A stretch of DNA of 64,000 nt, from assembly GCA_030446685.1 (NCBI GenBank), contig JAUJMV010000019.1, positions 56,736 to 120,735 of the forward strand. Direction: 5' to 3'. The notes under the pieces are model-generated. The model did not search any database. It saw only the letters and a program-made list of their open reading frames with translations, and was not told the origin of the DNA. Every line of letters begins with the position of its first letter. The first letter of the stretch is position 1. The translations under genes were made by a program, and so were the position numbers. Origin of the DNA: Thermomicrobiales bacterium (GTDB lineage: Bacteria; Chloroflexota; Chloroflexia; Thermomicrobiales; CADCWN01). This document shows positions 1 through 64,000 of the stretch, in pieces.

Positions 1-504
1 TCACCAGCCCCGCGTCCCCGCCCCGCCCTTGAACGGGCCGACGATGTCGGCGGTGATCCAGCCGCCGTAGAAGTCGCCCGGCTGCGCCTGCACCCGCTCG
101 CCGTCGACCAGGCAGGCGTCCATCCGGCCGGGGTAGACCGCGATGTAGTCCCGCAGCGCGGCGAACGGCGCGGTCGGCTGGTGGTAGGTCCAGGCGGCGG
201 CCTCCGCGGCGCGATCCCCGACCTGGATGTCGTAGTAGCTGGCGCTGCCCTTCCACTCGCAGAACGTCGCCCCGCCCGCGCGCGGCACGAAGTGCTCCGC
301 CAGTTTCACGTCCTCCGGCGGGAGGTAGTAGACCGGCGGGTGGCTCGTCTCCAGCACGCGCTTGGCGCGGCGGCTGTCGGCGATCACCACGCCGTTGAAG
401 ATCACCTGGATGTGTCTCGACGAGTCCTCCAGGCGGGGTGGGCGCGGATAGTCCCAGACCGATTCCTGGCCGGGGCTCGGTTCGACGCGCTGTCGCCTGT
501 CCAT
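1..504 (-). CDS. DUF427 domain protein
   Basis: A 167-residue soluble protein of the DUF427 family, small beta-rich proteins of unknown biochemical role. The family pattern is visible: an N-terminal part with VIFNGVVIADS, then YYLPPEDV, then FCEWKGSASYYDI and a late YIAVYPGRMD. The start at 504 (MDRRQRV) is chosen over the longer open frame because GAGGAG lies just upstream and the extension to 756 is low-complexity repeat sequence. The stop codon is the first three bases of the window, so the gene is complete. It is transcribed away from plsY. Family assignment is firm; function is unknown. Confidence 0.88.
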   Translation of the reverse strand: MDRRQRVEPSPGQESVWDYPRPPRLEDSSRHIQVIFNGVVIADSRRAKRVLETSHPPVYYLPPEDVKLAEHFVPRAGGATFCEWKGSASYYDIQVGDRAAEAAAWTYHQPTAPFAALRDYIAVYPGRMDACLVDGERVQAQPGDFYGGWITADIVGPFKGGAGTRGW

Positions 505-683
505 GTCACGCTCCTCTACGGCGGCGCTACCTCGCCGCCCTCCGGCGCGATCGGTCCCCCCGTCGCAGTATCCCCCGCCCCGCCGTCCCTCCGCAACCGG
601 GGGCGGCCCCCGGCCAACCCTGGGGGGGGGAGAAGACCGGGGCGGCATCGCGGTCTCCCTGGAAAGGCAACCGGTTCCCTGGT

Positions 684-714
684 GTCCTCTCCCCCCAAAG
701 TTGGGGGGTCGGGG
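684..714. repeat. Palindromic C-run/G-run intergenic repeat, copy 1
   Basis: CTCTCCCCCCAAAGTTGGGG followed by more G: a short perfect hairpin of C and G runs with a small AT loop. Near-identical units occur at 52927, 53001 and 59130, always between genes. Together with the promoter at 719 it fills most of the 350-base gap before plsY. Confidence 0.7.
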
Positions 715-718
715 GCGG

Positions 719-747
719 TTGCCACCCGCACCCGCCGCGGCTATCAT
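719..747 (+). promoter_or_regulatory. Sigma-70-type promoter upstream of plsY
   Basis: TTGCCA, a 17-base spacer and TATCAT, about 105 bases before the plsY start. The spacing is ideal and both boxes are close to consensus, in an otherwise GC-rich background. It is a sequence match only. Confidence 0.5.
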
Positions 748-854
748 GCCGCACAATGCGCCAGCGCCGATGGTCGCCTACATCGGTCTGTGCCGCGCCG
801 CGCCCGACGGCGCTCGCCATGACGCCGGCTACGACGAGGTGGGGGGAACTGGCA

Positions 855-1496
855 ATGTCCACGTCCACGCTGCTGCTGACGCTGGGCATGATCGTCGTCG
901 CCTACTTCTCCGGGTCGATCCCCAGCGGCTTCCTGCTCATCAAGGCGGCCACCGGGAAGGACATCCGCGACTACGGCAGCGGCAACATCGGCATGGCGAA
1001 CGCCTACCGGGTCGGCGGCGCGGTCCCGGCCCTGCTGGTCCTGCTCGGCGACGCGCTGAAGGGCGCGCTGCCGGTCCTCTTCGCGCGCTGGACCCTCGGG
1101 CTGCCCGACCTGGCGATCGTCCTGATCGGCCTGGCTGCGATCATCGGGCACGACTTCCCGATCTTCCTGCGCGGCCACGGCGGCAAGGGGGTCGCGACCT
1201 CGCTCGGCGTGATCACCGCCCTGGCCCCGCCGGTCGGCCTGCTGGCGGTCGCCCTCTGGTGGGTGATGATCCTCGTCTGGCGCTACGCCTCGCTCGCCTC
1301 GCTGACGATGCTGGCCGCCGCCAGCCTCTTCATGTTCCTCTACGACCGCTTCTTCCTCTCGATCCCGCACCCCCTCTTCACCCTCTTCGTCGTCGCCCTC
1401 TTCGTCGTCTCCCTCTGGCAGCACCGGGCCAACATCGACCGGCTGCGGCACGGGCGCGAGCTGAAGATCACCGACAAGCAGGAGAAGGCGACGTGA
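855..1496 (+). CDS. plsY: Glycerol-3-phosphate acyltransferase PlsY
   Basis: A 213-residue integral membrane acyltransferase that moves the acyl group of acyl-phosphate to glycerol-3-phosphate, the first step of phosphatidic acid synthesis. The three family motifs are clear: FSGSIPSGFLL near the N-terminus, YGSGNIGMANAYR, and GHDFPIFLRGHGGKGVATS; about five hydrophobic segments run to the end. The start at 855 follows a GGGGGAACT purine run; an in-frame ATG at 819 is an alternative. Its stop is one base before a 35-base inverted heptamer repeat, followed by the broken panE. Confidence 0.95.
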   Translation: MSTSTLLLTLGMIVVAYFSGSIPSGFLLIKAATGKDIRDYGSGNIGMANAYRVGGAVPALLVLLGDALKGALPVLFARWTLGLPDLAIVLIGLAAIIGHDFPIFLRGHGGKGVATSLGVITALAPPVGLLAVALWWVMILVWRYASLASLTMLAAASLFMFLYDRFFLSIPHPLFTLFVVALFVVSLWQHRANIDRLRHGRELKITDKQEKAT

Positions 1497-1497
1497 C

Positions 1498-1624
1498 GAT
1501 TGCGGATTGCGGATTGCGGATTGCGGACTGGGCGCCGGGTCACGTCACCAGTCAGGTTGTGGGGATAGCCACCAGCCAGATGGCGACTCCCCAGTCCGCA
1601 ATCCGCAATCCGCAATCCGCAATC
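1498..1624. repeat. Inverted heptamer array (GATTGCG x4), 35-bp perfect arms
   Basis: Left arm 1498-1532 is four GATTGCG units plus GACTGGG. Right arm 1590-1624 is the exact reverse complement, with a 57-base loop. It sits between plsY and panE. The right arm is open in the panE frame and would encode part of its N-terminus. A single arm of the same unit lies before the HisRS-like gene at 53325. Confidence 0.9.
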
Positions 1625-2660
1625 CTCGTCTACGGCGCCGGCGCGGTCGGGCAGTTCGTCGGGGGGTGCTGGCGGGGCGGGGGGCGCCGTGACGCTGCTG
1701 GGGCGGCCCGCGCTCCGCGACGCCCTCGTCGCCCGGCCGCTGACGATCGCCGAGGAGGGCGGGGGGAAGCGGACGGCGCCGGTGCGGGCCGTCGCCGGCA
1801 TTGACGAACTGCCCGACCCGCCGGGGTTGGTGATCCTCACGGTCAAGAGCTACGACACCGCCGCCGCGCTACCCGATCTGCGGCGGCTGGTGGACGCCGG
1901 CGCGACCGTTCTGACACTCCAGAACGGCGTCGGCAACGAGGAGGCGCTGGTCGCGGCGCTCGGGGCGGCGGCCGTCCGATCCGGCGCGTTCACGATCAGC
2001 GTCAGCGCGCCGGAGCCGGGCTGCGTCGTGCGGCACACCCCAAAGGGCGGCTTCGGGTTCGCGCCGGTCGCGGCCGAGGACCTCGCGCCCCTCACAGCGC
2101 GCTTCGCCGCGACCGGGCTGCCGGTCGTCACCGCGCGCTCGTACCGCGTCCTGAAATGGTCGAAGCTGCTGCTGAACCTCCTGGCGAACGCCCAATCGGC
2201 GCTGCTCGACCTCCCGCCGGCCGCGCTCTTCGCCGACCCCCGCCTCTTCGCGATCGAGCGCCGCGCCTTCCTGGAGGCCCGCGCCGCGACCCGCGCCGCC
2301 GGCATCGGCCTGACCGACCTGCCCGCCTACCCCGTCCGCGCGCTCGCCGCCGCGATGGCCCTCCCGGCGCCGCTCGCCCGGCGGCTGCTGGCGGCCCGCG
2401 TCGGCGGCGGGCGCGGCGGCAAGATGCCGTCCCTCTGGAACGACCTGTCGGCGGGCAAGGGGCGCGGCGAGGCGCCCTGGTACAACGGCGCCGTCGTCGC
2501 GCTCGGCGCGCGGGTCGGCGTCCCCACGCCGGTCAACGCCGCGCTGGCGCGCCTGCTCGCGGCGGTGGTCGCCGACCCCGCCGCCTGGGCGCCGTTCCGC
2601 GGCCACCCGGAGCGCCTGCTCCGCGAACTGGCCGCTCCAGCCGCCCCACCCCTCGCGTGA
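1580..2660 (+). CDS. panE: 2-dehydropantoate 2-reductase (ketopantoate reductase), frameshifted
   Basis: NADPH-dependent reduction of ketopantoate to pantoate in the coenzyme A pathway; coaBC and coaX also lie in this window. ILVYGAGAVGQFVGG (dinucleotide-binding loop) is read in one frame from 1622. The rest is in another frame from about 1689 with VTLLGRP, LTVKSYDT, LTLQNGVGNEE and the C-terminal KLLLNLLANAQSAL domain. The break lies in the G-rich run at 1665-1690. The nearest in-frame ATG, 1580, is in the loop of the heptamer hairpin, so the repeat arm is translated as PQSAIRNPQSAI. Product is confident; the frameshift may be a sequencing error. Confidence 0.85.
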
Positions 2661-2722
2661 TCGCCGGGCGCCCGTGCTATGATGCGCGCGGCACGTCGGG
2701 CAGAAGGAGAAGGAGGGAGACC

Positions 2723-3016
2723 ATGAAGGCACTGTGGGGACTCGTCCGGCTGGTGGTCCTGCTGGTCGCCGTGCAGGCGATCCGCGAGCAACTCAGCCTG
2801 CCGCCCGAGGAGCGCACCTGGTTCGGCCGCATCGGGCCGGTCCCCTACGATTTCCGCATCCCGACGCTGGAGCGCCTGCAATCGGCCTACTGGAACCCCG
2901 ACGACGACCGCCTCTTCTCCGACCGCGTCTTCGGCGTCGGCTGGGCGGTCAACTTCGCGCAGATCCTCCGCATCGTCCGCGAACTCCAGGAGCAGCAGCG
3001 GCAGATGAGCGCGTGA
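2723..3016 (+). CDS. Small DUF5808-like protein
   Basis: A 97-residue protein with a hydrophobic N-terminal segment (residues about 5-20) that may be a membrane anchor. The C-terminal half has WNPDDDRLFSDRVFGVGWAVNF, resembling the DPRLF...GxGWxxNF core of the DUF5808 family. AGGAGGGAGA precedes the ATG. TATGAT at 2678 could be a -10 box but no good -35 is seen. Function is unknown. Confidence 0.7.
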   Translation: MKALWGLVRLVVLLVAVQAIREQLSLPPEERTWFGRIGPVPYDFRIPTLERLQSAYWNPDDDRLFSDRVFGVGWAVNFAQILRIVRELQEQQRQMSA

Positions 3017-3026
3017 TGAGGACGAA

Positions 3027-3140
3027 GGACTCAGGACTGAGGGCTGAGGACTGAGGACTGAGTGGGCTTGTCTCGTTCCACCATGGGAGATGAATGGCAG
3101 GGTCCTCCTTCGTCCTCAGTCCTGAGTCCTCAGTCCTTAG
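3027..3140. repeat. Inverted heptamer array (GGACTGA / TCCTCAG)
   Basis: Five GGACTSA-type heptamers at 3027-3061 face four TCCTSAG-type heptamers at 3113-3140 across about 50 bases. The arms are imperfect complements. The element fills the gap between the DUF5808-like gene and the M24 gene. Confidence 0.85.
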
Positions 3141-3158
3141 CGACGAAAGGAGCGCCCG

Positions 3159-4424
3159 ATGGCGACGGAGGTGGCGGCGCTGCCGCGGGGGGACGCGGTG
3201 AGCGCGCCGCGATTCCCGATGCTGCGGATCGAGGACGCCGAGCGCGAGGCGCGGCTGCGGGCGGTGCGCGCGGCGCTGGAAGGGCGCGGCTGCGCGGCGC
3301 TCGTCCTCTTCAACCCGGTGCGGATCGACTACCTCAGCGGCTTCAGCCACGTCTCGACCGAGCGCCCGATGGCGCTGGTCGTGCCGACCGACGGCGACCT
3401 CGGCGTGCTGATCCCGCTGCTGGAGCAGGAGCATGTCGCCAAGGCGCCGCTGATCCGGCGGATCAAGGTCTACCCCGAGTATCCGGGCGGCGGCAGCGGC
3501 AAGCACCCGCTGGTCCACTTCGCCGACCTACTCGACGAGCTGGGGCTGAAGGGGCGGGGCAAGCGGATCGCCTGCGACACCGACGGCTACATCGACCTGA
3601 ACGGCTACGTCGGCCCGACGCTGTCCGCGGTGCTGGACGGCGCGACCGTGGTCGAGGCGCGCGAGATCGTCGACAAGCCGCGCCAGGTGAAGTCGCCGGC
3701 CGAGCTGCACCTGGTGCGCGAGAGCTGCAAGTGGGGCAACCTGGCGCACCGGGTCATGCAGGACCGGATGGCGGTCGGCAAGACCGAGATCGAGGTCACG
3801 CTGGAGGCGATGGGCGAGGCCGTCCCGCTGATGCTCAAGACGCTCGGCGCGACCTACGGCTCCGGCGGGCGCGGCCTGCGCTCCGCGCCGTGCAGCGCCG
3901 GGTTCATCGCCGGCGCGAACACCGCGCTGCCCCACGGCATGCGCCGCGAGGGCGGCCTGCGGCCGGGCGACTGCATCATCACCGGGGCGGGCGCCAATGT
4001 CGGCGGCTACCAGTCGGAGCTGGAGCGGACGATGATCGTCGGCGAGCCGTCGGCCCAGTTCCGCCAGTACTTCGAGGCGATGATCGTCGCGCAGAACGCC
4101 GGCTTCGCCGCGCTCCGGCCGGGGCGCACCTGCGCCGAGGCGGAGGCCGAGGTCAGCCGCGCGATCGCGGACCAGGGCTACAAGGCCCTGCAGCGCCACC
4201 ACACCGGCCACGGCCTCGGCCTGGAGGGGCACGAGCAGCCCTTCATCGACCTCGACGACCAGACCGTCCTCGAGCCGGGGATGGTCCTCTCGGTCGAGCC
4301 CGGCCTCTACGTGCCGGGCCTCGGCGGCTTCCGCCACTCCGACACCGTCATCGTCACCGCCGACGGCTGCGAGCTGGCGACCTACTACCCGCGCGACCTG
4401 GAGAGCCTGATCGTCCCGGCCTGA
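3159..4424 (+). CDS. M24 family (Xaa-Pro peptidase / creatinase fold) protein with altered metal site
   Basis: A 421-residue two-domain protein: a creatinase-type N-terminal domain (about 25-175) and a pita-bread M24 domain (about 185-415). The catalytic His region HHTGHGLGLEGHE and SVEPGLY are intact. Three of the five usual metal ligands are changed: the first Asp is G276, the second is E287, and the last Glu is S394 in FRHSDT. That pattern resembles creatinase, which works without metal, more than a prolidase. AGGAG lies before the ATG. A 29-base gap to mraY suggests cotranscription. Fold is certain; substrate is not. Confidence 0.85.
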   Translation: MATEVAALPRGDAVSAPRFPMLRIEDAEREARLRAVRAALEGRGCAALVLFNPVRIDYLSGFSHVSTERPMALVVPTDGDLGVLIPLLEQEHVAKAPLIRRIKVYPEYPGGGSGKHPLVHFADLLDELGLKGRGKRIACDTDGYIDLNGYVGPTLSAVLDGATVVEAREIVDKPRQVKSPAELHLVRESCKWGNLAHRVMQDRMAVGKTEIEVTLEAMGEAVPLMLKTLGATYGSGGRGLRSAPCSAGFIAGANTALPHGMRREGGLRPGDCIITGAGANVGGYQSELERTMIVGEPSAQFRQYFEAMIVAQNAGFAALRPGRTCAEAEAEVSRAIADQGYKALQRHHTGHGLGLEGHEQPFIDLDDQTVLEPGMVLSVEPGLYVPGLGGFRHSDTVIVTADGCELATYYPRDLESLIVPA

Positions 4425-4453
4425 CGCGACATGTCTCCTATGTGAGGTAGCCG

Positions 4454-5479
4454 ATGCCACCGACGGTCCCGCTCGATCTCTGGTTCCAGGTGCCGGTCGA
4501 TCGCCCCAACTGGAACATGGCCTACTCGCTGGCGATCGCCGGGCTCGGCTTCGTGATGACCGTCATCATCGGGCATCCGATCGTCGCCCTGCTGCGCGCC
4601 AAGAAGATCGGCAAGCAGGTGCGGATCGATGGGCCGCAGCACCACCTGGTCAAGACCGGGACGCCGACGATGGGCGGCATCATGGTCACCCTCTCGGCGG
4701 TGATCCTGACCTTCGCCTTCAACCTCTACGGCCGGCTCTCGATGCTGCTGCCGCTGGGGGTGCTGCTGTGCTGCGGCGTCCTCGGGGCGATCGACGACCG
4801 CCTCAGCCTGGTCGGCGGCAAGCGGGCGGCGGGGCTGACCGCGCGCTTCAAGATGGCCTGGCTGCTCCTCTTCGCCACCGTCACGGCGATCATCCTCTAC
4901 AGGCCGCTCGGGCTGGGCTACATCATCCTGCCGTTCTTCGGGCGGTACGACCTGAGCCCCCTCCTCTACCTCCCGATCGCCATCATCGGCATCGCCGGGA
5001 TGGCGAATGCAGTCAATCTGGCTGACGGTCTCGACGCGCTGGCCGGCGGCACGGCGGCGGTCGCCTTCGTCGCCTACGGGATCATCGCCTATGTCCAGGG
5101 GCAGGTCGGGGTGGTGACCTTCTGCTTCACGATGGTCGGGGCGCTCCTGGGCTTCCTCTGGCACAACGCGCACCCCGCCCAGGTCATCATGGGCGACACC
5201 GGCGCGCTGGCGATCGGCGCGGCGCTGGCGACGGCCGGCTTCATGACCGGCCAGTGGATCCTGCTGCCGGTCGTCGGCCTCGTCTTCGTCGCCGAAGTCC
5301 TCTCCGTCATCGCGCAGGTCGCCTACTTCAAGCGGACCGGCGGGCGGCGGCTCTTTAAGACGGCTCCGATCCACCACCACTTCGAGTTGATCGGCTGGTC
5401 CGAGACCCAGGTGACGCTGCGCTTCTGGCTGGTCGGGATGATGGCCGGTCTCTTCGGCGTGGCGCTGGCCCTGCTCTGA
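4454..5479 (+). CDS. mraY: Phospho-N-acetylmuramoyl-pentapeptide transferase MraY
   Basis: A 341-residue polytopic enzyme that joins phospho-MurNAc-pentapeptide to undecaprenyl phosphate, making lipid I. All MraY signatures are present: KTGTPTMGG, GAIDDRLSL, NAVNLADGLDALAGG, MGDTGALAIGAAL and the C-terminal FKTAPIHHHFELIGWSE. GAGGTAG precedes the ATG. It lies just after the M24 gene, outside any mur/fts cluster visible here. Confidence 0.97.
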   Translation: MPPTVPLDLWFQVPVDRPNWNMAYSLAIAGLGFVMTVIIGHPIVALLRAKKIGKQVRIDGPQHHLVKTGTPTMGGIMVTLSAVILTFAFNLYGRLSMLLPLGVLLCCGVLGAIDDRLSLVGGKRAAGLTARFKMAWLLLFATVTAIILYRPLGLGYIILPFFGRYDLSPLLYLPIAIIGIAGMANAVNLADGLDALAGGTAAVAFVAYGIIAYVQGQVGVVTFCFTMVGALLGFLWHNAHPAQVIMGDTGALAIGAALATAGFMTGQWILLPVVGLVFVAEVLSVIAQVAYFKRTGGRRLFKTAPIHHHFELIGWSETQVTLRFWLVGMMAGLFGVALALL

Positions 5480-5536
5480 TCGCCTCATCGGGGCGGGGGC
5501 GTCGAATCGCCTGGCCCGCGAAAGGGCGGGAGGTCC

Positions 5537-5660
5537 ATGGCTGCGGGCCAGCCGAGCGGTTCGGCGGGCGACTTTCCCGACCGGCGTGAGACGATCGCGC
5601 TCGCCACGCTCGATTCCGATGGGCTGCCGCACGCCGCGACCCCCTACTATCGGCGGGGGG
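5537..5660 (+). pseudogene. N-terminal fragment resembling a PNP-oxidase-like flavin protein
   Basis: The frame has GGGAGG before the ATG and encodes about 40 residues ending ETIALATLDSDGLPHAATPYY. This resembles the first strand pair of pyridoxamine-phosphate-oxidase-like split-barrel proteins. Similarity stops at a G run near 5660 and the rest of the domain is absent. It is probably a gene remnant; the short match keeps confidence low. Confidence 0.4.
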
Positions 5661-5693
5661 GTAATCGCCCCGCCCTAACCCGCCCCGCCCTCC

Positions 5694-5722
5694 TTGCGCG
5701 CCCCGGTCGCATCACCTATGCT
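5694..5722 (+). promoter_or_regulatory. Sigma-70-type promoter upstream of the LysE gene
   Basis: TTGCGC, a 17-base spacer and TATGCT, ending 35 bases before the GTG start of the LysE-family gene. Confidence 0.45.
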
Positions 5723-5756
5723 CCGCCCGTACCGTCAGCCCCCTGGGAGGTCCACC

Positions 5757-6368
5757 GTGCGCGTCGAGTTTCTGTTGACCACGCTCATCATCGTCGTCAC
5801 CCCCGGCACCGGCGTGCTCTACACGCTAGCGGCCGGCCTCTCGCGCGGCGCCCGCGCGAGCATCGTCGCCGCGATCGGCTGCACCCTCGGCATCGTTCCG
5901 CACATGGTGGCGGCGATCACCGGCCTCGCGGCGCTGCTGCACACGAGCGCGCTGGCGTTCCAAACCCTGAAATACCTGGGCGTGGCCTATCTCCTCTACA
6001 TGGCCTGGAGCACGCTCAGGGACAAGGGCGCCCTCGCCGTGGAGGAGGCGACCGCCCCGCCCTCGGCGATCAAGGTGGTCGTCTCCGGCATCCTGATCAA
6101 CATCCTCAATCCCAAGCTGACCATCTTCTTCTTCGCGTTCCTGCCGCAGTTCGTGAGTGCCGGTGAGCCGAGCGCGCTCGTGCGCATGCTGGAGTTGAGC
6201 GCCGTCTTCATGCTGCTCACGCTCGTCGTCTTCGTCGGCTATGGGGTGTTCGCCGCCACGGTGCGGGACCACGTCGTCTCACGCCCGCGGGTGCTGACCT
6301 GGATGCGCCGCGTTTTCGCCGGCGCGTTTGTCGCGCTCGGCGCCAGACTCGCGCTCGCCAGCCGGTAG
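5757..6368 (+). CDS. LysE/RhtB family amino-acid exporter
   Basis: A 203-residue membrane protein with about six hydrophobic segments. Family features are TPGTGVLYTLAAGLSRG near the N-terminus, the GCTLGIVPHMVAA segment, YLGVAYLLYMAW and ILINILNPKLTIFFFAFLPQF. Members export amino acids or related metabolites. The GTG start is chosen because CTGGGAGG lies 6 bases upstream. It has its own promoter-like sequence. Confidence 0.9.
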   Translation: MRVEFLLTTLIIVVTPGTGVLYTLAAGLSRGARASIVAAIGCTLGIVPHMVAAITGLAALLHTSALAFQTLKYLGVAYLLYMAWSTLRDKGALAVEEATAPPSAIKVVVSGILINILNPKLTIFFFAFLPQFVSAGEPSALVRMLELSAVFMLLTLVVFVGYGVFAATVRDHVVSRPRVLTWMRRVFAGAFVALGARLALASR

Positions 6369-6457
6369 CGACTCCGCCTCGCCGCTCCAGACCCGCGCCG
6401 CGCCCGGATCGCGCGCGGCGTGATCGCCCTTTCCGTTCGCGATAGCGAGGGAGCCCG

Positions 6458-7150
6458 ATGCACTTCCACCATGCGCCCGCGATCTGGCGCGACTTCCCGG
6501 AGCTTGTTCCTGGCGCGCTCTTTGCCGAGGGCATCACCCACGATGCCGCTGTTGGCCCCAGCATCGCGCGGTTCAGCGCCATCGCCGCATCGCGGCTCGC
6601 GAACACGACGGAAGGGGAGTTGCCCGAGATACAGGCTTGGCGGCGCGCCTTCTCGCGGATGGGGCTCAAGCCCACCCAGTACCGCTGCGCCTCGGAGTCG
6701 CTGTTGCGGCGCTTCAGGAAAGAAGGGTCCCTCCCGCGGATTCACCCACTGATCGATCTCTGCAATGCGCTGTCCCTGGCGTTCGCCATCCCGGTGGCCG
6801 TGTTCGATGTGTCCGCGATCGCCGAGTACCTCGAAGTGCGCTACGCGACCGGCGAGGAAAGCTTCTCAACCTTCTCCGGTGCAATCGAGCATCCCGACCC
6901 GCGCGAAGTGATCTTCGCGGACGGCGCGGGGCGCGCGCACGCCCGGCGCTGGACCAATCGCCAGGCCGGCTCCTCGGCCGTCCGGGACACCACCACGGCC
7001 GTCTTGATCGCCGCGGAGGCGCTGCACGGTTCGGCAGCCGCCGATGTCCGGCACCTGACGGCCGCGCTTGCCGACGAACTCAACGCCATCTGGTCCACCA
7101 CCCCAAGGACCGCCGTGCTGAGCCAGTCCTCGCCACGGTTCGAATTCTAA
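6458..7150 (+). CDS. B3/B4 (tRNA-editing-like) domain protein
   Basis: A 230-residue protein of the B3/B4 domain type, the fold used for editing in phenylalanyl-tRNA synthetase beta chains and also found alone. Recognisable parts are the WRRAFSRMGLKPTQYRCASESLLRR stretch, HPLIDLCNALSLAFAIPVAVFD, and the tail TTTAVLIAAEAL. Stand-alone members may clear mischarged tRNA or bind amino acids; that is inference. It faces the same way as the phosphotransferase after a 228-base gap in which I see no clear signal. Confidence 0.82.
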   Translation: MHFHHAPAIWRDFPELVPGALFAEGITHDAAVGPSIARFSAIAASRLANTTEGELPEIQAWRRAFSRMGLKPTQYRCASESLLRRFRKEGSLPRIHPLIDLCNALSLAFAIPVAVFDVSAIAEYLEVRYATGEESFSTFSGAIEHPDPREVIFADGAGRAHARRWTNRQAGSSAVRDTTTAVLIAAEALHGSAAADVRHLTAALADELNAIWSTTPRTAVLSQSSPRFEF

Positions 7151-7378
7151 GGAATGGCTATCCTTGTGGCATGGAAACGGCCTATCCCGGATTCGCCGCG
7201 ATGGTGGTGTGTCAGTGACGCGCCGCGCGGAACTCCTCTGGTCCCCGGCTGAGTGCCGGCACCCCCACCGGCGGCGCACAGGCAAGGGACGAGCGGTGCG
7301 TCTACCCCTTCATGGTCGTCGAGTCGCGCTTCGTCGCGGTAGTCTGATGGAGCGCCCAATCGGAAAGGCGCCTTGCGC

Positions 7379-8377
7379 ATGATGAGGCTGAGTACGCTGT
7401 GGAGCGTTGACCGCACGGTGGACGCGGACGGGCGCAGCCCGGTCGCGGATCAGATTCTCGAGCGTTGGGCGCACGATCGCGGCTCCGCGCGGGCCTTCCG
7501 GTCCAGCGCCAACTTCGTCTACGTCTTCCGCGATGCCGGGCGGCGGCGCTTCCTGCGCTTCGCCGACAGTTCCGAGCGGAGCCGGGAAACCATCGAGGCG
7601 GAGGTTGACATCCTCAATTGGTTAGCCGGCGCGGGAGTACATGTCGCTCGCCCTCTGCCATCCAGAGGCGGGAACTTCGTCGAGACGGTCGCAACCGACC
7701 TCGGCACATTTCACGCCGTCGCCTTCCCCGCCCTGGAGGGCTCCTGCGGCCTGGAGATCGGCGATCTCGATCCCTCCCAGTTCCGCGCCTGGGGCGCCGC
7801 GCTGGGGGAGCTGCACGCGGCGCTGAAGGACTATCCGGGCGCCGGCACAGCCGCGCGAGCCACCTGGCGCGATCACCTGGCGTCGGCAGAGAAGTACACC
7901 CCCGAGGACGAGTCGGCGCTGCGGCGCGAATGGGACCGGATCGCGTCGGCGCTCGGTACGCTGCCCGTGAACCGCGACACCTACGGTCTGATCCACTTCG
8001 ACTTCGAGCTTGACAACCTCTGCTGGGGGGACCGGACGATCGGGATACTCGATTTCGACGACTGCGCGCGCTACTGGTACGTCGCCGACATCGCGTTCGC
8101 CCTCCGCGACCTCTTCGATGCCGGCGCCGACCTCGGCCACCCCTCATTTCGGGAGTTCGTCCGCGGCTACGCCGCGCACCACCCGCTCGATGGGGCATTG
8201 GTCGCCCAGGTACCGCTGTTCCTCAGCCTGTCAAAGCTGCTGATCTACGCGCGGCTCGCCCGCGCCACCGACCTCCCCGCCGATCGCGACTACCCCAAAT
8301 GGCTGGAAGCCCTGAACCGCAAGTTCCAGAACTGGATGGAGGCGTACAAAACGTCCCTTGAAGGCCACAAGGTCTGA
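7379..8377 (+). CDS. Aminoglycoside-phosphotransferase / homoserine-kinase-like kinase
   Basis: About 332 residues with a protein-kinase-like fold. The N-lobe has FVYVFRDAGRRRFLRFAD and an EAEVDILNWL helix with the Glu that pairs with the ATP-binding Lys. The catalytic loop is LIHFDFELDNL and the metal-binding motif is ILDFDDC. The HFDFELDN form resembles APH-type kinases that act on small metabolites. The ATG at 7379 was chosen; a TTG six bases earlier and an ATG three bases later are in frame. The substrate cannot be read from sequence. Confidence 0.85.
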   Translation: MMRLSTLWSVDRTVDADGRSPVADQILERWAHDRGSARAFRSSANFVYVFRDAGRRRFLRFADSSERSRETIEAEVDILNWLAGAGVHVARPLPSRGGNFVETVATDLGTFHAVAFPALEGSCGLEIGDLDPSQFRAWGAALGELHAALKDYPGAGTAARATWRDHLASAEKYTPEDESALRREWDRIASALGTLPVNRDTYGLIHFDFELDNLCWGDRTIGILDFDDCARYWYVADIAFALRDLFDAGADLGHPSFREFVRGYAAHHPLDGALVAQVPLFLSLSKLLIYARLARATDLPADRDYPKWLEALNRKFQNWMEAYKTSLEGHKV

Positions 8378-8427
8378 CCTGGCGCGAAACCAGAAGGGGT
8401 TATGGGGAAAGTGTGGGCCGTCTTCGT

Positions 8428-8531
8428 GTAGGGGCAGCCCTGTGTGGCTGCCCGCGAGGCCGACCGCTGGCGTCACAGGTTCGACACCCGAGTGGGGCGG
8501 CCCTGCGGGGCCGCGGGCAGCCACACCCCTA
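8428..8531. repeat. GTAGGGGC-type paired palindromic element (GGCTGCCC core)
   Basis: Begins GTAGGGGCAGCCC...GGCTGCCCGCG and ends with CGCGGGCAGCCACACCCCTAC, so the two ends are inverted copies, each with an internal palindrome. The inner part has a second GC-rich hairpin. It fills the 333-base gap between the kinase gene and the hydratase gene. A close relative lies at 24506-24618 and a decayed one at 46755. Confidence 0.85.
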
Positions 8532-8710
8532 CAGCCCCAAACAGGTTATCCGATCGTGCGCCGGTGCCTGGGCTTGGGGTAAGGGCGTTCGTTTCCTGAC
8601 GGAAGCCCGCCACCCGCGCGGCTGAAAGCGGGTCATCGGCGCGAGAGGAGCGTGGCGCCTTTCCCTGACACCGCTGCCTCGTCAACGTGTCAACACCCTT
8701 TGGCCCTCCG

Positions 8711-9534
8711 TCACTCCTCGTCCGGCGCGCGGACCCACTCGGCCTGGCGCTTCTCGAGGAAGGCCCGGATGCCCTCCTGTCCCTCCGGGCTGGTCCGCAG
8801 GCGCGCGATCAGGGCGGTCGTCGCGGCGCGGGCGGCGTCGGCGTCGAGGGGCGGAGTTGCCGCAGTAGGTCCTTCGCGGCGGCGACCGCGCCCGGCCCGC
8901 TGTCGAGCAGGAGCGCGGTCTGCTCGTCCACCGCCTCATCGAGGGCATCCGGCGGCACGACCCGGTGGATCAGCCCGATCTCGCGCGCCCGCTCGGCGTC
9001 GAACCGCTCGCCGGTCAGGAAGAGGGCGCGCGCCTGCCCCTCGCCGATCCGTCGCAGCACGAAGGGCGCGATCACCGCGGGCGCGATGCCCAGCTTGACC
9101 TCGCTGAACCCGAAGCGCGCCCCCGCCGCCGCGATCGCCAGGTCGCAGACCGCCACCAGCCCGACCCCGCCGCCGAACGCCGACCCGTTGATCCGCGCGA
9201 CGACCGGCAGCGGGCAGCGGTCGATCGCCTCGAACATCGCCGCCAGCCGCTCCGCGTCCGCCAGGTTCTCCTCGGGTGTCAGGTCGAGGCTCTGCCGCAT
9301 CGTGTGCAGATCCGCCCCGGCGCTGAACGACGCGCCCGTGCCGGTCAGCACGATCGCGCGCGGCCCGTCGGCCGCGCCCGCCGCCGCGCCGAGCGCCGTG
9401 AAGGCCCCCGTCAACTCCTCGATCAGCCGCGCGTTGAACGCATTGTGGAACTCCGCGCGGTTCAGCGTCACCGTCACGGTCGCGCCGCGCCGCGCCACCG
9501 TCAGATACTGGTACTCGCCGTTCTCGCCGCTCAC
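8711..9534 (-). CDS. Enoyl-CoA hydratase/isomerase family, methylglutaconyl-CoA hydratase-like
   Basis: A crotonase-fold hydratase. GASFSAGADL and FGGGVGLVAVCD form the oxyanion hole, and FGFSEVKLGIAPAVIAPFVLRRIG is typical of methylglutaconyl-CoA hydratase (LiuC/AUH), a step of leucine breakdown. The main frame breaks off near 8850. The expected end (TTALIARLRTSPEGQEG...RAPDEE) is in the next frame down to 8711, so one base is probably missing or added in the GCG run. Start is GTG at 9534. A LiuB-like carboxyltransferase lies nearby on the same strand. Confidence 0.85.
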
Positions 9535-9555
9535 GCGCCCCCCAACGGGGCGGGG

Positions 9556-9695
9556 GCGGAGGGCGGAGGGCGGAGGCGGAAGGTAGCGGAAATCGCCGCC
9601 CTGCCCGCGCCGCTGTCGCTCCCCGCGTTCCCCGTTCCCCGCCCCCGCCTCTCGCGCTCTGTCCTCTGCCTCCGCCCTCTGCCCTCGCCCTCCGC
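9556..9695. repeat. Heptamer array (GCGGAGG) with opposing CTCTGCC-type arm
   Basis: Three GCGGAGG units plus CGGAAGG at 9556-9583 face a degenerate array of pyrimidine heptamers at about 9655-9695. The right arm runs directly into the map stop codon (9696-9698). Confidence 0.7.
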
Positions 9696-10463
9696 TCACT
9701 CCTCCAGCCGGGTAAGAATCTCCGCGCCGCGGTCGGTGACCGCGACCATGTGCTCGAACTGCGCCGATAGCTTGCCGTCCACCGTGACCACCGTCCAGCC
9801 GTCGGACAGCTCGCGCCAGTCCGGCGACCCCTCGTTGATCATCGGCTCGATCGTGAAGGTCATGCCGGGGCGCATCCGCAGCCCCGTTCCCGGCTCCCCG
9901 GCGTGCTGCACCGACGGGCCGTCCTCGTGCAGCCGCCGCCCGATGCCGTGCCCGCCCAGGCCGCGCACCACCCCGTACCCGGCCGCCTCCGCGTGCGTCT
10001 GGATCGCGTGGCCGATGTCGCCGATCCGCCCGCCGGAGCGGACCTGCTCGATCCCCCGCCACAGGCACTCCTCGGTCACGCGCAGCAGCCGCTCGGCCTC
10101 GGGCGCGATCCGCCCTACCGGGAAGGTGACGCAGGCGTCGCCGTGGTAGCCGTTGTGGTAGGCCCCGATGTCAATGCCGATGATGTCGCCCTCGCGCAGG
10201 ATCTGCCGTGGGCTGGGGATGCCGTGGACCACCTGCTCGTTGACCGCGACGCAGATCGACGCGGGGAAGGGCGGCTGGCCGTAGCCCTTGAACGACGGCG
10301 TCGCCCCGCGCTTGCGCAGCTCGCGCTCGACGAAGGCGTCGAGGTCGGCGGTCGCCACGCCCGGCCGGACCTTGTCGCGCATCAGCGCCAGCAGTTCGGC
10401 GACGATCCGCCCCGACGCGCGCATCTTCCGGATCTCCCCCGGCGTCTTCAGCCGCACCGCCAT
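9696..10463 (-). CDS. map: Type I methionine aminopeptidase
   Basis: A 255-residue cytosolic enzyme that removes the initiator Met. All five metal ligands of the M24A family are visible: Asp in GIDIGAY, Asp in HGDACVTF, His in GLGGHGIGRRLHE, Glu in FTIEPMI, and Glu in QFEHMVAVT. HGIPSPR is the usual substrate-pocket segment. Length is normal. It sits between the hydratase and the carboxyltransferase genes, with a heptamer array at its 3' end and another inverted element at its 5' end. Confidence 0.95.
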   Translation of the reverse strand: MAVRLKTPGEIRKMRASGRIVAELLALMRDKVRPGVATADLDAFVERELRKRGATPSFKGYGQPPFPASICVAVNEQVVHGIPSPRQILREGDIIGIDIGAYHNGYHGDACVTFPVGRIAPEAERLLRVTEECLWRGIEQVRSGGRIGDIGHAIQTHAEAAGYGVVRGLGGHGIGRRLHEDGPSVQHAGEPGTGLRMRPGMTFTIEPMINEGSPDWRELSDGWTVVTVDGKLSAQFEHMVAVTDRGAEILTRLEE

Positions 10464-10480
10464 CGCGCCACCTTCAGAAA

Positions 10481-10636
10481 CGATCATCACCACGGAGACA
10501 TGGAGAACGAGGGAGCAGAGGGACAAAGTGTTGTCGAAGGTCGCGGATATGAAGCCACATCGTCGTTCCATGAACCGCTGTAGCGACGAACTCCGTGTCC
10601 TCTCCCCGTTCCTCTGTGTCTCTGTGGTGATGATCG
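10481..10636. repeat. Inverted element of the CTCTGTGG family
   Basis: Left arm 10481-10505 (CGATCATCACCACGGAGACA then TGGAG) pairs with right arm 10612-10636 (CTCTGTGTCTCTGTGGTGAT then GATCG) with few mismatches. The outer boundary cuts into the antitoxin-like gene. Related arrays are at 45039 and 57606. Confidence 0.8.
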
Positions 10637-10653
10637 TCGCCGTTGCTCTGCCA

Positions 10654-10845
10654 TCATCGCGGCTGCGTGGCACCACACCGATACTCAGGCCTCTTCCGGA
10701 GTATGTGATCCGGCGACGCGCGAAACGCTGTATCCCACCGCTCTTCCGCCGCCAGTTCCGCCAGGATCAACGCCGCGACCGCGTCCTGTTCGTCATCGGG
10801 AAGCTCGGCGATTTTCGCGAAGGCTTGCTCGATCAGTCGTGTCAT
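10654..10845 (-). CDS. Antitoxin-like small protein, probably C-terminally truncated
   Basis: A 63-residue protein beginning MTRLIEQAFAKIAELPDDEQ, then AALILAELAAEERWDTAF. This is the pattern of small proteins usually annotated as addiction-module or RelB-like components that pair with a toxin. Relatives continue with another acidic helix after RWDEAF; here the tail is RKRPEYRCGATQPR, next to the inverted element at 10481-10636. No toxin gene is adjacent. I read it as a remnant; family is likely, activity doubtful. Confidence 0.5.
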   Translation of the reverse strand: MTRLIEQAFAKIAELPDDEQDAVAALILAELAAEERWDTAFRASPDHILRKRPEYRCGATQPR

Positions 10846-10860
10846 GGCTCCCGCCTTCCA

Positions 10861-12471
10861 TCACATCCGGAACACCCCGAACTCCGTCTCGCCGATCGGC
10901 GCGTTGAGGGCGGCGGCGATGCCGAGGCCCAGGACGGTGCGCGTGTCGACCGGGTCGATGATGCCGTCGTCCCAGAGGCGCGCGGTGCTGTAGTAGGGCT
11001 GCCCCTCCGCCTCGTACTTGGCGAGGGTCGGCGCCTTGAACGCCGCTTGGGCCTCCGGGTCCAGGTCCGCGCCCTGGCGGCGCAGCGCGTCGAGGCGCAC
11101 CGTCAGCAGCACGTTCGCCGCCTGCTCGCCACCCATCACCGAGATGCGCGCGTTCGGCCACATCCAGAGCTGGCGCGGCCCGTAGGCCCGCCCGCCCATC
11201 CCGTAGTTCCCCGCGCCGAACGAGCCGCCGATGATCACCGTGAACTTCGGCACCGCGGCGTTGGCGACCGCCATCACCAGCTTCGCGCCGTCCTTGGCGA
11301 TCCCCCGCCCCTCGTACTCGCGCCCGACCATGAAGCCGGTGATGTTCTGCAGGAAGACGAGCGGGATGCGCCGCTTGGCGCAGAGTTCGATGAAGTGCGC
11401 CCCCTTCAGCGCGCTCTCCGAGAAGAGGATGCCGTTGTTCGCCAGGATGCCGACCGGGAAGCCCATGATGTGCGCGAAGCCGCAGACGAGCGTCGTCCCG
11501 TAGAGCGCCTTGAACTCGTGGAGGCGCGAGCCGTCCACGATCCGCGCGATCACCTCGCGCACATCGTAGGCGCGGCGCAGGTCGGTCGGCACGACGCCGT
11601 AGAGCTCGGCGGGGTCGTGGCGCGGCGGCTCCGGCGGGCGGACCGCGAAGGGCGGCTCCGGCTTCGCGCGCGAGAGGTTGGCGACGATCTCGCGCCCGAT
11701 CGCCAGCGCGTGCTCGTCGTTGAGCGCGTAGTGGTCGGTCACGCCGCTGACGCGGCTATGCACGTCCGCCCCGCCCAGCTCCTCGGCCGTCACCTCCTCG
11801 CCGGTCGCCGCCTTCACCAGCGGCGGCCCGCCGAGGAAGATCGTCCCGGTGCCGCGGACGATCACCGTCTCGTCGCTCATCGCCGGGACGTAGGCCCCGC
11901 CGGCGGTGCACGAGCCCATCACGATCGCGATCTGCGCGATCCCGCGCGCCGACATCTGGGCCTGGTTGTAGAAGATCCGCCCGAAGTGCTCCTTGTCGGG
12001 GAAGACCTCCGCCTGCAACGGCAGGAACGCCCCCCCCGAGTCGACCAGGTAGAGGCAGGGCAGCCCGTTCTCGGCGGCGATCTCCTGCGCCCGCAGGTGC
12101 TTCTTGACCGTGATCGGGTAGTAGGCGCCGCCCTTCACCGTCGCGTCGTTGGCGACGATGACGACCTCCTGCCCCGCGACGACGCCGATCCCGGTCACGA
12201 TCCCGGCGGCGGGCGCCTCACCGTCGTACATGTCCCAGGCCGCCAGCGGGCTGAACTCCAGGAAGGGGGTGTCGGGGTCGGTCAGGCGCGCGATCCGGTC
12301 GCGCACCAGCAGCTTGCCGCGCCCGGTGTGCCGCCGCCGCGCCTCCTCGTCGCCGCCGCGTTGCGCCAGCGCGACCCGCTCGCGCAGCTCGGCCACCAGC
12401 ACCTCGAACCGCGCGCGGTTCTCCGCGAACTCCACCCCGCGCGTGTCGACCGTGCTCTCCAGGATTGCCAT
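10861..12471 (-). CDS. Acyl-CoA carboxylase carboxyltransferase subunit (MccB/LiuB-like)
   Basis: A 536-residue carboxyltransferase that moves CO2 from carboxybiotin to an acyl-CoA. Two crotonase-like halves are seen; [20 protein letters not shown] and [19 protein letters not shown] lie in the first, and [19 protein letters not shown] with [16 protein letters not shown] in the second. Length and these motifs fit methylcrotonyl-CoA carboxylase beta better than the propionyl or acetyl type. The biotin-carrying subunit is not in the window. With the LiuC-like gene it suggests leucine degradation. Confidence 0.9.
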
Positions 12472-12570
12472 GCGCCCGCTTCCACCCCCACGCCACCGCG
12501 CGCCTGTCGCCGCCCGCACCGGCATGGCAGTATAGCAGACCGGCCGATCGGCCCGGCGCCAGAATACATA

Positions 12571-12676
12571 GGCGGGCAGGCGGGTAGGTGGGTAGGTGGA
12601 TAGCGGACGACGCTACGCCGACCGACCGCGCGGCTCGCCCACGTCCGCTATCCGCCTACCCGCCTACCCGCCCATA
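12571..12676. repeat. Inverted octamer array (GGTGGGTA / CTACCCGC)
   Basis: Left arm 12571-12609 is built of 8-base units (GGCGGGCA, GGCGGGTA, GGTGGGTA, GGTGGATA) ending GCGGACG. Right arm 12642-12676 begins CGTCCGC and continues with CTATCCGC and CTACCCGC units. It lies between the carboxyltransferase and the large membrane protein. Confidence 0.85.
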
Positions 12677-12689
12677 CACCGTCGCCCCT

Positions 12690-14888
12690 TCACGGCCGCG
12701 CCGGCTCGATCCGCAGCCGGCTGATCCCGACGCTGACCCGGCGCGTGTCCTCCCCCAGGCCGAGGTCGGCCGCCGAGCGCGGCGGCTCGACGATCGCGAA
12801 CTCCACCAGGTTGTCGCCCTCGCGCAGCGCGACCGGCGCCTGGATCTCGGTGAACCCGGCGGCGATCGTGTGGCTGCCCACCGGGGTGCCGTTGACCAGC
12901 ACGCGCAGGGTGTAGCTCCGCGCGAAGTTGTGCGCGGTGAAGCGCAGGGTCGCGGTCGCGGCCCCCGGCGCGTAGACGTGCGCGCCCGCCCGCTCGCCGA
13001 TCCAGCGGTAGGGCTCGCCGCCCTGGGGCAGCTTGTCCGGGCCGAACCACCGCTCGTCGAGCGCCACGAGCGCGACCTGCCGCGGCGGCCGGACCTCGTA
13101 GACGGCCAGCCCCTCCCCAGCGAAGATCGGCGCCCGCCCCGGGAAGATCCGCGCCAGGCTCCGCGCCACCCGCGCCCGCTCCTTGTCGCTCAGCCGCTCC
13201 TCGTGGACGACGACGTAGCGGATGCGCTGCGCGGCGAGCCCGGCCTCCCCGATCGCCGCCAGGTCGGTGGGCGCGAAGATGTCGCGGTCGGCCAGCGGGT
13301 AGCGGTCGCTGTCCAGCGCCGCGATCGGCGGCAGATGGTCGAGCAGCGGGTGGGGGTTGTCGCGCGAGAGGTCGCCCCCGACGATCGGCCAGCCGTGCGC
13401 CGTCTGGTCGTACATCGGGAAATCGCGCTCGGCGGTCGGCACGTCGAGGATCCCGTAGCCCGCCGCCGGCGTGGCCGCGAGGCGCGCGTAGAAGGACGGC
13501 GCCGGATCGACCGGCGCCGCGGCCACCGGGGCCGACAGGTACTCGAAACCGATCGCCGCCGTCAGGAGCGCCCCTGCGCCGAGGGCCAGCCCCCGGCCCC
13601 GCCCGGCCGCCAGCGACCGCATCACCACATCCAGGCCGAGCGCCGCCGGCACGGCCAGCATCAGGAACGCGAACTTCAGGAAGACGCAGGGGCTGCGCGA
13701 GATGCTGACGAACGGCAGCGCGCCGTAGAACCGGTACGGCATCGGCGCCGCGACACTGGCGCCGTTGACGTGCAGTTGGGGGCCGAGCGCCAGCGCCACG
13801 TAGAGCGCGAACATCGCCAGCCAGAAGCCGGCCACCCGCCACCGGCGGAGGAGGGCGACGATCGCCAGCGCGGCCGCCACGTAGCTGACCGCGGTGATCC
13901 CCGAGTAGATGTCGGGGCCGTAGATGCGGTCGTAGATCGGCCGGGCGAGCCCCCCCCACAGCGGGTGGAAGGGGTTGGGCAGCAGGAGGGTGACCCCATC
14001 GAGCGAGCGCAGCAGCACCTGCCACGCGGGCCGCCGCGCGAAGGGGTTGGCCGCGAACTCGCGGATCATGTCGATCGCGATCGGCGCCACCAGCGCGGCG
14101 TAGACCGCCGCGACGCCGAGGCCGGCGGCCAGGATGCGCGCGCGCGCGCGCCGATCGCCCGCCCGCCCCACTTCCCACAGGGCGAGGCAGCCGGCGAAGA
14201 TGAAGCAGTAGAAGGCGTACTGCCAGTCGGAGAGCGAGACGAGCAGGAGCAACACCCCCGCCGCACCCATCAGCCAGGGCCGCCGCTCGCGCAGGGCGCG
14301 CAGCAGGCAGAGGGCGAAGAGCGGGATCCAGGTGATCGCGGTGAGGTTGATCTGCCCGAACGAGAGGTGGTAGACCTGATAGGGGTTGGCGGCGAAGATC
14401 AGCCCCCCGGCGAACGCGGCCAGCCGGTTCGGCACGACGTAGTAGACGAGCCAGTAGGCGTTGAACCCGGCCAGCGCCGTCAGCAGCAGCAGCGTCGCCA
14501 GCATCGCCGCCGGCGGGTCGAGGACCAGTTGCAGCGGCACGCTGAGGGGCGCCGCCCCGAGGCCGAGGGCGTGGAAGTAGAGGCTGACCCCCTCGGGGTG
14601 GTAGAGGGAGCGGGTGAAGTACGGCGTGGTGCGGAGGTCGAACAGCGCCTCCTTCGCCCACCAGACGTTCCAGACGTTCTCCCAGCCGTCGATCTCCTTG
14701 CCGGGGATGACCCGGCCGATCTGGAAGCCGAGGGGGAACGTCACGATCAGCGTCGCGACCAGATAGCCGAGCAGCACCGCCGGCGGGAAGGCCCACCGGC
14801 TGAGGCGACCGGAGCGCCGGGGCGCCGCTCGCGACACGGGACACCCCCCGCGAACCGCCCCTTCCCGCGCTGGCGCCCGTGCCGACAA
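12690..14888 (-). CDS. Large polytopic membrane protein, possibly a GT-C type glycosyltransferase
   Basis: A 732-residue protein with roughly 11-12 hydrophobic segments in the first two thirds, then a soluble part. The first outer loop has an Asp/Glu-rich stretch (PGKEIDGWENVWNVWW), the kind of acidic loop found in GT-C lipid-linked glycosyltransferases, and a later PNPFHPLWGG loop. The soluble tail (about 620-732) looks like a beta sandwich and ends VSVGISRLRIEPARP. No specific family name is recognised. The start is uncertain; a GTG near 14837 is an alternative. Confidence 0.6.
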   Translation of the reverse strand: MSARAPAREGAVRGGCPVSRAAPRRSGRLSRWAFPPAVLLGYLVATLIVTFPLGFQIGRVIPGKEIDGWENVWNVWWAKEALFDLRTTPYFTRSLYHPEGVSLYFHALGLGAAPLSVPLQLVLDPPAAMLATLLLLTALAGFNAYWLVYYVVPNRLAAFAGGLIFAANPYQVYHLSFGQINLTAITWIPLFALCLLRALRERRPWLMGAAGVLLLLVSLSDWQYAFYCFIFAGCLALWEVGRAGDRRARARILAAGLGVAAVYAALVAPIAIDMIREFAANPFARRPAWQVLLRSLDGVTLLLPNPFHPLWGGLARPIYDRIYGPDIYSGITAVSYVAAALAIVALLRRWRVAGFWLAMFALYVALALGPQLHVNGASVAAPMPYRFYGALPFVSISRSPCVFLKFAFLMLAVPAALGLDVVMRSLAAGRGRGLALGAGALLTAAIGFEYLSAPVAAAPVDPAPSFYARLAATPAAGYGILDVPTAERDFPMYDQTAHGWPIVGGDLSRDNPHPLLDHLPPIAALDSDRYPLADRDIFAPTDLAAIGEAGLAAQRIRYVVVHEERLSDKERARVARSLARIFPGRAPIFAGEGLAVYEVRPPRQVALVALDERWFGPDKLPQGGEPYRWIGERAGAHVYAPGAATATLRFTAHNFARSYTLRVLVNGTPVGSHTIAAGFTEIQAPVALREGDNLVEFAIVEPPRSAADLGLGEDTRRVSVGISRLRIEPARP

Positions 14889-15170
14889 AACCGCCCCCCG
14901 CTTCTCCGATCGATCGCGCTCGCCTGAGTATAGCAGCCCGCCTTCAGCCGCGGACAGGGCGGTCTGGGCGGCCGGGCGGGGCCGTCGCCGGCATGTGCGA
15001 CGTCCCCGGCCCGCGCCCGGATAGCCGTCGCGGGCCGTGTTCGTCCAGGTTCACATCCGCGCCCCAGAGCGCACAAGCGCGACGCGATTGGGAGCCGACG
15101 GCATGGTTGTGGCAGAATGAGGTCGCGCGATGGGCAGTCCACCGGGCGCGCGGAGGGCACGGGAAGGAAA

Positions 15171-16022
15171 ATGGGACGAATGGTGCGGCGAGCGGGGCGC
15201 TTCGGCGCCTGGCGCGACAGGCTGCGGCGCGGGGACCGCGGCGCCACACGCCGCGGCCTGGACCACCTTGCGGCCGGTCGTCACGCCGAGACGATCGTCG
15301 AATTGACCGCGGCGCTCGCGGCTGACCCGCTGGATACCGCGGCGCTGCATGGCCGGGCGCGCGCCATGATCGCCTCCGGCCGCGCCGCCGAGGCGCTGGC
15401 CGACCTCGACCGGGCGCTCGCGCTCGCCCCGGACGACCCGGAGCCCCACCGCACGCGCGGCCTGCTGCGCCGCAAGCTCGGGCGCGCGGACGGCGCGCTG
15501 GCCGACCTCGACCGCGCGGTCGCGCTCGCCCCCACCTCGGTCGTCTACCTGACCGACCGCGCGATGACCCACCGCCTCGCCGGCCGCTTCGACGCGGCGA
15601 TCGCCGACTACACCCGCGCGCTCGCCCTCGCTCCCGGCGACCCCGACCTCCACCACGCGCGCGGCATCTGCCACCGCAAGGCCGGCGACGAGGCCGCCGC
15701 CGTCGCCGACCTCGCCGCGACGATCGCGCGCAACCCGCGGGACGCCTACGCCCACTACAATCGCGGACTGGCCCTGCTGGCGCTCGACCGGCCCGCCGAG
15801 GCGATCCCCGACCTCGCCCAGACGATCGCCTTCAACCCGGTCTACGCCCAGGCGCACTATCACCTCGCCCTGGCCCACGCCGCGCTCGACGACCGCGCCG
15901 CCGCCCGCCCCGCCCTGGACCGTGCCCTCGCCCTCGACCCGGCGCTGCGCGCCACGGCCGGCCGCGAGCCGCGACTCGCCTCCTACCTGGAAGACCAAGA
16001 CAACGGATCAAACCCGGGCTGA
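15171..16022 (+). CDS. TPR repeat protein
   Basis: A 283-residue protein with a basic N-terminus and about six consecutive tetratricopeptide repeats from residue 30 to 265. Typical repeats are AEALADLDRALALAPDDPEPH, ADGALADLDRAVALAPTS and AAIADYTRALALAPGDPDLH. Such proteins bind partner proteins. No catalytic domain is present. GGGAAGGAAA lies before the ATG at 15171; an upstream in-frame ATG at 15129 lacks a site. The preceding 280 bases hold no recognisable gene. Confidence 0.85.
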   Translation: MGRMVRRAGRFGAWRDRLRRGDRGATRRGLDHLAAGRHAETIVELTAALAADPLDTAALHGRARAMIASGRAAEALADLDRALALAPDDPEPHRTRGLLRRKLGRADGALADLDRAVALAPTSVVYLTDRAMTHRLAGRFDAAIADYTRALALAPGDPDLHHARGICHRKAGDEAAAVADLAATIARNPRDAYAHYNRGLALLALDRPAEAIPDLAQTIAFNPVYAQAHYHLALAHAALDDRAAARPALDRALALDPALRATAGREPRLASYLEDQDNGSNPG

Positions 16023-16200
16023 TCGGCCTGCTTCGCCACTACCTGTGCGCCAGTCCTCCCCCTCGCCCAGGATTGGGAGAGGGGGTGCCGCCCGCAGGCG
16101 GCGGGGGTGAGGGCGTACACCCCCACGACTGGCACCGGGCGTGCGATTACCCGCGGCAGGCCGGTCCTGGCCGGGGCCATCGAGAGGTGAGGAGGGCGAG

Positions 16201-16425
16201 ATGCGCGACGAGGCGATCGAGCGTGGCGAGGAGCGCGGCGCGAGCGAGGCCGCGGGCAACCCGGACGCGGTGCTGAACCCCGGTGACGAGGCGCCGCCCG
16301 GCGCGCCCAGCACCGGCGAGAACCTCTGCCGCGACTGCGGCGGCACCGGCCAGCGCGACGGCGCCGCCTGCCCGACCTGCGGCGGCACCGGCCGCGTCAT
16401 CGAGGCGATCTCCGCTGGCCCGTGA
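16201..16425 (+). CDS. Small DnaJ-type zinc-finger protein
   Basis: A 74-residue protein with a charged N-terminus and two CxxCGGTG units: CRDCGGTGQRDG and CPTCGGTGRV. The four Cys would bind one zinc as in half of the DnaJ central domain. GAGGAGGGCGAG precedes the ATG. No J-domain is nearby, so it is not a DnaJ fragment in an obvious way. The motif is clear; the role is unknown. Confidence 0.75.
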   Translation: MRDEAIERGEERGASEAAGNPDAVLNPGDEAPPGAPSTGENLCRDCGGTGQRDGAACPTCGGTGRVIEAISAGP

Positions 16426-16438
16426 CGGCCCACGCGCC

Positions 16439-16777
16439 TCAGTGCGCGCTGATCACCTCGTAGGGCTCGGTCGTCCCCCGGTATCTGACCTCGACCGGCT
16501 GCTTGCGGTCGAAGTGTGTCTTGATCTCGGGCAAGTCGGCCTTGCTCCCCTCCACCAGCTTGAAGCGGTAGTCCCTGCCGTCAGCACCCCGCACGGTGAA
16601 GGTGCTCGCCGCGGCATCAACGGCCGTGACCTGCCCCCTGACCTCCCGCTCGCCCCCGTTGCCCGTCGGGCCGCACGCCGCCAACGCGAGCGCGGCGCTC
16701 GCCCAGAGCAGCGCGCACAGCAGGGCCGACACCAGCCCCCGCCCAATACGCGCTCTTGTTCGCTGTAATCCCGACAT
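16439..16777 (-). CDS. Small lipoprotein of unknown function
   Basis: A 112-residue secreted lipoprotein. Arg-rich start, hydrophobic stretch, then lipobox ALAAC (Cys near residue 35). The mature part is a small beta-rich domain (REVRGQVTAVDAAASTFTVR...DYRFKLVEG), reminiscent of OB-fold-like domains. It is convergent with the zinc-finger gene, 14 bases apart. Confidence 0.7.
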   Translation of the reverse strand: MSGLQRTRARIGRGLVSALLCALLWASAALALAACGPTGNGGEREVRGQVTAVDAAASTFTVRGADGRDYRFKLVEGSKADLPEIKTHFDRKQPVEVRYRGTTEPYEVISAH

Positions 16778-16827
16778 GTTCTCCGCAATCCTTGTGCTAG
16801 AGCGGCTTGGAACGCCACCGGGCCGGT

Positions 16828-16889
16828 GTAGGGGCGCATGGCGTACGCCTGTGGTCGGCCACGCTCGGGCGTATGCCGCACACCCCTAC
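16828..16889. repeat. GTAGGGGC-type paired palindromic element (GCATACGCC core)
   Basis: Starts GTAGGGGCGCATGGCGTACG and ends GTATGCCGCACACCCCTAC. The ends are inverted, degenerate copies of the element at 22032-22129. Confidence 0.75.
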
Positions 16890-16908
16890 ACGTCGAATCG
16901 GCAACCGT

Positions 16909-16950
16909 CCGCGCTCCGCGCTCCACGACCTACGCGCCACGCCCCACGCC
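16909..16950. repeat. Heptamer array containing the stop codon of the cyclase gene
   Basis: Six consecutive 7-base units on the plus strand: CCGCGCT twice, CCACGAC, CTACGCG, CCACGCC twice. The minus-strand TAG stop of the cyclase gene is the CTA of the fourth unit. Confidence 0.7.
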
Positions 16951-19900
16951 GCCCAACGCCTCCTGGACGGCGCGCAACTCGTCCGGCAGGTCGAGCCGCG
17001 CGAAGATGCGCGCGGCCCGCCGGAGCATCGCCGCGGCGTCCTCCGGCGGCGGCCCGCCCCCGGCGACGGAACAATCCCGCACCATCGCGGCGAAGTCGCG
17101 GAGGGTCCGCCCGATCTCCGCCTGGCTGTCGAGGGGGGTGAAGTGGTCGAGCGCCAGGCGGAAGTGCCGGCCGGCGGCGTGCCAGTCGCCGCGCGCCGCC
17201 ATGATGCGCCCGAGGGTGTGGTGCGCCAGCGCGAGGATCGGGCGGTGATCGAGGCGCGTGGCGAGTTCGAGGCCCTTCCAGGCCGCCGCCAGCGCGCCGT
17301 CCGGGTCCCCGGCGGCCAGCTTCCCCTCGGCCAGCCGGATCCGGCCCTCCGCCAGCAACGGCCGGTTCTCGATCGCCTCGGCGTAGGCGATGACGCGTTC
17401 CAGGCGCCGCAGGCCGTCCGCGACATCCCCCCGGCCGATCAGGAGCGCCCCCAGGACGACATTGGCCCGCGCCGCGATCCCCCGCGCGCCGATCCGGTCG
17501 GCCTCCGCGACCGCCCCGCGCAGCGCGTCCAGCGCCCGCTCGTGCTCGCCCCGCCCGAAGAGCAGCCGCCCCAGCCGCTCGCCGCCGGCCGCCGCGCCCC
17601 ACCGGTCGCCGGCCCGTCGCGCGGCCTCGATACCGTCACGGTAGTAGCATTCGACCGCCGCGGCATCGCCGGGAGTGACGGGCGCGCGGTCCAGGTCGCC
17701 GTCCCGCCGGTCGGGATCGTCGGCAACGGGGCGCGCGAACGCGGGCAGGTCGGGGAGGTGCTTCGCGGCGAGTTCGGGCCGGTCGCGCGACCAGGCGAGC
17801 GCGCCGATCTCCTGGCCGCTCTCCCGCACCCCCCGCGCGTCGCCGAGTTCGCGGCGGATCGCGAGACTCTGGACGAAGTGGTCGAGCGCCTCGTCCGGCC
17901 TGCCCGCCGCGTAGGCCGCCACGCCGAGGATGTGCAGCGCGTCGCCGCGGACGCGCCCAGCCGCCCGGTCGGGCAGTTCCGCGACCTCCGCCAGCGCCGC
18001 ATTCGCCAGCCCGGCCGCCAGCGCGTGGTCGCCCCGGCCGGCGTGGGCGCGCGCCGCCGCAGCCCGCAGCGCCGCCGGCTCGACCGGCCCGTCCGCCGGG
18101 TCGCGGAGCGCCAGCCCCCGCTCGTACGAGCCGAGCGCCTTGCGGTGGTCGCCGCGCCGCTCCCAGACCGTGCCGAGCTTCCGCCAGAGCCGCGCCCGGT
18201 CGGGCCGCGCCACGCCGTCGACCAGCAGCGCCGCCTCGTAGGACTCCTGCGCCCGGCGGAAGTCGGCGATCGCCAGGGTGGCATCGCCCAGGGCCTCGCG
18301 CAGGCGCAGGAGCAGCCCGGACTGCGGCTCGCGCGCCTGCTCGGCGGGTGGCAGGCCCCCCAGCTTCTCCAGCGCCGCCTCGAATCGCGCGATCGCCGTC
18401 GCGTTGGCGCCCCGCCCGCGCGCCCGCTCGCCCGATCGCAGCAGGTACTCCGCCGCCTTGCGCCTGGACCCGCCGCGCCCGTAGTGGTGGGCCAGCACGT
18501 CTACATAGTCGTCGTCGCTCTCCGCGCCGGTCAGGATCCGCTCGATCGCCGCGCCGATCCGCTCGTGCAACGCGCGCCGTTCGGTGGCCAGCATGGCGCC
18601 GTAGGCGATCTCCTGCACGATCGCCTGTTTGAAGCGGTAGGCCGGCTCGGTGGCGAGCGTGTCCTCGGCAATCAGTCCCCGGTCCTGCAAGGCCGCGAGG
18701 CTGTCGTCGAGCCCGTCGTCCGGCCCGCTCACCAGCGCCAGCAGGCGGTAGGTGAACGATCGCCCGATCACCGCGGCGCGCTGGAGGACCGCGCGGTCCC
18801 GCTCGGCCAGCCGGTCGAGCCGCGACAGCAGCAGGCCGCGCAGCGCCGAGGGGCTGCCGAGCCGCGCCACATCGCCGGACAGCGCCCAGCGCCCCCCGGC
18901 GTCGACCAACCCCCCGCGTTCCCGCAGCCACTTGACCGTCTCCTCCAGCACCCGCGGGTTGCCGCCGCAGCGGTCGTAAATGGCGTCGGCGACCTCGTCC
19001 GGGAGGGGCAGCGGCCCGAGCGCCCGGCGCAGGAATTGGCGGCTCTGCTCCGGCGGCAGCTCGCGGAGGACGATCTCGCGGTAGGACGGCCGGTTCCCCC
19101 AGCCGTGACGCCACTCGGGGCGGTAGGTCAGCAGCAGCAGGACCGGCAGCCCCGGCAGCGCGTCGACCAACCCGTCGAGCGCCTCGACGCTGGGGCTGTC
19201 CGCCCACTGCAACTTCTCCAGAGCCAGCACCAGCGGGCGTGCGCCACCGCCGGCCCGGACGCGCGCGGCGACCAGGTCGCGGAGGACCGCCGTTACCTGA
19301 CCGCCCGGCGGCGCGTCAGCGGCCGTACCCCCGAGGATCCGCCCGAGCAGCGCCAGGTGCGCGGCGCGCGCCTCCTCGCCCGCGCCGGGCAGGGTCGCCT
19401 CCAGCGCGGCGCGGATCTTCGCGTGGTCGCGCCCCTCCTCGCGGTCGAGGCCGAGGAGGGCGCGCAGCAGCCCGGCCAGGAGCGCGCCGGGCGCGGGCAC
19501 CTCGTAGGAGCGGCAGCGCGCGACGACCCACTCCGCGCCCGGCCCGGCCTCGGAGCGCCGGAAGCCGGCCAGCAGTTGCGACTTGCCGATCCCGGCGTCG
19601 CCGACGATCGCCAGCAGCCGCCCCCGCCCACCCCGCGCGTCCTCCAGCGCCGCGCGCAACCGGCCCACCTCGCCCTCGCGCCCGATCAGGTAGTCGCCCT
19701 CGGCCGGCTCGTGCGGCGCCTCGGCGGCGCGGCCCTCCCGCGCGCGCGCCACCTCGAAGGCCCGCACCGGCTCGCGCTTGCCCTTGACCTCCAGCGGCGG
19801 CAGTGCGGTGACCTCGAAGGCCTGCCGGGTCAGCGCGTGGGTTGTCTCGCCGATCAAGATGCTGCCGGGGCGCGCGGCCTGTTCGAGGCGCGCGGCCAGG

Positions 19901-21162
19901 TTGACCGTGTCGCCCATCACTGTGTAGGAGCGGAAGGCCCCCCCGCCGACCTGCCCGAAGAGGACCTCGCCGGTGTTGATGCCGACGCGAATTCGCAGGC
20001 GGAGGCCGAGTTCGCGCCGCAGCCGCCGGTTGAACCCCGCCAGCGCCCCCTGCATCGCCAGCGCCGCCCTGACCGCGCGCTCCGGGTCGTCCTCGTGCGC
20101 CCGCGGCGCCCCGAAGAGGGCCATGATGTTGTCGCCGCTGTACTTGTCGATCGCGCCGTCGTAGCGCACGATCGCCGCGGTCAGCAGGTCGAAGACCTGG
20201 TTGATGATCCCGGTCGTCAGCTCCGGATCGTTGAGCCGCTCCGACAGTGCGGTGAAGCCGTGCAAGTCGGCGAAGAGGACCGTCACCTCGCGCAGGTTGC
20301 CCCGCAGCGCGGCGGGCGCGCCGTCCGCCGCCAGCCCGAGGAGGCGGCTGCTCGACGGGGCGGCCCCGCCGGCGAGCGCGGCCAGCGTCGTCGTTCCGGG
20401 CGTGTCCCCGCCGAACGGGGCCAGGCTGAAGCGCAGCACTGCCCCGCCGAGCGCGATCCGGTCGCCGTCCGCCAGCTCGCGTGGCGTCAGGACCGGCTCG
20501 CCGTTGACCCGCACGCCGTTGACCGAGCCGAGGTCGGAGAGGACGAAGCGGCCGTCGATCCGCCGGATGTGGGCGTGGCTGCGCGACACCCGCCCGTCCT
20601 CGATCGCGATGTCGTTCCGCGCCGCGCGCCCGATCCGCGTCTCGCCGCCGAGGATGCGCCGCTCGCCGTTCGGCAGCTCGAGCCAGCCGGCCGCTGCGAA
20701 GCGCAGATCGATCACGCTCCGCCCGTCGGCCGTCAGCCCCGCCGCGATGACGCGCGGCAGCGTCCCTGTCGGCGTCGCCACGGTCCCGACCGCCGGCGGC
20801 TGCGCGGGGTCGGCGGTGAAAGTGAAGACCGTCGGGCCGATCGTGAAGCGGTCCCCGGGGCGCAACTCGGCCGGCGCGGTCAGCGGCCGGTCGTTCAGGT
20901 CGGTGCCGTTGCTGCTCCCCAGGTCGGTCAGCGTGAAGGCCGTCCCGCCGGGGTCGGCGGTGAGGCTGGCGTGCCGCCGCGAGACGCCCCCCCCGCGCAG
21001 GACGATCGTGTTGCCGGCGCCGCGCCCGATCGTCACGGTCGCCGCGCCGTCGAGATCGAGGCGCCGCGCCGCGCCGTCCTGCCCGCTCCACCGCAGTTGC
21101 GCCGCCGCGCTGCCCCCGCCTGGGACGCCGCCCTCACTGTCCGTGTCCCGTGCCTCGCTCAT
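16930..21162 (-). CDS. FHA-FHA-class III adenylate cyclase-ATPase-TPR signalling protein
   Basis: A 1410-residue fusion. Two FHA phosphothreonine-binding domains (about 42-116 and 172-246) each have GR, SRxH and the SxNG motif. A class III cyclase domain (about 292-470) keeps both metal Asp (D299, D344), the adenine-type Lys340 and Asp418, and the catalytic Asn421 and Arg425, so it should make cyclic AMP. An AAA/STAND-like ATPase follows with the P-loop GDAGIGKS near 521-528; its Walker B region reads LALEKLQWADS, where an acidic pair is usual. The rest is TPR-like. FHA domains imply control by Ser/Thr kinases. Confidence 0.92.
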   Translation of the reverse strand: MSEARDTDSEGGVPGGGSAAAQLRWSGQDGAARRLDLDGAATVTIGRGAGNTIVLRGGGVSRRHASLTADPGGTAFTLTDLGSSNGTDLNDRPLTAPAELRPGDRFTIGPTVFTFTADPAQPPAVGTVATPTGTLPRVIAAGLTADGRSVIDLRFAAAGWLELPNGERRILGGETRIGRAARNDIAIEDGRVSRSHAHIRRIDGRFVLSDLGSVNGVRVNGEPVLTPRELADGDRIALGGAVLRFSLAPFGGDTPGTTTLAALAGGAAPSSSRLLGLAADGAPAALRGNLREVTVLFADLHGFTALSERLNDPELTTGIINQVFDLLTAAIVRYDGAIDKYSGDNIMALFGAPRAHEDDPERAVRAALAMQGALAGFNRRLRRELGLRLRIRVGINTGEVLFGQVGGGAFRSYTVMGDTVNLAARLEQAARPGSILIGETTHALTRQAFEVTALPPLEVKGKREPVRAFEVARAREGRAAEAPHEPAEGDYLIGREGEVGRLRAALEDARGGRGRLLAIVGDAGIGKSQLLAGFRRSEAGPGAEWVVARCRSYEVPAPGALLAGLLRALLGLDREEGRDHAKIRAALEATLPGAGEEARAAHLALLGRILGGTAADAPPGGQVTAVLRDLVAARVRAGGGARPLVLALEKLQWADSPSVEALDGLVDALPGLPVLLLLTYRPEWRHGWGNRPSYREIVLRELPPEQSRQFLRRALGPLPLPDEVADAIYDRCGGNPRVLEETVKWLRERGGLVDAGGRWALSGDVARLGSPSALRGLLLSRLDRLAERDRAVLQRAAVIGRSFTYRLLALVSGPDDGLDDSLAALQDRGLIAEDTLATEPAYRFKQAIVQEIAYGAMLATERRALHERIGAAIERILTGAESDDDYVDVLAHHYGRGGSRRKAAEYLLRSGERARGRGANATAIARFEAALEKLGGLPPAEQAREPQSGLLLRLREALGDATLAIADFRRAQESYEAALLVDGVARPDRARLWRKLGTVWERRGDHRKALGSYERGLALRDPADGPVEPAALRAAAARAHAGRGDHALAAGLANAALAEVAELPDRAAGRVRGDALHILGVAAYAAGRPDEALDHFVQSLAIRRELGDARGVRESGQEIGALAWSRDRPELAAKHLPDLPAFARPVADDPDRRDGDLDRAPVTPGDAAAVECYYRDGIEAARRAGDRWGAAAGGERLGRLLFGRGEHERALDALRGAVAEADRIGARGIAARANVVLGALLIGRGDVADGLRRLERVIAYAEAIENRPLLAEGRIRLAEGKLAAGDPDGALAAAWKGLELATRLDHRPILALAHHTLGRIMAARGDWHAAGRHFRLALDHFTPLDSQAEIGRTLRDFAAMVRDCSVAGGGPPPEDAAAMLRRAARIFARLDLPDELRAVQEALGGVGRGA

Positions 21163-21310
21163 CCTGCTCTCGCTCGCGCTGCCGGCACGGTCCCGCCCGG
21201 CGCTGGGCGCCGGGACGGGGCGGCGCTGCCTTTCAGCCTCTACTGGTGGTAGTATGGTGACCGGCCGCTCGCCCTGTCAACGGACGGTGGGGTAGGCACG
21301 ATCCTCCCCT

Positions 21311-21414
21311 GTCATCCTGAGCCGCGGCGAAGGATCGGTTTCCCTGGCACCGGACGAACCTCGTCGCCCCGCAGGTGCCGCCGACGCCGATCCTTCGCCG
21401 CGGCTCGGGATGAC
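21311..21414. repeat. Inverted repeat of the GTCATCCTGAGC...GAAGGATC family
   Basis: Left arm 21311-21337 and right arm 21388-21414 are reverse complements at 26 of 27 positions. It sits in the divergent gap between the cyclase and ogt. A diverged relative lies at 33523-33670. Confidence 0.85.
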
Positions 21415-21468
21415 AAGGCCAGACCCCAACCCGACATCGAAGAACCCTGCAAACGTGGAGTCCGCACA

Positions 21469-22035
21469 ATGCGCCCAGCGAAGACGCCGACGCCCCTTCC
21501 CGTTGTGTACTACGCCGCGCTCCGGACGCCGGTCGGCGCGCTGGGCCTCTTCGGCACGGAGCACGGCCTGCTCGCCATCGCCCTGCCGAACGAGCCGCGC
21601 GAGGCCGCCGAGGCGCGCGTCCGGCGCCTCCTCGGCGGCGCGACGATCGTCGAGGACGAGGCGGCGCTCGCCGGCGCGCTGGCGCAATTGAGCGGCTACT
21701 TCGCGGGAACGTGTCAAGCGTTCGACGTGCCGCTCGCGCCGGTCGGCACGCCCTTCCAGCGCGCCGTCTGGGACGCGGTCGCCGCGATCCCCTACGGTGA
21801 GACGCGCACCTACCTCGCGATCGCCCGACAGATCGGCCGCCCGGCCGCGACCCGCGCGGTCGGCGCGGCCAATGGCGCCAACCCGCTCCCGCCGATCGTC
21901 CCCTGCCACCGCGTCATCGGCGCTGACGGCAAACTGCACGGCTACGGCGGCGGGTTGGCGATCAAGGAGGCGCTGCTGGCGCTGGAGCGCGGCGACGAGG
22001 CGACGGTGGAGTGCAGCGCGACAGGTAGCGTGTAG
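21469..22035 (+). CDS. ogt: Methylated-DNA--protein-cysteine methyltransferase
   Basis: A 188-residue DNA repair protein that takes the alkyl group from O6-alkylguanine onto its own Cys. The active site IVPCHRVIG (Cys146) is intact, preceded by the helix-turn-helix region TPFQRAVWDAVAAIPYGETRTY and followed by GKLHGYGGGLAIKEALLALE. It is a short form without an Ada-type N-terminal domain. The stop is just before the palindromic element at 22032. Confidence 0.95.
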   Translation: MRPAKTPTPLPVVYYAALRTPVGALGLFGTEHGLLAIALPNEPREAAEARVRRLLGGATIVEDEAALAGALAQLSGYFAGTCQAFDVPLAPVGTPFQRAVWDAVAAIPYGETRTYLAIARQIGRPAATRAVGAANGANPLPPIVPCHRVIGADGKLHGYGGGLAIKEALLALERGDEATVECSATGSV

Positions 22036-22129
22036 GGGCGTATTGCATACGCCCAGGCCGGGCCAAGCACGAGCGGACCCGATACGCCCGCGGTTGGGTT
22101 CGGTTTGGGCGTATGCAATACGCCCCTAC
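22032..22129. repeat. GTAGGGGC-type paired palindromic element (GTATTGCATACGCCC core)
   Basis: Starts GTAGGGGCGTATTGCATACG and ends with CGTATGCAATACGCCCCTAC, so the ends are inverted copies with internal palindromes. It overlaps the last codons of ogt and separates it from the convergent WecA-like gene. Confidence 0.85.
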
Positions 22130-22177
22130 ATTGCGGAGCTTTCCGCAAGGGAGGAACTGAGTAGAGCGAGTCGTCCG

Positions 22178-23335
22178 TCAACTCCCCCCGGAACCGGGCG
22201 GCTGCGGGGGCGCCGCCGGGCCGCGCGACAGCGGCGGCAGGAGCGCGCCGCGCCGCTTGAGGAAGAGGAACAGCAGCCCGACCGCGAGCGCGATCGCCGC
22301 GAAGCCGAAGAACTTCTGCGTCTTGGTCAGCGCCACCGAGAGGGTGCCGAAGAGCGCGGTCAGCCCGTAGAGGAGGAGCGCGAGCTGGCGGACGCTCAGC
22401 CCGGCGGCGAGCAGCCGGTGGATCAGGTGTGCGCCGTCGCCGCCCCGCAGCGGCGACCGCCCCCGCGCCAGACGCTGGAGGATCACCAGCGCCGTGTCCA
22501 GGATCGGGATGCCGAGGACCAGCACCGCCGTGGCGATCTTGACGCTGCCGATGATCGAGAGGACGCCGAGCGCGTAGCCGAGGAACATCGAGCCGCCGGT
22601 CCCCATGAAGATGCGCGCCGGCGGGAAGTTGTAGATCAGGAAGCCGAGGCAGGCCCCGGCCAGCGCCAGCGGCAGCAGCGCGATCGTGTACTGGGGCACG
22701 AGTTCGCCCCGCGCGTCCCGCTGCAGCAAGCTGGCGGCGAAGAGGGTCAGCGCGCCGATCATCGCCACGCCGCCGGCCAGGCCGTCCGACGTGTCGAGCC
22801 AGTTGAGCGCATTGATCATCCCGACAATCCAGAAGATCGTCAGCGCGACCCCCGCCGCGAACGGCAGGACGATCGACTGGGTGCTGAAGGGGTTGGAGAC
22901 GCTGTCGATCCGGATGCCGAACAGCAGCGGGACGATCGCGCAGCCGATCTGCGCCAAGAGCTGCGGCAGCGGCGGCAGGCGCCGGTAATCATCCCACATC
23001 GCGAAGGGGATCAGGAAGAGGGCGCCGGCCGCCAGCCCGGCGAGCGTGCCGCCCCAGCCGCGATCCTGCGGCCCCCAGTTCGCGAACGCCAGGCTCGTCA
23101 GCACCGCCAGGAGGAAGGCGCCGACAATCCCATAGCCCCCGGTGCGGCTGATCGGGCGGCGCTGCACCTCGCCCGGCCGCGGCCTGTCGATCAGGGTGCC
23201 GCCGATCGCCGCGCCGACCGCCGCCGCCAGGCGCACCAGGACCAGCGCGCCGCCAAACGACACCGCCAAGACGATCAGCATGTGCGCCGGCCAGCGTTCG
23301 GGCTGCCCCAGCCGGATCAGCCAATCCACCGTCAC
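22178..23335 (-). CDS. WecA/TagO-type undecaprenyl-phosphate sugar-1-phosphate transferase
   Basis: A 385-residue membrane protein of the MraY/WecA superfamily, about ten hydrophobic segments. Motifs: MWDDYRRLPP (DDxxxL), NALNWLDTSDGLAGG, and GGDGAHLIHRLLAAG near the C-terminal cytosolic loop. It should start a lipid-linked surface glycan by loading HexNAc-1-phosphate onto the lipid carrier. The GTG start overlaps the stop of the upstream CapD-like gene (GTGA), so the two are translationally coupled. Confidence 0.88.
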   Translation of the reverse strand: MTVDWLIRLGQPERWPAHMLIVLAVSFGGALVLVRLAAAVGAAIGGTLIDRPRPGEVQRRPISRTGGYGIVGAFLLAVLTSLAFANWGPQDRGWGGTLAGLAAGALFLIPFAMWDDYRRLPPLPQLLAQIGCAIVPLLFGIRIDSVSNPFSTQSIVLPFAAGVALTIFWIVGMINALNWLDTSDGLAGGVAMIGALTLFAASLLQRDARGELVPQYTIALLPLALAGACLGFLIYNFPPARIFMGTGGSMFLGYALGVLSIIGSVKIATAVLVLGIPILDTALVILQRLARGRSPLRGGDGAHLIHRLLAAGLSVRQLALLLYGLTALFGTLSVALTKTQKFFGFAAIALAVGLLFLFLKRRGALLPPLSRGPAAPPQPPGSGGS

Positions 23336-24468
23336 ACCAACCCGCGCGCCCAGGCCAGGGTGCGCGCCTTCAACTCCGCCGGGTCGCCCTCCCCGGCCGC
23401 CGCCAGCAGATCGCCGATCCCCCGCGCGACCGGCCGGCCGGGCGGGGCCGGCGCGACCCCCTGCACTTCGAGGACCCCCGGATAGGGGGACGGTTCGAGC
23501 GCCTCGCCCGCGCCGGTCAACTCCTCCGCCAGGCGCTCGCCCGGCCGCGGCTCGATCGCGACGATCGGCGGGTCGGCCCCCTCCGGCCGCAACGCCCGCC
23601 AGACGCGCTCCAGAATCGTCCTGACCGGCGCCGCCGGGCGCGCCTCCGGCAGGACCACGCTGAAGGGCTCGGCGAAGGCCGGCCCGGCGGCGTAGGCGAG
23701 CAGCAGCGTGCCGTGGCTCGGCGCGATCCAGTAGCGCGTCATGCCTGGGATCAGCGTCAGCGGCTGCCCGGCGGCGATCTGGCGCGCGAAGGTGACGCCG
23801 GCGCTCCCCTGGCTGCCGAGGACATTCACGAACCGCGCCGCCGTCACGCGCATGGCGGACCCGGCCGCCACCTCGCGCAACTGCGCCTCCATGATCCGCT
23901 TCGTCGCCCCGTAGAGGCTCGGCGGGTTGACCGCCTTGTCGGTCGAGGGGTAGACCAGCCGCGCCACCCCGGCCGCCGCCGCCTCCTCCGCCACCGCGCG
24001 CCCGCCGCCAAGGTTCGCCTCGACGTACTCGACCGGGTCCTCCTCCGCCCAGGGGACGTGCTTGTAGGCCGCCAGGTGGTAGACGACCTCCGGGCGGGTC
24101 GCGGCGAAGAGCCCCGCCACCCGGCGGCGGTTGCGCACATCGGTCAGCCGGAAGAGGGGCCGCAGGTCGGCCTGTTCCTCCAGGAGCCGCCCGCGCAGCG
24201 CGAAGAGGGACGGCTCGTGGCTGTCGACCAGGGTCAGCGCGGCCGGCGCGTACCGCGCGACGCAGGCGGTCAGCGCCCGCCCGAGCGAGCCGCCCGCGCC
24301 GGTGATCAGCACCCGCCGGCCGGTGAACGCTGCGCCCAGCACGTCATCGAGGACCGGCACCGGGGGACGGTCGAGCAGCCCTTCCCAGTCGATCCGCGCC
24401 TCGGGCAGCAGATCCCCCGCGTCCCGCGCCCCCTCACCGGCCACTATCGCTCCCGTCGTGCCCGGCAC
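23332..24468 (-). CDS. CapD-like nucleotide-sugar 4,6-dehydratase/epimerase
   Basis: A 378-residue soluble short-chain dehydrogenase-type enzyme of the polysaccharide biosynthesis (CapD/WbpM-like) group. VLITGAGGSLG binds NAD, YHLAAYKHVPWAEEDP follows, and the catalytic region is YPSTDKAVNPPSLYGATKR with the YxxxK pair. It lacks the membrane N-terminus of long CapD proteins. Likely substrate is a UDP-HexNAc feeding the WecA-like enzyme just downstream. Confidence 0.88.
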   Translation of the reverse strand: MPGTTGAIVAGEGARDAGDLLPEARIDWEGLLDRPPVPVLDDVLGAAFTGRRVLITGAGGSLGRALTACVARYAPAALTLVDSHEPSLFALRGRLLEEQADLRPLFRLTDVRNRRRVAGLFAATRPEVVYHLAAYKHVPWAEEDPVEYVEANLGGGRAVAEEAAAAGVARLVYPSTDKAVNPPSLYGATKRIMEAQLREVAAGSAMRVTAARFVNVLGSQGSAGVTFARQIAAGQPLTLIPGMTRYWIAPSHGTLLLAYAAGPAFAEPFSVVLPEARPAAPVRTILERVWRALRPEGADPPIVAIEPRPGERLAEELTGAGEALEPSPYPGVLEVQGVAPAPPGRPVARGIGDLLAAAGEGDPAELKARTLAWARGLV

Positions 24469-24505
24469 TCGCTGCTTCCCCCTGTAGTCGATACCTATGC
24501 CATGC

Positions 24506-24618
24506 GTAGGGGCAACCCTGTGTGGCTGCCCGCGGCCCCGCAGGGCCGCCCCACGGCCGTGACCCGCCGAGGGCGTCAGTGGTCGGCAACGCGGGCAGCC
24601 ACACAGGGCTGCCCCTAC
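24506..24618. repeat. GTAGGGGC-type paired palindromic element (GGCTGCCC core)
   Basis: Starts GTAGGGGCAACCCTGTGTGG and ends GCCACACAGGGCTGCCCCTAC in inverted orientation, with a GGCGGCCCTGCGGGGCCGC-like inner hairpin. Same family as 8428-8531. It interrupts the polysaccharide gene cluster. Confidence 0.85.
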
Positions 24619-24649
24619 ACGGGGACGGCCAGGGGCGTGCCACCATCGC

Positions 24650-25603
24650 TCAAACCTTCGCGCCGGCGCGACCGAGGATCGCCGCGATCCGCCCCTGCGC
24701 CTCGCGCATGAAGACCGCGCGATCCTGCTCGGGCTCCAGCGTCTCGGTGACCAGGTAGCGCGCCCCCGCCGCCAGCCGCGGCACGATCGCGTCGAGATCG
24801 AAGTCCCCTCCGCCGTAGGGCAGCCCCTCGCCGAGCAGCCCCGCGGCGTTGGAGACGTGGACGTTGACCAGCCACGGCGCGATCCGGTCGAGGTATTCGT
24901 CGAGCGTCCGCGCCTGGGGCGCTGCCGCGTAGGCGTCGATCGTCGGGCGCAGCGCCGGCGGGTAGCCCTCGCGATCGGCCCCGACCGCGCCGAGATAGAG
25001 CCCGGCGTGCGACAGGTCGAAGGTGATGCTGAGCCCCGGCACCGCCCGGCAGCAGCGCGCCAGGTCGTCCGGCGCCACCCCGAGCGCCGAGTAGACCGCC
25101 GCCCCCTCGCGCATCTGCGAGACCGGCGGGATGTTCTCGATCGTCGGCGTCAGCCCCGCGTCCCGGCAGCGCACCGCGTAGCGTTCGAGCAGCGGCAGCG
25201 CGCGTTCAAATGCCCCCTCGCGGTACTCGTCGGTCAGCGCCCCCGGATCGCGCGTCGGCGCGATCAGGTGGATCACCGCCACCGTCGCCCCGAGTGCGCC
25301 GCCGAACCGCGCCAGCCGCGCCAGCGCCTCCTCGTCGGCCGCCGCCGCGCGGGTCACGTCGAAGAACGCGCCGTCGAGCGAGCGGACCGGCCCCTCGACG
25401 ATGTAGGCGAATCCCTCCTCCCCGGCGCGCGGGGCCGCCGCCATGATCGCGCGCAGGCGCGGCAGCCAGTCGTCCGGCCCGAGGTCGCGCGCGTCGAGGT
25501 AGAGTTCGAGCCCGTCCGGGCGCGGCGCGGCCAGCCGGTCGCGCAACTGCGCCGGCGTCGGCCGCGCCTTCAGCAGGACCTTCGCCCGCCCCTCGCCCGT
25601 CAC
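24650..25603 (-). CDS. Sugar phosphate isomerase/epimerase-like TIM-barrel protein
   Basis: A 317-residue protein of the xylose-isomerase-like TIM-barrel (AP endonuclease 2) superfamily. Visible metal-site strands are TIENIPP, SITFDLSHAGLY, VNVHVSNA and TETLEPEQD. Members act on sugars, inositols or hydroxypyruvate. The GTG start overlaps the stop of the upstream epimerase gene (GTGA), so it is probably part of the sugar-nucleotide operon. The reaction is unknown. Confidence 0.75.
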   Translation of the reverse strand: MTGEGRAKVLLKARPTPAQLRDRLAAPRPDGLELYLDARDLGPDDWLPRLRAIMAAAPRAGEEGFAYIVEGPVRSLDGAFFDVTRAAAADEEALARLARFGGALGATVAVIHLIAPTRDPGALTDEYREGAFERALPLLERYAVRCRDAGLTPTIENIPPVSQMREGAAVYSALGVAPDDLARCCRAVPGLSITFDLSHAGLYLGAVGADREGYPPALRPTIDAYAAAPQARTLDEYLDRIAPWLVNVHVSNAAGLLGEGLPYGGGDFDLDAIVPRLAAGARYLVTETLEPEQDRAVFMREAQGRIAAILGRAGAKV

Positions 25604-26536
25604 CTCGCCCCCTGTCCCGATCGCTCCGCCGCCAGCGTCGCCCGCAGCCAGTCGAGGTAGCGCCCCAGGCCGTCCGCCAGCGCGACCGTCGGCGCGTAGC
25701 CCAACTCGCGCCGCGCGCGGTCGATCGTCGCCACGACCTCCTCGCGCCGCTCGCCGGTCTCGGCCAGCCGCACCGGCACCGCCCGGCCCAGCCCGCTCGC
25801 GCACCAGATGGGCCAGATCGTCGAACGGGGTGCCGACCCCCGTGCCGATATTGAAGACTCGCCCCGCCAGCGCCGGGTCGCGCAGCCGCGCCACCGTCCC
25901 GGCGATCGCCGCCGCGACATCGGTCACGTAGACGAAGTCGCGCAGGTGCCGCGCCATCACGACCAGTTCCCGCCCCGCCAGCGCCCGCTCCGCGAAGATC
26001 GCGACGATGCCGCTCGTCCCGCCCGCCGCCCGCTGCCCCGGCCCGTAGACCGAGAAGAGGCGCAGCGTCACCGCCGGGACGCCGTAGAGCCGCGCGTACA
26101 TCGTGACCCAGCCCTCCGCCGCCAGCTTACCCCAGCCGTAGACGGTCGTCGGGCCGATCGACGATTGGTCCTCGCGCAGCGGGCCGCGCCACGGCTCGTA
26201 GACCCGCTGGCTCGACGCGAAGATCACCCCCGCGCCGTGCAGCCGCGCCGCCTCCAGCACGTTCAACGTCCCGAGCGCGTTGACGGTAGTATACCCGACC
26301 GGATCGGCCGCCGACCCCGAGGCGTCGGCGAGCCCCGCCAGGTGGACGATCGCCTCCGCCCCCGCCAGGGTCGACACGATCGCGCGGTCGGCCACGTCGC
26401 CCGCCAGCGCGCGCGTCGCCCCCGGCGGCGCCGCCGCGCGCCGCGCCACGACCGTCACCTCGTGCCCCGCCCCCGCCAGCGCCGTGACGACGTGCCGCCC
26501 GATGAAGCCGGTCCCGCCGGTGACGGTCACGCGCAT
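25600..26536 (-). CDS. NAD-dependent nucleotide-sugar epimerase/dehydratase, frameshifted
   Basis: Extended short-chain dehydrogenase. MRVTVTGGTGFIG is the NAD loop, with VHLAGLAD, the catalytic IFASSQRVYEPW and YGWGKLAAE (YxxxK), then LRLFSVYGPGQ. The frame breaks near 25800. The C-terminal part (ERREEVVATIDRARRELGY...) follows in another frame to 25600. The break is in a GC-rich run and is probably an error. Start ATG at 26536. Coupled to the TIM-barrel gene by a GTGA overlap. Confidence 0.85.
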
Positions 26537-26548
26537 GCGGCACCGCGC

Positions 26549-26580
26549 GGGGCGTGGGCCGTGGGGCGTGAGGCGTGGGG
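26549..26580. repeat. Heptamer array (GGGGCGT x4), single arm
   Basis: Four consecutive heptamers (GGGGCGT, GGGCCGT, GGGGCGT, GAGGCGT) then GGGG, in the gap between the two epimerase genes. No complementary arm is seen nearby. Confidence 0.75.
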
Positions 26581-26645
26581 TGAAGGGCGGGGAGAGGGCG
26601 GCCGGGCCGATCCGTCCGCGATCCGCCGCCGGCCGCTCGCGCGGG

Positions 26646-27611
26646 TCATCGCGCGCCCTCGGCGGCGAGGAAATGGTCGAGCACGTCACCGGCGCTGTCG
26701 CGCAGCGTCCGCTCGTAGCGGAACGGCAGCGCGTCGAGCCCCGACCCGACCGTGAACAGCGCCGCCTCGTCGACCGGCCCCGCCGGGTCGAGGCCGGCGA
26801 CGCGAACCGGCAGGCCGCGCGCCTCGCCCGCCGCCGCGACCCACCCCGCGACCTGCGCGACCGAGGCGACCTCGCCGACGACGTTGAGCGGGGTGTAGCC
26901 GCCGAAAGCCTGGTGGCCGGCCGTGGCAAGGGCCGCCCGCGCCGCGTCGGCGACGTGGACGAAGCCCGCCGGCGCCCGCCCCCCCCCGAAGACCGACAGC
27001 GCCTCGCCGCGCGCCGCCTGGAGGCAGAACTTGTTCGGCGCCGTCATGAAGCGCCCGTCCGTCTTCATCACCGGGCTGAGGCCGTGGACGATCCCGAAGC
27101 GCAGCGACAGGCAGCGCAGCCCGTGCTCCCCGGCGTAGAGTTCGAGCAGCTTCTCGACATAAACCTTCGACAGGTGCGACAGGTCGCGGAACCGGCCGTA
27201 GGGGTGGTCCTCGCCCACGGTGCCGGCCGGCGTCTCGCCGTAGACCTTGAACGAGCCGGCGTAGACGATCGTGCGCGCGCCGTGGCGGCGCATCGCGTCG
27301 AGCACCACGCGCGGCCCCTGTAGGTTGCTCCGCTCGGTGTAGGCGGCTGGCGCGGCGTCCGGGTGCGCGCTCGCCTGCGCGGCGAAGTGGTAGACCGTGT
27401 CGATCGGCGCCCGCGCGAAGGCCGCCTCCACCGCCGTCTCGTCGGCCACGTCGCCCCCGACGAGGTCCACGCCCGCCCCCGCCAGCCGGTCGAGCGCCCG
27501 CGCGTCGGTCGAGAAACGGTTCTCGATCGCGACGACCGCCTCGCCCTGCCGCAGCAACCCCTCGGCCAGCGCCGCGCCCATGTACCCCAGGCCCGTGATC
27601 AGGACCGCCAC
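26646..27611 (-). CDS. NAD-dependent nucleotide-sugar epimerase/dehydratase
   Basis: A 321-residue extended short-chain dehydrogenase. The NAD loop is VLITGLGYMGAALAEGLL, followed by YHFAAQASAHPD and the catalytic YAGSFKVYGET with YGRFRDLSHLSK (YxxxK-type). The GTG start at 27611 has GGAGGGGG before it; the longer open frame to 27704 is not needed. First gene of the minus-strand sugar cluster. The exact sugar cannot be told. Confidence 0.85.
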   Translation of the reverse strand: MAVLITGLGYMGAALAEGLLRQGEAVVAIENRFSTDARALDRLAGAGVDLVGGDVADETAVEAAFARAPIDTVYHFAAQASAHPDAAPAAYTERSNLQGPRVVLDAMRRHGARTIVYAGSFKVYGETPAGTVGEDHPYGRFRDLSHLSKVYVEKLLELYAGEHGLRCLSLRFGIVHGLSPVMKTDGRFMTAPNKFCLQAARGEALSVFGGGRAPAGFVHVADAARAALATAGHQAFGGYTPLNVVGEVASVAQVAGWVAAAGEARGLPVRVAGLDPAGPVDEAALFTVGSGLDALPFRYERTLRDSAGDVLDHFLAAEGAR

Positions 27612-27828
27612 GCCCCCTCCGCCGCCGACGTCTCCACCCCGCAATGCCAGGCGGAGTGTAGCAGCGGCGCGCGCCCACCCGCAATGCGCCCGGCAGTCCC
27701 TCACGCCTCGCGGCGCGAGAGCCGCCAGGCGAGAATCGCGTAGGCCACCGCACTCCAGACGGCGATCAGCTGATCCTCATGCGCGCTGCTGTTGACGCAT
27801 AGGCTGCGCCCGGCCGGTGCCTCGCCCA

Positions 27829-29236
27829 CTAGTCGAGCCCTAGCATGCGCGCGAAGTCGGGCGGGGCGGGGACGCTGATCGCGTGGGCGTAGTTGCTGCG
27901 GTCGATCAGCGTGCCGGCCTCGCGGTCGTAGTCCAGGGCGACAAGGTTCTTCCCCTCCCCGGATCGAAAGATGACGGTGATGATCCGCCGGTAATCCGGC
28001 TGCGTGTTCGGCCCCGGCGGCGTGACTTCCGTCACCGGCAACGGGTGGTCGAGGCTGGCGACAATCGCCCCAATTCGATCTGGTTCCGCGATCTCTCGTC
28101 GGGCCTCCGGCACCGCCAGCCCCTTCAAAAAGATCGATTTGGCCTCGGCCAGCCGGTATTCCCCGGCCAGATTGACCGTTTGACCCGTCCTGAAACGCGG
28201 CGTCGGCGTGGGCAGCGGCGTCGGCACGGGGGGCGGGGTCGGGCGCGGGCCGTGCGGGTCGAGCGGTTGCACACCCTGAAAGGTCTCGGTTATGCCCGCC
28301 AGGAAGTCGTCCAGTGTCACGGCGCCCGCGTCCGCCTCGCCGACACCGAGCGGCGTCACCCGGTCGCCCTCGACGGCGTAAGCGCCCTCCGACCAGAGCA
28401 GGTAGTAGTCGCCCGCCGGGATGCTGCCGTGGCCGCCACTCGACCACTGGCCCGGTTGCAGGAAGAGGATGACCCGGCCGCCCGGCGTGAGCGGGATGAC
28501 CCCGCCGGTCGATCTGCTGGCCGTGATCTGCCCGTCGGTGCCGCCCCACTGCCGGATCTCGATCTCCCGCTCGTTCGCGGGGATGCGCCCCTGCAGGACG
28601 CGCTCGACGGCGATGGTCGCGGGGGTATAGATCGTCGCGTCGGTCCTGGCTTGCGGGTAGCCCGGCGGGCGCCGGCCGTCCGGGGTTGTCCAGCGGCCTG
28701 GCCCGAAGCTCGTGACCGTGCCGAGGACGACTTGTGTGCTGTCCGGTGTGGGCGCCTGCGCCTGCACCCGGAAGAAGAACGGGCCGCGCTCGCCCTGCAC
28801 CGCAAGCACCTGCTCGATCGGCTGGCCGACCACGCTGTAGAGCGGCGTCTCGGGGGGAACTGCCCGTTCGATTGCCACCGGGAGAACGTCTCCCCGATGA
28901 TCCGATCCGGCCGCCACGCCGCGCTCGGACCCGACCGGGCGTACCCCCGAACACCCCGAAATATCTCCGGCCGCGGTAGTACAGCAGCGGCGCGCGCGAA
29001 GCGTTGACCGACATGCTCACCGGCCCATCGGCTTCACCTCTGCTTGGCGTTGCCGTAGCCGCTGCCGGCGAAGGTGGCGCGGCGGTCGCCGGTTGGCTCG
29101 CCGCCCCGCGCCCGGTCGGTGTCACGTCATCAGGCGCGGCAATCGGGCGCGGGGTTCCGCACGCGGTTAGCAGGGGCAACGCCACCAGCACGGACAGGCA
29201 CCGGCCGATCGTCAGGAACATCAACCTGCGAAACAT
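27829..29236 (-). CDS. Secreted lipoprotein, tandem paralog A, frameshifted
   Basis: A lipoprotein of unknown family. The signal peptide MFRRLMFLTIGRCLSVLVAL ends in lipobox LLTAC. After a Pro/Ala/Thr-rich linker comes a domain shared with the neighbour: WTTPDGRRPPG, IYTPATIAVERVLQGRIPA, EIEIRQWGGTDGQ, TLDDFLAGITETFQGVQPLDPHGPRPTP, a Pro-Thr linker, then a C-terminal domain ending PPDFARMLGLD. The frame changes near 28900-28930. GGAGGAGG precedes the start, and the shared promoter-like element is about 60 bases upstream. No enzymatic motif is seen. Confidence 0.7.
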
Positions 29237-29295
29237 ATCCGGCCTCCTCCGTCGTTCTCCACGCGCCATTGGTGACGAGTGAGCCATGCCAGGAG

Positions 29296-29321
29296 AGATG
29301 CCGGGTAAGGCGGGAAAGTTC
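29296..29321 (-). promoter_or_regulatory. Shared ECF-like promoter element, copy A
   Basis: On the minus strand GAACTTT, 13 bases, GCATCT, inside a longer block conserved with the matching position upstream of paralog B. GAACTTT resembles the -35 box of ECF sigma factors. It supports the start at 29236 rather than the ATG at 29287. Confidence 0.5.
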
Positions 29322-29364
29322 TACGGGGCTGGGCAAGCGTGGTTCGACACTGCCGGCCCTGCGT

Positions 29365-30812
29365 TCACTCCAGCCCCAATACGCGCAGGAAGTCGGGCGG
29401 CGCCGTTACGGTGAACGGGGCGGCGCGATCGACGAGGCTGGTCAGCGTGCCCGCCTTGTGGTCGTACTCGAACAAGTTGGGCTCTCCACGGTCGAGCAAG
29501 AAGGTCACGTACACCACGTCCTCAAGGCCCGCCCTGGGATAGGGCGTCGCCGCGCCTTGCACGGGCAGGGGCCGGTCGAGCGCGGCGAGGATCGCCCGGA
29601 TGCGCCCGGCATCGTCCACGCGGGCGGCGACACCGGGCACCACGCCCCCCTTCAGCATGACGTACTGCGTCCGCCCCAGCCCGTACTCCCTGACCGGATT
29701 GACGGTCTGACTGGTGCTGGCCCGGCGCGTGGCCGTGCGGTGTGGCGGCGCGATCGGGACATCGCCGTCGGCGTCGGCAGCGGCCCGACCGGCGTCGGGC
29801 GCGGCCCGTGCGGGTCGAGCGACTGCACGCCCTGGAAGGTCTCGGCCAGGCCCGCCAGGAAATCGTCCAGCGACACGCCAGCCGCGAGCGTGCCGGGGGC
29901 GTCGAGCGGCGTCACCCGCTCGCCCTCGACCGTGTAGGCGCCTTCCGACGCGAGCCAATAATGGTCGCCCGCCGGCACCCTGCCGTACCAGGTGTCGCTC
30001 CATTGCCCCGGATAGAGGAAGAGGATCACCCTCGCGCCCGGCGTCAGCGTCACCGGCCTGCCCCCCGAGATCGCAACGCCGAACTGCCCATCAATGCCGC
30101 CCCACTGCCGCACCTCGATCTCCCGATCGTCCGCCGGGATCCGGCCCTGGAGGACGCGCTCGACGGCGATGGTCGCGGGCGTGTAGATGGCATTCCCGTC
30201 CTCCGGCCTGGGGGGCGTGCCCGCGGGTTGCCGGCGCTCGGGCGGGCGCTGGCCGTCCGGCGTTGTCCAGCGCTCAGGCCCGACGCTCACGACCGTGCCG
30301 AGCGCGACCTGGATAGTATCCGGGCCAGAGAAGCGGTCATCGGCGTGGAAGAAGAGCGGTTCGGAACGCCCTCCCCGCGGCGCGACGCCGACCAGCTCCT
30401 CGACCGGACGGCCGGCCACGCCGTAGATGTCGGTCCCCGCCGGGAATTGCCCGCCCGATTGCCACAGCGAGAAGGTCTTGCCGATCGGCCGGTCGAGTCG
30501 CAACCCCGCCCCGTCGCGGCCACCATAAAACCCCGTGTAACCCCGACCCTTGTAGGCGAGGTAGGAGACGCGCGAAGCCGCCATACCGCTGCTTACCTGC
30601 CCATCGGCCCCGCCCGTGGCGCGCGTCGCTGTACCGACGGCTTGTGAAGGTGCTCCCGCGCTCGCCGGCTGGTCCACCGCCACGCTCCCGGTCGCTGGCG
30701 CGCTTTCAGGTGCGACGGCAGGTCTTTGCGTTCCGCAGGCCACCAGCGATCCTGTTATCACCAGGAGCAAAACACGCCACCCGTTTGCCAAGAGTCGCCT
30801 CCTGCCGCCCAT
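29365..30812 (-). CDS. Secreted lipoprotein, tandem paralog B, frameshifted
   Basis: Paralog of the preceding gene. The signal peptide ends in lipobox SLVAC. Shared stretches include WTTPDGQRPPE, IYTPATIAVERVLQGRIPADD, EIEVRQWGGIDGQ, LDDFLAGLAETFQGVQSLDPHGPRPTP and the tail PPDFLRVLGLE. The frame changes near 29740 inside the Pro-Thr linker. Start at 30812 follows GGAGGGAGG. The pair arose by tandem duplication; function is unknown, though surface location is likely. Confidence 0.7.
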
Positions 30813-30856
30813 CGCCCTGCCTCCCTCCGTCACGCTCGCGCCGGGGCTTACGGGAA

Positions 30857-30882
30857 AGATGCGCGGCGGGGCAGGAAAGTTC
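30857..30882 (-). promoter_or_regulatory. Shared ECF-like promoter element, copy B
   Basis: On the minus strand GAACTTT, 13 bases, GCATCT, the same boxes and spacing as at 29296-29321, about 45 bases before the start of paralog B. Flanking bases (CCCGTA before, YTTTCC-like after) are also conserved. Confidence 0.5.
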
Positions 30883-31078
30883 TACGGGAGCGGGCGATGC
30901 ACGAAGTGCGGCGGAGCGGCCGAAGATGGGTTGTTGAGGGCCTGCGGCCACGAAACCCGCGGCAGCGGGTTGGGGCGCGCCCAGAGGCGGCGCTTACCTG
31001 GGAAGATTCAGCCGTCACACTGACTCAGTCCGCGGAGGCGGATGTATGCCCCGCAGGGTACTTTGTGGCCGCAGGCCC

Positions 31079-32329
31079 TTAGCGATGGGTTTCAACCCAT
31101 CGCCTCCCCCCCGCCCCCCGCCCCCGCCCCGCCAGGATCGCGACGACACGATCGAGGATCGCATCCGCGACCGCGCGCTTGGGCAGGATCGGCAACTCCT
31201 CGATCTCACCACCACGCCCCAGGAGGATCACCCGGTTGGTGTCGCTGCCGAAGCCGCTCCCCGCGCCGCTGACGTCGTTGGCGACCAGCAGATCGAGCCC
31301 CTTCTTCCGCAGCTTCGCCCCGGCGTTCGCCAGCAGGTCCTCCGTCTCCGCCGCGAAGCCGACCCGGACGAAGTCGCCGGTCACCTCCTGGAGGATATCG
31401 GGGTTCGGCACCAGCTCGATCGTCAGCCCGTCCGCCGCCTCGCCGCGCTTCTTGATCTTCTGCTCGGCGGGGTTGGCGACCCGGTAGTCCGACACCGCGG
31501 CGGCCATGATCAGCACATCCGCCCCGCGCGCCGCCCCCTCGACCGCCCGGTGCATCGCCCGCGCCGTATCGACCGGCGCCACCGCCACCCCGTGCGGCGG
31601 CGCCAACGCGGTCGGCGCCGTCACCAGCGTCACCTCGGCCCCCCGGTCGCGCGCCGCCTCGGCGATCGCGTAGCCCATCTTGCCCGACGAGCGGTTGGTG
31701 ATCAGCCGCACCGGGTCGATCGGCTCCTGCGTCCCCCCCGCGCTGACGACGACCCGCCGTCCCGCCAGATCCCCGCCGCGCCCCAGCACCTGCCGCAGCG
31801 TGCCGAGGATCGCCTCCGGGTCGGCCAGCCGCCCCCGCCCGCTCAGTCCCGAGGCCAGCCGCCCCTCCTCCGGCTCGACGAAGGCCATCCCGAGCGACCG
31901 CAGCTTGGCGACGTGCTCCTGCGTGAGCGGGTTCGCCCACATGTCCCCCTCCATCGCCGGGGCGATCACGACCGGCGCGCGGGTGTCGAGCAGTGTCGTC
32001 AGCAGCGCGTCCTCGGCGAAGCCGAGCGCCATCTTCGCCAGCAGATCGGCGGTCGCCGGCGCGACGAGGATCGCCGCCGCGCGCTTCGCCAGCCCGACGT
32101 GCTCGACCGCCATCTCCGAGTTGCGGTCCCACAGGTCGTCCACCACGCGGCGGTGGGTGATGCTCTGGAAGCAGAGCGGCGTGACGAACTGCGTCGCCGC
32201 CTTCGTCATCACCACGTCTACCCGCGCCCCGGCCTTGACCAGCCGGCTCGCCAGGTCCACCGCCTTGTACGCCGCGATGCTCCCGCTGACGCCGAGCACC
32301 ACAAAGCGGTCACGCAACGGGTCCGCCAT
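31079..32329 (-). CDS. coaBC: Bifunctional phosphopantothenoylcysteine decarboxylase / phosphopantothenate--cysteine ligase
   Basis: A 416-residue cytosolic flavoprotein for two steps of coenzyme A synthesis. The N-terminal CoaC part has GVSGSIAAYKAVDL, the catalytic His in MAVEHVGLAKRA and the substrate motif PAMEGDMWANP. The C-terminal CoaB part has AGGTQEPIDPVR, TNRSSGKMGYAIAEAA, AAAVSDYR and LLVANDVSG. GGAGGGGG precedes the ATG. Upstream lies a heptamer inverted repeat and then coaX, also a CoA gene on the same strand. Confidence 0.95.
   Translation of the reverse strand: MADPLRDRFVVLGVSGSIAAYKAVDLASRLVKAGARVDVVMTKAATQFVTPLCFQSITHRRVVDDLWDRNSEMAVEHVGLAKRAAAILVAPATADLLAKMALGFAEDALLTTLLDTRAPVVIAPAMEGDMWANPLTQEHVAKLRSLGMAFVEPEEGRLASGLSGRGRLADPEAILGTLRQVLGRGGDLAGRRVVVSAGGTQEPIDPVRLITNRSSGKMGYAIAEAARDRGAEVTLVTAPTALAPPHGVAVAPVDTARAMHRAVEGAARGADVLIMAAAVSDYRVANPAEQKIKKRGEAADGLTIELVPNPDILQEVTGDFVRVGFAAETEDLLANAGAKLRKKGLDLLVANDVSGAGSGFGSDTNRVILLGRGGEIEELPILPKRAVADAILDRVVAILAGRGRGAGGRRWVETHR
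31082..31103. repeat. Perfect palindrome at the coaBC 3' end
   Basis: GCGATGGGTTTCAACCCATC followed by GC: a 10-bp stem with a two-base loop, overlapping the last codons of coaBC. The core (GGGTTTCAACCC) resembles the GGGTTTCAAACCC core of the elements at 48559 and 56138. Confidence 0.6.
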
Positions 32330-32348
32330 GCCCCCTCCGGGAGTAGTG

Positions 32349-32453
32349 AGTGCTGAGTGCTGAGTGCTGAGTGCTGAGGCTTGTGAAGTCATAACCATCC
32401 CAGGGCGGAATGGCTCGATATTACTCAGCACTCAGCACTCAGCACTCAGCACT
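32349..32453. repeat. Inverted heptamer array (AGTGCTG x4), 30-bp perfect arms
   Basis: Left arm 32349-32378 is four AGTGCTG units plus AG. Right arm 32424-32453 is its exact reverse complement. The loop is 45 bases. The coaX stop codon (TGA, 32439-32441 on the minus strand) is inside the right arm. Confidence 0.92.
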
Positions 32454-33247
32454 ATTCAACTCGTACACCAGCCGCAGGCCGATCAGCGTCAGGTGCGGAT
32501 CGACCGTGTGGATCGCCCGCGTCTCGCTCGCAATGCGGTCGGCGAGGCCGCCGGTGGCGATCACCCGCGCGATCACCTGCGCCCGCCGCCCAGTTCCGCC
32601 TGGATGCGCGCGATGATCCCCTCGACCAGGCCGATGCGCGCGTAGCCGAAGACGATTCCTGATTGGAGGGCGTGGACTGTGTTCCGCCCGATCGCCCGCT
32701 CCGGCGCGCTCAGCGGCACCGTGAAGAGCCGCGCCCCGCGCCGGAAGATCGCGTCGGCGGCGACCTCGATGCCGGGTGCGATCGCCCCGCCGATGTAGTC
32801 GCCCGCCGCCGAGACGACATCGAAATTGGTGGCGGTGCCGAAATCAACGACGATCGCCGGGCCGCCGTAGAGGGCGAAGGCCGCCGCCGCGTTGACCACG
32901 CGGTCCGGCCCGGCCTCGCGCGGGTTGTCGATGGCGATCCGCACGCCGGGGGTCAGCCCGCTGACGGTCAGCGCCTCGCGACCGATGTAGCGCCGGGCGA
33001 TCTCGCTGAAGGTGTCCTGCACCCGCGGCACCGAAGATCCGATCACCACCCCGTCGATCGCCGCCAGGTCGAGGCCGCGCTGGGGCAGCAGCGTCAGCAG
33101 GCTCATCGCGTACTCATCGACGGTGCGGTTGCCGTCGGTCGCCAGCCGCCAGGTGCCGACCAACTCCACCCCGCGAAAGACCCCGAACGCGACGTTGGTG
33201 TTGCCGATGTCCAGCGCCAGCAGCGTCGTCGCCGTCGGCCGCCGCAC
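32439..33247 (-). CDS. coaX: Type III pantothenate kinase, frameshifted near the C-terminus
   Basis: Phosphorylates pantothenate, the first step of CoA synthesis, with an acetate-kinase-like fold. LALDIGNTN holds the phosphate-binding Asp, followed by [25 protein letters not shown] and [18 protein letters not shown]. The frame breaks near 32575; the tail [15 protein letters not shown]...[15 protein letters not shown] is in another frame and ends in the heptamer repeat as NSAEC. The GTG at 33247, with GAGGGTGG upstream, is preferred; an ATG at 33337 would add a low-complexity extension. Confidence 0.85.
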
Positions 33248-33522
33248 CCCCGCCACCCTCGCCGATGCCGGTGTGGGCGGCGCCGTCGTCGCGGCCACCC
33301 CACTCACGCCCGACGGATCGTCCCGCCCCGTCCCCACCGCCGCCTCCCCGCGCCTCGCCCCATCATCGCCGGTCGCGATCGGGCGCTCGCCCCCGTCACG
33401 CCGCCGACCGCAATCTTACTGCACCGCCCGCGGAATGGTCCCCCGTATCCTCCCAGTGGCGCAAGGTAAACTGGAGGAGCGGCGCCGCGCGGTAACGCCA
33501 AATGAGCGGCACACCCCCCACC

Positions 33523-33670
33523 TTGTCATTCTGAACCCAGCGAAGAATCACTGTCCGCGCCACGGTCTATCGAAATCGGCGCCGGCCGGGCCACGCTGCC
33601 ACACCGACGCCCCGAGCGCGACGAGGAGATAATGCCGCGGACGGCGATTCCTCGCCCCGCTCAGCATGAC
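33523..33670. repeat. Inverted repeat of the GTCATTCTGA...GAAGAATC family
   Basis: Left arm 33523-33557 and right arm 33636-33670 are imperfect reverse complements ending GTCATTC and GCATGAC. It lies in the 534-base gap between coaX and the S41 protease, where I see no gene. Diverged relative of 21311-21414. Confidence 0.75.
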
Positions 33671-33781
33671 TGGGCGGGGCCTGTGTGCTGCCCGGTGAGC
33701 GAATGACGGGCGTGGAGCCGCCCTCATCCCGAGACTTCCGGCGCGGCCCGTTCCCGCGTGACATCAGCGCCAGGGCGCCGG

Positions 33782-35653
33782 CTACCGGCTCGCCAGATAA
33801 TCGAGCGCCCGCTGGAGTTGCGGGTCGTTGCCGGCGGAGAGATCCGCCGGGGTCAGCGGGACGACCTCGTCCGGGGCCACGCCGACCTCGTTGATCACCT
33901 CGCCGTTCGGCCCCACCACTCGGTAGGCCGTGATTTCCAGCGCCCCGCCGTCCTCCAGCTCGTAGAGGTACGCCCCGCCGAGCGCCCCCGCGGTCTTCTC
34001 GCCGATCAGGTAGCCGCCGCGCGCCCTGGCGACCGCCGCGGTGATGTCCGCCGACGAGGCCGAGCTGCCGTTGGCGAGCACGACGAACGGCAGCCCCAGC
34101 AGCGGCACATTCCGATCCAGCTCGACCTCCTCGCGCTTGCCCTCCGCGTCGGTGGTGATCGCGATCGGGCTGTCGTGGGTGAAGTGGCTCAGGATGTGCG
34201 TCAGCGCGTCGACCGAGCCGCCGGGATTCTGGCGCACGTCGAAGACCAGCCCCGTGATCCCCTCCCGCTGGAGCGCCGCCAGCGCCTTGTCGAACTCCTC
34301 GCCGGCGTTGTTGCTGAAGTTGCGCAGCCGGATATAGCCGACCTTCCCCCGCGCCGTCGGGATCGTGCGCGACTCGATCAGCGGCACCTCGACCTGCTCG
34401 ACCGCCACCTCGCCGCGCACCGTCTGCCCGGTCGCCGGGCGGGTCACCTGGATCTGCGCCTTCGTCCCGACCTCGCCGGTCAGCAGGTTGTAGAGCGCCT
34501 GGTTGCCCTCCCCCCGGCGCGCCGGCCGCCCGCCGACCGTCTCGATGATGTCGCCCGCCTTCAGCCCCGCCCGCGCCGCGCTGCTGTTCGGGTAGACGCT
34601 GTAGAGGTAGAACCGTCCGCTCGACTCCTCGACCGCCAGGTCGAAGCCGGGGCCAATAATCGTGTTCTCCCCCGTGGACTGGGCGTAGGTCCGTTGCCAG
34701 AGCTTCGGCGCCAGGTAGAAGACGTGGTTGTCGTCCAGGCCGCGCGCCATCCCCTCGATCGCCACGCGGGCCAGCACGCTCTCTTCAACCCTGCGGTACT
34801 TCCGCGCCAGCGCGTCGAAGCGCTCCTCGAAGACTTGCCAGTCGGCCTCGCGGTCGCCGGTCAGCGCCAGCGGCGCGGTGTCCTCCGCCGTGAACACCCC
34901 CTGCCCCGCCTGCGCGAGGTAGGACCAGGCCCCGTTGAGCAGGGTGCGGTGGTCGAGCTTCTGGTCAACATAATGCAGGAGCAGGCAGCGGTAGGCCTGC
35001 TCGATCGTCTCGGTCGTCGCCGGCCGCTCGGGGAGCGGCCGGTTCTCGTAGTCGGTCCGGCGGCACGGCTCGTCCCGCGTCGCGTTGAACGGCGCCGGCG
35101 TCCCGCGCGCCGCGGCCCCCGCCGTGCCACGCCCCGGCGAGGGTGTCGCCGGAGCGGCGGTGGCCCGCGCCGGCGTCCCGACCGTCGCGGTGGTCGTCGC
35201 GGCGGTGGTGGTGGTCGTCGTCGCGGCCGTCGTGACGGCGGTGGTGGCGGTCGTCGTGGTGACCGTCGTGACGGTCGCGGCCGCCGGTGTGGTCGCTGTC
35301 GCGGCCATGGTGGTCGTGGCCGCGGGCGCGCTGGCCGCCGCCGGCGTCCGGCGAGCCGGGACCGCCGCCGTGGCCGGCGGCGAAGCGGCGGCGGCCGGCC
35401 GCCCCGTCGCCGCCGCGCCGACCTCGGCCGTCGCCGAACCGGCCTGCTGCCCCGGCGTCGCGCACGCCGCGACCAGCAGCAGGACCGCCAGCAACAGCCC
35501 CAACACCGCGCCCCGCCGGCCGCGCCGCCCCAGGGGGCCCACCGGGATCGGCTGCCGCCCGCTCTCTTCACACGCTCCCCTTTGCCGGCGTCCGCCGCCG
35601 GCCCTATCGCCCCCAGCCCCGCGTTCCGGCGACACCACGGCGCCGCCCATCAT
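33782..35653 (-). CDS. S41 family C-terminal processing peptidase, lipoprotein
   Basis: A serine protease exported to the cell surface. The N-terminal lipobox is LLVAAC; about 85 residues of Ala/Thr-rich linker follow. A PDZ domain has IIGPGFDLAVEE...AARAGLKAGDIIETVGG. The catalytic domain has LVFDVRQNPGG, the Ser in NGSSASSADI and the Lys in GEKTAGALGG. The start is uncertain: ATG at 35653 is used, but a GTG just before the signal peptide is possible and no good ribosome site is seen. Confidence 0.88.
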   Translation of the reverse strand: MMGGAVVSPERGAGGDRAGGGRRQRGACEESGRQPIPVGPLGRRGRRGAVLGLLLAVLLLVAACATPGQQAGSATAEVGAAATGRPAAAASPPATAAVPARRTPAAASAPAATTTMAATATTPAAATVTTVTTTTATTAVTTAATTTTTTAATTTATVGTPARATAAPATPSPGRGTAGAAARGTPAPFNATRDEPCRRTDYENRPLPERPATTETIEQAYRCLLLHYVDQKLDHRTLLNGAWSYLAQAGQGVFTAEDTAPLALTGDREADWQVFEERFDALARKYRRVEESVLARVAIEGMARGLDDNHVFYLAPKLWQRTYAQSTGENTIIGPGFDLAVEESSGRFYLYSVYPNSSAARAGLKAGDIIETVGGRPARRGEGNQALYNLLTGEVGTKAQIQVTRPATGQTVRGEVAVEQVEVPLIESRTIPTARGKVGYIRLRNFSNNAGEEFDKALAALQREGITGLVFDVRQNPGGSVDALTHILSHFTHDSPIAITTDAEGKREEVELDRNVPLLGLPFVVLANGSSASSADITAAVARARGGYLIGEKTAGALGGAYLYELEDGGALEITAYRVVGPNGEVINEVGVAPDEVVPLTPADLSAGNDPQLQRALDYLASR

Positions 35654-35770
35654 CCGTAACGACGAACGCCGGCGACCCGTTGTTCCGCCGCCAGCAGCGG
35701 TTAGCCCAACCCCCGACCATTTCGCAAACGCGGGACCACGGGGCGAGGCGGGCGGGCCACTGACCGAAGG

Positions 35771-35927
35771 CGTCGCTGGGGGCTCGCCGCGGCTCGCCAC
35801 GAAGTCCACCTCCGTGGACTGGACCTATCAGCGCGTGTACTGAACCCGGGAAGCCGCGCCGCTGCATCGGCGGTCCCAGTCCGGCTTGGCCGGACTTCGT
35901 GGCGAGCGTCAGCGAGCCCCCAGCGAC
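35771..35927. repeat. Inverted repeat between the S41 and WecG-like genes
   Basis: Left arm 35771-35807 and right arm 35892-35927 are reverse complements over about 36 bases with roughly three mismatches (ends GTCGCTGGGGGCTCGC and GCGAGCCCCCAGCGAC). It ends 6 bases from the stop of the WecG-like gene. Confidence 0.8.
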
Positions 35928-35932
35928 AAGCT

Positions 35933-36697
35933 TCAGTCGTCGGCCCCCCGCCGCCGGCCCGGCGCGCGGCGCGCGGCCAGCGGGAAGAAGCGCGCCGCGC
36001 GGAGCTGCCGCCGCCAGCGCCAGGGCTGCACGAGCAGCCGGAAGAGCCACTCCAGCCGCGCCTGCCGCACCACGCGCGGCGCGCGGCGCACCCGGCCCGC
36101 CATGAAGTCGAGCACCCCGCCGACCCCGAGCGCCACCCCCACGTCGAGGGCCGGCAGGTTGCGCGCCATCCACCCCTCCTGCTTCGAGGCCCCGTAGGCG
36201 ACGAGCAGGATGTCGACCCGCCCCGCCGCGGCGACCGCCCCCCGCGTCTCCGCGTCGTGCGCCTCGTCGGCGCGGCCGGCGAAGGTGCCGGCGATCGCCA
36301 GGCCGGGGTAGCGCGCGGTCAGCCGCGCCGCCGCCTCCTCCGCCACCCCCGGCCCCGCGCCGAGCAGGAAGACGCGATCGCCGCGCTCGGCGGCGCGCGC
36401 CACCAGCCGGTAGGCCAGATCCGTGCCGCGCACCTGCTCGCGCAGCGGCCGGCCCCACAGCCGTGCTGCGAGGAGCAGCCCCCCCCCATCCGGGATCGCC
36501 AGGTCGGCGCGGGCTAGGGCGTGCCGCAGCGCGCGGTCGCGCCGCGTCGCCATCACAATCTCCGGGTTCGGCGTGACCACCATCCGCCGCCGCTCGCCGA
36601 TGAACCCCTCGCAGCGCGCCACCGCCTCGTCCTCGGTCACGTCGTCGACGCGCACCCCGAAGATCGTCACGCTCCGCGGCAGCCCCCCCAGCCCCAT
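35933..36697 (-). CDS. WecG/TagA/CpsF family glycosyltransferase
   Basis: About 254 residues. The family core is clear: MVVTPNPEIVMATRRD, LAIPDGGGLLLAAR, VRGTDLAYRLVA, VFLLGAGPGVAEEAAARL, and VAYGASKQEGWMARNLP. These enzymes add the second sugar (often ManNAc(A)) to a lipid-linked HexNAc, the step after the WecA-like enzyme encoded at 22-23 kb. The start is not firm: GGAGG is only one base from the ATG at 36697, and the frame is open further upstream. Confidence 0.9.
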   Translation of the reverse strand: MGLGGLPRSVTIFGVRVDDVTEDEAVARCEGFIGERRRMVVTPNPEIVMATRRDRALRHALARADLAIPDGGGLLLAARLWGRPLREQVRGTDLAYRLVARAAERGDRVFLLGAGPGVAEEAAARLTARYPGLAIAGTFAGRADEAHDAETRGAVAAAGRVDILLVAYGASKQEGWMARNLPALDVGVALGVGGVLDFMAGRVRRAPRVVRQARLEWLFRLLVQPWRWRRQLRAARFFPLAARRAPGRRRGADD

Positions 36698-36788
36698 GCC
36701 TCCGCTCAACGACCGCCCACACCCCGGCAGCCCCGCCGGCCCCGCCCGCGCCTCCTTGCGCGCGCCGCTGCCTACTCCCCGCCCCCTT

Positions 36789-36830
36789 CGCTCCCCGCTC
36801 TTCGCTCCACGCCCATGCCCCACGCCCCGC
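36789..36830. repeat. Heptamer array abutting a stop codon
   Basis: Six heptamers (CGCTCCC, CGCTCTT, CGCTCCA, CGCCCAT, GCCCCAC, GCCCCGC) ending exactly at the TGA (36831-36833, minus) of the membrane protein gene. Confidence 0.65.
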
Positions 36831-37241
36831 TCACCCCCGCCAGATCCGCCCCCAGGCGTCGGGCGGGATCACCGCCGTGATCAGGAAGAGCGCCGCGAAG
36901 AAGCTGATCGCCAGCGTGCGGTACTTGGCGACCGGGTCGCTGGTCCGCTTGATCCGCGCGCTCCCCGCGTGCGCCACCCCGAGCGCCAGCAGCATCACCA
37001 GCGGGTGGACGATCCCGAGGAAGGCCCCCGCGTTCCAGTAGCCCCCCACCAGCCAGAGCAGGACCCCGAGCACGATCTGGACGTTGAGAACGTTGACCGC
37101 CACCAGCAGCAGCGTCCGGTCGCCGCCGCTCCAGCACCCCCCGCGCAGCCAGCCGACCACCCCGCGCACCAGCGCCACCGTCAAGACGATCAGCACGGCC
37201 CAGCGCCACAGGCTGTGCAGGTTCACCAGCAGGCTCTGCAT
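36831..37241 (-). CDS. Four-helix membrane protein
   Basis: A 136-residue protein with four hydrophobic segments. It begins MQSLLVNLHSLWRWAVLIVL, has LLWLVGGYW and GIVHPLVMLLALGVAHAG, and ends with FFAALFLITAVIPP. Conserved-looking His residues in helices 1 and 3 suggest a cytochrome-b-like or haem-associated protein, but this is a guess. The 347 bases between it and the substrate-binding protein contain no gene I can support. Confidence 0.65.
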   Translation of the reverse strand: MQSLLVNLHSLWRWAVLIVLTVALVRGVVGWLRGGCWSGGDRTLLLVAVNVLNVQIVLGVLLWLVGGYWNAGAFLGIVHPLVMLLALGVAHAGSARIKRTSDPVAKYRTLAISFFAALFLITAVIPPDAWGRIWRG

Positions 37242-37588
37242 CCCCCTCGCTTCTCCTTGCCCGGACGCGTCGCCCCGTCATCGCGCCCGTCCTCCACCGG
37301 CGCCTCGCAACGACACTCTACCATAGCTCCGGCCTGAGCAACCGCGCGGGGGGCGATTGCTCCTCGGTCGCGCGCTATTCGCCTCGCTGGCGGGGCGAAC
37401 CGGCGCGTGCCGCCGCCCCGCCGTTCCCTCCTCCCCGCGTGCCGCCGGTTTCGCCGGGGCGATTTTGAGGCAAGTTTTGAGGGGAGGCGGCTATTGTGAA
37501 AGGTGAGCCCCCGGCCCGGGCGCCGGAACCCCGCGCGGCGTCACCGAATCAGCCCGCCGGGGCGGACAGCATCAGCAAGGAGGTATCC

Positions 37589-39870
37589 ATGGCGACCCAG
37601 TTGGCGGACCAGTCGCGGACGACCCGGCGCCGCTTCCTCTACTTATCCGGCCTCGCCGTGACCGGTCTGGTCGCCACCGCCTGTGGCGGCGACGACGCCG
37701 CATCAACCCCGCCGGCCGCCGTGCCAGCCGCGCAACCGACTATGCCGGCGGCGGCGCAGCAGGCCGCCGGGGCGCAGGCCACGACCGCCGCGGCCAAGCG
37801 GCGACCGGCGCCGGGCCGGCGGTCCAGGCGACCCAGGCGCCCTCCAGGCGCCGAAGCTCTACGACCAGGCCCCACAGCTCGCGCAACTGGTCAAGGAGGG
37901 CAAGCTGCCGCCGCTGGAGCAGCGCCTGCCGCAGAACCCGATGGTCATCACGCCGCTCGAGCGGGTCGGCAAGTACGGCGGCACCTGGCGCATGGGCCTC
38001 CTGGGCGGCCAGGACACCGCGCTGCTCGTCCGCACGATCGACTACGAGCATCTGCTGCGCTGGGATCCGGAGTGGAACCAGATCATCCCCAACGTCGCCG
38101 AGTCGTTCGAGGCGAGCGAGGACGCCAAGACCTTCACGTTCAAGCTCCGCGACGGGATGAAGTGGTCCGACGGCCAGCCCTACACCGCCGACGACCTCAC
38201 CTTCTACGTCGAGGACATCAGCAAGAACAAGGAGCTGACCGCCAACCGCGGCGAGAACCCGCCCGACATCCAGAAGATCGACCAGTACACCGTCAAGATC
38301 ACCTTCCAGCAGCCGAACGGCCTCTACCTGCAGCGCAACTGCACCCCGGCCGGCGACGAGTGGACCCGCTACCCGGCGCACTACCTCAAGAAGTTCCACG
38401 CCAAGTACCAGGATAAGGAGACCCTCCAGCGGCTGATCAGCGAGGCCAACGCCAAGGACTGGGTCGAGCTCTTCCGCCTCAAGGGGATGGGCATCCCCGG
38501 CACCCCCTACGACGCCCGCTGGCAGAACCCCGAACTACCGACCGTCAACGCCTGGCGGATCACCGAGCCCTACGGCGGCAACGCCCAGCGGGTCGTCGCC
38601 GAGCGCAACCCCTTCTACTGGAAGGTCGACACCGAGGGGAACCAGCTCCCCTACATCGACCGGGCCACCTTCATGGTCGCCCAGGACAAGGAGACGCTGG
38701 TCCTCAAGGGGTCAACGGCGAGATCGACATGCAGGACCGCCACATCGCCACCAACGCCAACAAGGCGGTCTTCTTCGACAATATGCAGAAGGGCGGTTAC
38801 GAGTTCTTCGAAACCGTCCCCGCCAGCATGAACGAGATGATCATCGCCCTCAATCTGACGCATAAGGATCCGGTCAAGCGCCAGATCTTCCAGAACCAGG
38901 CCTTCCGCATCGGCCTCTCCTACGCGATCAACCGCCAGGAGATCATCGACGTGGTCTGGGTCGGGCAGGGCGAGCCCTTCCAGGCCGCCCCGCGCCCCTC
39001 GTCCGAGCTCTACAACGAGCAACTGGCCAAGCAGTACACCGAGTATAGCCCGCAGAAGGCAGGAGTTCCTCGACAAGGCCTTACTATCGGGTGGGGCCGG
39101 ATGGGCCAGCGCAGTCGCGCCACCGAGTCGACTCGAACCAAGGTCTGAAGGCGGTCGGCGTCGACAGGGTCGAGGGCTACACGCGCAAGCGCGCCAACGA
39201 GCACGGCCGGTCGTCTGGGGCGGCGACGGCGGGCTCGTGATCCTCGAACCCCGAGGTATTTCCCGTTCAGCGACGAGTCGAACTTCGCGATCGGCTGGGC
39301 GATCTATTTCAATCCGGCGGCGCCGAGCGGGATCGACGCGCTGAACCTGCCCTAGCGAGACCAGCCGGCACGATCGCGCCTGGCGCAGGACATTGAGGGC
39401 GGTCGGCGTCGGAGCTCGGATGAGGACCAACACTCCTTACACGCGCGAGCGCGCCAACGAGCACGACGCTGGTCGTCTGACGGGCGGCGACGCCGTCGAG
39501 CGGATCCTGGGAACCAGGACTTCCGCCCGTTCAGCGCGCGAGTCGATCCCTTCGCGATCGGCTCGGCTACGTCTATTTCAATCCCGCGCCGGACCGCGCC
39601 CGAGCAGCCGCCCCCGGCCGCGCAAGCAGCAGATACGGGCTGTACCGCCAGATCCGGACCTTCCCGCGCCAGAGCAACACCATGAAGTACTCTTCGATAA
39701 GTCGCAGATCGCGGCAGCCGGGCCGGCCGCGCGACCTCCGCCGAGCAGGGGTCATCGGAACCGTCCTGCCGACCAGGGCTACGGCCTCGTCAAGCGCGAA
39801 CCTGCAAAACGTGCCGCAGCAGGCGACGGCGCCTGGCGCCATCGCCACCCCGCGCCGAGGAACTTCGCCC
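37589..39870 (+). pseudogene. Family 5 ABC transporter substrate-binding protein, multiply frameshifted
   Basis: A peptide/opine-type solute-binding lipoprotein. AAGGAGG precedes the ATG; MATQLADQSRTTRRRFLYLS is a twin-arginine-like signal ending in VATAC. The mature body is in a second frame from about 37830 (YGGTWRMGLLGGQDTALL, GMKWSDGQPYTADDLTFY, RVVAERNPFYWKVDTEGNQLP). A third frame from 38729 has NLTHKDPVKRQIFQNQAFR and GLSYAINRQEII. From 39060 the frame shifts repeatedly, yet VVWGGDGGLV, YFPFSDESNFAIGWAIYFNP and the end (HHEVLF, then GTVLP, GYGLVK, NLQNVP) can still be pieced together. Permease and ATPase genes are absent. Confidence 0.8.
39154..39590 (+). repeat. Degenerate tandem copies of a substrate-binding-protein segment
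   Basis: The block 39154-39320 is repeated in altered form at 39402-39590: both have GTCGGCGTCG, GCGCCAACGAGCACG, CCCGTTCAGCG and TCTATTTCAATCC in the same order. Both copies carry many indels. A second weak copy of the C-terminal coding segment (IAAEQF then VIGTV) is at about 40010-40085. Confidence 0.6.
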
Positions 39871-40190
39871 TCGTCGATCTCAACCGCCGCTTCGCCGCGC
39901 ACCGAACCGCGTGCCGACCGCGGGCGCATGGCTCGTAATAGCGGGGCGACCCGCGCGCTCGACCCCGCGCCGCCCGCCAGTCGAGGACCGGCGACCGGGC
40001 AAGCGAGGCCGCAGATCCCGATCGCCGCCGAGCAGTTCTGTCATCGGCACCGTCGCGGAACATCGCCGTGCCGCCAGATGCCCGGCGCCTGGCCCGACCC
40101 CCGCGCCGCCGCGCCGAGGCGCCCGCAGCGCGCCCCCGCAGGGCGAGAGGCGGCCCCGCCTCCTCCGCCTATCCTCCCCCGCCCCCGCCC

Positions 40191-41489
40191 CTACCGCCGC
40201 GCCAGCGCCGCGACCGCGCCGAGGAACTCGTCGATCTCCGCCTCGCTGTTGTAGTAGTGCGGCGACGCGCGCACCCACGACTCGACCCCGCGCCCGGCGA
40301 AGTCGAGGATCGCCGACGACGCGACCGAGACCGAGCAGTTGATCGGCCGCGCCCCGGCCGTGCCGTCCGGGCGGTCGCGCCGCGCCCGCAGCGCCCCCCG
40401 CAGCGCCTCCGCCTCCCACCCCGCCACGCTGAACCCCACGATCCCCCCGAGGGTCGCCCCCCGGTCGTGGACCGTGACGCCGGGGATCGCCGCGAGGCCG
40501 GCGCGGGTCCGCGCCCCCAGCGCCCGCACGCGCGCCCAGGTCGCCTCCAGCCCCCGGTCCAGCGCGTAGTCCACCGCCGCGCCGAGGCCGAGCGTGGCGG
40601 CGTAGTTCGCCTCCCAGTTCTCGAAGCGCCGCGCGTCCGGGCGCAATTCGTAGCTCTCCGGCCCGGTCCAGGTCGCCGCGTGCAGGTCGATGAAGGGCGG
40701 GCGCAACTCGTCGAGGATCGCCTCGCGGACGTAGAGGAAGCCGACGCCGCGCGGCCCGCGCAGGTACTTGCGCCCGGTCGAGCAGAGCAGGTCGCAGCCG
40801 AGCGCCGCGACATCGAGCGGCAGCTGCCCCGCGGACTGCGTCGCGTCGAGCAGGAAGAGCGCCCCGTGCCGCCGCGCCGCCGCCCCGATCGCCGCCGCCG
40901 GCTGCACCAGCCCCGACTGCGTCGGGACGTGCGAGACCGCCACCAGCCGCGCCCGCCCCCCTGGGCCGGGCTCGGCCAGCAGCCGCTCCAGCGCCGCCAC
41001 GTCGAGCTGCCCCCGCTCGTCGTCCGGCACGACGCGGATCGCGATCCCCGCCGCCTCCCGCGCCCGCAGATAGGCCAGGTAGTTGGAGGCGTACTCGGCC
41101 ACCGACGTGAAGACGACGTCGCCCGGCGCGAACGGGATCGCGTGGAAGGCCAGGTCGAACGCCACCGTCGCGTTCTCGACGACCGCGATCTCGCGCGGCG
41201 CGGCGCCCAGCAGCCGTGCCAGGCTGCCGTAGACCCCCTCGATCCGCCCCTGCGCCTCCTCCTTCGCCTCGTAGCCGCCGATCGCGTACTCGCGCGCCAG
41301 GTGCCCGGTGATCGCCTCGTAGACCGGGCGCGGCATCAGCGCCGCCCCGGCATTGTTCAGGTGCAGCACCGTCGCGCACCCCGGCGTCTCGGCGCGCGCC
41401 GCCTCAACGTCCGCCGCCGTCAGCGATCGGGTATCGGCCGCCGTCGTGGCGAGGCCCGTCAATCCGGCTCCCGTCCGGTTCGCCTCCAC
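40191..41489 (-). CDS. Class V aminotransferase (cysteine-desulfurase-like)
   Basis: A 432-residue PLP enzyme. N-terminal HLNNAGAALMPRPVYEA, the ENATVAFDLAFHA cofactor loop, the Asp in LFLLDATQSAGQLPLD, and the PLP-binding Lys in CSTGRKYLRGPRGVGFLYV are all present. The group includes cysteine desulfurases, isopenicillin-N epimerase-like and sugar-lyase enzymes. The C-terminal part has PINCSVSVASS but no desulfurase Cys loop is evident. GTG start at 41489 with GGAGGC upstream. Confidence 0.88.
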   Translation of the reverse strand: MEANRTGAGLTGLATTAADTRSLTAADVEAARAETPGCATVLHLNNAGAALMPRPVYEAITGHLAREYAIGGYEAKEEAQGRIEGVYGSLARLLGAAPREIAVVENATVAFDLAFHAIPFAPGDVVFTSVAEYASNYLAYLRAREAAGIAIRVVPDDERGQLDVAALERLLAEPGPGGRARLVAVSHVPTQSGLVQPAAAIGAAARRHGALFLLDATQSAGQLPLDVAALGCDLLCSTGRKYLRGPRGVGFLYVREAILDELRPPFIDLHAATWTGPESYELRPDARRFENWEANYAATLGLGAAVDYALDRGLEATWARVRALGARTRAGLAAIPGVTVHDRGATLGGIVGFSVAGWEAEALRGALRARRDRPDGTAGARPINCSVSVASSAILDFAGRGVESWVRASPHYYNSEAEIDEFLGAVAALARR

Positions 41490-41746
41490 GCTGCCTCCAC
41501 CGTTACTTACCCCCCTTGCCCGGGACCGACGCCCCGCCAGGCCGCGCGCCCCTGCGCCCGCCCGCCGCATTCTACACGCCGGTCGCCTCCCGGTCATGCG
41601 GGCCGTGCCGGTCTTGTGATACGATGCAGGCACCGGGCGCGGGGCATCGGCGGGCGGCCGCGGAGCCGGTCGCCCGCGCGCCCCACACCGGCGAGGCTGG
41701 CACTGTTCGCGGCCGTTCCCGGACGGCGGGTAGCACGGGGAGGACT

Positions 41747-42076
41747 ATGTTCGCGCGGGTCCAACGGTTCAACCTTCCGCAGAACCTGGCCGAGGTCGCC
41801 CGGGACCTGGCGGCGACGGTCGAGCCGATCATGCGGCGGCAGCCGGGCTTCATCTCGCTGACCGCGCTGCTCGACGAGACGAGCGGCGAGTACCTCTTCC
41901 TGACCCTGTGGGAGACGCTGGAGGAGATCCACCGCTTCGAGCGCGCCGCGGACGAGTGGCGCGTGCGCGACATCATGTCGCCCTACCTCACCTCCGTCCC
42001 CGAGATCGGTGTCTACCAGGTCCACAACCTGCCCGCGGTCGCCGCCGGCACGACGCTGGAACCGCTCGCGCCGTAG
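41747..42076 (+). CDS. Antibiotic biosynthesis monooxygenase (ABM) domain protein
   Basis: A 109-residue single-domain protein of the dimeric alpha-beta barrel type. It has MFARVQRFNLP, an EPIMRRQPGFISLTALLDE segment and LFLTLWETLEEIHRFERAADEW, the usual ABM pattern. Roles range from haem degradation to quinone oxidation; none can be assigned here. GGGGAGG lies before the ATG. Confidence 0.8.
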   Translation: MFARVQRFNLPQNLAEVARDLAATVEPIMRRQPGFISLTALLDETSGEYLFLTLWETLEEIHRFERAADEWRVRDIMSPYLTSVPEIGVYQVHNLPAVAAGTTLEPLAP

Positions 42077-42288
42077 CGGCGCCGAGCTGTACTCGCGCCG
42101 CGGACGGGGACGAATCCATCAGGCCCCTCGCGGTTCGCCGGGGCTTTACCGCATGGTAGTGCGGAACGAATCTGGTATAGTATCTGTAGAGTGAACGACA
42201 ACGCATGCGCCCAACCGGCAACATTCATTGTCACCGCGGGGATGACCCTAAGTCACCCGATCGCTAACCAGGGGGAGAAGATCAGACG

Positions 42289-42501
42289 ATGAAAGCACCA
42301 GTGCCGCTGCCCTTCGTGAAGCGGGGCGAGGAGGTCCCGCCGTCCGGCGTAAAGCTGCAAGCCCTCCTCGGCTTCGCGCTGCCGTTCATCCTGATCCTCG
42401 TGACCGCCGTGCTGGCCTACTTCATCATCCGCGCCGGCATCAGCGACCCGGAGACGGCCGAAGAGGCGACCACGTCAATCCTGACGCTCCTCGGGCTGTA
42501 G
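42289..42501 (+). CDS. Small single-pass membrane protein
   Basis: A 70-residue protein: a polar N-terminus (about 1-22), one transmembrane helix (about 25-48), then an acidic tail. GGGGGAG lies upstream of the ATG. A TATAGT box at 42176 could be a -10 but has no matching -35. No family recognised. The 233 bases after it hold nothing I can name. Confidence 0.6.
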   Translation: MKAPVPLPFVKRGEEVPPSGVKLQALLGFALPFILILVTAVLAYFIIRAGISDPETAEEATTSILTLLGL

Positions 42502-42734
42502 CCGCCCGCGCACGCGCCAGGGCGTAGGATTGCCCCGGCCCCGCACGCTCAGGCGGGCCGGGACGTCGTCACGTCGTATCCAGCGCGATCGCCTTTGCCA
42601 ACAGCGGTCGCCCTACCGCAAGCCGCGCCATGCCCACGTCTCGCGCCAACGCTGCGGCAAACGCGCGCATCGCCCATCGCCGGCCGGCAAGGGCCGGCGG
42701 ATCGCGGCGGGATTTCCCCGGTCCTATCGCGCGG

Positions 42735-43373
42735 TCAGGCGTTGGGGCCGTTGCCCGTGTCCGCGGCGTGCCGCGCGCCCGCCGCTTCCCGCCGCTCCCA
42801 GGCGGCCCGGGTCAGCGCATACTCGACATCGTCCCCGTCCCAGAGCTCCTGGGACGCGCCGTGGAACGTGTCCTGGGCCGCGAGGTCCGCGGGGGTGAGG
42901 CGGTACGTCCGCGCCAGCGTCAGGCCCGCCTTCTCCATCACCCGCCGGGAGGCGCGGTTGTCCTGGTAGGTCGTGGCGACCACGCGCCGCACGCCCAGCT
43001 CCGTAAAACCCTTGCGGATGATCGCGCGCGCCCCCTCCGTGCCGTAGCCCCGACCCCAGGCCGCCCGGCACAGCCGGTAGCCCAACTCGACTTCGCCGGG
43101 GCCGGCCCCCTCCGCCGGCCGGAAGCTGAACCACCCCAGGAAGTCCCCGGCCTCCTTCTCGATCGCCGCCCAGAAACCGTACCCGTCGCCCTGCCCGTAG
43201 GAGCTGAGGATGCGGGGCAGGATCTCGTTCTCGATCGCGGCGCGCGGGGTCGGCGTGCCGCCGGTGAGGAAGCGCATGACCTCGGGATCGCCGTCGAGGG
43301 CGACCAGGTGGTCCACGTCGGCCGCGGTGAACCGGCGCAGCACCAGGCGCTCGGTTTCCAGGAAGATCTGCAT
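42735..43373 (-). CDS. GNAT acetyltransferase (RimJ/RimL type)
   Basis: A 212-residue acetyltransferase. It begins with ETERLVLRRFTAADVDHL, the pattern of RimJ/RimL-like enzymes, and has the acetyl-CoA loop CRAAWGRGYGTEGARAII followed by VVATTYQDNRASRRVMEKAGL. Such enzymes acetylate protein N-termini or small molecules. It lies downstream of rimM on the same strand after a 176-base gap. Confidence 0.88.
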   Translation of the reverse strand: MQIFLETERLVLRRFTAADVDHLVALDGDPEVMRFLTGGTPTPRAAIENEILPRILSSYGQGDGYGFWAAIEKEAGDFLGWFSFRPAEGAGPGEVELGYRLCRAAWGRGYGTEGARAIIRKGFTELGVRRVVATTYQDNRASRRVMEKAGLTLARTYRLTPADLAAQDTFHGASQELWDGDDVEYALTRAAWERREAAGARHAADTGNGPNA

Positions 43374-43549
43374 CCCTCACCCTTCCCACGCCACCGCGAA
43401 CGGGGGCGGCATCGCCGCTCCTGTCGGCACGGGCAAGCGGACCCGTCCCGGACTGATCGCGCGCCCCAAGATGATCCGGGCCGCGCGCCGAGGCGCGCAC
43501 CGACGGGCGGCAAGAGCCGCGAGGATCGGGAGGGAGTGTGGGGCCGACG

Positions 43550-44215
43550 TTAGAGATACTCCGGCGGCCGCGCCACCATCCGGCGATCCGCCGGATCGAT
43601 CTCCAGGACGACCTGCGGGATGGCCGGGAGCAGCAATTCCCCGCCTGGGCCGATCACCACGTAGACGTCGTTTGCGCCGGTCTCGATGATGTCCGTGAGG
43701 CGACCGAGCGGTTGGCCGTCGGGATCGAACACGTCGAGCCCGATCAACTGGTAGTGATAGTACTCCCCCTCGGGCAGCGGGACGGCGTCGGTTACGGCGA
43801 TCCAGACCGGCCAGCCCTTGCGCGCGGTGACGTCCTCCGGGCTGGTGAAGCCGGCGACCCGCACCACCACCTCACCGTCGCGCGCCCGCACCGATCGCAC
43901 CCGGTGCGGCTCGCGAGCGTCGCCGAGGAAGACGGTGCGCAGGGCCGCGAACTGTTCGGGCCGGTTGGTGATCGGGACCATGCGGAACGCGCCATCCCGC
44001 CCGTGCGCCGCGGCGATCCGGCCGACGACCAGGAACTCCGGATCGGGGGTGCGCTCCGGGATCGCGACCGGGGGGGGCGGCGGCTTGGGCTGATGCCGCC
44101 GCGCCGCCGCGCCGCGGGGCTTCGGCCGCCGGGGTTTCGCGGCGCCTTCCTGCCGCGCGCCCGGCGGCTCGGCGGGGGGCGGCTGGGGGGATTCGGGGGC
44201 CGGAGGGTCGCTCAA
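43550..44215 (-). CDS. rimM: Ribosome maturation factor RimM
   Basis: A 221-residue factor for 16S rRNA processing in the 30S head. After an unusual Pro/Arg/Ala-rich extension of about 55 residues, the RimM core begins FLVVGRIAAAHGRDGAFRMVP; the PRC-barrel part has YYHYQLIGLDVFDPDGQPLG and the end is VLEIDPADRRMVARPPEYL. A TTG start at 44215 is used; starts nearer the core are possible. It is third in the rpsP-khpA-rimM operon. Confidence 0.93.
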   Translation of the reverse strand: MSDPPAPESPQPPPAEPPGARQEGAAKPRRPKPRGAAARRHQPKPPPPPVAIPERTPDPEFLVVGRIAAAHGRDGAFRMVPITNRPEQFAALRTVFLGDAREPHRVRSVRARDGEVVVRVAGFTSPEDVTARKGWPVWIAVTDAVPLPEGEYYHYQLIGLDVFDPDGQPLGRLTDIIETGANDVYVVIGPGGELLLPAIPQVVLEIDPADRRMVARPPEYL

Positions 44216-44232
44216 GCTCGTCTCCGCCTCCC

Positions 44233-44472
44233 CTAGCTCTCGATCTCGAGGTTGGCGCGGACCCCCTGCCGGGCCGCGGCGATCCCGACTGCGGTGCGCA
44301 TCGCCTTGGCGATCCGCCCCTGCCGGCCGATCACGCGCCCCAACTCGTCCGGCGCGACGCGCAGGTGGAGGTTGACGTTCGCCCCGTGGCGGCGGCTGTC
44401 GACCTGGACCTCCTCCGGCTGATCGACCAGCCCGGTGGCGATGAACTGGACCACCCGCTCAAGCTGCTCCAT
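44233..44472 (-). CDS. khpA: KH-domain RNA-binding protein KhpA
   Basis: A 79-residue protein made of one KH domain with the RNA-binding loop GRVIGRQGRIAKAMRT. It has the usual length and the usual place between rpsP and rimM. KhpA works with KhpB in RNA regulation and cell-size control in Gram-positive bacteria. Confidence 0.93.
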   Translation of the reverse strand: MEQLERVVQFIATGLVDQPEEVQVDSRRHGANVNLHLRVAPDELGRVIGRQGRIAKAMRTAVGIAAARQGVRANLEIES

Positions 44473-44530
44473 CGCGTCCGCCCCTCCTCGCCCGGCGCGC
44501 GCCGGGCCTGCCGCCGTGTCCCGGCGCGCC

Positions 44531-44833
44531 CTAGATCGCCGGCGCGGTCTCCGCGGCCTGCGCCGGCTGCTCGGCGATGACCCGGCCCTCCGCGTCGGTG
44601 ATCCCCTGGATCTTCAGCAGCTTGGCGACCCGCTCGGTCGGCTGCGCGCCCTGCCCCAGCCAGTAGCGGACCCGCTCCCCCTCGACGCGCAGGGTGGTCG
44701 GATCGGTCAGCGGGTTATAGATGCCGACGATCTCGATGAAGCGCCCGTCGCGCTTCGCCCGCGCGTCCGCGACGACGATACGGTAGCTGGGCTTCTTCTT
44801 CGCGCCCATGCGCCGGAGCCGGAGCTTGATCAT
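44531..44833 (-). CDS. rpsP: 30S ribosomal protein S16
   Basis: A 100-residue ribosomal protein with the standard start [20 protein letters not shown], then [15 protein letters not shown] and a C-terminal tail. AGGAG lies upstream of the ATG, and a strong sigma-70 promoter lies about 105 bases upstream. First gene of the operon with khpA and rimM. Confidence 0.97.
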
Positions 44834-44937
44834 CCCGTGAATCTCCTTCTGCTGTGGTCCCCCCGTGCGGGTCCGTCGCGGGCATTCGCCGCGCAAAACA
44901 AGACGACACACCCGGCCGGGGGTGTGCGATAGCGCAA

Positions 44938-44967
44938 ACTATAGCACGCACGCGGGGAAACGGTCAA
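44938..44967 (-). promoter_or_regulatory. Sigma-70 promoter of the rpsP operon
   Basis: On the minus strand TTGACC, an 18-base spacer and TATAGT, directed at rpsP. It is the best promoter match in the window. Confidence 0.7.
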
Positions 44968-45038
44968 CGGCGGGCGAACTGACCAACCGGCCCACACGCG
45001 GCGCGCGGAACACCACCGGACCGCTCCCGCCCCGCCTC

Positions 45039-45066
45039 TTCTCCGTGCTCTCTGTGTTCTCTGTGG
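45039..45066. repeat. Nonamer array abutting a stop codon (CTCTGTG family)
   Basis: TTCTCCGTG, CTCTCTGTG, TTCTCTGTG and a G lead directly into the stop codon of the methyltransferase (45067-45069, minus). Same family as 10481-10636 and 57606-57718; only one arm is present. Confidence 0.7.
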
Positions 45067-46194
45067 TCAATTCGTCCCCCGCGCGGCCAGGACGTGGTAC
45101 TTCCCGGTCTGCGCGAGGGTCGTCACGCGCCTGAAGTGCTCGCGCAGGCGCTGGTCGTAGGGGAGGAAGCGGTTGGCGACCAGCACCAGCGATCCGCCCG
45201 GCGCCAGGTGGCGCGTGGCCCCGTCGATCAGCGCGTGCGCGATCTCGTAGTCCACCGCCTTCCCGACGTGGAAGGGCGGGTTCGACACGATCAGGTCGTA
45301 CCGCCCCTCGCCGACCGCCCCGTACAGATCGCTCGGGAAGGCGCGGGCGCCGGCGACCCCGTTGCCGGCGATGTTCTCGCGCGCCGCCGCGACCGCCAGG
45401 AGGTCGGCGTCGATCAGATCGACCCCGGCCGCCCCCAGATGCGCCGCCACCAGGCCGATGATCCCGTAGCCGCAGCCGACATCGAGGACCCGCCCCCCCG
45501 CCGGCGCCGCCAGGTGCGCCAGCAGGAGCGCGGTCCCCTCGTCGAGCCGGTCGTGCGCGAAGACGCCCGGCAAGCTGCGGATCCGGAAGGTGGCGCCGCG
45601 CGCCTCCAGGTCGAACTCGTGCCAGGTGCCCGGCGCGATCCCCGGCTCCCGCGCCCAGCCCGGCGCGGGAGCCGCATCCGAACCGCCCGCGTGCTTCGTC
45701 GCGCGGGCGACCCGGTGGCGCTGCCGGTAGTCGATCAGCGCCACCTCCCCGAAGAGCGCGCCGGCATCCTCGATGATCGGGCGGATTCCCTGGTCGTTCG
45801 CCCCCGCCAGATAGAGCGCGCCGCCGGGGCGCAGCGCCGCCCGCGCCGCCGCCAGCCAGTGCCGCGCCAGTTGCCGGTCCTTCGGCATCGCCACCGCGAC
45901 GGCGTCGAACGTCGCCTCCCCCTCCGGCGGGACGGTCGGGTCGGGGCAGACCCGTGCCCCCACCAGCCCCTCGCGCGCCACGGCGTGCTCGGCGGCGGTC
46001 AGCGCGCGGTAATCGGCCTCGATCAGCCACAGCCCGCCGTCCGGCACGCGCCGCGCCAGCGCGACCGCCAGCGCCGCGCCGCCGCCGATCAGCAGCAGGC
46101 GCGCGTCGGACGCCGGCGCGACCGCCTCGGCCAGCAAGGTCCCCGCCGGCGTGAGCCGCCCCGCCCCCGCCAGTCCCGCCGCTGTACCCGTCAT
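45067..46194 (-). CDS. RsmC/RlmG-type rRNA methyltransferase-like protein
   Basis: A 375-residue class I methyltransferase with two similar halves. The N-terminal half lacks a clear SAM loop. The C-terminal half has [20 protein letters not shown] and the catalytic [15 protein letters not shown], as in RsmC and RlmG, which methylate guanine N2 in rRNA. The start ATG at 46194 has a GAGG close by. It is transcribed away from acylphosphatase. Confidence 0.85.
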
Positions 46195-46390
46195 AACCTC
46201 ATCACCCGCATCGCGCCGCGGAGGGTATTGGCCTCCCCCCCGCCGATTTCCAGGCCAGGGCCAACCTGGGGTAGACTGTGGCCGCCGGGGCGGCGCGTGG
46301 GCCGTCGGCGGCATGCCGACTGTAGCGCATCGGCGGGAGCGGCGGCAAACGGGGGCGCCCCCGGCTGCCGCCGCGGCCAGGGCGGGCAGG

Positions 46391-46681
46391 ATGGGACAGG
46401 TCCGGGCGCGAGTGCTGGTCTCCGGGCTGGTCCAGGGCGTCTTCTTCCGCGACTCCACGCGGCGGCTGGCGATCGGGCTCGGCGTGACCGGCTGGGTCCG
46501 CAATCTGCCCGACGGCCGCGTCGAACTGCTGGCCGAGGGGCCGGACGGGGCCGTGCGCCGCCTCGTCGCCTGGTGCCACGACGGCCCCGCGGGCGCCGCC
46601 GTCCGCGACGTCGCCGTCGAGTGGGGCGACCCGCGCGGCGAGTTCGACCGCTTCACGATCGCCCGCACCCCGCCGCCCTGA
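46391..46681 (+). CDS. acyP: Acylphosphatase
   Basis: A 96-residue enzyme that hydrolyses acyl phosphates. The signature [18 protein letters not shown] contains the catalytic Arg, and [15 protein letters not shown] contains the catalytic Asn. Length is normal. Confidence 0.95.
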
Positions 46682-46754
46682 CCGCGGCGACAGCACGCAA
46701 CGCCGGTGATCGCGGCCCGGCGCGGCGTTGGGGGAGGCCGCTAACGTCGCACTT

Positions 46755-46890
46755 GTAGGGGCAGCCCCCCGTGGCTGCCCGCGTGGCCCTCCACCTACGC
46801 CCTCGGCGGGCCACCGCGGTGGTGCGGCTCGACGCAGCGCGCTGCCCGCCACATCGGAGATCGGGCGACGCGGGCTGCCACCGGGGGATG
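46755..46890. repeat. Degenerate GTAGGGGC-type element
   Basis: Begins GTAGGGGCAGCCCCCCGTGG, then CTGCCCGCG, like 8428 and 24506. The distal end (GCGGGCTGCCACCGGGGG) is a decayed inverted copy. It ends just before the serine hydrolase gene. Confidence 0.6.
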
Positions 46891-46912
46891 ACGCCAAGGA
46901 GAGAGGAGCGCG

Positions 46913-48529
46913 ATGCCGGACACGCAGGAAGCCTTCACCCACCTGGACCGGTTCGTCGCCGATCGGATGCGGGCCGACAACACCCCCGGCCTGGCTCTCG
47001 CGCTGACCGACCGCGAGCGCACCCTGCGGGTGGCGACCTACGGCTACGCCGACCTCGCCGCCCGCGCGCCGGTCACGCCCGAAACCCTCTTCGAGATCGG
47101 CTCGATCAGCAAATCCTTCACCTGCCTCGCGCTCCTCCAGCAGCGGGAGGCCGGGCGCCTCGACCTGCACCAGCCGGTGACGCGCTACCTGCCCTGGTTC
47201 GCCGTCCGCTCGCGCTACGACGCGCCGATCACCCCGCACCACCTGATGAGCCACACCGCGGGGATCATCCGCGGGAACGACTTCACCCCCGCCTCGCGCT
47301 ACGGCGCCTGGGCGCTGCGCGAGACCGCGACCGGTTCGCCCCCCGGCGCGCACTTCCACTACTCTAACGTCGGCTACACCGCGCTCGGCTACCTGCTGGA
47401 GGACCTGCTCGACCGCAGCTACGGCGACATCATCCGGTCGCGGATCCTCGACCCGCTCGGCATGGCCGCGACCGACCCGACGATCACCCACGACACCCGG
47501 CGGCGGCTGGCGGTCGGCCACACCCGCCTCTACGACGACCGCCCCGGCCACCCGAGCCACCCGCTCGTCCCGGCGACCTGGCTCGAATACGCCGCCGGCG
47601 ACGGCAGCATCGCCTCCACCCCCGCCGACATGGCCGCCTACGCGCGCCTCCTGCTCAACCGGGGGCGCGGGCCGCGCGGCCCCTTGATCTCGGAGGAGAG
47701 CTTCGCCCTCCTGATCGAGCGCGTCGTGCCGGCTGGCGACGGGGCCTGGTACGGCTACGGCCTGTCGGTCGGCGAGGAGGGGGGGCGGCAGACGATCGGC
47801 CACGGCGGCGGCATGGTCGGCTACCTGTCGATGCTGCTCCTCGACCCCGACGCCGGCCTCGGGGCGCTCGCCCTGGTCAACGGCCCCGGCGACCCGACCG
47901 CCGTCGCCCGCTACGCGCTCGATCTCCTGCGCGCCGCGCGCGCCGGCGACCCCCTGCCCGACCCGCCCCCGGTCAAAGACCGGACCGCCGTAGACAACGC
48001 CGCCGACTATGCCGGCCCCTACCGCGCGGGCGACCGCGCGCTCGCCCTCGTCGCCGAGGGAGATCGCCTCCTCCTCCAGCACGGCGGCGCGCGCATCGCG
48101 CTGGAGCGGCGCGGCCCCGACAGCTTCTTCGTCGCCCACCCCGACTTCGCCCTCTCCCTGCTGCGCTTCGGCCGCGAAGACGGCACGGTGGTCGAGGCGT
48201 TCCATGGCCCCGACTGGTACGCCGGCGAGCGGTACCGCGGCCCGGCGACCTTCGACCTGCCCCCGGCCTGGCGGGCTTACCCCGGCCTCTACCGCTCCCA
48301 CAACCCCTGGCTGCCGGCCCTGCGCGTCGTCCCGCGCAAGGACCGGCTCGTGCTCGGCTTCCCCGCCTGGGGCGTCGAGCAGCCGCTGGTCCCGCTCGCC
48401 GGCGACGAGTTCCGCGTCGGCGCGGAGGAGCACCTGCCGGAGCGCGCCCGCTTTGACACGATCGTCGGCGGGCAGGCCCTGCGCCTCGACTTCGCCGGCG
48501 CCGGCTACTACCGCGCCCTGGCGCCGTAG
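46913..48529 (+). CDS. Serine hydrolase, class C beta-lactamase-like
   Basis: A 538-residue enzyme of the beta-lactamase/DD-peptidase fold. The SxxK motif is SISK (Ser64, Lys67), the YxN motif is YSN (about 150-152), and the third motif is GHGGG. The C-terminal third (about 370-538) is a separate beta-rich domain often seen in esterase/peptidase relatives. No signal peptide is visible, so it is probably cytosolic. Resistance to drugs is not implied. AGGAG lies before the ATG. Confidence 0.9.
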   Translation: MPDTQEAFTHLDRFVADRMRADNTPGLALALTDRERTLRVATYGYADLAARAPVTPETLFEIGSISKSFTCLALLQQREAGRLDLHQPVTRYLPWFAVRSRYDAPITPHHLMSHTAGIIRGNDFTPASRYGAWALRETATGSPPGAHFHYSNVGYTALGYLLEDLLDRSYGDIIRSRILDPLGMAATDPTITHDTRRRLAVGHTRLYDDRPGHPSHPLVPATWLEYAAGDGSIASTPADMAAYARLLLNRGRGPRGPLISEESFALLIERVVPAGDGAWYGYGLSVGEEGGRQTIGHGGGMVGYLSMLLLDPDAGLGALALVNGPGDPTAVARYALDLLRAARAGDPLPDPPPVKDRTAVDNAADYAGPYRAGDRALALVAEGDRLLLQHGGARIALERRGPDSFFVAHPDFALSLLRFGREDGTVVEAFHGPDWYAGERYRGPATFDLPPAWRAYPGLYRSHNPWLPALRVVPRKDRLVLGFPAWGVEQPLVPLAGDEFRVGAEEHLPERARFDTIVGGQALRLDFAGAGYYRALAP

Positions 48530-48558
48530 TGCCGGATCAGAGCGCCTGTGGGGCGTTG

Positions 48559-48838
48559 GTAGGGGCGGGGTCCAAACCATTGGCTCCAACTAATTCGCAT
48601 TTTCGGCGGTGGAACGCCGAAAACCGACGCTCTCCTGCCCTCACCGTAGCCTCTGGGAGGCCCCGTGTCAAGCGCCCGCAACCGGCGGCACCCCGGCGAT
48701 CGCGCCTTTCGCGTGCTGCCGCGCCGATCACGCCACGCCCGTCCGCTGCTCCAAGCGGCGCGGCAGCAGGCGAAACGGTCGGACGACAGGTGTACGGACA
48801 GAAATAGTTGGAGTAGATGGTTTGAAACCCGCCCCTAC
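48559..48838. repeat. GTAGGGGC-type long inverted element (GGTTTGAAACCCGCCC core)
   Basis: Left end GTAGGGGCGGGGTCCAAACC...TTGGCTCCAACTA and right end TAGTTGGAG...GGTTTGAAACCCGCCCCTAC are inverted copies about 35 bases long. About 190 bases of unrelated sequence lie between. It fills the 350-base gap between the serine hydrolase and the HEAT-like gene. No transposase is encoded. Confidence 0.8.
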
Positions 48839-48879
48839 AGAACCGCTGACCTGTCCTGATCCTGGAACTGGAGCTACCG

Positions 48880-49761
48880 ATGGTGAAAGGGCGCGACGCC
48901 GCGCGGGCCAAGCTGGAGCGCCTGCGGAGCCTCGACGGGGCGCCGGAGGAGCAGATCGCGCTCGCCAGTCGCCTCGTCGCGTCCGAGCGGAACGTTGACG
49001 TTGTCCAGGCGGCGGTGGCCGTCCTCGCGGCGCGGGCCGACCCCGCGCTGCGCCCCGTCCTGCTGCGCCGCTACGCCGACTGCGACCGCGACGGCACCCG
49101 GCGCGACCCCGGCGGCGCCCTCCGTGCCGCCATCCTGGCGGCCCTGCGCCCGCTCCTGCTGCCCGAGGACGTGCCGCTCCTGGCGCGGGCGACCGCGACC
49201 TACGAGTTCCTCTACGGCGAGAGCACCGGCGACCTCCGCGCGGCGGGGCTGCTCGCGCTCAACGAGGTCGACCACGTCCTTGCCGCCTATCACGCCGCCC
49301 GCCTCCTGACCGACGGCTACACCTCGATCATGTCCGGCGAGCCGGCCGTCACCGCCGCGCGCGTGCTGGCCGCGCAGGATCAGCGCCTGCCGCTCTACGC
49401 CTATGTGACCCGCGACGAGGGCGGCGTCGCGGACGTGCTCGCCGAGTGCCTGCGCGGCCTCGTCCCGCTGCCCGCCTCGCTCCTCCCCGCGCTCGTCGAG
49501 GGGTACCGCGAGAGCGCCGACGAGATCGTCCTGCTCGGCCTCTTCGACCTGCTCCTGGCTCACGAGACCCGCGCCGACTATACGGGCTTCCTCCTCGACT
49601 TCCTGCGCGCCACCCGGCACGACAACATCTTCCGTTACCTCGTCAACACCATCATCGCCGGCCGCCAGCCCGACCTGATCGCCCATCTCGAAGCCCTCGC
49701 CGCCGCCGAGCGCGACTCCCGCAAGCGCGACATCCTCCTCGCGGCGCTCGCCCTGCGCTGA
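48880..49761 (+). CDS. HEAT-repeat-like protein
   Basis: A 293-residue, almost wholly helical protein with repeated Leu/Ala-rich helix pairs such as NVDVVQAAVAVLAARADPALRPVLLRR and DLRAAGLLALNEVDHVLAAYHAARLL. The pattern is that of HEAT or armadillo scaffolds. No catalytic residues are recognised. The 230 bases that follow contain no clear gene. Confidence 0.65.
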   Translation: MVKGRDAARAKLERLRSLDGAPEEQIALASRLVASERNVDVVQAAVAVLAARADPALRPVLLRRYADCDRDGTRRDPGGALRAAILAALRPLLLPEDVPLLARATATYEFLYGESTGDLRAAGLLALNEVDHVLAAYHAARLLTDGYTSIMSGEPAVTAARVLAAQDQRLPLYAYVTRDEGGVADVLAECLRGLVPLPASLLPALVEGYRESADEIVLLGLFDLLLAHETRADYTGFLLDFLRATRHDNIFRYLVNTIIAGRQPDLIAHLEALAAAERDSRKRDILLAALALR

Positions 49762-49991
49762 CGCCGCCGCATTGTGAATAGTTGCCGCGACGGGAGGAGG
49801 AACGATGACACCCCGCGCGTCGTCCAGACCTCCTTGGCCTCGTTCCACTTGCGGTTGGCGGGAGTACCCGCCGTCGGGAGAGGGACGACTGCGGGGTTAC
49901 GCCGACGTTGTCTACAGCGGCCAGCGCCTACGTGGTCAACGTCGCGGGCGCCAGGCGCGAAGGAAGTCGCTACACGGCGTGCGGTGCGCGC

Positions 49992-50306
49992 TTACTGCGG
50001 GTTGGCTGCGGGCGTGGAGCCCCGTTCGTATGGGAGCGGGAGCGGGGATGCGGCGCGATCGGCGGAGCCGCCATCACTTGCCGAACCGGCGGCAAGCAGC
50101 TTCACCGCATCGTCATACGCCCGGTTCCCACTCACCCCTTTCCCCGTCGTCCAGGCGGTCGCGTCGAGGTGCCGCGTGGCGAAGAGTTCCGCGTAGCCCC
50201 GCCGGCCGAGGTCGACCGCCGCGCAGAGCGTGCGGACCGCCGGATTGGCCTCCCAATGGCGCAACGCATGAAGGTAATACTGTACTAATTGCTCGTGCGT
50301 GACCAT
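49992..50306 (-). CDS. Hypothetical small protein
   Basis: A 104-residue protein, MVTHEQLVQYYLHALRHWEA at the start, helical for about 75 residues, then a Ser/Ala/Pro-rich tail. AGGAG lies upstream of the ATG. No family recognised. The 390 bases before the sigma factor gene are less GC-rich in part (50455-50495) and may hold a promoter, but no clear boxes are seen. Confidence 0.5.
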   Translation of the reverse strand: MVTHEQLVQYYLHALRHWEANPAVRTLCAAVDLGRRGYAELFATRHLDATAWTTGKGVSGNRAYDDAVKLLAAGSASDGGSADRAASPLPLPYERGSTPAANPQ

Positions 50307-50693
50307 CACTACTCCTGAGCGGGTCGAAACAATGGGCGGAGCTGTGCCGCCTCTCGCCCGAGTGGCGAACCACTCCGTAGTTGCTCGGGCCGCCGTGAAA
50401 AGGCTTCTTCCGGTGTCCCTCCGCGGACCGCCGTGGCGAACGCAGGATGCGTGCCAACGAGTATTATTCAGCGTCAATTGTCGGATATTAGTGCAAGGAG
50501 GGCGAACCTTCCGGGGCGCCGGACGGGGGCGGTGTCTGCCGGCGTTCGGACTGGGGTCGCCCGCCACCTGTAGTCGCGCCTGTCGGCGAGAGATTGCCCC
50601 TCGCGGGGGCGTTATATCCCCCCACCCGCCGCGTTTGTATAGGTGACGACTTTCGGCGTGGTGAGCGCCGCCCGCCGGCAGGAGTGGTGGACG

Positions 50694-51287
50694 ATGACGC
50701 ACCCCCGCCCCCAGGCGACCGACGCCGCGAGGCCCGCCCTCCGCGTGCTGGCCGAGCCGGAGCCGGACGATGCGGCGCTCGTCGTCGCCGCCCAGGCCGA
50801 CCCCCACGCCTTCGCGCCCCTCTACGCCCGCTACGTCGGGCCGGTCTACCGCTACTGCGCCGCCCGCCTCGACAGCCGCGAGGCCGCCGAGGACGCCACC
50901 GCCGAGGTCTTCGCCCGCGTCCTGGCCGCGCTGGCCCGCTACCGCGACGGGTCCTTCGCCGCCTGGCTCTTCCGCATCGCCCACAACGTCGTCGCCGACC
51001 TCCACCCCCTCGCCGCCGCCGGCGACCCGCCCGACCCCGGCCGCACCGCCGAGGAGGAGGCGGTGGCCGGCGCCGAGCGGGCGGCGCTCTGGGCGGCGCT
51101 GGCGACCCTGCCCGACGATCAGCGCGCGACGATCGAGCCTGCAACTGCTCGGCTGGCCCGACGAGCTGATCGCCGGCGCGCTCGGCAAGAGCTCCCGCCG
51201 CCGTGCGGATGCTGCGCTACCGCGCGCACCGCCGGCTCCGCCTGCTGCTCGATCCGCGCCGGACCCACCGGGACGGCCCCCTCATGA
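50694..51287 (+). CDS. ECF-type RNA polymerase sigma factor, frameshifted
   Basis: Region 2 is clear: PLYARYVGPVYRYCAARL, EAAEDATAEVFARVLAAL and AAWLFRIAHNVVADLH. Region 4 follows in pieces: LPDDQRATI, then in other frames LQLLGWPDELIAGALGKS and AAVRMLRYRAHRRLRLLL. At least two frameshifts lie at about 51135 and 51195. CAGGAG precedes the ATG. A TGA at 51285-51287, in the frame of the start, overlaps the ATG of the next frame, a usual arrangement for a sigma factor and its partner. Confidence 0.8.
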   Translation: MTHPRPQATDAARPALRVLAEPEPDDAALVVAAQADPHAFAPLYARYVGPVYRYCAARLDSREAAEDATAEVFARVLAALARYRDGSFAAWLFRIAHNVVADLHPLAAAGDPPDPGRTAEEEAVAGAERAALWAALATLPDDQRATIEPATARLARRADRRRARQELPPPCGCCATARTAGSACCSIRAGPTGTAPS

Positions 51288-51450
51288 CCGAACAGGAAGC
51301 GCAGGCGGCCCTCCTCGCGGCCTACCGCGCCGCCCTGGCCGGCGACCCCGCGGCCCCACCGCCGGACGGTCTCTGACCCGGCCCTCGCCGCGGTCGCGCG
51401 CCGCCTCGCAAAAGGAGCCCGCCGGCGCCGAACCCGCCGCCGCCTTCGTC
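51284..51450 (+). CDS. Short reading frame after the sigma factor, frameshifted
   Basis: ATG at 51284 starts MTEQEAQAALLAAYRAALAG, reaching a stop at 51374-51376; one extra base would restore DPALAAVARRLAKGARRRR. It could be the start of an anti-sigma factor or regulatory partner, but no zinc-binding or membrane part can be confirmed. Confidence 0.35.
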
Positions 51451-51565
51451 GCTGATCTGGCGCGGCGCCCGGTCTGCCCGATGCCCCGGCCCCCGCGCCG
51501 CCGGGCAACCGCCCCCGGCCCCGCGCCGGTCGCGCCGCGCCGCCCGCCCTGGCCGGTCCTCCGCG

Positions 51566-52833
51566 GTGGCGGGGCTGGCCGGCGCGGGGCGCGGGCGCGC
51601 GACGCCGCCTCGTGAGGCCCGCGCCCTCCACGGGCCCTGGCGCCGCCCCGACTTCCTCAAGTTCTGGGCCGGCCAGACGATCTCCTCGCCGGCGACCAGA
51701 TCTCCGCGCTGGCCTTCCGCCTCGTCGCGATCGTCACCCTCGGCGCTGGCGCGGCCCAGGTCGGCCTCGCCACCGCCGGGAGCGCCCTCCTCCTGGTGGG
51801 GCTCTTCGCCGGGGTCCTGGCCGACCGGGTCCGTCGCCGCCCCCTCCTGATCGCCGACCTCGGGCGCGCGGCCGTCCTCGGTTCGATCCCCCTCGCCGCG
51901 CTTGGCCTGCTGACCATGCCCTACCTCTACGCGTCGCCTCCTGGCCGGCGCCCTCGGGGTTCGCTTCAACGCCGCCTACGGCGCCTACCTCCCCACCCTG
52001 GTGCCGCGCGCGGCGCTGGTCGAGGGCAACAGCAAGCTGACGATGACCCGATCGGTCGCGCAGATCGCCGGGCCGGGCCTCGCCGGGCGCCCCCCGTGCA
52101 GCTCCTCACCGCGCCGGTGGCGCTCCTCCTCGACGCCGCCTCCTACCCGGCTCGGACCCTCGTCTTCGGGCTGATCCGCGCCCCGGAACCCGCCCCACCA
52201 TCCCCGCCGGCACGCCGCGGCCTCTGGCGCGACATCCGCGAGGGGCTGCGCCTGGTCGCTGCGCGGCCCCTCCTGCGCGCCAGCGCCGGCAGCGCCGCCA
52301 CCTACAACTTCTTCAACAGCGCCCTGAACGCCCTCAGCCTCCTCTACCTGGTCCGCGCGCTCGCCTCGCCCCGCCGCCATCGGCCTGATCCTCGCCGCGA
52401 CCGGCCCCGGCAGCCTCCTCGGCGCGCCCCTGGCCGTGCGCGTGGCCTGGCGCGTCGGCCTCGGCCCGGCGATGATCGGCGGCCTCGCTCCCGGCCGGCG
52501 GCGCCAAACTCCGGCCCCTCGCCGGCGGCCCCCGTCCTCGTCGTCCCGGCCCTTGTCGCCGCCGGGTTCCTCAACGGGTTCGGCCAGCCCCTCTACAACA
52601 TCAACCAGGTCAGCCCGCGCCAGGCCGTCACCCCCGACGCCATGCAGGGGCGCGTCGGGGCCACCATGCAATTCCCCGCCGGCGCCGGCGCCCCGCTCGG
52701 CGCGGCTCCCCGGCGGCCCCTCGGCGCGGCCCGGCGTCCGTGCCGCGCTCGCCATAACCGCGTTCGGCACCCTCCTCGCCTGCCTCTGGCCCCTCGCCTC
52801 CCCATCCGCACCCTCCGCGAACCCCCGGCATGA
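51566..52833 (+). CDS. Major facilitator superfamily transporter, multiply frameshifted
   Basis: Pieces from all three frames assemble into an MFS exporter of the enterobactin-exporter-like group: WRRPDFLKFWAGQTIS, LVGLFAGVLADRVRRRPLLIADL (loop 2-3 motif), VPRAALVEGNSKLTMTRSVAQIAGP, LLLDAASYPARTLVFGLIRAPEP, WRDIREGLRLVAARPLLRA, NQVSPRQAVTPDAMQGRVGA. At least five breaks occur in 1.3 kb. The breaks are mostly single-base and lie in GC runs. Substrate unknown. Confidence 0.75.
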
Positions 52834-52926
52834 GCGCCCCCCCGGCCTCCTGACCTCGGGGAGAGAAGACGGCGGGAACGGCTCTGTGGCCCACTCCCCC
52901 AAGGCGGCTAGCGGGACGACTCGACC

Positions 52927-52953
52927 TTCTCCCCCAGAATTGGGGGGCCGGGG
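52927..52953. repeat. Palindromic C-run/G-run intergenic repeat, copy 2
   Basis: TTCTCCCCCAGAATTGGGGG then GCCGGGG, the same unit as at 684, 53001 and 59130. Confidence 0.7.
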
Positions 52954-53000
52954 CACTCCTTCCGCGCCTTCGCTCACCCTCGCCCTCCGCCCACCTTCCC

Positions 53001-53030
53001 TTCTCCCCCAAAGTTGGGGGGCCGGGGGGG
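53001..53030. repeat. Palindromic C-run/G-run intergenic repeat, copy 3
   Basis: TTCTCCCCCAAAGTTGGGGG then GCCGGGG. It ends about 10 bases before the -35 box of the histidine leader promoter. Confidence 0.7.
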
Positions 53031-53039
53031 CTGTCCCGC

Positions 53040-53068
53040 TTGCGTCTCGCCGCCCGATTCGCTATCCT
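53040..53068 (+). promoter_or_regulatory. Promoter of the histidine leader
   Basis: TTGCGT, a 17-base spacer and TATCCT. A start site seven bases later would fall on the ATG of the leader reading frame (53075), which would make the leader transcript nearly or fully leaderless. Confidence 0.5.
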
Positions 53069-53074
53069 AGCCCC

Positions 53075-53232
53075 ATGAACGATCTCGCGCCTTGCGCGCC
53101 CGTCGCCGGCCCGGCCCATCATCACCCGCTCCACCCCCACGCTGGTGGAGGCCAGGCACGTCCGCGCGGGCTGACGATCGCGCCAGGACGATCCGGGATT
53201 CCCACCGCACACACGGCGCGGTGGGCTTTTTT
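53075..53232 (+). promoter_or_regulatory. Putative histidine attenuator: His-rich leader peptide plus terminator
   Basis: An ATG at 53075 opens MNDLAPCAPVAGPA followed by HHHPLHPH (codons at 53117-53140), five His codons in eight. A GGTGG at 53144-53148 could pair with CCACC in the 5' arm of the terminator at 53201 and so act as part of an antiterminator. This is the layout of a his attenuator: ribosome stalling on scarce His-tRNA would free the downstream genes. As sequenced the frame stays open to 53257, past the terminator; an indel may hide the true stop. No T-box motif is seen. Confidence 0.6.
53201..53232 (+). terminator. Intrinsic terminator in the histidine leader
   Basis: CCCACCGC (53201-53208) pairs with GCGGTGGG (53218-53225), then C and six T. 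A T6 tract right after a GC stem is very rare in this window, which supports a regulatory role. Confidence 0.75.
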
Positions 53233-53324
53233 ATGCGCGACGAATCGGGGAGAGTGAGAACGTGACACGGTGAGCGAGCAGCAGCGCAGCTCCGGCACGG
53301 CCTGGGAATGGTCCCAGTCGCCAT

Positions 53325-53353
53325 TCCGCAATCCGCAATCCGCAATCCGCAAC
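53325..53353. repeat. Heptamer array (CGCAATC), single arm
   Basis: Three to four CGCAATC units just upstream of the HisRS-like gene. Same unit as the right arm at 1590-1624; no left arm here. Confidence 0.75.
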
Positions 53354-53369
53354 CGACCGGGTGCGCGGG

Positions 53370-54889
53370 ATGGCCGACGTCGGCCCGGCGGAACGGGCGT
53401 TCCGCGCGCGCCTCCTGGCCGACCTTGAGCGCCACTTCGCCGCGCACGGCTACCGCATGGTCGACACGCCGGTGGTCGAGGCGACCGAACTCTTCCTCCG
53501 CAAATCGGGCGAGGAGCGCGCGGCGCAGATGTACGCCTTCGAGTACCGCAACCGCCAGATCGCGCTGCGCCCCGAGTTCACCGCCTCGGTCGTCCGCGCC
53601 TACGTCGCCCAGTGGCAGGGCCTGCTGCTGCCGCTGCGCCTGGCCTACCACGGCCCGGTCTTCCGCTACGAGAAGCCCCAGGCCGGGCGCTCCCGCCAGT
53701 ACACCGAGGCCGGCGTCGAACTGCTCGGCGCCGCTGGCCCCGCCGCCGACGCCGAGGTGATCCACCTCGCGCTCGCCGGATTGGGAAACCCTCGGGCTGC
53801 GCGACTGCGCGCCGCGCCTCGGGCATCTCGGCGTCGTCGGCTTCCTCGACTCGCTGCCGCTCGACGAGCGCGTGCGCGACTGGTTCCTCTGGAGCATGGA
53901 GCTGCGCGCGCGCGGCGACGCCGGCCTGCACCGTGGCCTCCGCGCCCTGCTGCCCCCCGACGACGCGGCCGAGATCGCCGGCACGCCGGTCGGCGCGGCG
54001 CGAACGTTGACCCCATCGCCGACGCCGGCGCTCGCCGTGCCGTCGCTCGACGACCTCGACCTCGCCGGGATGAGCGATTGGCGTGCGCGCGCGACGGTGA
54101 CGAGCGTCTTGCGCGGCGTCGGCGTCGGCTCCGCGGCGGCAACCGCCCCCCGGAGGAGATCGTCGAGCGCCTGCTGCTGAAGCTGCGCCGCCCCCGCCTC
54201 CGGTTCGACTCGCGGCGGCGCTCGCCTTCCTGCGCCGGCTGGTCGCCCCTCCAGGGCGCGCCTGCGGCCGTCCTGCGCGATCTGCGCGCCCTGCTGGCCG
54301 ATTACCGCCTCGACCAATCCCCCGTCGCCGAACTGGAGGAAGTCCTGGCCCTCCCGCGCTCTACGGCCACGACGAGCGGATCACCCTTGACCTCGGCCTC
54401 GGGCGCGGCCTGCACTACTACACCGGCATCCTCTTCGAGGTCTACGACGGGCGGGACGGCCTGCAGCCCTGCGGCGCGGGGCGCTACGACGACCTGGCCC
54501 AAGTCCTCGGCGCGCGCGGCTCCGTCCCCGCCTCCGGCTTCACCTACGGCGTCGAGCGCCTGGCCTGGCCGGCCCTCGCGCGCGGCGCCCCTGCCCCCGA
54601 CCCCCCGCCGCCGACGTCCTCGTCTGCGGCGACCAGGGGCGACGATGGCCGACCTGATCCCGCTGGCCGAGGCGCTGCGCGGTGCCGGCTGGCGCGCTGG
54701 TTTCGACCTGCGCGGCGCGGCCTCGCCGCCAACCTCTCCCACGCCGACCGCACCCGCATCGCCCACGTCGCGATCCTCGGCGCGGCCGAGCGCGCCGCCG
54801 GCGTCGTCGCCTGGCGCACCTTCGCCACCCGCGCCGAGGAGCGCCTGCCCCTCACCGAACTGTTGAAGAGCGTGGAGCGTGAAGCGTAG
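53370..54889 (+). CDS. hisZ: HisRS-like protein (HisZ or histidyl-tRNA synthetase), multiply frameshifted
   Basis: Class II synthetase-type protein. Motif 1 region LLADLERHFAAHGYRMVDTP; motif 2 YHGPVFRYEKPQAGRSRQYTE; then GRGLHYYTGILFEVYDG, CGAGRYDDLAQVLG and FTYGVERLAWPALARG. A C-terminal anticodon-binding-like domain (MADLIPLAEALRGAGWRAGFDLRG...HVAILG) ends LLKSVEREA inside a heptamer array. HisZ, the regulatory partner of short HisG, usually lacks this last domain, so a true or recent HisS paralog is possible. At least five frameshifts. Place just before hisG favours a histidine-related role. Confidence 0.75.
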
Positions 54890-54963
54890 AGCGAGGGATG
54901 AAGGATGGCTGAGCGTCGTGCCGAAGGGCAAACCGCTCCACGCTCCACGCTCCACGCTCCACG
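54868..54963. repeat. Inverted heptamer array (GAGCGTG / CTCCACG)
   Basis: Four heptamers at 54868-54895 (GAGCGTG, GAGCGTG, AAGCGTA, GAGCGAG) face four CTCCACG units at 54936-54963. The stop codon of the HisRS-like gene (TAG, 54887-54889) is within the left arm. hisG starts 22 bases after the right arm. Confidence 0.9.
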
Positions 54964-54984
54964 TTTGTTAGAAAGGCGGCGACG

Positions 54985-56131
54985 ATGACCAACAGCAGCG
55001 ATCCCCTCCGGCTGGCGATCCCAGCAAGGGCGAGTTCGAGGCCGACACCCGGCGCTCCTCGACAGCGCCGGCCTCCCGTGCGCCGCCCGAACCCCGGCAG
55101 TACACCGGGCGCGTCGGCAGCCCCGACACCGTCGTCCTCTTCCAGCGCACCGCCGACATCGTCGCCAAGGTCGCCGACGGCGGCGTGGACATCGGCATCA
55201 CCGGCTCCGACCTCGTCGCCGAGTACTGTCAGGACGAGCCCGACGTCCTTCTCCTCCTGCCACGGCTCGGGTTCCGCGCCAGCCGCCTGGTCGTCGCCGT
55301 CCCCACCGCCTGGCTCGACGTGACCACGCTGGAGGACTTGGCCGACCTCGCGGTCGACTTCAAGCGCCGGGGCCGCGCGCTGCGCGTGGTGACCAAGTTC
55401 CCCAACCTCGTGCGCGATTTCTTCTACCGCCACGGCAACGTCACCTACTTCACCCTCGTCCAGGCCGAGGGCGCGCTGGAGGCCGCCCCCACGATGGGCT
55501 ACGCCGACCTGATCGTCGACATCACCGAGACCGGCGTCACCCTGCGCGACAACCACCCTCAAGATCCTCGACGGCGGGACGGTCCTCGAGTCCCAGGCGT
55601 GCCTGATCGGCAACCGCACCCTCGCCGCCGGCGCCGCCAAGCGCCCCTGCGGCCGTGCTCGAACTCTGCGAGGCGCGGCTGCGCGCCCACGACTACCGGA
55701 CGATCACCGCCAACGTCCGCGGCCCCTCCGAGGAGGCGGTGGCCCGGCACGTCATGGCCCAGGTCGAGACCGCCGGGATGCAGGGGCCGACCGTCTCGCG
55801 CGTCTTCTCCAAGCACCCCAATGGCGCCGCCGAGGGCTGGTACGCCGTCACGCTGGCGGTCGAGTCGCGCCTGCTGCTGCGCGCGATCGACCACCTGCGT
55901 CGCTCCGGCGCGTCGAGCATCACGGTCGTCCGCCCCGACTACGTCTCCGAGGCCCACTCGTCGGCCTACACGACGCTGCTGTCGGAGTTGGGGATCGCCC
56001 CCGCCCCCCACCCCCGCCCCCGCATTCGGGTCTATCCCCGACAGGACGAAGGGAGATGCCGCGCGACTCGCTCGCCGGCCGGCCGGCTGGGGCGAGAGTT
56101 TGATCGTGCGGAACCAGCCCACCCACCCTGA
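54985..56131 (+). CDS. hisG: ATP phosphoribosyltransferase HisG, long form, frameshifted
   Basis: First enzyme of histidine synthesis, joining ATP and PRPP. The catalytic domains have DTVVLFQRTADIVAKVADGG, VDIGITGSDLVAEY, FPNLVRDFF and the PRPP site EGALEAAPTMGYADLIVDI. The C-terminal ACT-like regulatory domain is present (YRTITANVRGPSEEAVARHV, GMQGPTVSRVF, WYAVTLAVESRLLLRAIDHLRR), so this is the long form, normally active without HisZ. Breaks lie near 55020-55110, 55558 and 55640. The last 45 residues are unusual and the stop may be wrong. Confidence 0.87.
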
Positions 56132-56137
56132 TTGGTC

Positions 56138-56163
56138 GTAGGGGCGGGTTTCAAACCCGCCCG
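56138..56163. repeat. GTAGGGGC-type palindrome (GGCGGGTTTCAAACCCGCC)
   Basis: GTAGGGGCGGGTTTCAAACC then CGCCC: one half-element with a perfect 9-bp stem, between hisG and hisD. Confidence 0.8.
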
Positions 56164-56269
56164 GCTGCCCTGCCTCCAACGTCCGGGGTATACCGACCGG
56201 GGAGGGGGAAGCCGCCCCTCCCGGCACGACGGTCTGCCCTGATCCTGCACAGCGAGGGGAGAAGCAAGC

Positions 56270-57589
56270 ATGCGCGTCATCACCGACCTTGACGAGGCCC
56301 GGCGGACGATCCTGGCGCGCCGGCCGCCCGAGGAGGCGACCCTGCCGCCCCGGATGCGCGAGGGGGTCCGGCGCATCTTCGGCGCCGATCTGAGCGCGGC
56401 GGAGGTCGTGGGGCGCATCCTGGCCGATGTGCGGCGCGAGGGGGACGCGGCGCTCCTCCGCTACACCGAGGCGCTCGACGGCGCGCGCCTCGAAAATCTG
56501 CTCGTCACCGAGGACGAGATCGCGGCCGGGCTGGCGCGGACGGCCCCCGAGGTGGTCGCGGCGCTGCGGACCGCCGCCGCCGAGATCGAGGCGTTCCACC
56601 GGCGGCAACTGCGGCAGAGCTGGCTCGCCTTCGAGGCGCACGGCACGCTCGGCCAGGCGATCCGCCCCCTGGCGCGGGTCGGCCTCTACGCGCCGGGCGG
56701 CAGCGCCGTCTACCCCTCGTCCCTGCTGATGAGCGCGATCCTCGCGCGCGTCGCGGGGTCGAGGAGATCATCGTCGCCACGCCGCCGGGGCGCGACGGCG
56801 CGTCCCCCCGCGATCCTGGCCGCCGCGCACGTCGCCGGCGTCCACACCATCGTCAAGGCCGGCGGCGCGCAGGCGATCGGCGCGCTCGCCTACGGCACCG
56901 CCAGCGTGCCGCGCGTCGACAAGATCCTCGGGCCGGGCAACATCTTCGTCACCCTGGCGAAGGAGCGCGTCTTCGGCCTGGTCGACATCGACGCCCTCCA
57001 GGGGCCGACCGAGACCCTCCTCGTCGCCGACGACGCGGCCAACCCCGGCCTCGCCGCCGCCGACCTCCTGGCGCAGGCCGAGCACGACCCGATGGCCTCC
57101 GCGATCCTCCTGACCCCCTCCGCCGCCCTCGCCGCGCGTGCGCCGCGCCATCGAGGAGCAATTGCCCGCCCTCTCCCGCCGCGACGTGATCGCCGCCTCG
57201 CTGGCCGCGAACGGCGGCATCGTCGTCGTGCCGGACCTCGCGACCGCGATCGAGCCTGGCGAACGCCTACGCCCCTGAGCACCTCTGCCTGCTGGTGCGC
57301 GACCCGCTGGCCCTGGTCGGCCTGGTCCGCAACGCCGGAGGCATCTTCCTCGGCGAGGCCAGCGCCGAGGTCATGGGCGACTACGTCGCCGGCCCCAGCC
57401 ACATCATGCCGACTGCCGGCACCGCGCGCTTCTCCCCCCTCAACGTCGAGGAGTTCGTCAAAGTCATCAGCCTGATCGGCCTCAACGACCGGGGGCTGCG
57501 CCCTCGGCCCCGCCGCCGTCGCCCTGGCCGAGTGCGAGGGCTTCACCGCCCACGCCGCCGCCGTCCGCCGCCGCCTGGCGCAGAGTTGA
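56270..57589 (+). CDS. hisD: Histidinol dehydrogenase, multiply frameshifted
   Basis: Last two steps of histidine synthesis, histidinol to histidine, zinc enzyme using NAD. Parts: [59 protein letters not shown], the zinc-site [25 protein letters not shown], and [22 protein letters not shown]. At least four single-base breaks (about 56760, 57135, 57255, 57500) fall in GC runs. The reconstructed protein is full length with all zinc ligands, so the gene is probably intact in the organism. Confidence 0.9.
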
Positions 57590-58943
57590 GGGCGAGACGA
57601 TGGGACCACAAAGGCACAAAGACCACAAAGGACACAAAGGACGAATCGAAGGTTGAGGGTTCAAGAACAAGAGATCGCGCTCTTCTCTGTGTCCTCTGTG
57701 GTCTTTGTGCCTTTGTGGTTGATCCATTCCCGCACCGCTGCCGCGCAAGGTAGAACGCCTCCGGCGGCGTCACCGTCGCCATGAAGCCGACATAACGGCC
57801 CAGGAACGCGCTGTCCGTCAGCGTGCGCCCGAGATAAGCGCCCCAGGCCCTGCGCGTCAACGCCGCCGGCGGTCGGTCGCAGGTGAAGTCGTAGAGCGGC
57901 CGCACCAGGGCGTCTCGCCCCGCCCAATACGCGGCGAGCGCGTCGTGCCACCTCGCCTCGCCCCGCAGGGCGCGGTCGAGGGCCGCCGCCAGGGCCTCCC
58001 CCGAGCGCAGCGCGTCGGCGATCCCGCGCCCGGTGATCGGGTCGCGGTGGTAGCCCGCGTCGCCGGCGAGCGCCCAGCCGGGGCCGAACGGCACGCGGAA
58101 GAAGTTGGTCAGGTCGCCCGCGCCGCGCGCCGGGCCGAGCCGCTCCGCCCCCGCCAGCCGCCCCGCCAGCCCCGCCTTGCGCGCGATCGCCGCGTCGATC
58201 GCCCGCTCGTGGTCGCGCCGGACCCGCGCGAACTCCGCCTGCGGGAAGGAGACCGCCAGCGTCCAGACCCCGCCATCGCCGGGGAAGAGATAGCAGAAGC
58301 TTCCCTCGGCGTCGCGGAACGCCTCCAGCGTCGGCTCGCCGATCGGCGCCACGCCGCGGTAGTAGCGGTAGTAGGTCGCGAGGAGCGGCGGCACGACATC
58401 GTACTCCGCCGCATTCACCAGCCGCGCCACCGTCGAGTGCCGCCCGTCCGCCCCGACCACCACGCGCGCCCGCTCCTCGACCCGCCCGCCCGCGCCGCGC
58501 CGGCCCCCGCGCACCCCCACCACCGCCCCGCCATCCCGCAGCAGCCCCTCGACGACGAACCCCTCGCGCACCTCGACCGTCGGCTGTCGCCGCGCCCGTC
58601 GCACCAGGATGTCATCCAGCACCGTGCGCCGGATGCTCATCAGCGGCGGATAGCCGTCCCGCGTCGGGATCGCCGCCTCGTTCGTCCGGTCGCCGAACGC
58701 CAGCCGCATCCGCCCGATCGCCGGCGCCCCGACCTCCCGCACCTCCCCCAGCACCCCCAGCCGGTCGAACGCCCCCAGCGCGTCCGACCAGAGCAGGTGC
58801 GTCGACAGGGTGTCGCTCGGGAAGCGCGCGGCGTCCAGCAGCAGCACCCGCCAGCCCCGCGCCGCCAGCCCCAGCGCCGTCGCGCCCCCGCCCATCCGCG
58901 CCCCCACGACGATCGCGTCGAAGCGGCCCGCCCTCTCTTTCAT
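57543..58943 (-). CDS. FAD-dependent oxidoreductase, geranylgeranyl-reductase-like
   Basis: A flavoprotein of the p-hydroxybenzoate hydroxylase fold. It starts [20 protein letters not shown] (FAD loop), has [16 protein letters not shown] and the second FAD motif [26 protein letters not shown]. After about 405 residues (FYLARQRCG) the frame runs through the inverted repeat at 57606-57718 ([14 protein letters not shown]...) and into the antisense of hisD, a 62-residue tail that is unlikely to be original. It sits between hisD and hisC on the other strand. Substrate unknown. Confidence 0.85.
57606..57718. repeat. Inverted nonamer array (CACAAAGGA / CTTTGTG), 35-bp arms
   Basis: Left arm 57606-57640 (CACAAAGG-type units of 8-9 bases) and right arm 57684-57718 are reverse complements with two mismatches. 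The element is inside the open frame of the FAD oxidoreductase and starts 17 bases after the hisD stop. Confidence 0.88.
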
Positions 58944-59129
58944 CTACTCCCCGTCTCACCCTTGGCGGCTCCCCTACGCAAAGTATAGCCGCCGGGAGGC
59001 GCCCCCCGGCCCCCCCATCCCGGGGGGAGAGGACCGGTGTGGTTTGCGTGTCCGTTGGTGGCGCGGGCGGTCCAGGGAAGTTACCAGATCCATTGGTCGT
59101 CGAGGTACGCCACCCGGTCAATCCTCGGC

Positions 59130-59160
59130 TTCTCCCCCCAGTATTGGGGGGCCGGGGGGC
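59130..59160. repeat. Palindromic C-run/G-run intergenic repeat, copy 4
   Basis: TTCTCCCCCCAGTATTGGGG then GGCCGGGG. A related C/G-run hairpin is at about 58999-59035. Both lie in the 370-base gap between the FAD oxidoreductase and hisC, which otherwise holds a TAAAAT box at 59237 that may be the -10 of the hisC promoter. Confidence 0.7.
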
Positions 59161-59315
59161 GCCCCTCCCGCCCTTCCCCCCGGTTCAGCGGCCGGGGGGG
59201 CCGTCCCCCGCGGCGGGCGCGTCCTGGGGCGCGTGGTAAAATAGCCCATCGCGCCTGCGCCGGCTGGCGTGGGGAACTGATGCCGATAACGTGCGGGGAG
59301 GCTGGCAGGGGCGCG

Positions 59316-60419
59316 ATGCAGGGGGAGATCGAGACGCGGCGGCTGATCCGCGACGCGGTGGCGCGGCTGGCGCCCTACACACCGATGCCGCCGATCGAGC
59401 GCCTGGCCGAGGGGGTCGGCCTGCCGGTCGAGCGCATCATCAAGCTGGACCAGAACGAGAACCCCTACGGCTGCTCGCTCCGCGTGCAGGAGGCGCTCGC
59501 CGCCCACGACCGCTTCCACCTCTACCCCGACCCCGAGGGTCGGGCGGTGCGCCGGCGGCTGGCCGCCTACACCGAGATGCCCGCCGAGCGCATCCTCCTC
59601 GGGTCCGGCGCCGACGAGCTGATCGACCTGCTCTACCTGCTGACGATCGACCCCGGCGACGAGGTGATCGTCGCCCCGCCGACCTTCGGCGTCTACAAGG
59701 CCCGCGCCGAACTCTTCGGCGCGACCGTCGTCGAGGCGCCGCGCCGCCCCGACTTCGGACTCGACCTGGAGGCCATCGGGCGCGCGGTGACGCCGCGCAC
59801 CAAGTTGATCACCCTGGTGTCGCCGAACAACCCGACCGGCAACGTCGCCTCCACCGAGCAATTGGTCCGCCTGCTGCGCCTCGGACCGCTGATCGTCCTC
59901 GACGAAGCCTACGTCGAGTTCGCCCAGCGCTCGGCCCTGCCGCTGGCGCGCGAGTTCGACAACCTGGTCGTCCTGCGCACCTTCAGCAAGTGGGCCGGGC
60001 TCGCCGGGCTGCGGATCGGCTACGGCGTCTTCCCCCTCGACCTGATGCCCTACCTCTGGAAGATCAAGCCCCCCTTCAACGTCAACGCCGCGGCGCTGGC
60101 CGCGGTCGAGGCCACCTTCGACGACCTCGCCTACGTCCGCTCGACGGTCGTGCGCCTGAAGGTGGAGCGCGGGCGCCTCTTCCGCCAGTTGCGCAAGCTC
60201 AACCTGCTCCAGCCCCTCCCGTCGCAGGGCAACTTCCTGCTCTGCCGCGTCCTGCGCGGCGACGCCCGCACCGTCCGCGCGCGCCTGGCCGACCTCGGCA
60301 TCATGGTCCGTGGCTACGACGACCCGGCGCTGGAGGGCTACCTGCGGATCACCGTCGGCCGCCCCGAGGACACCGACCTGCTGGTGAAGGCCCTCATCGC
60401 CATCGCCGAACACCTGTAA
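59316..60419 (+). CDS. hisC: Histidinol-phosphate aminotransferase
   Basis: A 367-residue PLP aminotransferase, intact. KLDQNENPYG binds substrate phosphate, LGSGADELIDLLYLL, SPNNPTGN, LDEAYVEFA, the PLP Lys in RTFSKWAGLAGLRIGYG, and the C-terminal RITVGRPEDTDLLV are all present. The start at 59316 gives the normal family length; an in-frame ATG at 59280 is an alternative. Separated from hisD by the antisense FAD oxidoreductase. Confidence 0.92.
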   Translation: MQGEIETRRLIRDAVARLAPYTPMPPIERLAEGVGLPVERIIKLDQNENPYGCSLRVQEALAAHDRFHLYPDPEGRAVRRRLAAYTEMPAERILLGSGADELIDLLYLLTIDPGDEVIVAPPTFGVYKARAELFGATVVEAPRRPDFGLDLEAIGRAVTPRTKLITLVSPNNPTGNVASTEQLVRLLRLGPLIVLDEAYVEFAQRSALPLAREFDNLVVLRTFSKWAGLAGLRIGYGVFPLDLMPYLWKIKPPFNVNAAALAAVEATFDDLAYVRSTVVRLKVERGRLFRQLRKLNLLQPLPSQGNFLLCRVLRGDARTVRARLADLGIMVRGYDDPALEGYLRITVGRPEDTDLLVKALIAIAEHL

Positions 60420-60472
60420 TCGGCCTCGTACCCAACTCCGTACTCGGCCTCGTGCTCGGTAAGGAGAGTCCA

Positions 60473-60667
60473 GTGTGGGACGCCGTCATCGCCCGCGCGC
60501 CGCTGGCCCTCGGCGCGCTCACCGTCCTGCTGTTCTGCTCCGGCCTGCTGCTCGGCCTCGTGGCGCGGCGGCGCGAGCGGCGCGGCGGCCTGCTGCTGAT
60601 CGCCGGCCTCGGCTGCTCGTTCCTGACCGCCTTCGCCTGGATCCTCGCGCTCGCCCGGCTCGGGTAG
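60473..60667 (+). CDS. Small two-helix membrane protein
   Basis: A 64-residue protein with two hydrophobic helices (about 10-30 and 40-60) separated by an Arg-rich turn VARRRERRGG. GTG start with AAGGAGAG upstream, 53 bases after hisC. No family recognised. Confidence 0.6.
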   Translation: MWDAVIARAPLALGALTVLLFCSGLLLGLVARRRERRGGLLLIAGLGCSFLTAFAWILALARLG

Positions 60668-60699
60668 AGCGGTTCGCGCAAAGGGTGTGCCGAGCATGC

Positions 60700-60726
60700 G
60701 TAGGGGCGTTCGGTTGAACGCCCCAG
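60700..60726. repeat. GTAGGGGC-type palindrome (GTTCGGTTGAACGCCC)
   Basis: GTAGGGGCGTTCGGTTGAAC then GCCCC: one half-element with a fourth, different core. Confidence 0.7.
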
Positions 60727-60803
60727 CCTGGCCCCGGCGCCCGCTCAACCATCGTGCGAACCGCCGCAACCCCGCGCGCCGCCCCTGTCCTCCGGCGGCG
60801 GAC

Positions 60804-61037
60804 CTAGTCGCCCACCGCATCGAGCGCGAGCACGGCCACCGGCTCCGGCGGCGCCGGTGCCCCGTGCAACTCCCGGTAATGCCCCCGGTTCCGGAAGAAG
60901 GTCCTCGGCATCGCCAGCACCTGGCGCGGGTTCTCGCCGTGCGAGCAGAGCGCGATGGCGGCCGCGCCCATCATCCCCGCGAAGATCGTGGTCGGTATGG
61001 CGGCGACCACGGCGACGGTCAGCGCACACTCCTGCAT
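60804..61037 (-). CDS. Hypothetical small membrane protein
   Basis: A 77-residue protein with one hydrophobic segment (about 5-30) and a polar tail with FRNRGHYRELHG. GGGGAGAG lies upstream of the ATG. No family recognised. Confidence 0.5.
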   Translation of the reverse strand: MQECALTVAVVAAIPTTIFAGMMGAAAIALCSHGENPRQVLAMPRTFFRNRGHYRELHGAPAPPEPVAVLALDAVGD

Positions 61038-61339
61038 GGAACGTCTCTCCCCCCCTCCTGGTCTGTCGCGGCGCGAACGGCACATCCGGGATCACTCCCG
61101 GTGGCTGGCGGCCGTGCGCGCCCCCGAACGCTGGCGGCATATCGGGTTGTCGCGTCCTCTGGGGCGTAGTGTAGCCAAGCTGCGGCCTGCTGTCTAGAGG
61201 TTTGGGGAGAAATCCCCAGCGCTTTGGGGGGAAAGTCCTCGGACCGGCGGCGCGCGAGCGGCGCGCGAGATAATCGTGTCGTGATCGGTTCTTGACCCGC
61301 ACGGGCACCCGTCGGAAGGGGGGATTGGCGGAGGCACTC

Positions 61340-61368
61340 GTCGGGGCGGGTTTCACACCCGCCCCAGG
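61340..61368. repeat. Palindrome related to the GGCGGGTTT elements
   Basis: GTCGGGGCGGGTTTCACACC then CGCCCCAGG, a one-base variant of the 56138 unit. It lies in the 484-base gap before gpmI, where I see no gene. Confidence 0.65.
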
Positions 61369-61521
61369 TCCCGCTCTCCCCCGTCTCGGCAGGCGGAGCC
61401 AGGCGGGTCGCAACCCCGCCCCCTGTCGCGATGCTGCCATGGTCGGCGACGATACGGCAACCGCGCGCCGCACGGTCGGCGATGCCCCTTCAATCGCCCT
61501 GCGCGATCAGGCTGACGCCGG

Positions 61522-63064
61522 TCATCGCCGCGGCGCATCCGGCGGCAGGCCGAGGATCTGGAGCAGCGTCGGCGCGACATCCGCCAGGCGCCCGCCCCGG
61601 CGCAGCGTCGCCGACCGCAGCGGATCGCCCGCCGGCGCGGCCAACCAGACCGGCACCGGGTTGGTCGTGTGCGCCGTGTGCGGCCTCCGGTCGCCTCGTC
61701 GATCATCTGGTCGGCGTTGCCGTGGTCGGCGGTGATCAGCGCCACCCCGCCCGCCCGCAGCGTCGCCTCGACCACCCGCCCGGCGGCGGCATCGGCCACC
61801 TCGCAGGCCGCGATCGCCGCCTGCAACACGCCCGTATGCCCCACCATGTCCGGGTTGGCGAAGTTGACGACGACGAAGTCGAAGCCCCCGACGCGATCGC
61901 CCCCACCGCCGCCTCCGCCACCGCCGCCGCGCTCATCTCCGGCTGCAGGTCGTAGGTCGCCACCTTCGGCGAGGGGAGCAGCGCCCGCTCCTCCCCCGCG
62001 AACGGCTCCTCGCGCCCCCGTTGAAGAAGAAGGTCACATGGGCGTACTTCTCGGTCTCGGCCGTGTGGAACTGCCGCAGCCCGTGCGCCGCCACCACCGC
62101 CGCGATCGGCTCCCGCACGTCCTGCGGCGGGAAGGCCACCCGCACCGGCAGCCCCCCTCGTACTCCACCATCGTGACGTAGAGGAGGTCCTGCGCGACGC
62201 GCCGGCGCGCGAAGCCGTCGAACTCTCGGTCGACGATCGCGTGCGTCAGTTCGCGGGCCCGGTCGTTGCGGAAGTTGGTGAAGATGACCGCGTCGCCGTC
62301 GCCGATCGTCGCCGTCGGCGCCCCATTGGCGTCGGTGATCACCGTCGGGACGACGAACTCGTCGGTCACCCCCGCGGCGTAGGACGCCTCGATCGCCGCG
62401 CTGGCGGTCGCCGCCGTCTGCCCCTCGCCCTCGACGATCGCCGCGTAGGCCCTGGCGACCCGGTCCCAGCGCCGGTCGCGATCCATCGCGTAGTAGCGCC
62501 CGCTCACCGTCGCGATCCGCCCCGTCCCCAGGACCGTCAGGTACTGCTCCAGGTCGTGCAGGAAGCCCCGCGCGCTGTGCGGATCGGTGTCGCGCCCGTC
62601 GGTGAAGGGGTGGATGAAGACGCGCTCCAGCCCGCGGTCGCGCGCCAGCTTCAGGACCGCCCGCAGGTGGGCGTCGGAGGCGTGGACGCCGCCGTTGCCG
62701 AGCAGCCCGAGCAGGTGCAGCGCCGTGCCGCGCCCCTTCGCCCCTCGACCGCCGCCACCAGCGCCTCGTTCGCGAAGAACGAGCCGTCCTCGATCGCCGC
62801 GTCGAGCCGCGTGATCCACTGGTTGACGACGTAACCCGCCCCCAGGTTGAGGTGCCCGACCTCCGAGTTGCCCATCTGGCCCGCCGGCAGCCCCACGTCG
62901 CGCCCCGACGCGCTCAGCTCGGTGTAGGGGAACTCCCGCGTCCAGCGGTCCACGTTCGGCGTCTCCGCCAGCCGCACCGCGTTGCCGGGGTATTCCTTAT
63001 AGACCCCGACCCCGTCCATGACGATCAGGACCACCGGGCGATACCCCTCGCGGTCGCCTGCCAT
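61522..63064 (-). CDS. gpmI: Cofactor-independent phosphoglycerate mutase, multiply frameshifted
   Basis: Interconverts 3- and 2-phosphoglycerate in glycolysis using two manganese ions. N-terminal [12 protein letters not shown], the catalytic Ser in [16 protein letters not shown], then [41 protein letters not shown], the metal-site [16 protein letters not shown] and [11 protein letters not shown]. Breaks near 62745, 62155, 62020, 61890 and 61685. The assembled protein (about 510 residues) has the normal length and all ligands, so the organism probably has a working gene. Confidence 0.92.
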
Positions 63065-63141
63065 CCTCCCCCCACCCCCCGCTCCCCGTCGGCCCCGACC
63101 CGGCCGCCCCAGCCGTCGGCGGCAGTATAGCACCGCGCCTG

Positions 63142-63176
63142 CGGGCCGTGGGCCGTGGGCCGTGGGCCGCGAGGCC
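63142..63176. repeat. Heptamer array (GGGCCGT), single arm
   Basis: Five consecutive heptamers, three of them exact GGGCCGT, upstream of gpmI. The rest of the 373-base gap up to 63437 is GC-rich and shows no gene. Confidence 0.75.
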
Positions 63177-63437
63177 GTCGTGTCAGGCAACGGGTAATGC
63201 CGTATTGCATGGGCGCAGAACGGCCGGCTCACCGGCAGCCCGCGGATCTCGAGCGCGCCGCGCGTCCGCCAGGACTCCGGAAAGGCGCCCTCCGCGCGGC
63301 AGGGCGCCCCCGAAGCAGGCCGCCCGCCGGCGGCCGCGGGGCGGGCGCGTGGCCCGAGCCCCGGACCGCCGGCGGGCGGGTCGGCTGGGAGGAGTGGGAG
63401 GCGCCGGCGCACGGCGCCGTCCCTCCGTCGTACCGCG

Positions 63438-64000
63438 TCAGGCCACGCGGCGGCGCAGGGCGAGCGCCAGGCCCGCCAGCGCCAGGAGCGCCGCGCCGCC
63501 GATCAGGCTCGCCGCCAACGGGCCGGACTGCCCGCCGGCCCCGGTGTTGGGCAGACCCGGCATTGCGGTGGTCGTGGTGGTCCTGGCCGTCGTCGTGGTG
63601 GACGGCGCGGTCGTGCGCATCGTGGTCGTGGTCGTGGTCGTGATCCTGGCCGTCGTCGTGGTCGTCGTCGCGCTCGTGGTGGTCGTGGTCGTCGGCGCCT
63701 GGGCCGCGACGATGCGGACGGTCGCCGTCAGCACCAGGCCGTTCGGCCCGCTGAGCCGGTAGGTGTAGGCGCCGGTCGCCGTATTGTCGGTGAAGCGGAT
63801 GGCGAGGATGTCCACGCCGTCCTCATCCGCCTGGAAGCTCGCCTGCGGCGGGGCCGCCGTCTGCCCGTTCGGGGCGACGATGGCGCGGGTGTAGGTCGCG
63901 CTGGGGGTCAGGCCGGCCGCGGTGAAGGCGACATAAAAGCCCTGCCGCGCCTCGCCGGGGAGGGCCGAGACCATCGCGGCCGGCGCGCCGCCGGCGGTGA
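63438..64000 (-). CDS. LPxTG-type cell-wall-anchored protein, partial at window edge
   Basis: The last 187 codons of a surface protein; the 5' end is outside the window. A beta-sandwich-like domain (FYVAFTAAGLTPSATYTRAIV...ATGAYTYRLSGPNGLVLTATV) is followed by a stalk of about 45 mostly Thr residues, then the sorting signal LPNTGAGG, a hydrophobic helix and RRRVA. This is the form recognised by sortases, which link proteins to the cell wall. No sortase gene is in the window. Confidence 0.85.
   Translation of the reverse strand, partial: TAGGAPAAMVSALPGEARQGFYVAFTAAGLTPSATYTRAIVAPNGQTAAPPQASFQADEDGVDILAIRFTDNTATGAYTYRLSGPNGLVLTATVRIVAAQAPTTTTTTSATTTTTTARITTTTTTTMRTTAPSTTTTARTTTTTAMPGLPNTGAGGQSGPLAASLIGGAALLALAGLALALRRRVA

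Follow-up and report, generated by a model that had tools for sequence, protein, structure and literature searches.

Does the short His-rich reading frame upstream of the histidine genes in this draft genome encode the leader peptide of a transcription attenuator? The window (within G000:C45) is the whole stretch of DNA that we analyzed, 64 kb in length, and it comes from a 7.0-Mb draft genome. With named relatives as a guide, this genome belongs to the order Thermomicrobiales, so the original prediction of a Chloroflexota origin was right. The same prediction placed a promoter, a His-rich frame, and a GC-rich hairpin followed by T6 at 53040-53232, and all of these are present there. It also called HisRS-like, hisG, and hisD genes downstream, which we identify as hisZ-hisG-hisD. 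We propose that the region is very probably a ribosome-mediated transcription attenuator, in which case hisZ-hisG-hisD would respond to charged tRNA-His. We favor this reading because the promoter, the His codons at positions 15-17, and the terminator arms are all kept in a related genome, AVDCRST_MAG18 (G001; "the relative" below), despite the divergence between them. The features of the locus are:

53040 to 53068, + strand: promoter, TTGCGT-N17-TATCCT, with the same hexamers and 17-nt spacer in the relative
53075 to 53257, + strand: leader ORF as sequenced, 60 codons, with His at codons 15-17, 20, and 22; its counterpart in the relative has 31 amino acids
53117 to 53140, + strand: putative regulatory His codons, CAT CAT CAC and then two more CAC; CATCATCAY at codons 15-17 is kept in the relative
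53129 to 53135, + strand: segment 1, CTCCACC, which pairs with 53144-53150 in a 7-bp hairpin when the fold includes no stalled ribosome
53141 to 53150, + strand: segment 2, GCTGGTGGAG, whose partner in the folds is either segment 1 or the terminator 5' arm
53159 to 53190, + strand: intervening hairpin, which in the antiterminator fold places segments 2 and 3 next to each other; the hairpin in the relative's folds is comparable, not identical
53201 to 53208, + strand: segment 3, the terminator 5' arm, invariant in the relative
53218 to 53232, + strand: segment 4, the terminator 3' arm, followed by C and T6
53343 to 54862, + strand: hisZ, a HisRS-like regulatory subunit of ATP-PRT, with at least 3 frame changes in the assembly and an intact orthologue in the relative
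54985 to 56005, + strand: hisG, frameshifted in the assembly
56270 to 57475, + strand: hisD, whose frame agrees with the family over the first ~250 codons

Across both strands of the 64 kb, only one His cluster attains 5 or more in 8 codons, and our own scorer calls only one strong terminator. The two are at most 150 nt apart and lie directly upstream of hisZ. An automated scan called neither the promoter nor the terminator because it uses different criteria (a hexamer score, and a loop of at most 8 nt, where the loop here has 9).

AVDCRST_MAG18 is also from the Thermomicrobiales, and among the 61 searchable genomes of this order it is the one other member of the window genome's family. Its element, on contig CADCWN010000223.1, was found by scanning for a His cluster with a terminator, independently of any similarity to the window's leader. 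Upstream of its hisZ are TTGCGT-N17-TATCCT, an ATG, the peptide MEHFAPSAPFAAVPHHHRPHGRCVVPRARIR ending in a stop codon, and the terminator GGTCCCACCGC-N9-GCGGTGGGCTTTTTG. From the ATG to the terminator, the two sequences align without gaps. Identity is 35/51 (69%) across codons 1-17, 18/42 (43%) across codons 18-31, and 10/33 (30%) in the spacer, and it is complete in the 8-nt terminator arms. The His pattern (HHHxxHxH in the window versus HHHxxH in the relative) is a run of codons for the operon's own amino acid. The element is known from two sequences, too few for the formal covariation analysis that the original prediction recommended.

The original prediction's own concern was that the leader frame overruns the terminator. 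As sequenced, this is true: the frame MNDLAPCAPVAGPAHHHPLHPH, with His codons at 53117, 53120, 53123, 53132, and 53138, ends at 53257. The relative's leader ORF ends 30 nt before CCCACCGC and is closed ahead of the terminator, whereas the window's frame is not. The relative's leader peptide is complete, at 31 amino acids, which goes far to answer this concern, but the window's frame as sequenced still counts against an attenuator. As for the window, a TGA at 53172-53174 sits one frame away from the leader frame. An assembly indel in the window's leader is plausible, because hisZ and hisG (53343-56005) have at least 6 frame changes in ~2.7 kb when compared to the relative's intact genes. These changes may reflect either a damaged assembly or damaged genes. 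The genes beside the leader have about 2 frameshifts per kb, and we estimate the chance of an indel in the 97 nt of the window's leader at roughly one in five. A one-base shift past the His codons would lead to a stop at TGA 53172 and a peptide of ~32 residues, versus 31 in the relative. Given such an indel, the window's leader ORF may end near 53172-53174.

The unclosed frame also bears on the idea that the His-rich stretch arose by chance, in an unused frame beside the ordinary terminator of an upstream gene. The window's frame is open far upstream of the leader as well as beyond the terminator, and long open frames are common in GC-rich DNA. However, in the relative the promoter, ATG, His codons, and terminator have the same spacings as in the window, and the ORF is closed. 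Also, the terminator is unique to the his locus in both genomes. We think that a chance arrangement is very unlikely.

If the region is an attenuator, where would translation of the leader begin? The -35 box (TTGCGT) is at 53040-53045 and, after a 17-nt spacer, the -10 box (TATCCT) is at 53063-53068. The leader's ATG, at 53075, is 6 nt past the -10 box; in the relative it is 7 nt past. Put another way, the first T of TATCCT is at -12 relative to the ATG in the window and at -13 in the relative. Just as had been predicted, the window's ATG sits at the expected start of transcription. The conserved gap of 6 or 7 nt fits leaderless translation. Transcription would start at or next to the ATG, so the mRNA of the leader peptide is probably leaderless. 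In a survey of leaderless genes, they were present in 4 of 12 Chloroflexi genomes.

The terminator (53201-53225) is CCCACCGC-N9-GCGGTGGG and is followed by C and T6. A segment that can pair with a terminator arm was part of the original prediction, and folding the leaders in alternative states supports it: we found competing pairings in silico in both genomes, with moderate significance. To represent a stalled ribosome, we placed the A site on codons 15-17, assumed a 12-nt downstream footprint, and ended the RNA at the terminator 5' arm. In both genomes, with a stall at His15-17 and no 3' arm, the 5' arm pairs with the segment just beyond the footprint. CCACCGC pairs with GC.GGTGG in the window, and CACCG pairs with CGGTG, plus neighbors, in the relative. 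We then shuffled the intervening RNA and scored how strongly the arm pairs with the first 16 nt left free. For stalls at codons 15-17, the shuffles that matched or beat the real pairing were 1.5-7% for the window and 0.5-1.3% for the relative. This is a moderate result per genome, and GC-rich RNA folds promiscuously. A stall at codon 20 or beyond covers segment 2.

In the window's folds with no ribosome, segment 2 pairs with CTCCACC, which is upstream at the His codons. In the relative, segment 2 pairs with a sequence that contains His codons in folds that begin at nt 30 or that run up to segment 2, and in folds of the whole leader its partners are mixed. The segment that could undo the terminator tends, in these folds, to pair upstream if there is no stall and to be free upon a stall at His15-17. 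In every fold that includes the 3' arm, the terminator is more stable than the alternative. Antitermination therefore has to be kinetic, as it is in known attenuators.

We propose that if His-tRNA is ample, then the ribosome would clear the His codons, and segment 2 would be either held by segment 1 or covered. With segment 2 occupied, the terminator would form and transcription would end. If His-tRNA is scarce, then the ribosome would stall at His15-17 and disrupt segment 1. The freed segment 2 would pair with the terminator 5' arm, and RNA polymerase would continue into hisZ.

Another explanation is that the leader encodes a functional His-rich peptide, which might bind metal, for instance, and that the terminator is incidental. 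The changes in codons 2-17 between the two genomes are 7, 2, and 7 by codon position, and the few second-position changes are a weak signal in favor of this. But the second half of the peptide is unconserved, and the location ahead of his genes and the competing pairings suit attenuation better, so a functional peptide seems highly improbable. It is also hard to credit that the leader acts on the translation of hisZ or on Rho-dependent termination, instead of on the intrinsic terminator. Variants of that sort have been considered for actinobacterial cys and leu leaders (PMC1262725), but here the leader is separated from hisZ by a conserved intrinsic terminator whose 5' arm is itself the competing segment. 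Least probable of all is control by a T-box or by some other riboswitch that binds tRNA or a ligand: the relative does have a T-box upstream of trpE (L160 3089-3383, - strand; RF00230, E = 4e-17, with 81 bits against an Rfam gathering score of 93), but no Rfam family reaches its gathering score in the window, RF00230 has no match there, at E up to 10 the leader region has unrelated matches at chance level and nothing else, and the leader is short and lacks a T-box motif.

Returning to the attenuator, the genes that it would control are distinct from the tRNA synthetase, as a separate true hisS is located elsewhere in both genomes. HisZ of this Thermomicrobiales family (L036 3914-5497) has kept the anticodon-binding domain and scores above the cut-off of the hisS model as well as that of the hisZ model.

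We also noticed several kinds of repeats in the window and in related genomes. Some intergenic hairpins have arms that consist of 7-nt repeats in tandem: they lie at 1494-1629, 3019-3142, 32341-32456, and 54868-54967 of the window, and also in spacers in L160, L162, and L168. The heptad differs at each place. Related genomes of other families have similar heptad runs (L181 and L182), and we found no report of heptad-repeat hairpins in Chloroflexi in the literature that we searched. A heptad run of CCGCAAT at 53321-53356, between the terminator and hisZ, has no partner arm and is absent from the relative. Repeats of the form CTCCCCCAnnnTTGGGGGGCCGGGG are at 52924-53031 and 58998-59163, and two of these are directly upstream of the attenuator's promoter. 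Finally, an inverted repeat of the ACCACAAAGGCACAAAG type lies downstream of hisD (57605-57719).

How widespread is the element? The window's genome and the relative each have a single copy of the terminator pattern and the order's other 59 genomes have none, which sets it apart from a common repeat. We searched for hisG in the 61 genomes and, wherever the contig extended far enough, inspected the sequence upstream; we found no other His cluster with a terminator. Nor is there such a leader upstream of hisZ in the order's other families (f2 to f5), where that region is readable. At hisG, there was no convincing His leader in 44 loci of named genomes, or in 26 further genomes of the class with 1.5 kb on each side. 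We consider the matches in L108 and L194 to be due to chance; the one in L194 is at the end of another coding frame. A covariance model built from the two leaders and run on 158 genomes of the class gave strong scores only in its two training genomes. The next seven matches had at most 3 His in 8 codons where scored, and the best of them (G119, 30.5 bits) has neither a His run nor a terminator. Comparison with relatives, which the original prediction had recommended, turned up this arrangement in AVDCRST_MAG18, where the leader ORF is closed, and no instance outside of one family. We found the element in a single family, and it is not typical of Chloroflexota.

Leader-peptide attenuation of his genes in Chloroflexota was not reported in the literature that we searched, which did not cover a review on attenuation in many phyla (10.1134/S0026893310010164). 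If our reading is correct, then control of amino acid synthesis by leader peptides extends to this phylum, and one family relies on a leader peptide to control his and on a T-box to control trp. We saw no leader peptides upstream of leuA or ilvB in either genome or upstream of trpE in the relative. The element would also imply that an uncultured lineage couples transcription to translation, and because its leader peptide would have no ribosome-binding site, it offers a way to test what ribosome loading at the 5' end does in attenuation. We would call it an even bet that a leaderless His attenuator arose within this one Thermomicrobiales family (which has a T-box for trp), independently of the proteobacterial and Firmicutes ones, and that the timing of the coupling is set by ribosomes that load at the bare 5' end with no Shine-Dalgarno sequence.

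Among known systems, the enterobacterial his leader (RF00514) also has a His-rich leader peptide, alternative pairings, and an intrinsic terminator ahead of his genes. It differs in that here the start is likely leaderless and the first gene is hisZ, and RF00514 finds no match in the window, whether at its gathering score or with E allowed up to 10. Proteobacteria and three groups of Firmicutes have known His leader peptides (PMC2965389, PMC9413887). In bacilli they were described ahead of hisZ and hisS* (PMC2965389), and the Bacillus cereus group, Peptostreptococcaceae, and Erysipelotrichales have them at his operons (PMC9413887). For his, no leader peptides turned up in a 2005 survey of Actinobacteria (PMC1262725). 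The Firmicutes leaders share a run of His codons, a terminator, and an antiterminator with ours, and in bacilli they are also at hisZ. They are from another phylum, however, a leaderless start is not described in the available parts of those papers, and the likeness that we describe is one of anatomy. The trpE T-box in the relative is likewise a terminator-based leader of an amino acid operon, and from the same family, but a T-box senses tRNA by binding it directly, with no leader peptide involved. In Sinorhizobium meliloti, the first nucleotides of the trpL transcript are the ATG of its leader ORF (PMC7298713). This is another case of transcription attenuation with a leader ORF at the 5' end, although it senses Trp and is from the Alphaproteobacteria. 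The Thermomicrobiales element, whose function is putative, fits the classical ribosome-mediated kind of attenuator on its anatomy. The novelty lies in the phylum, in the limitation to one family, and in how the features are combined; the proposed mechanism itself is classical.
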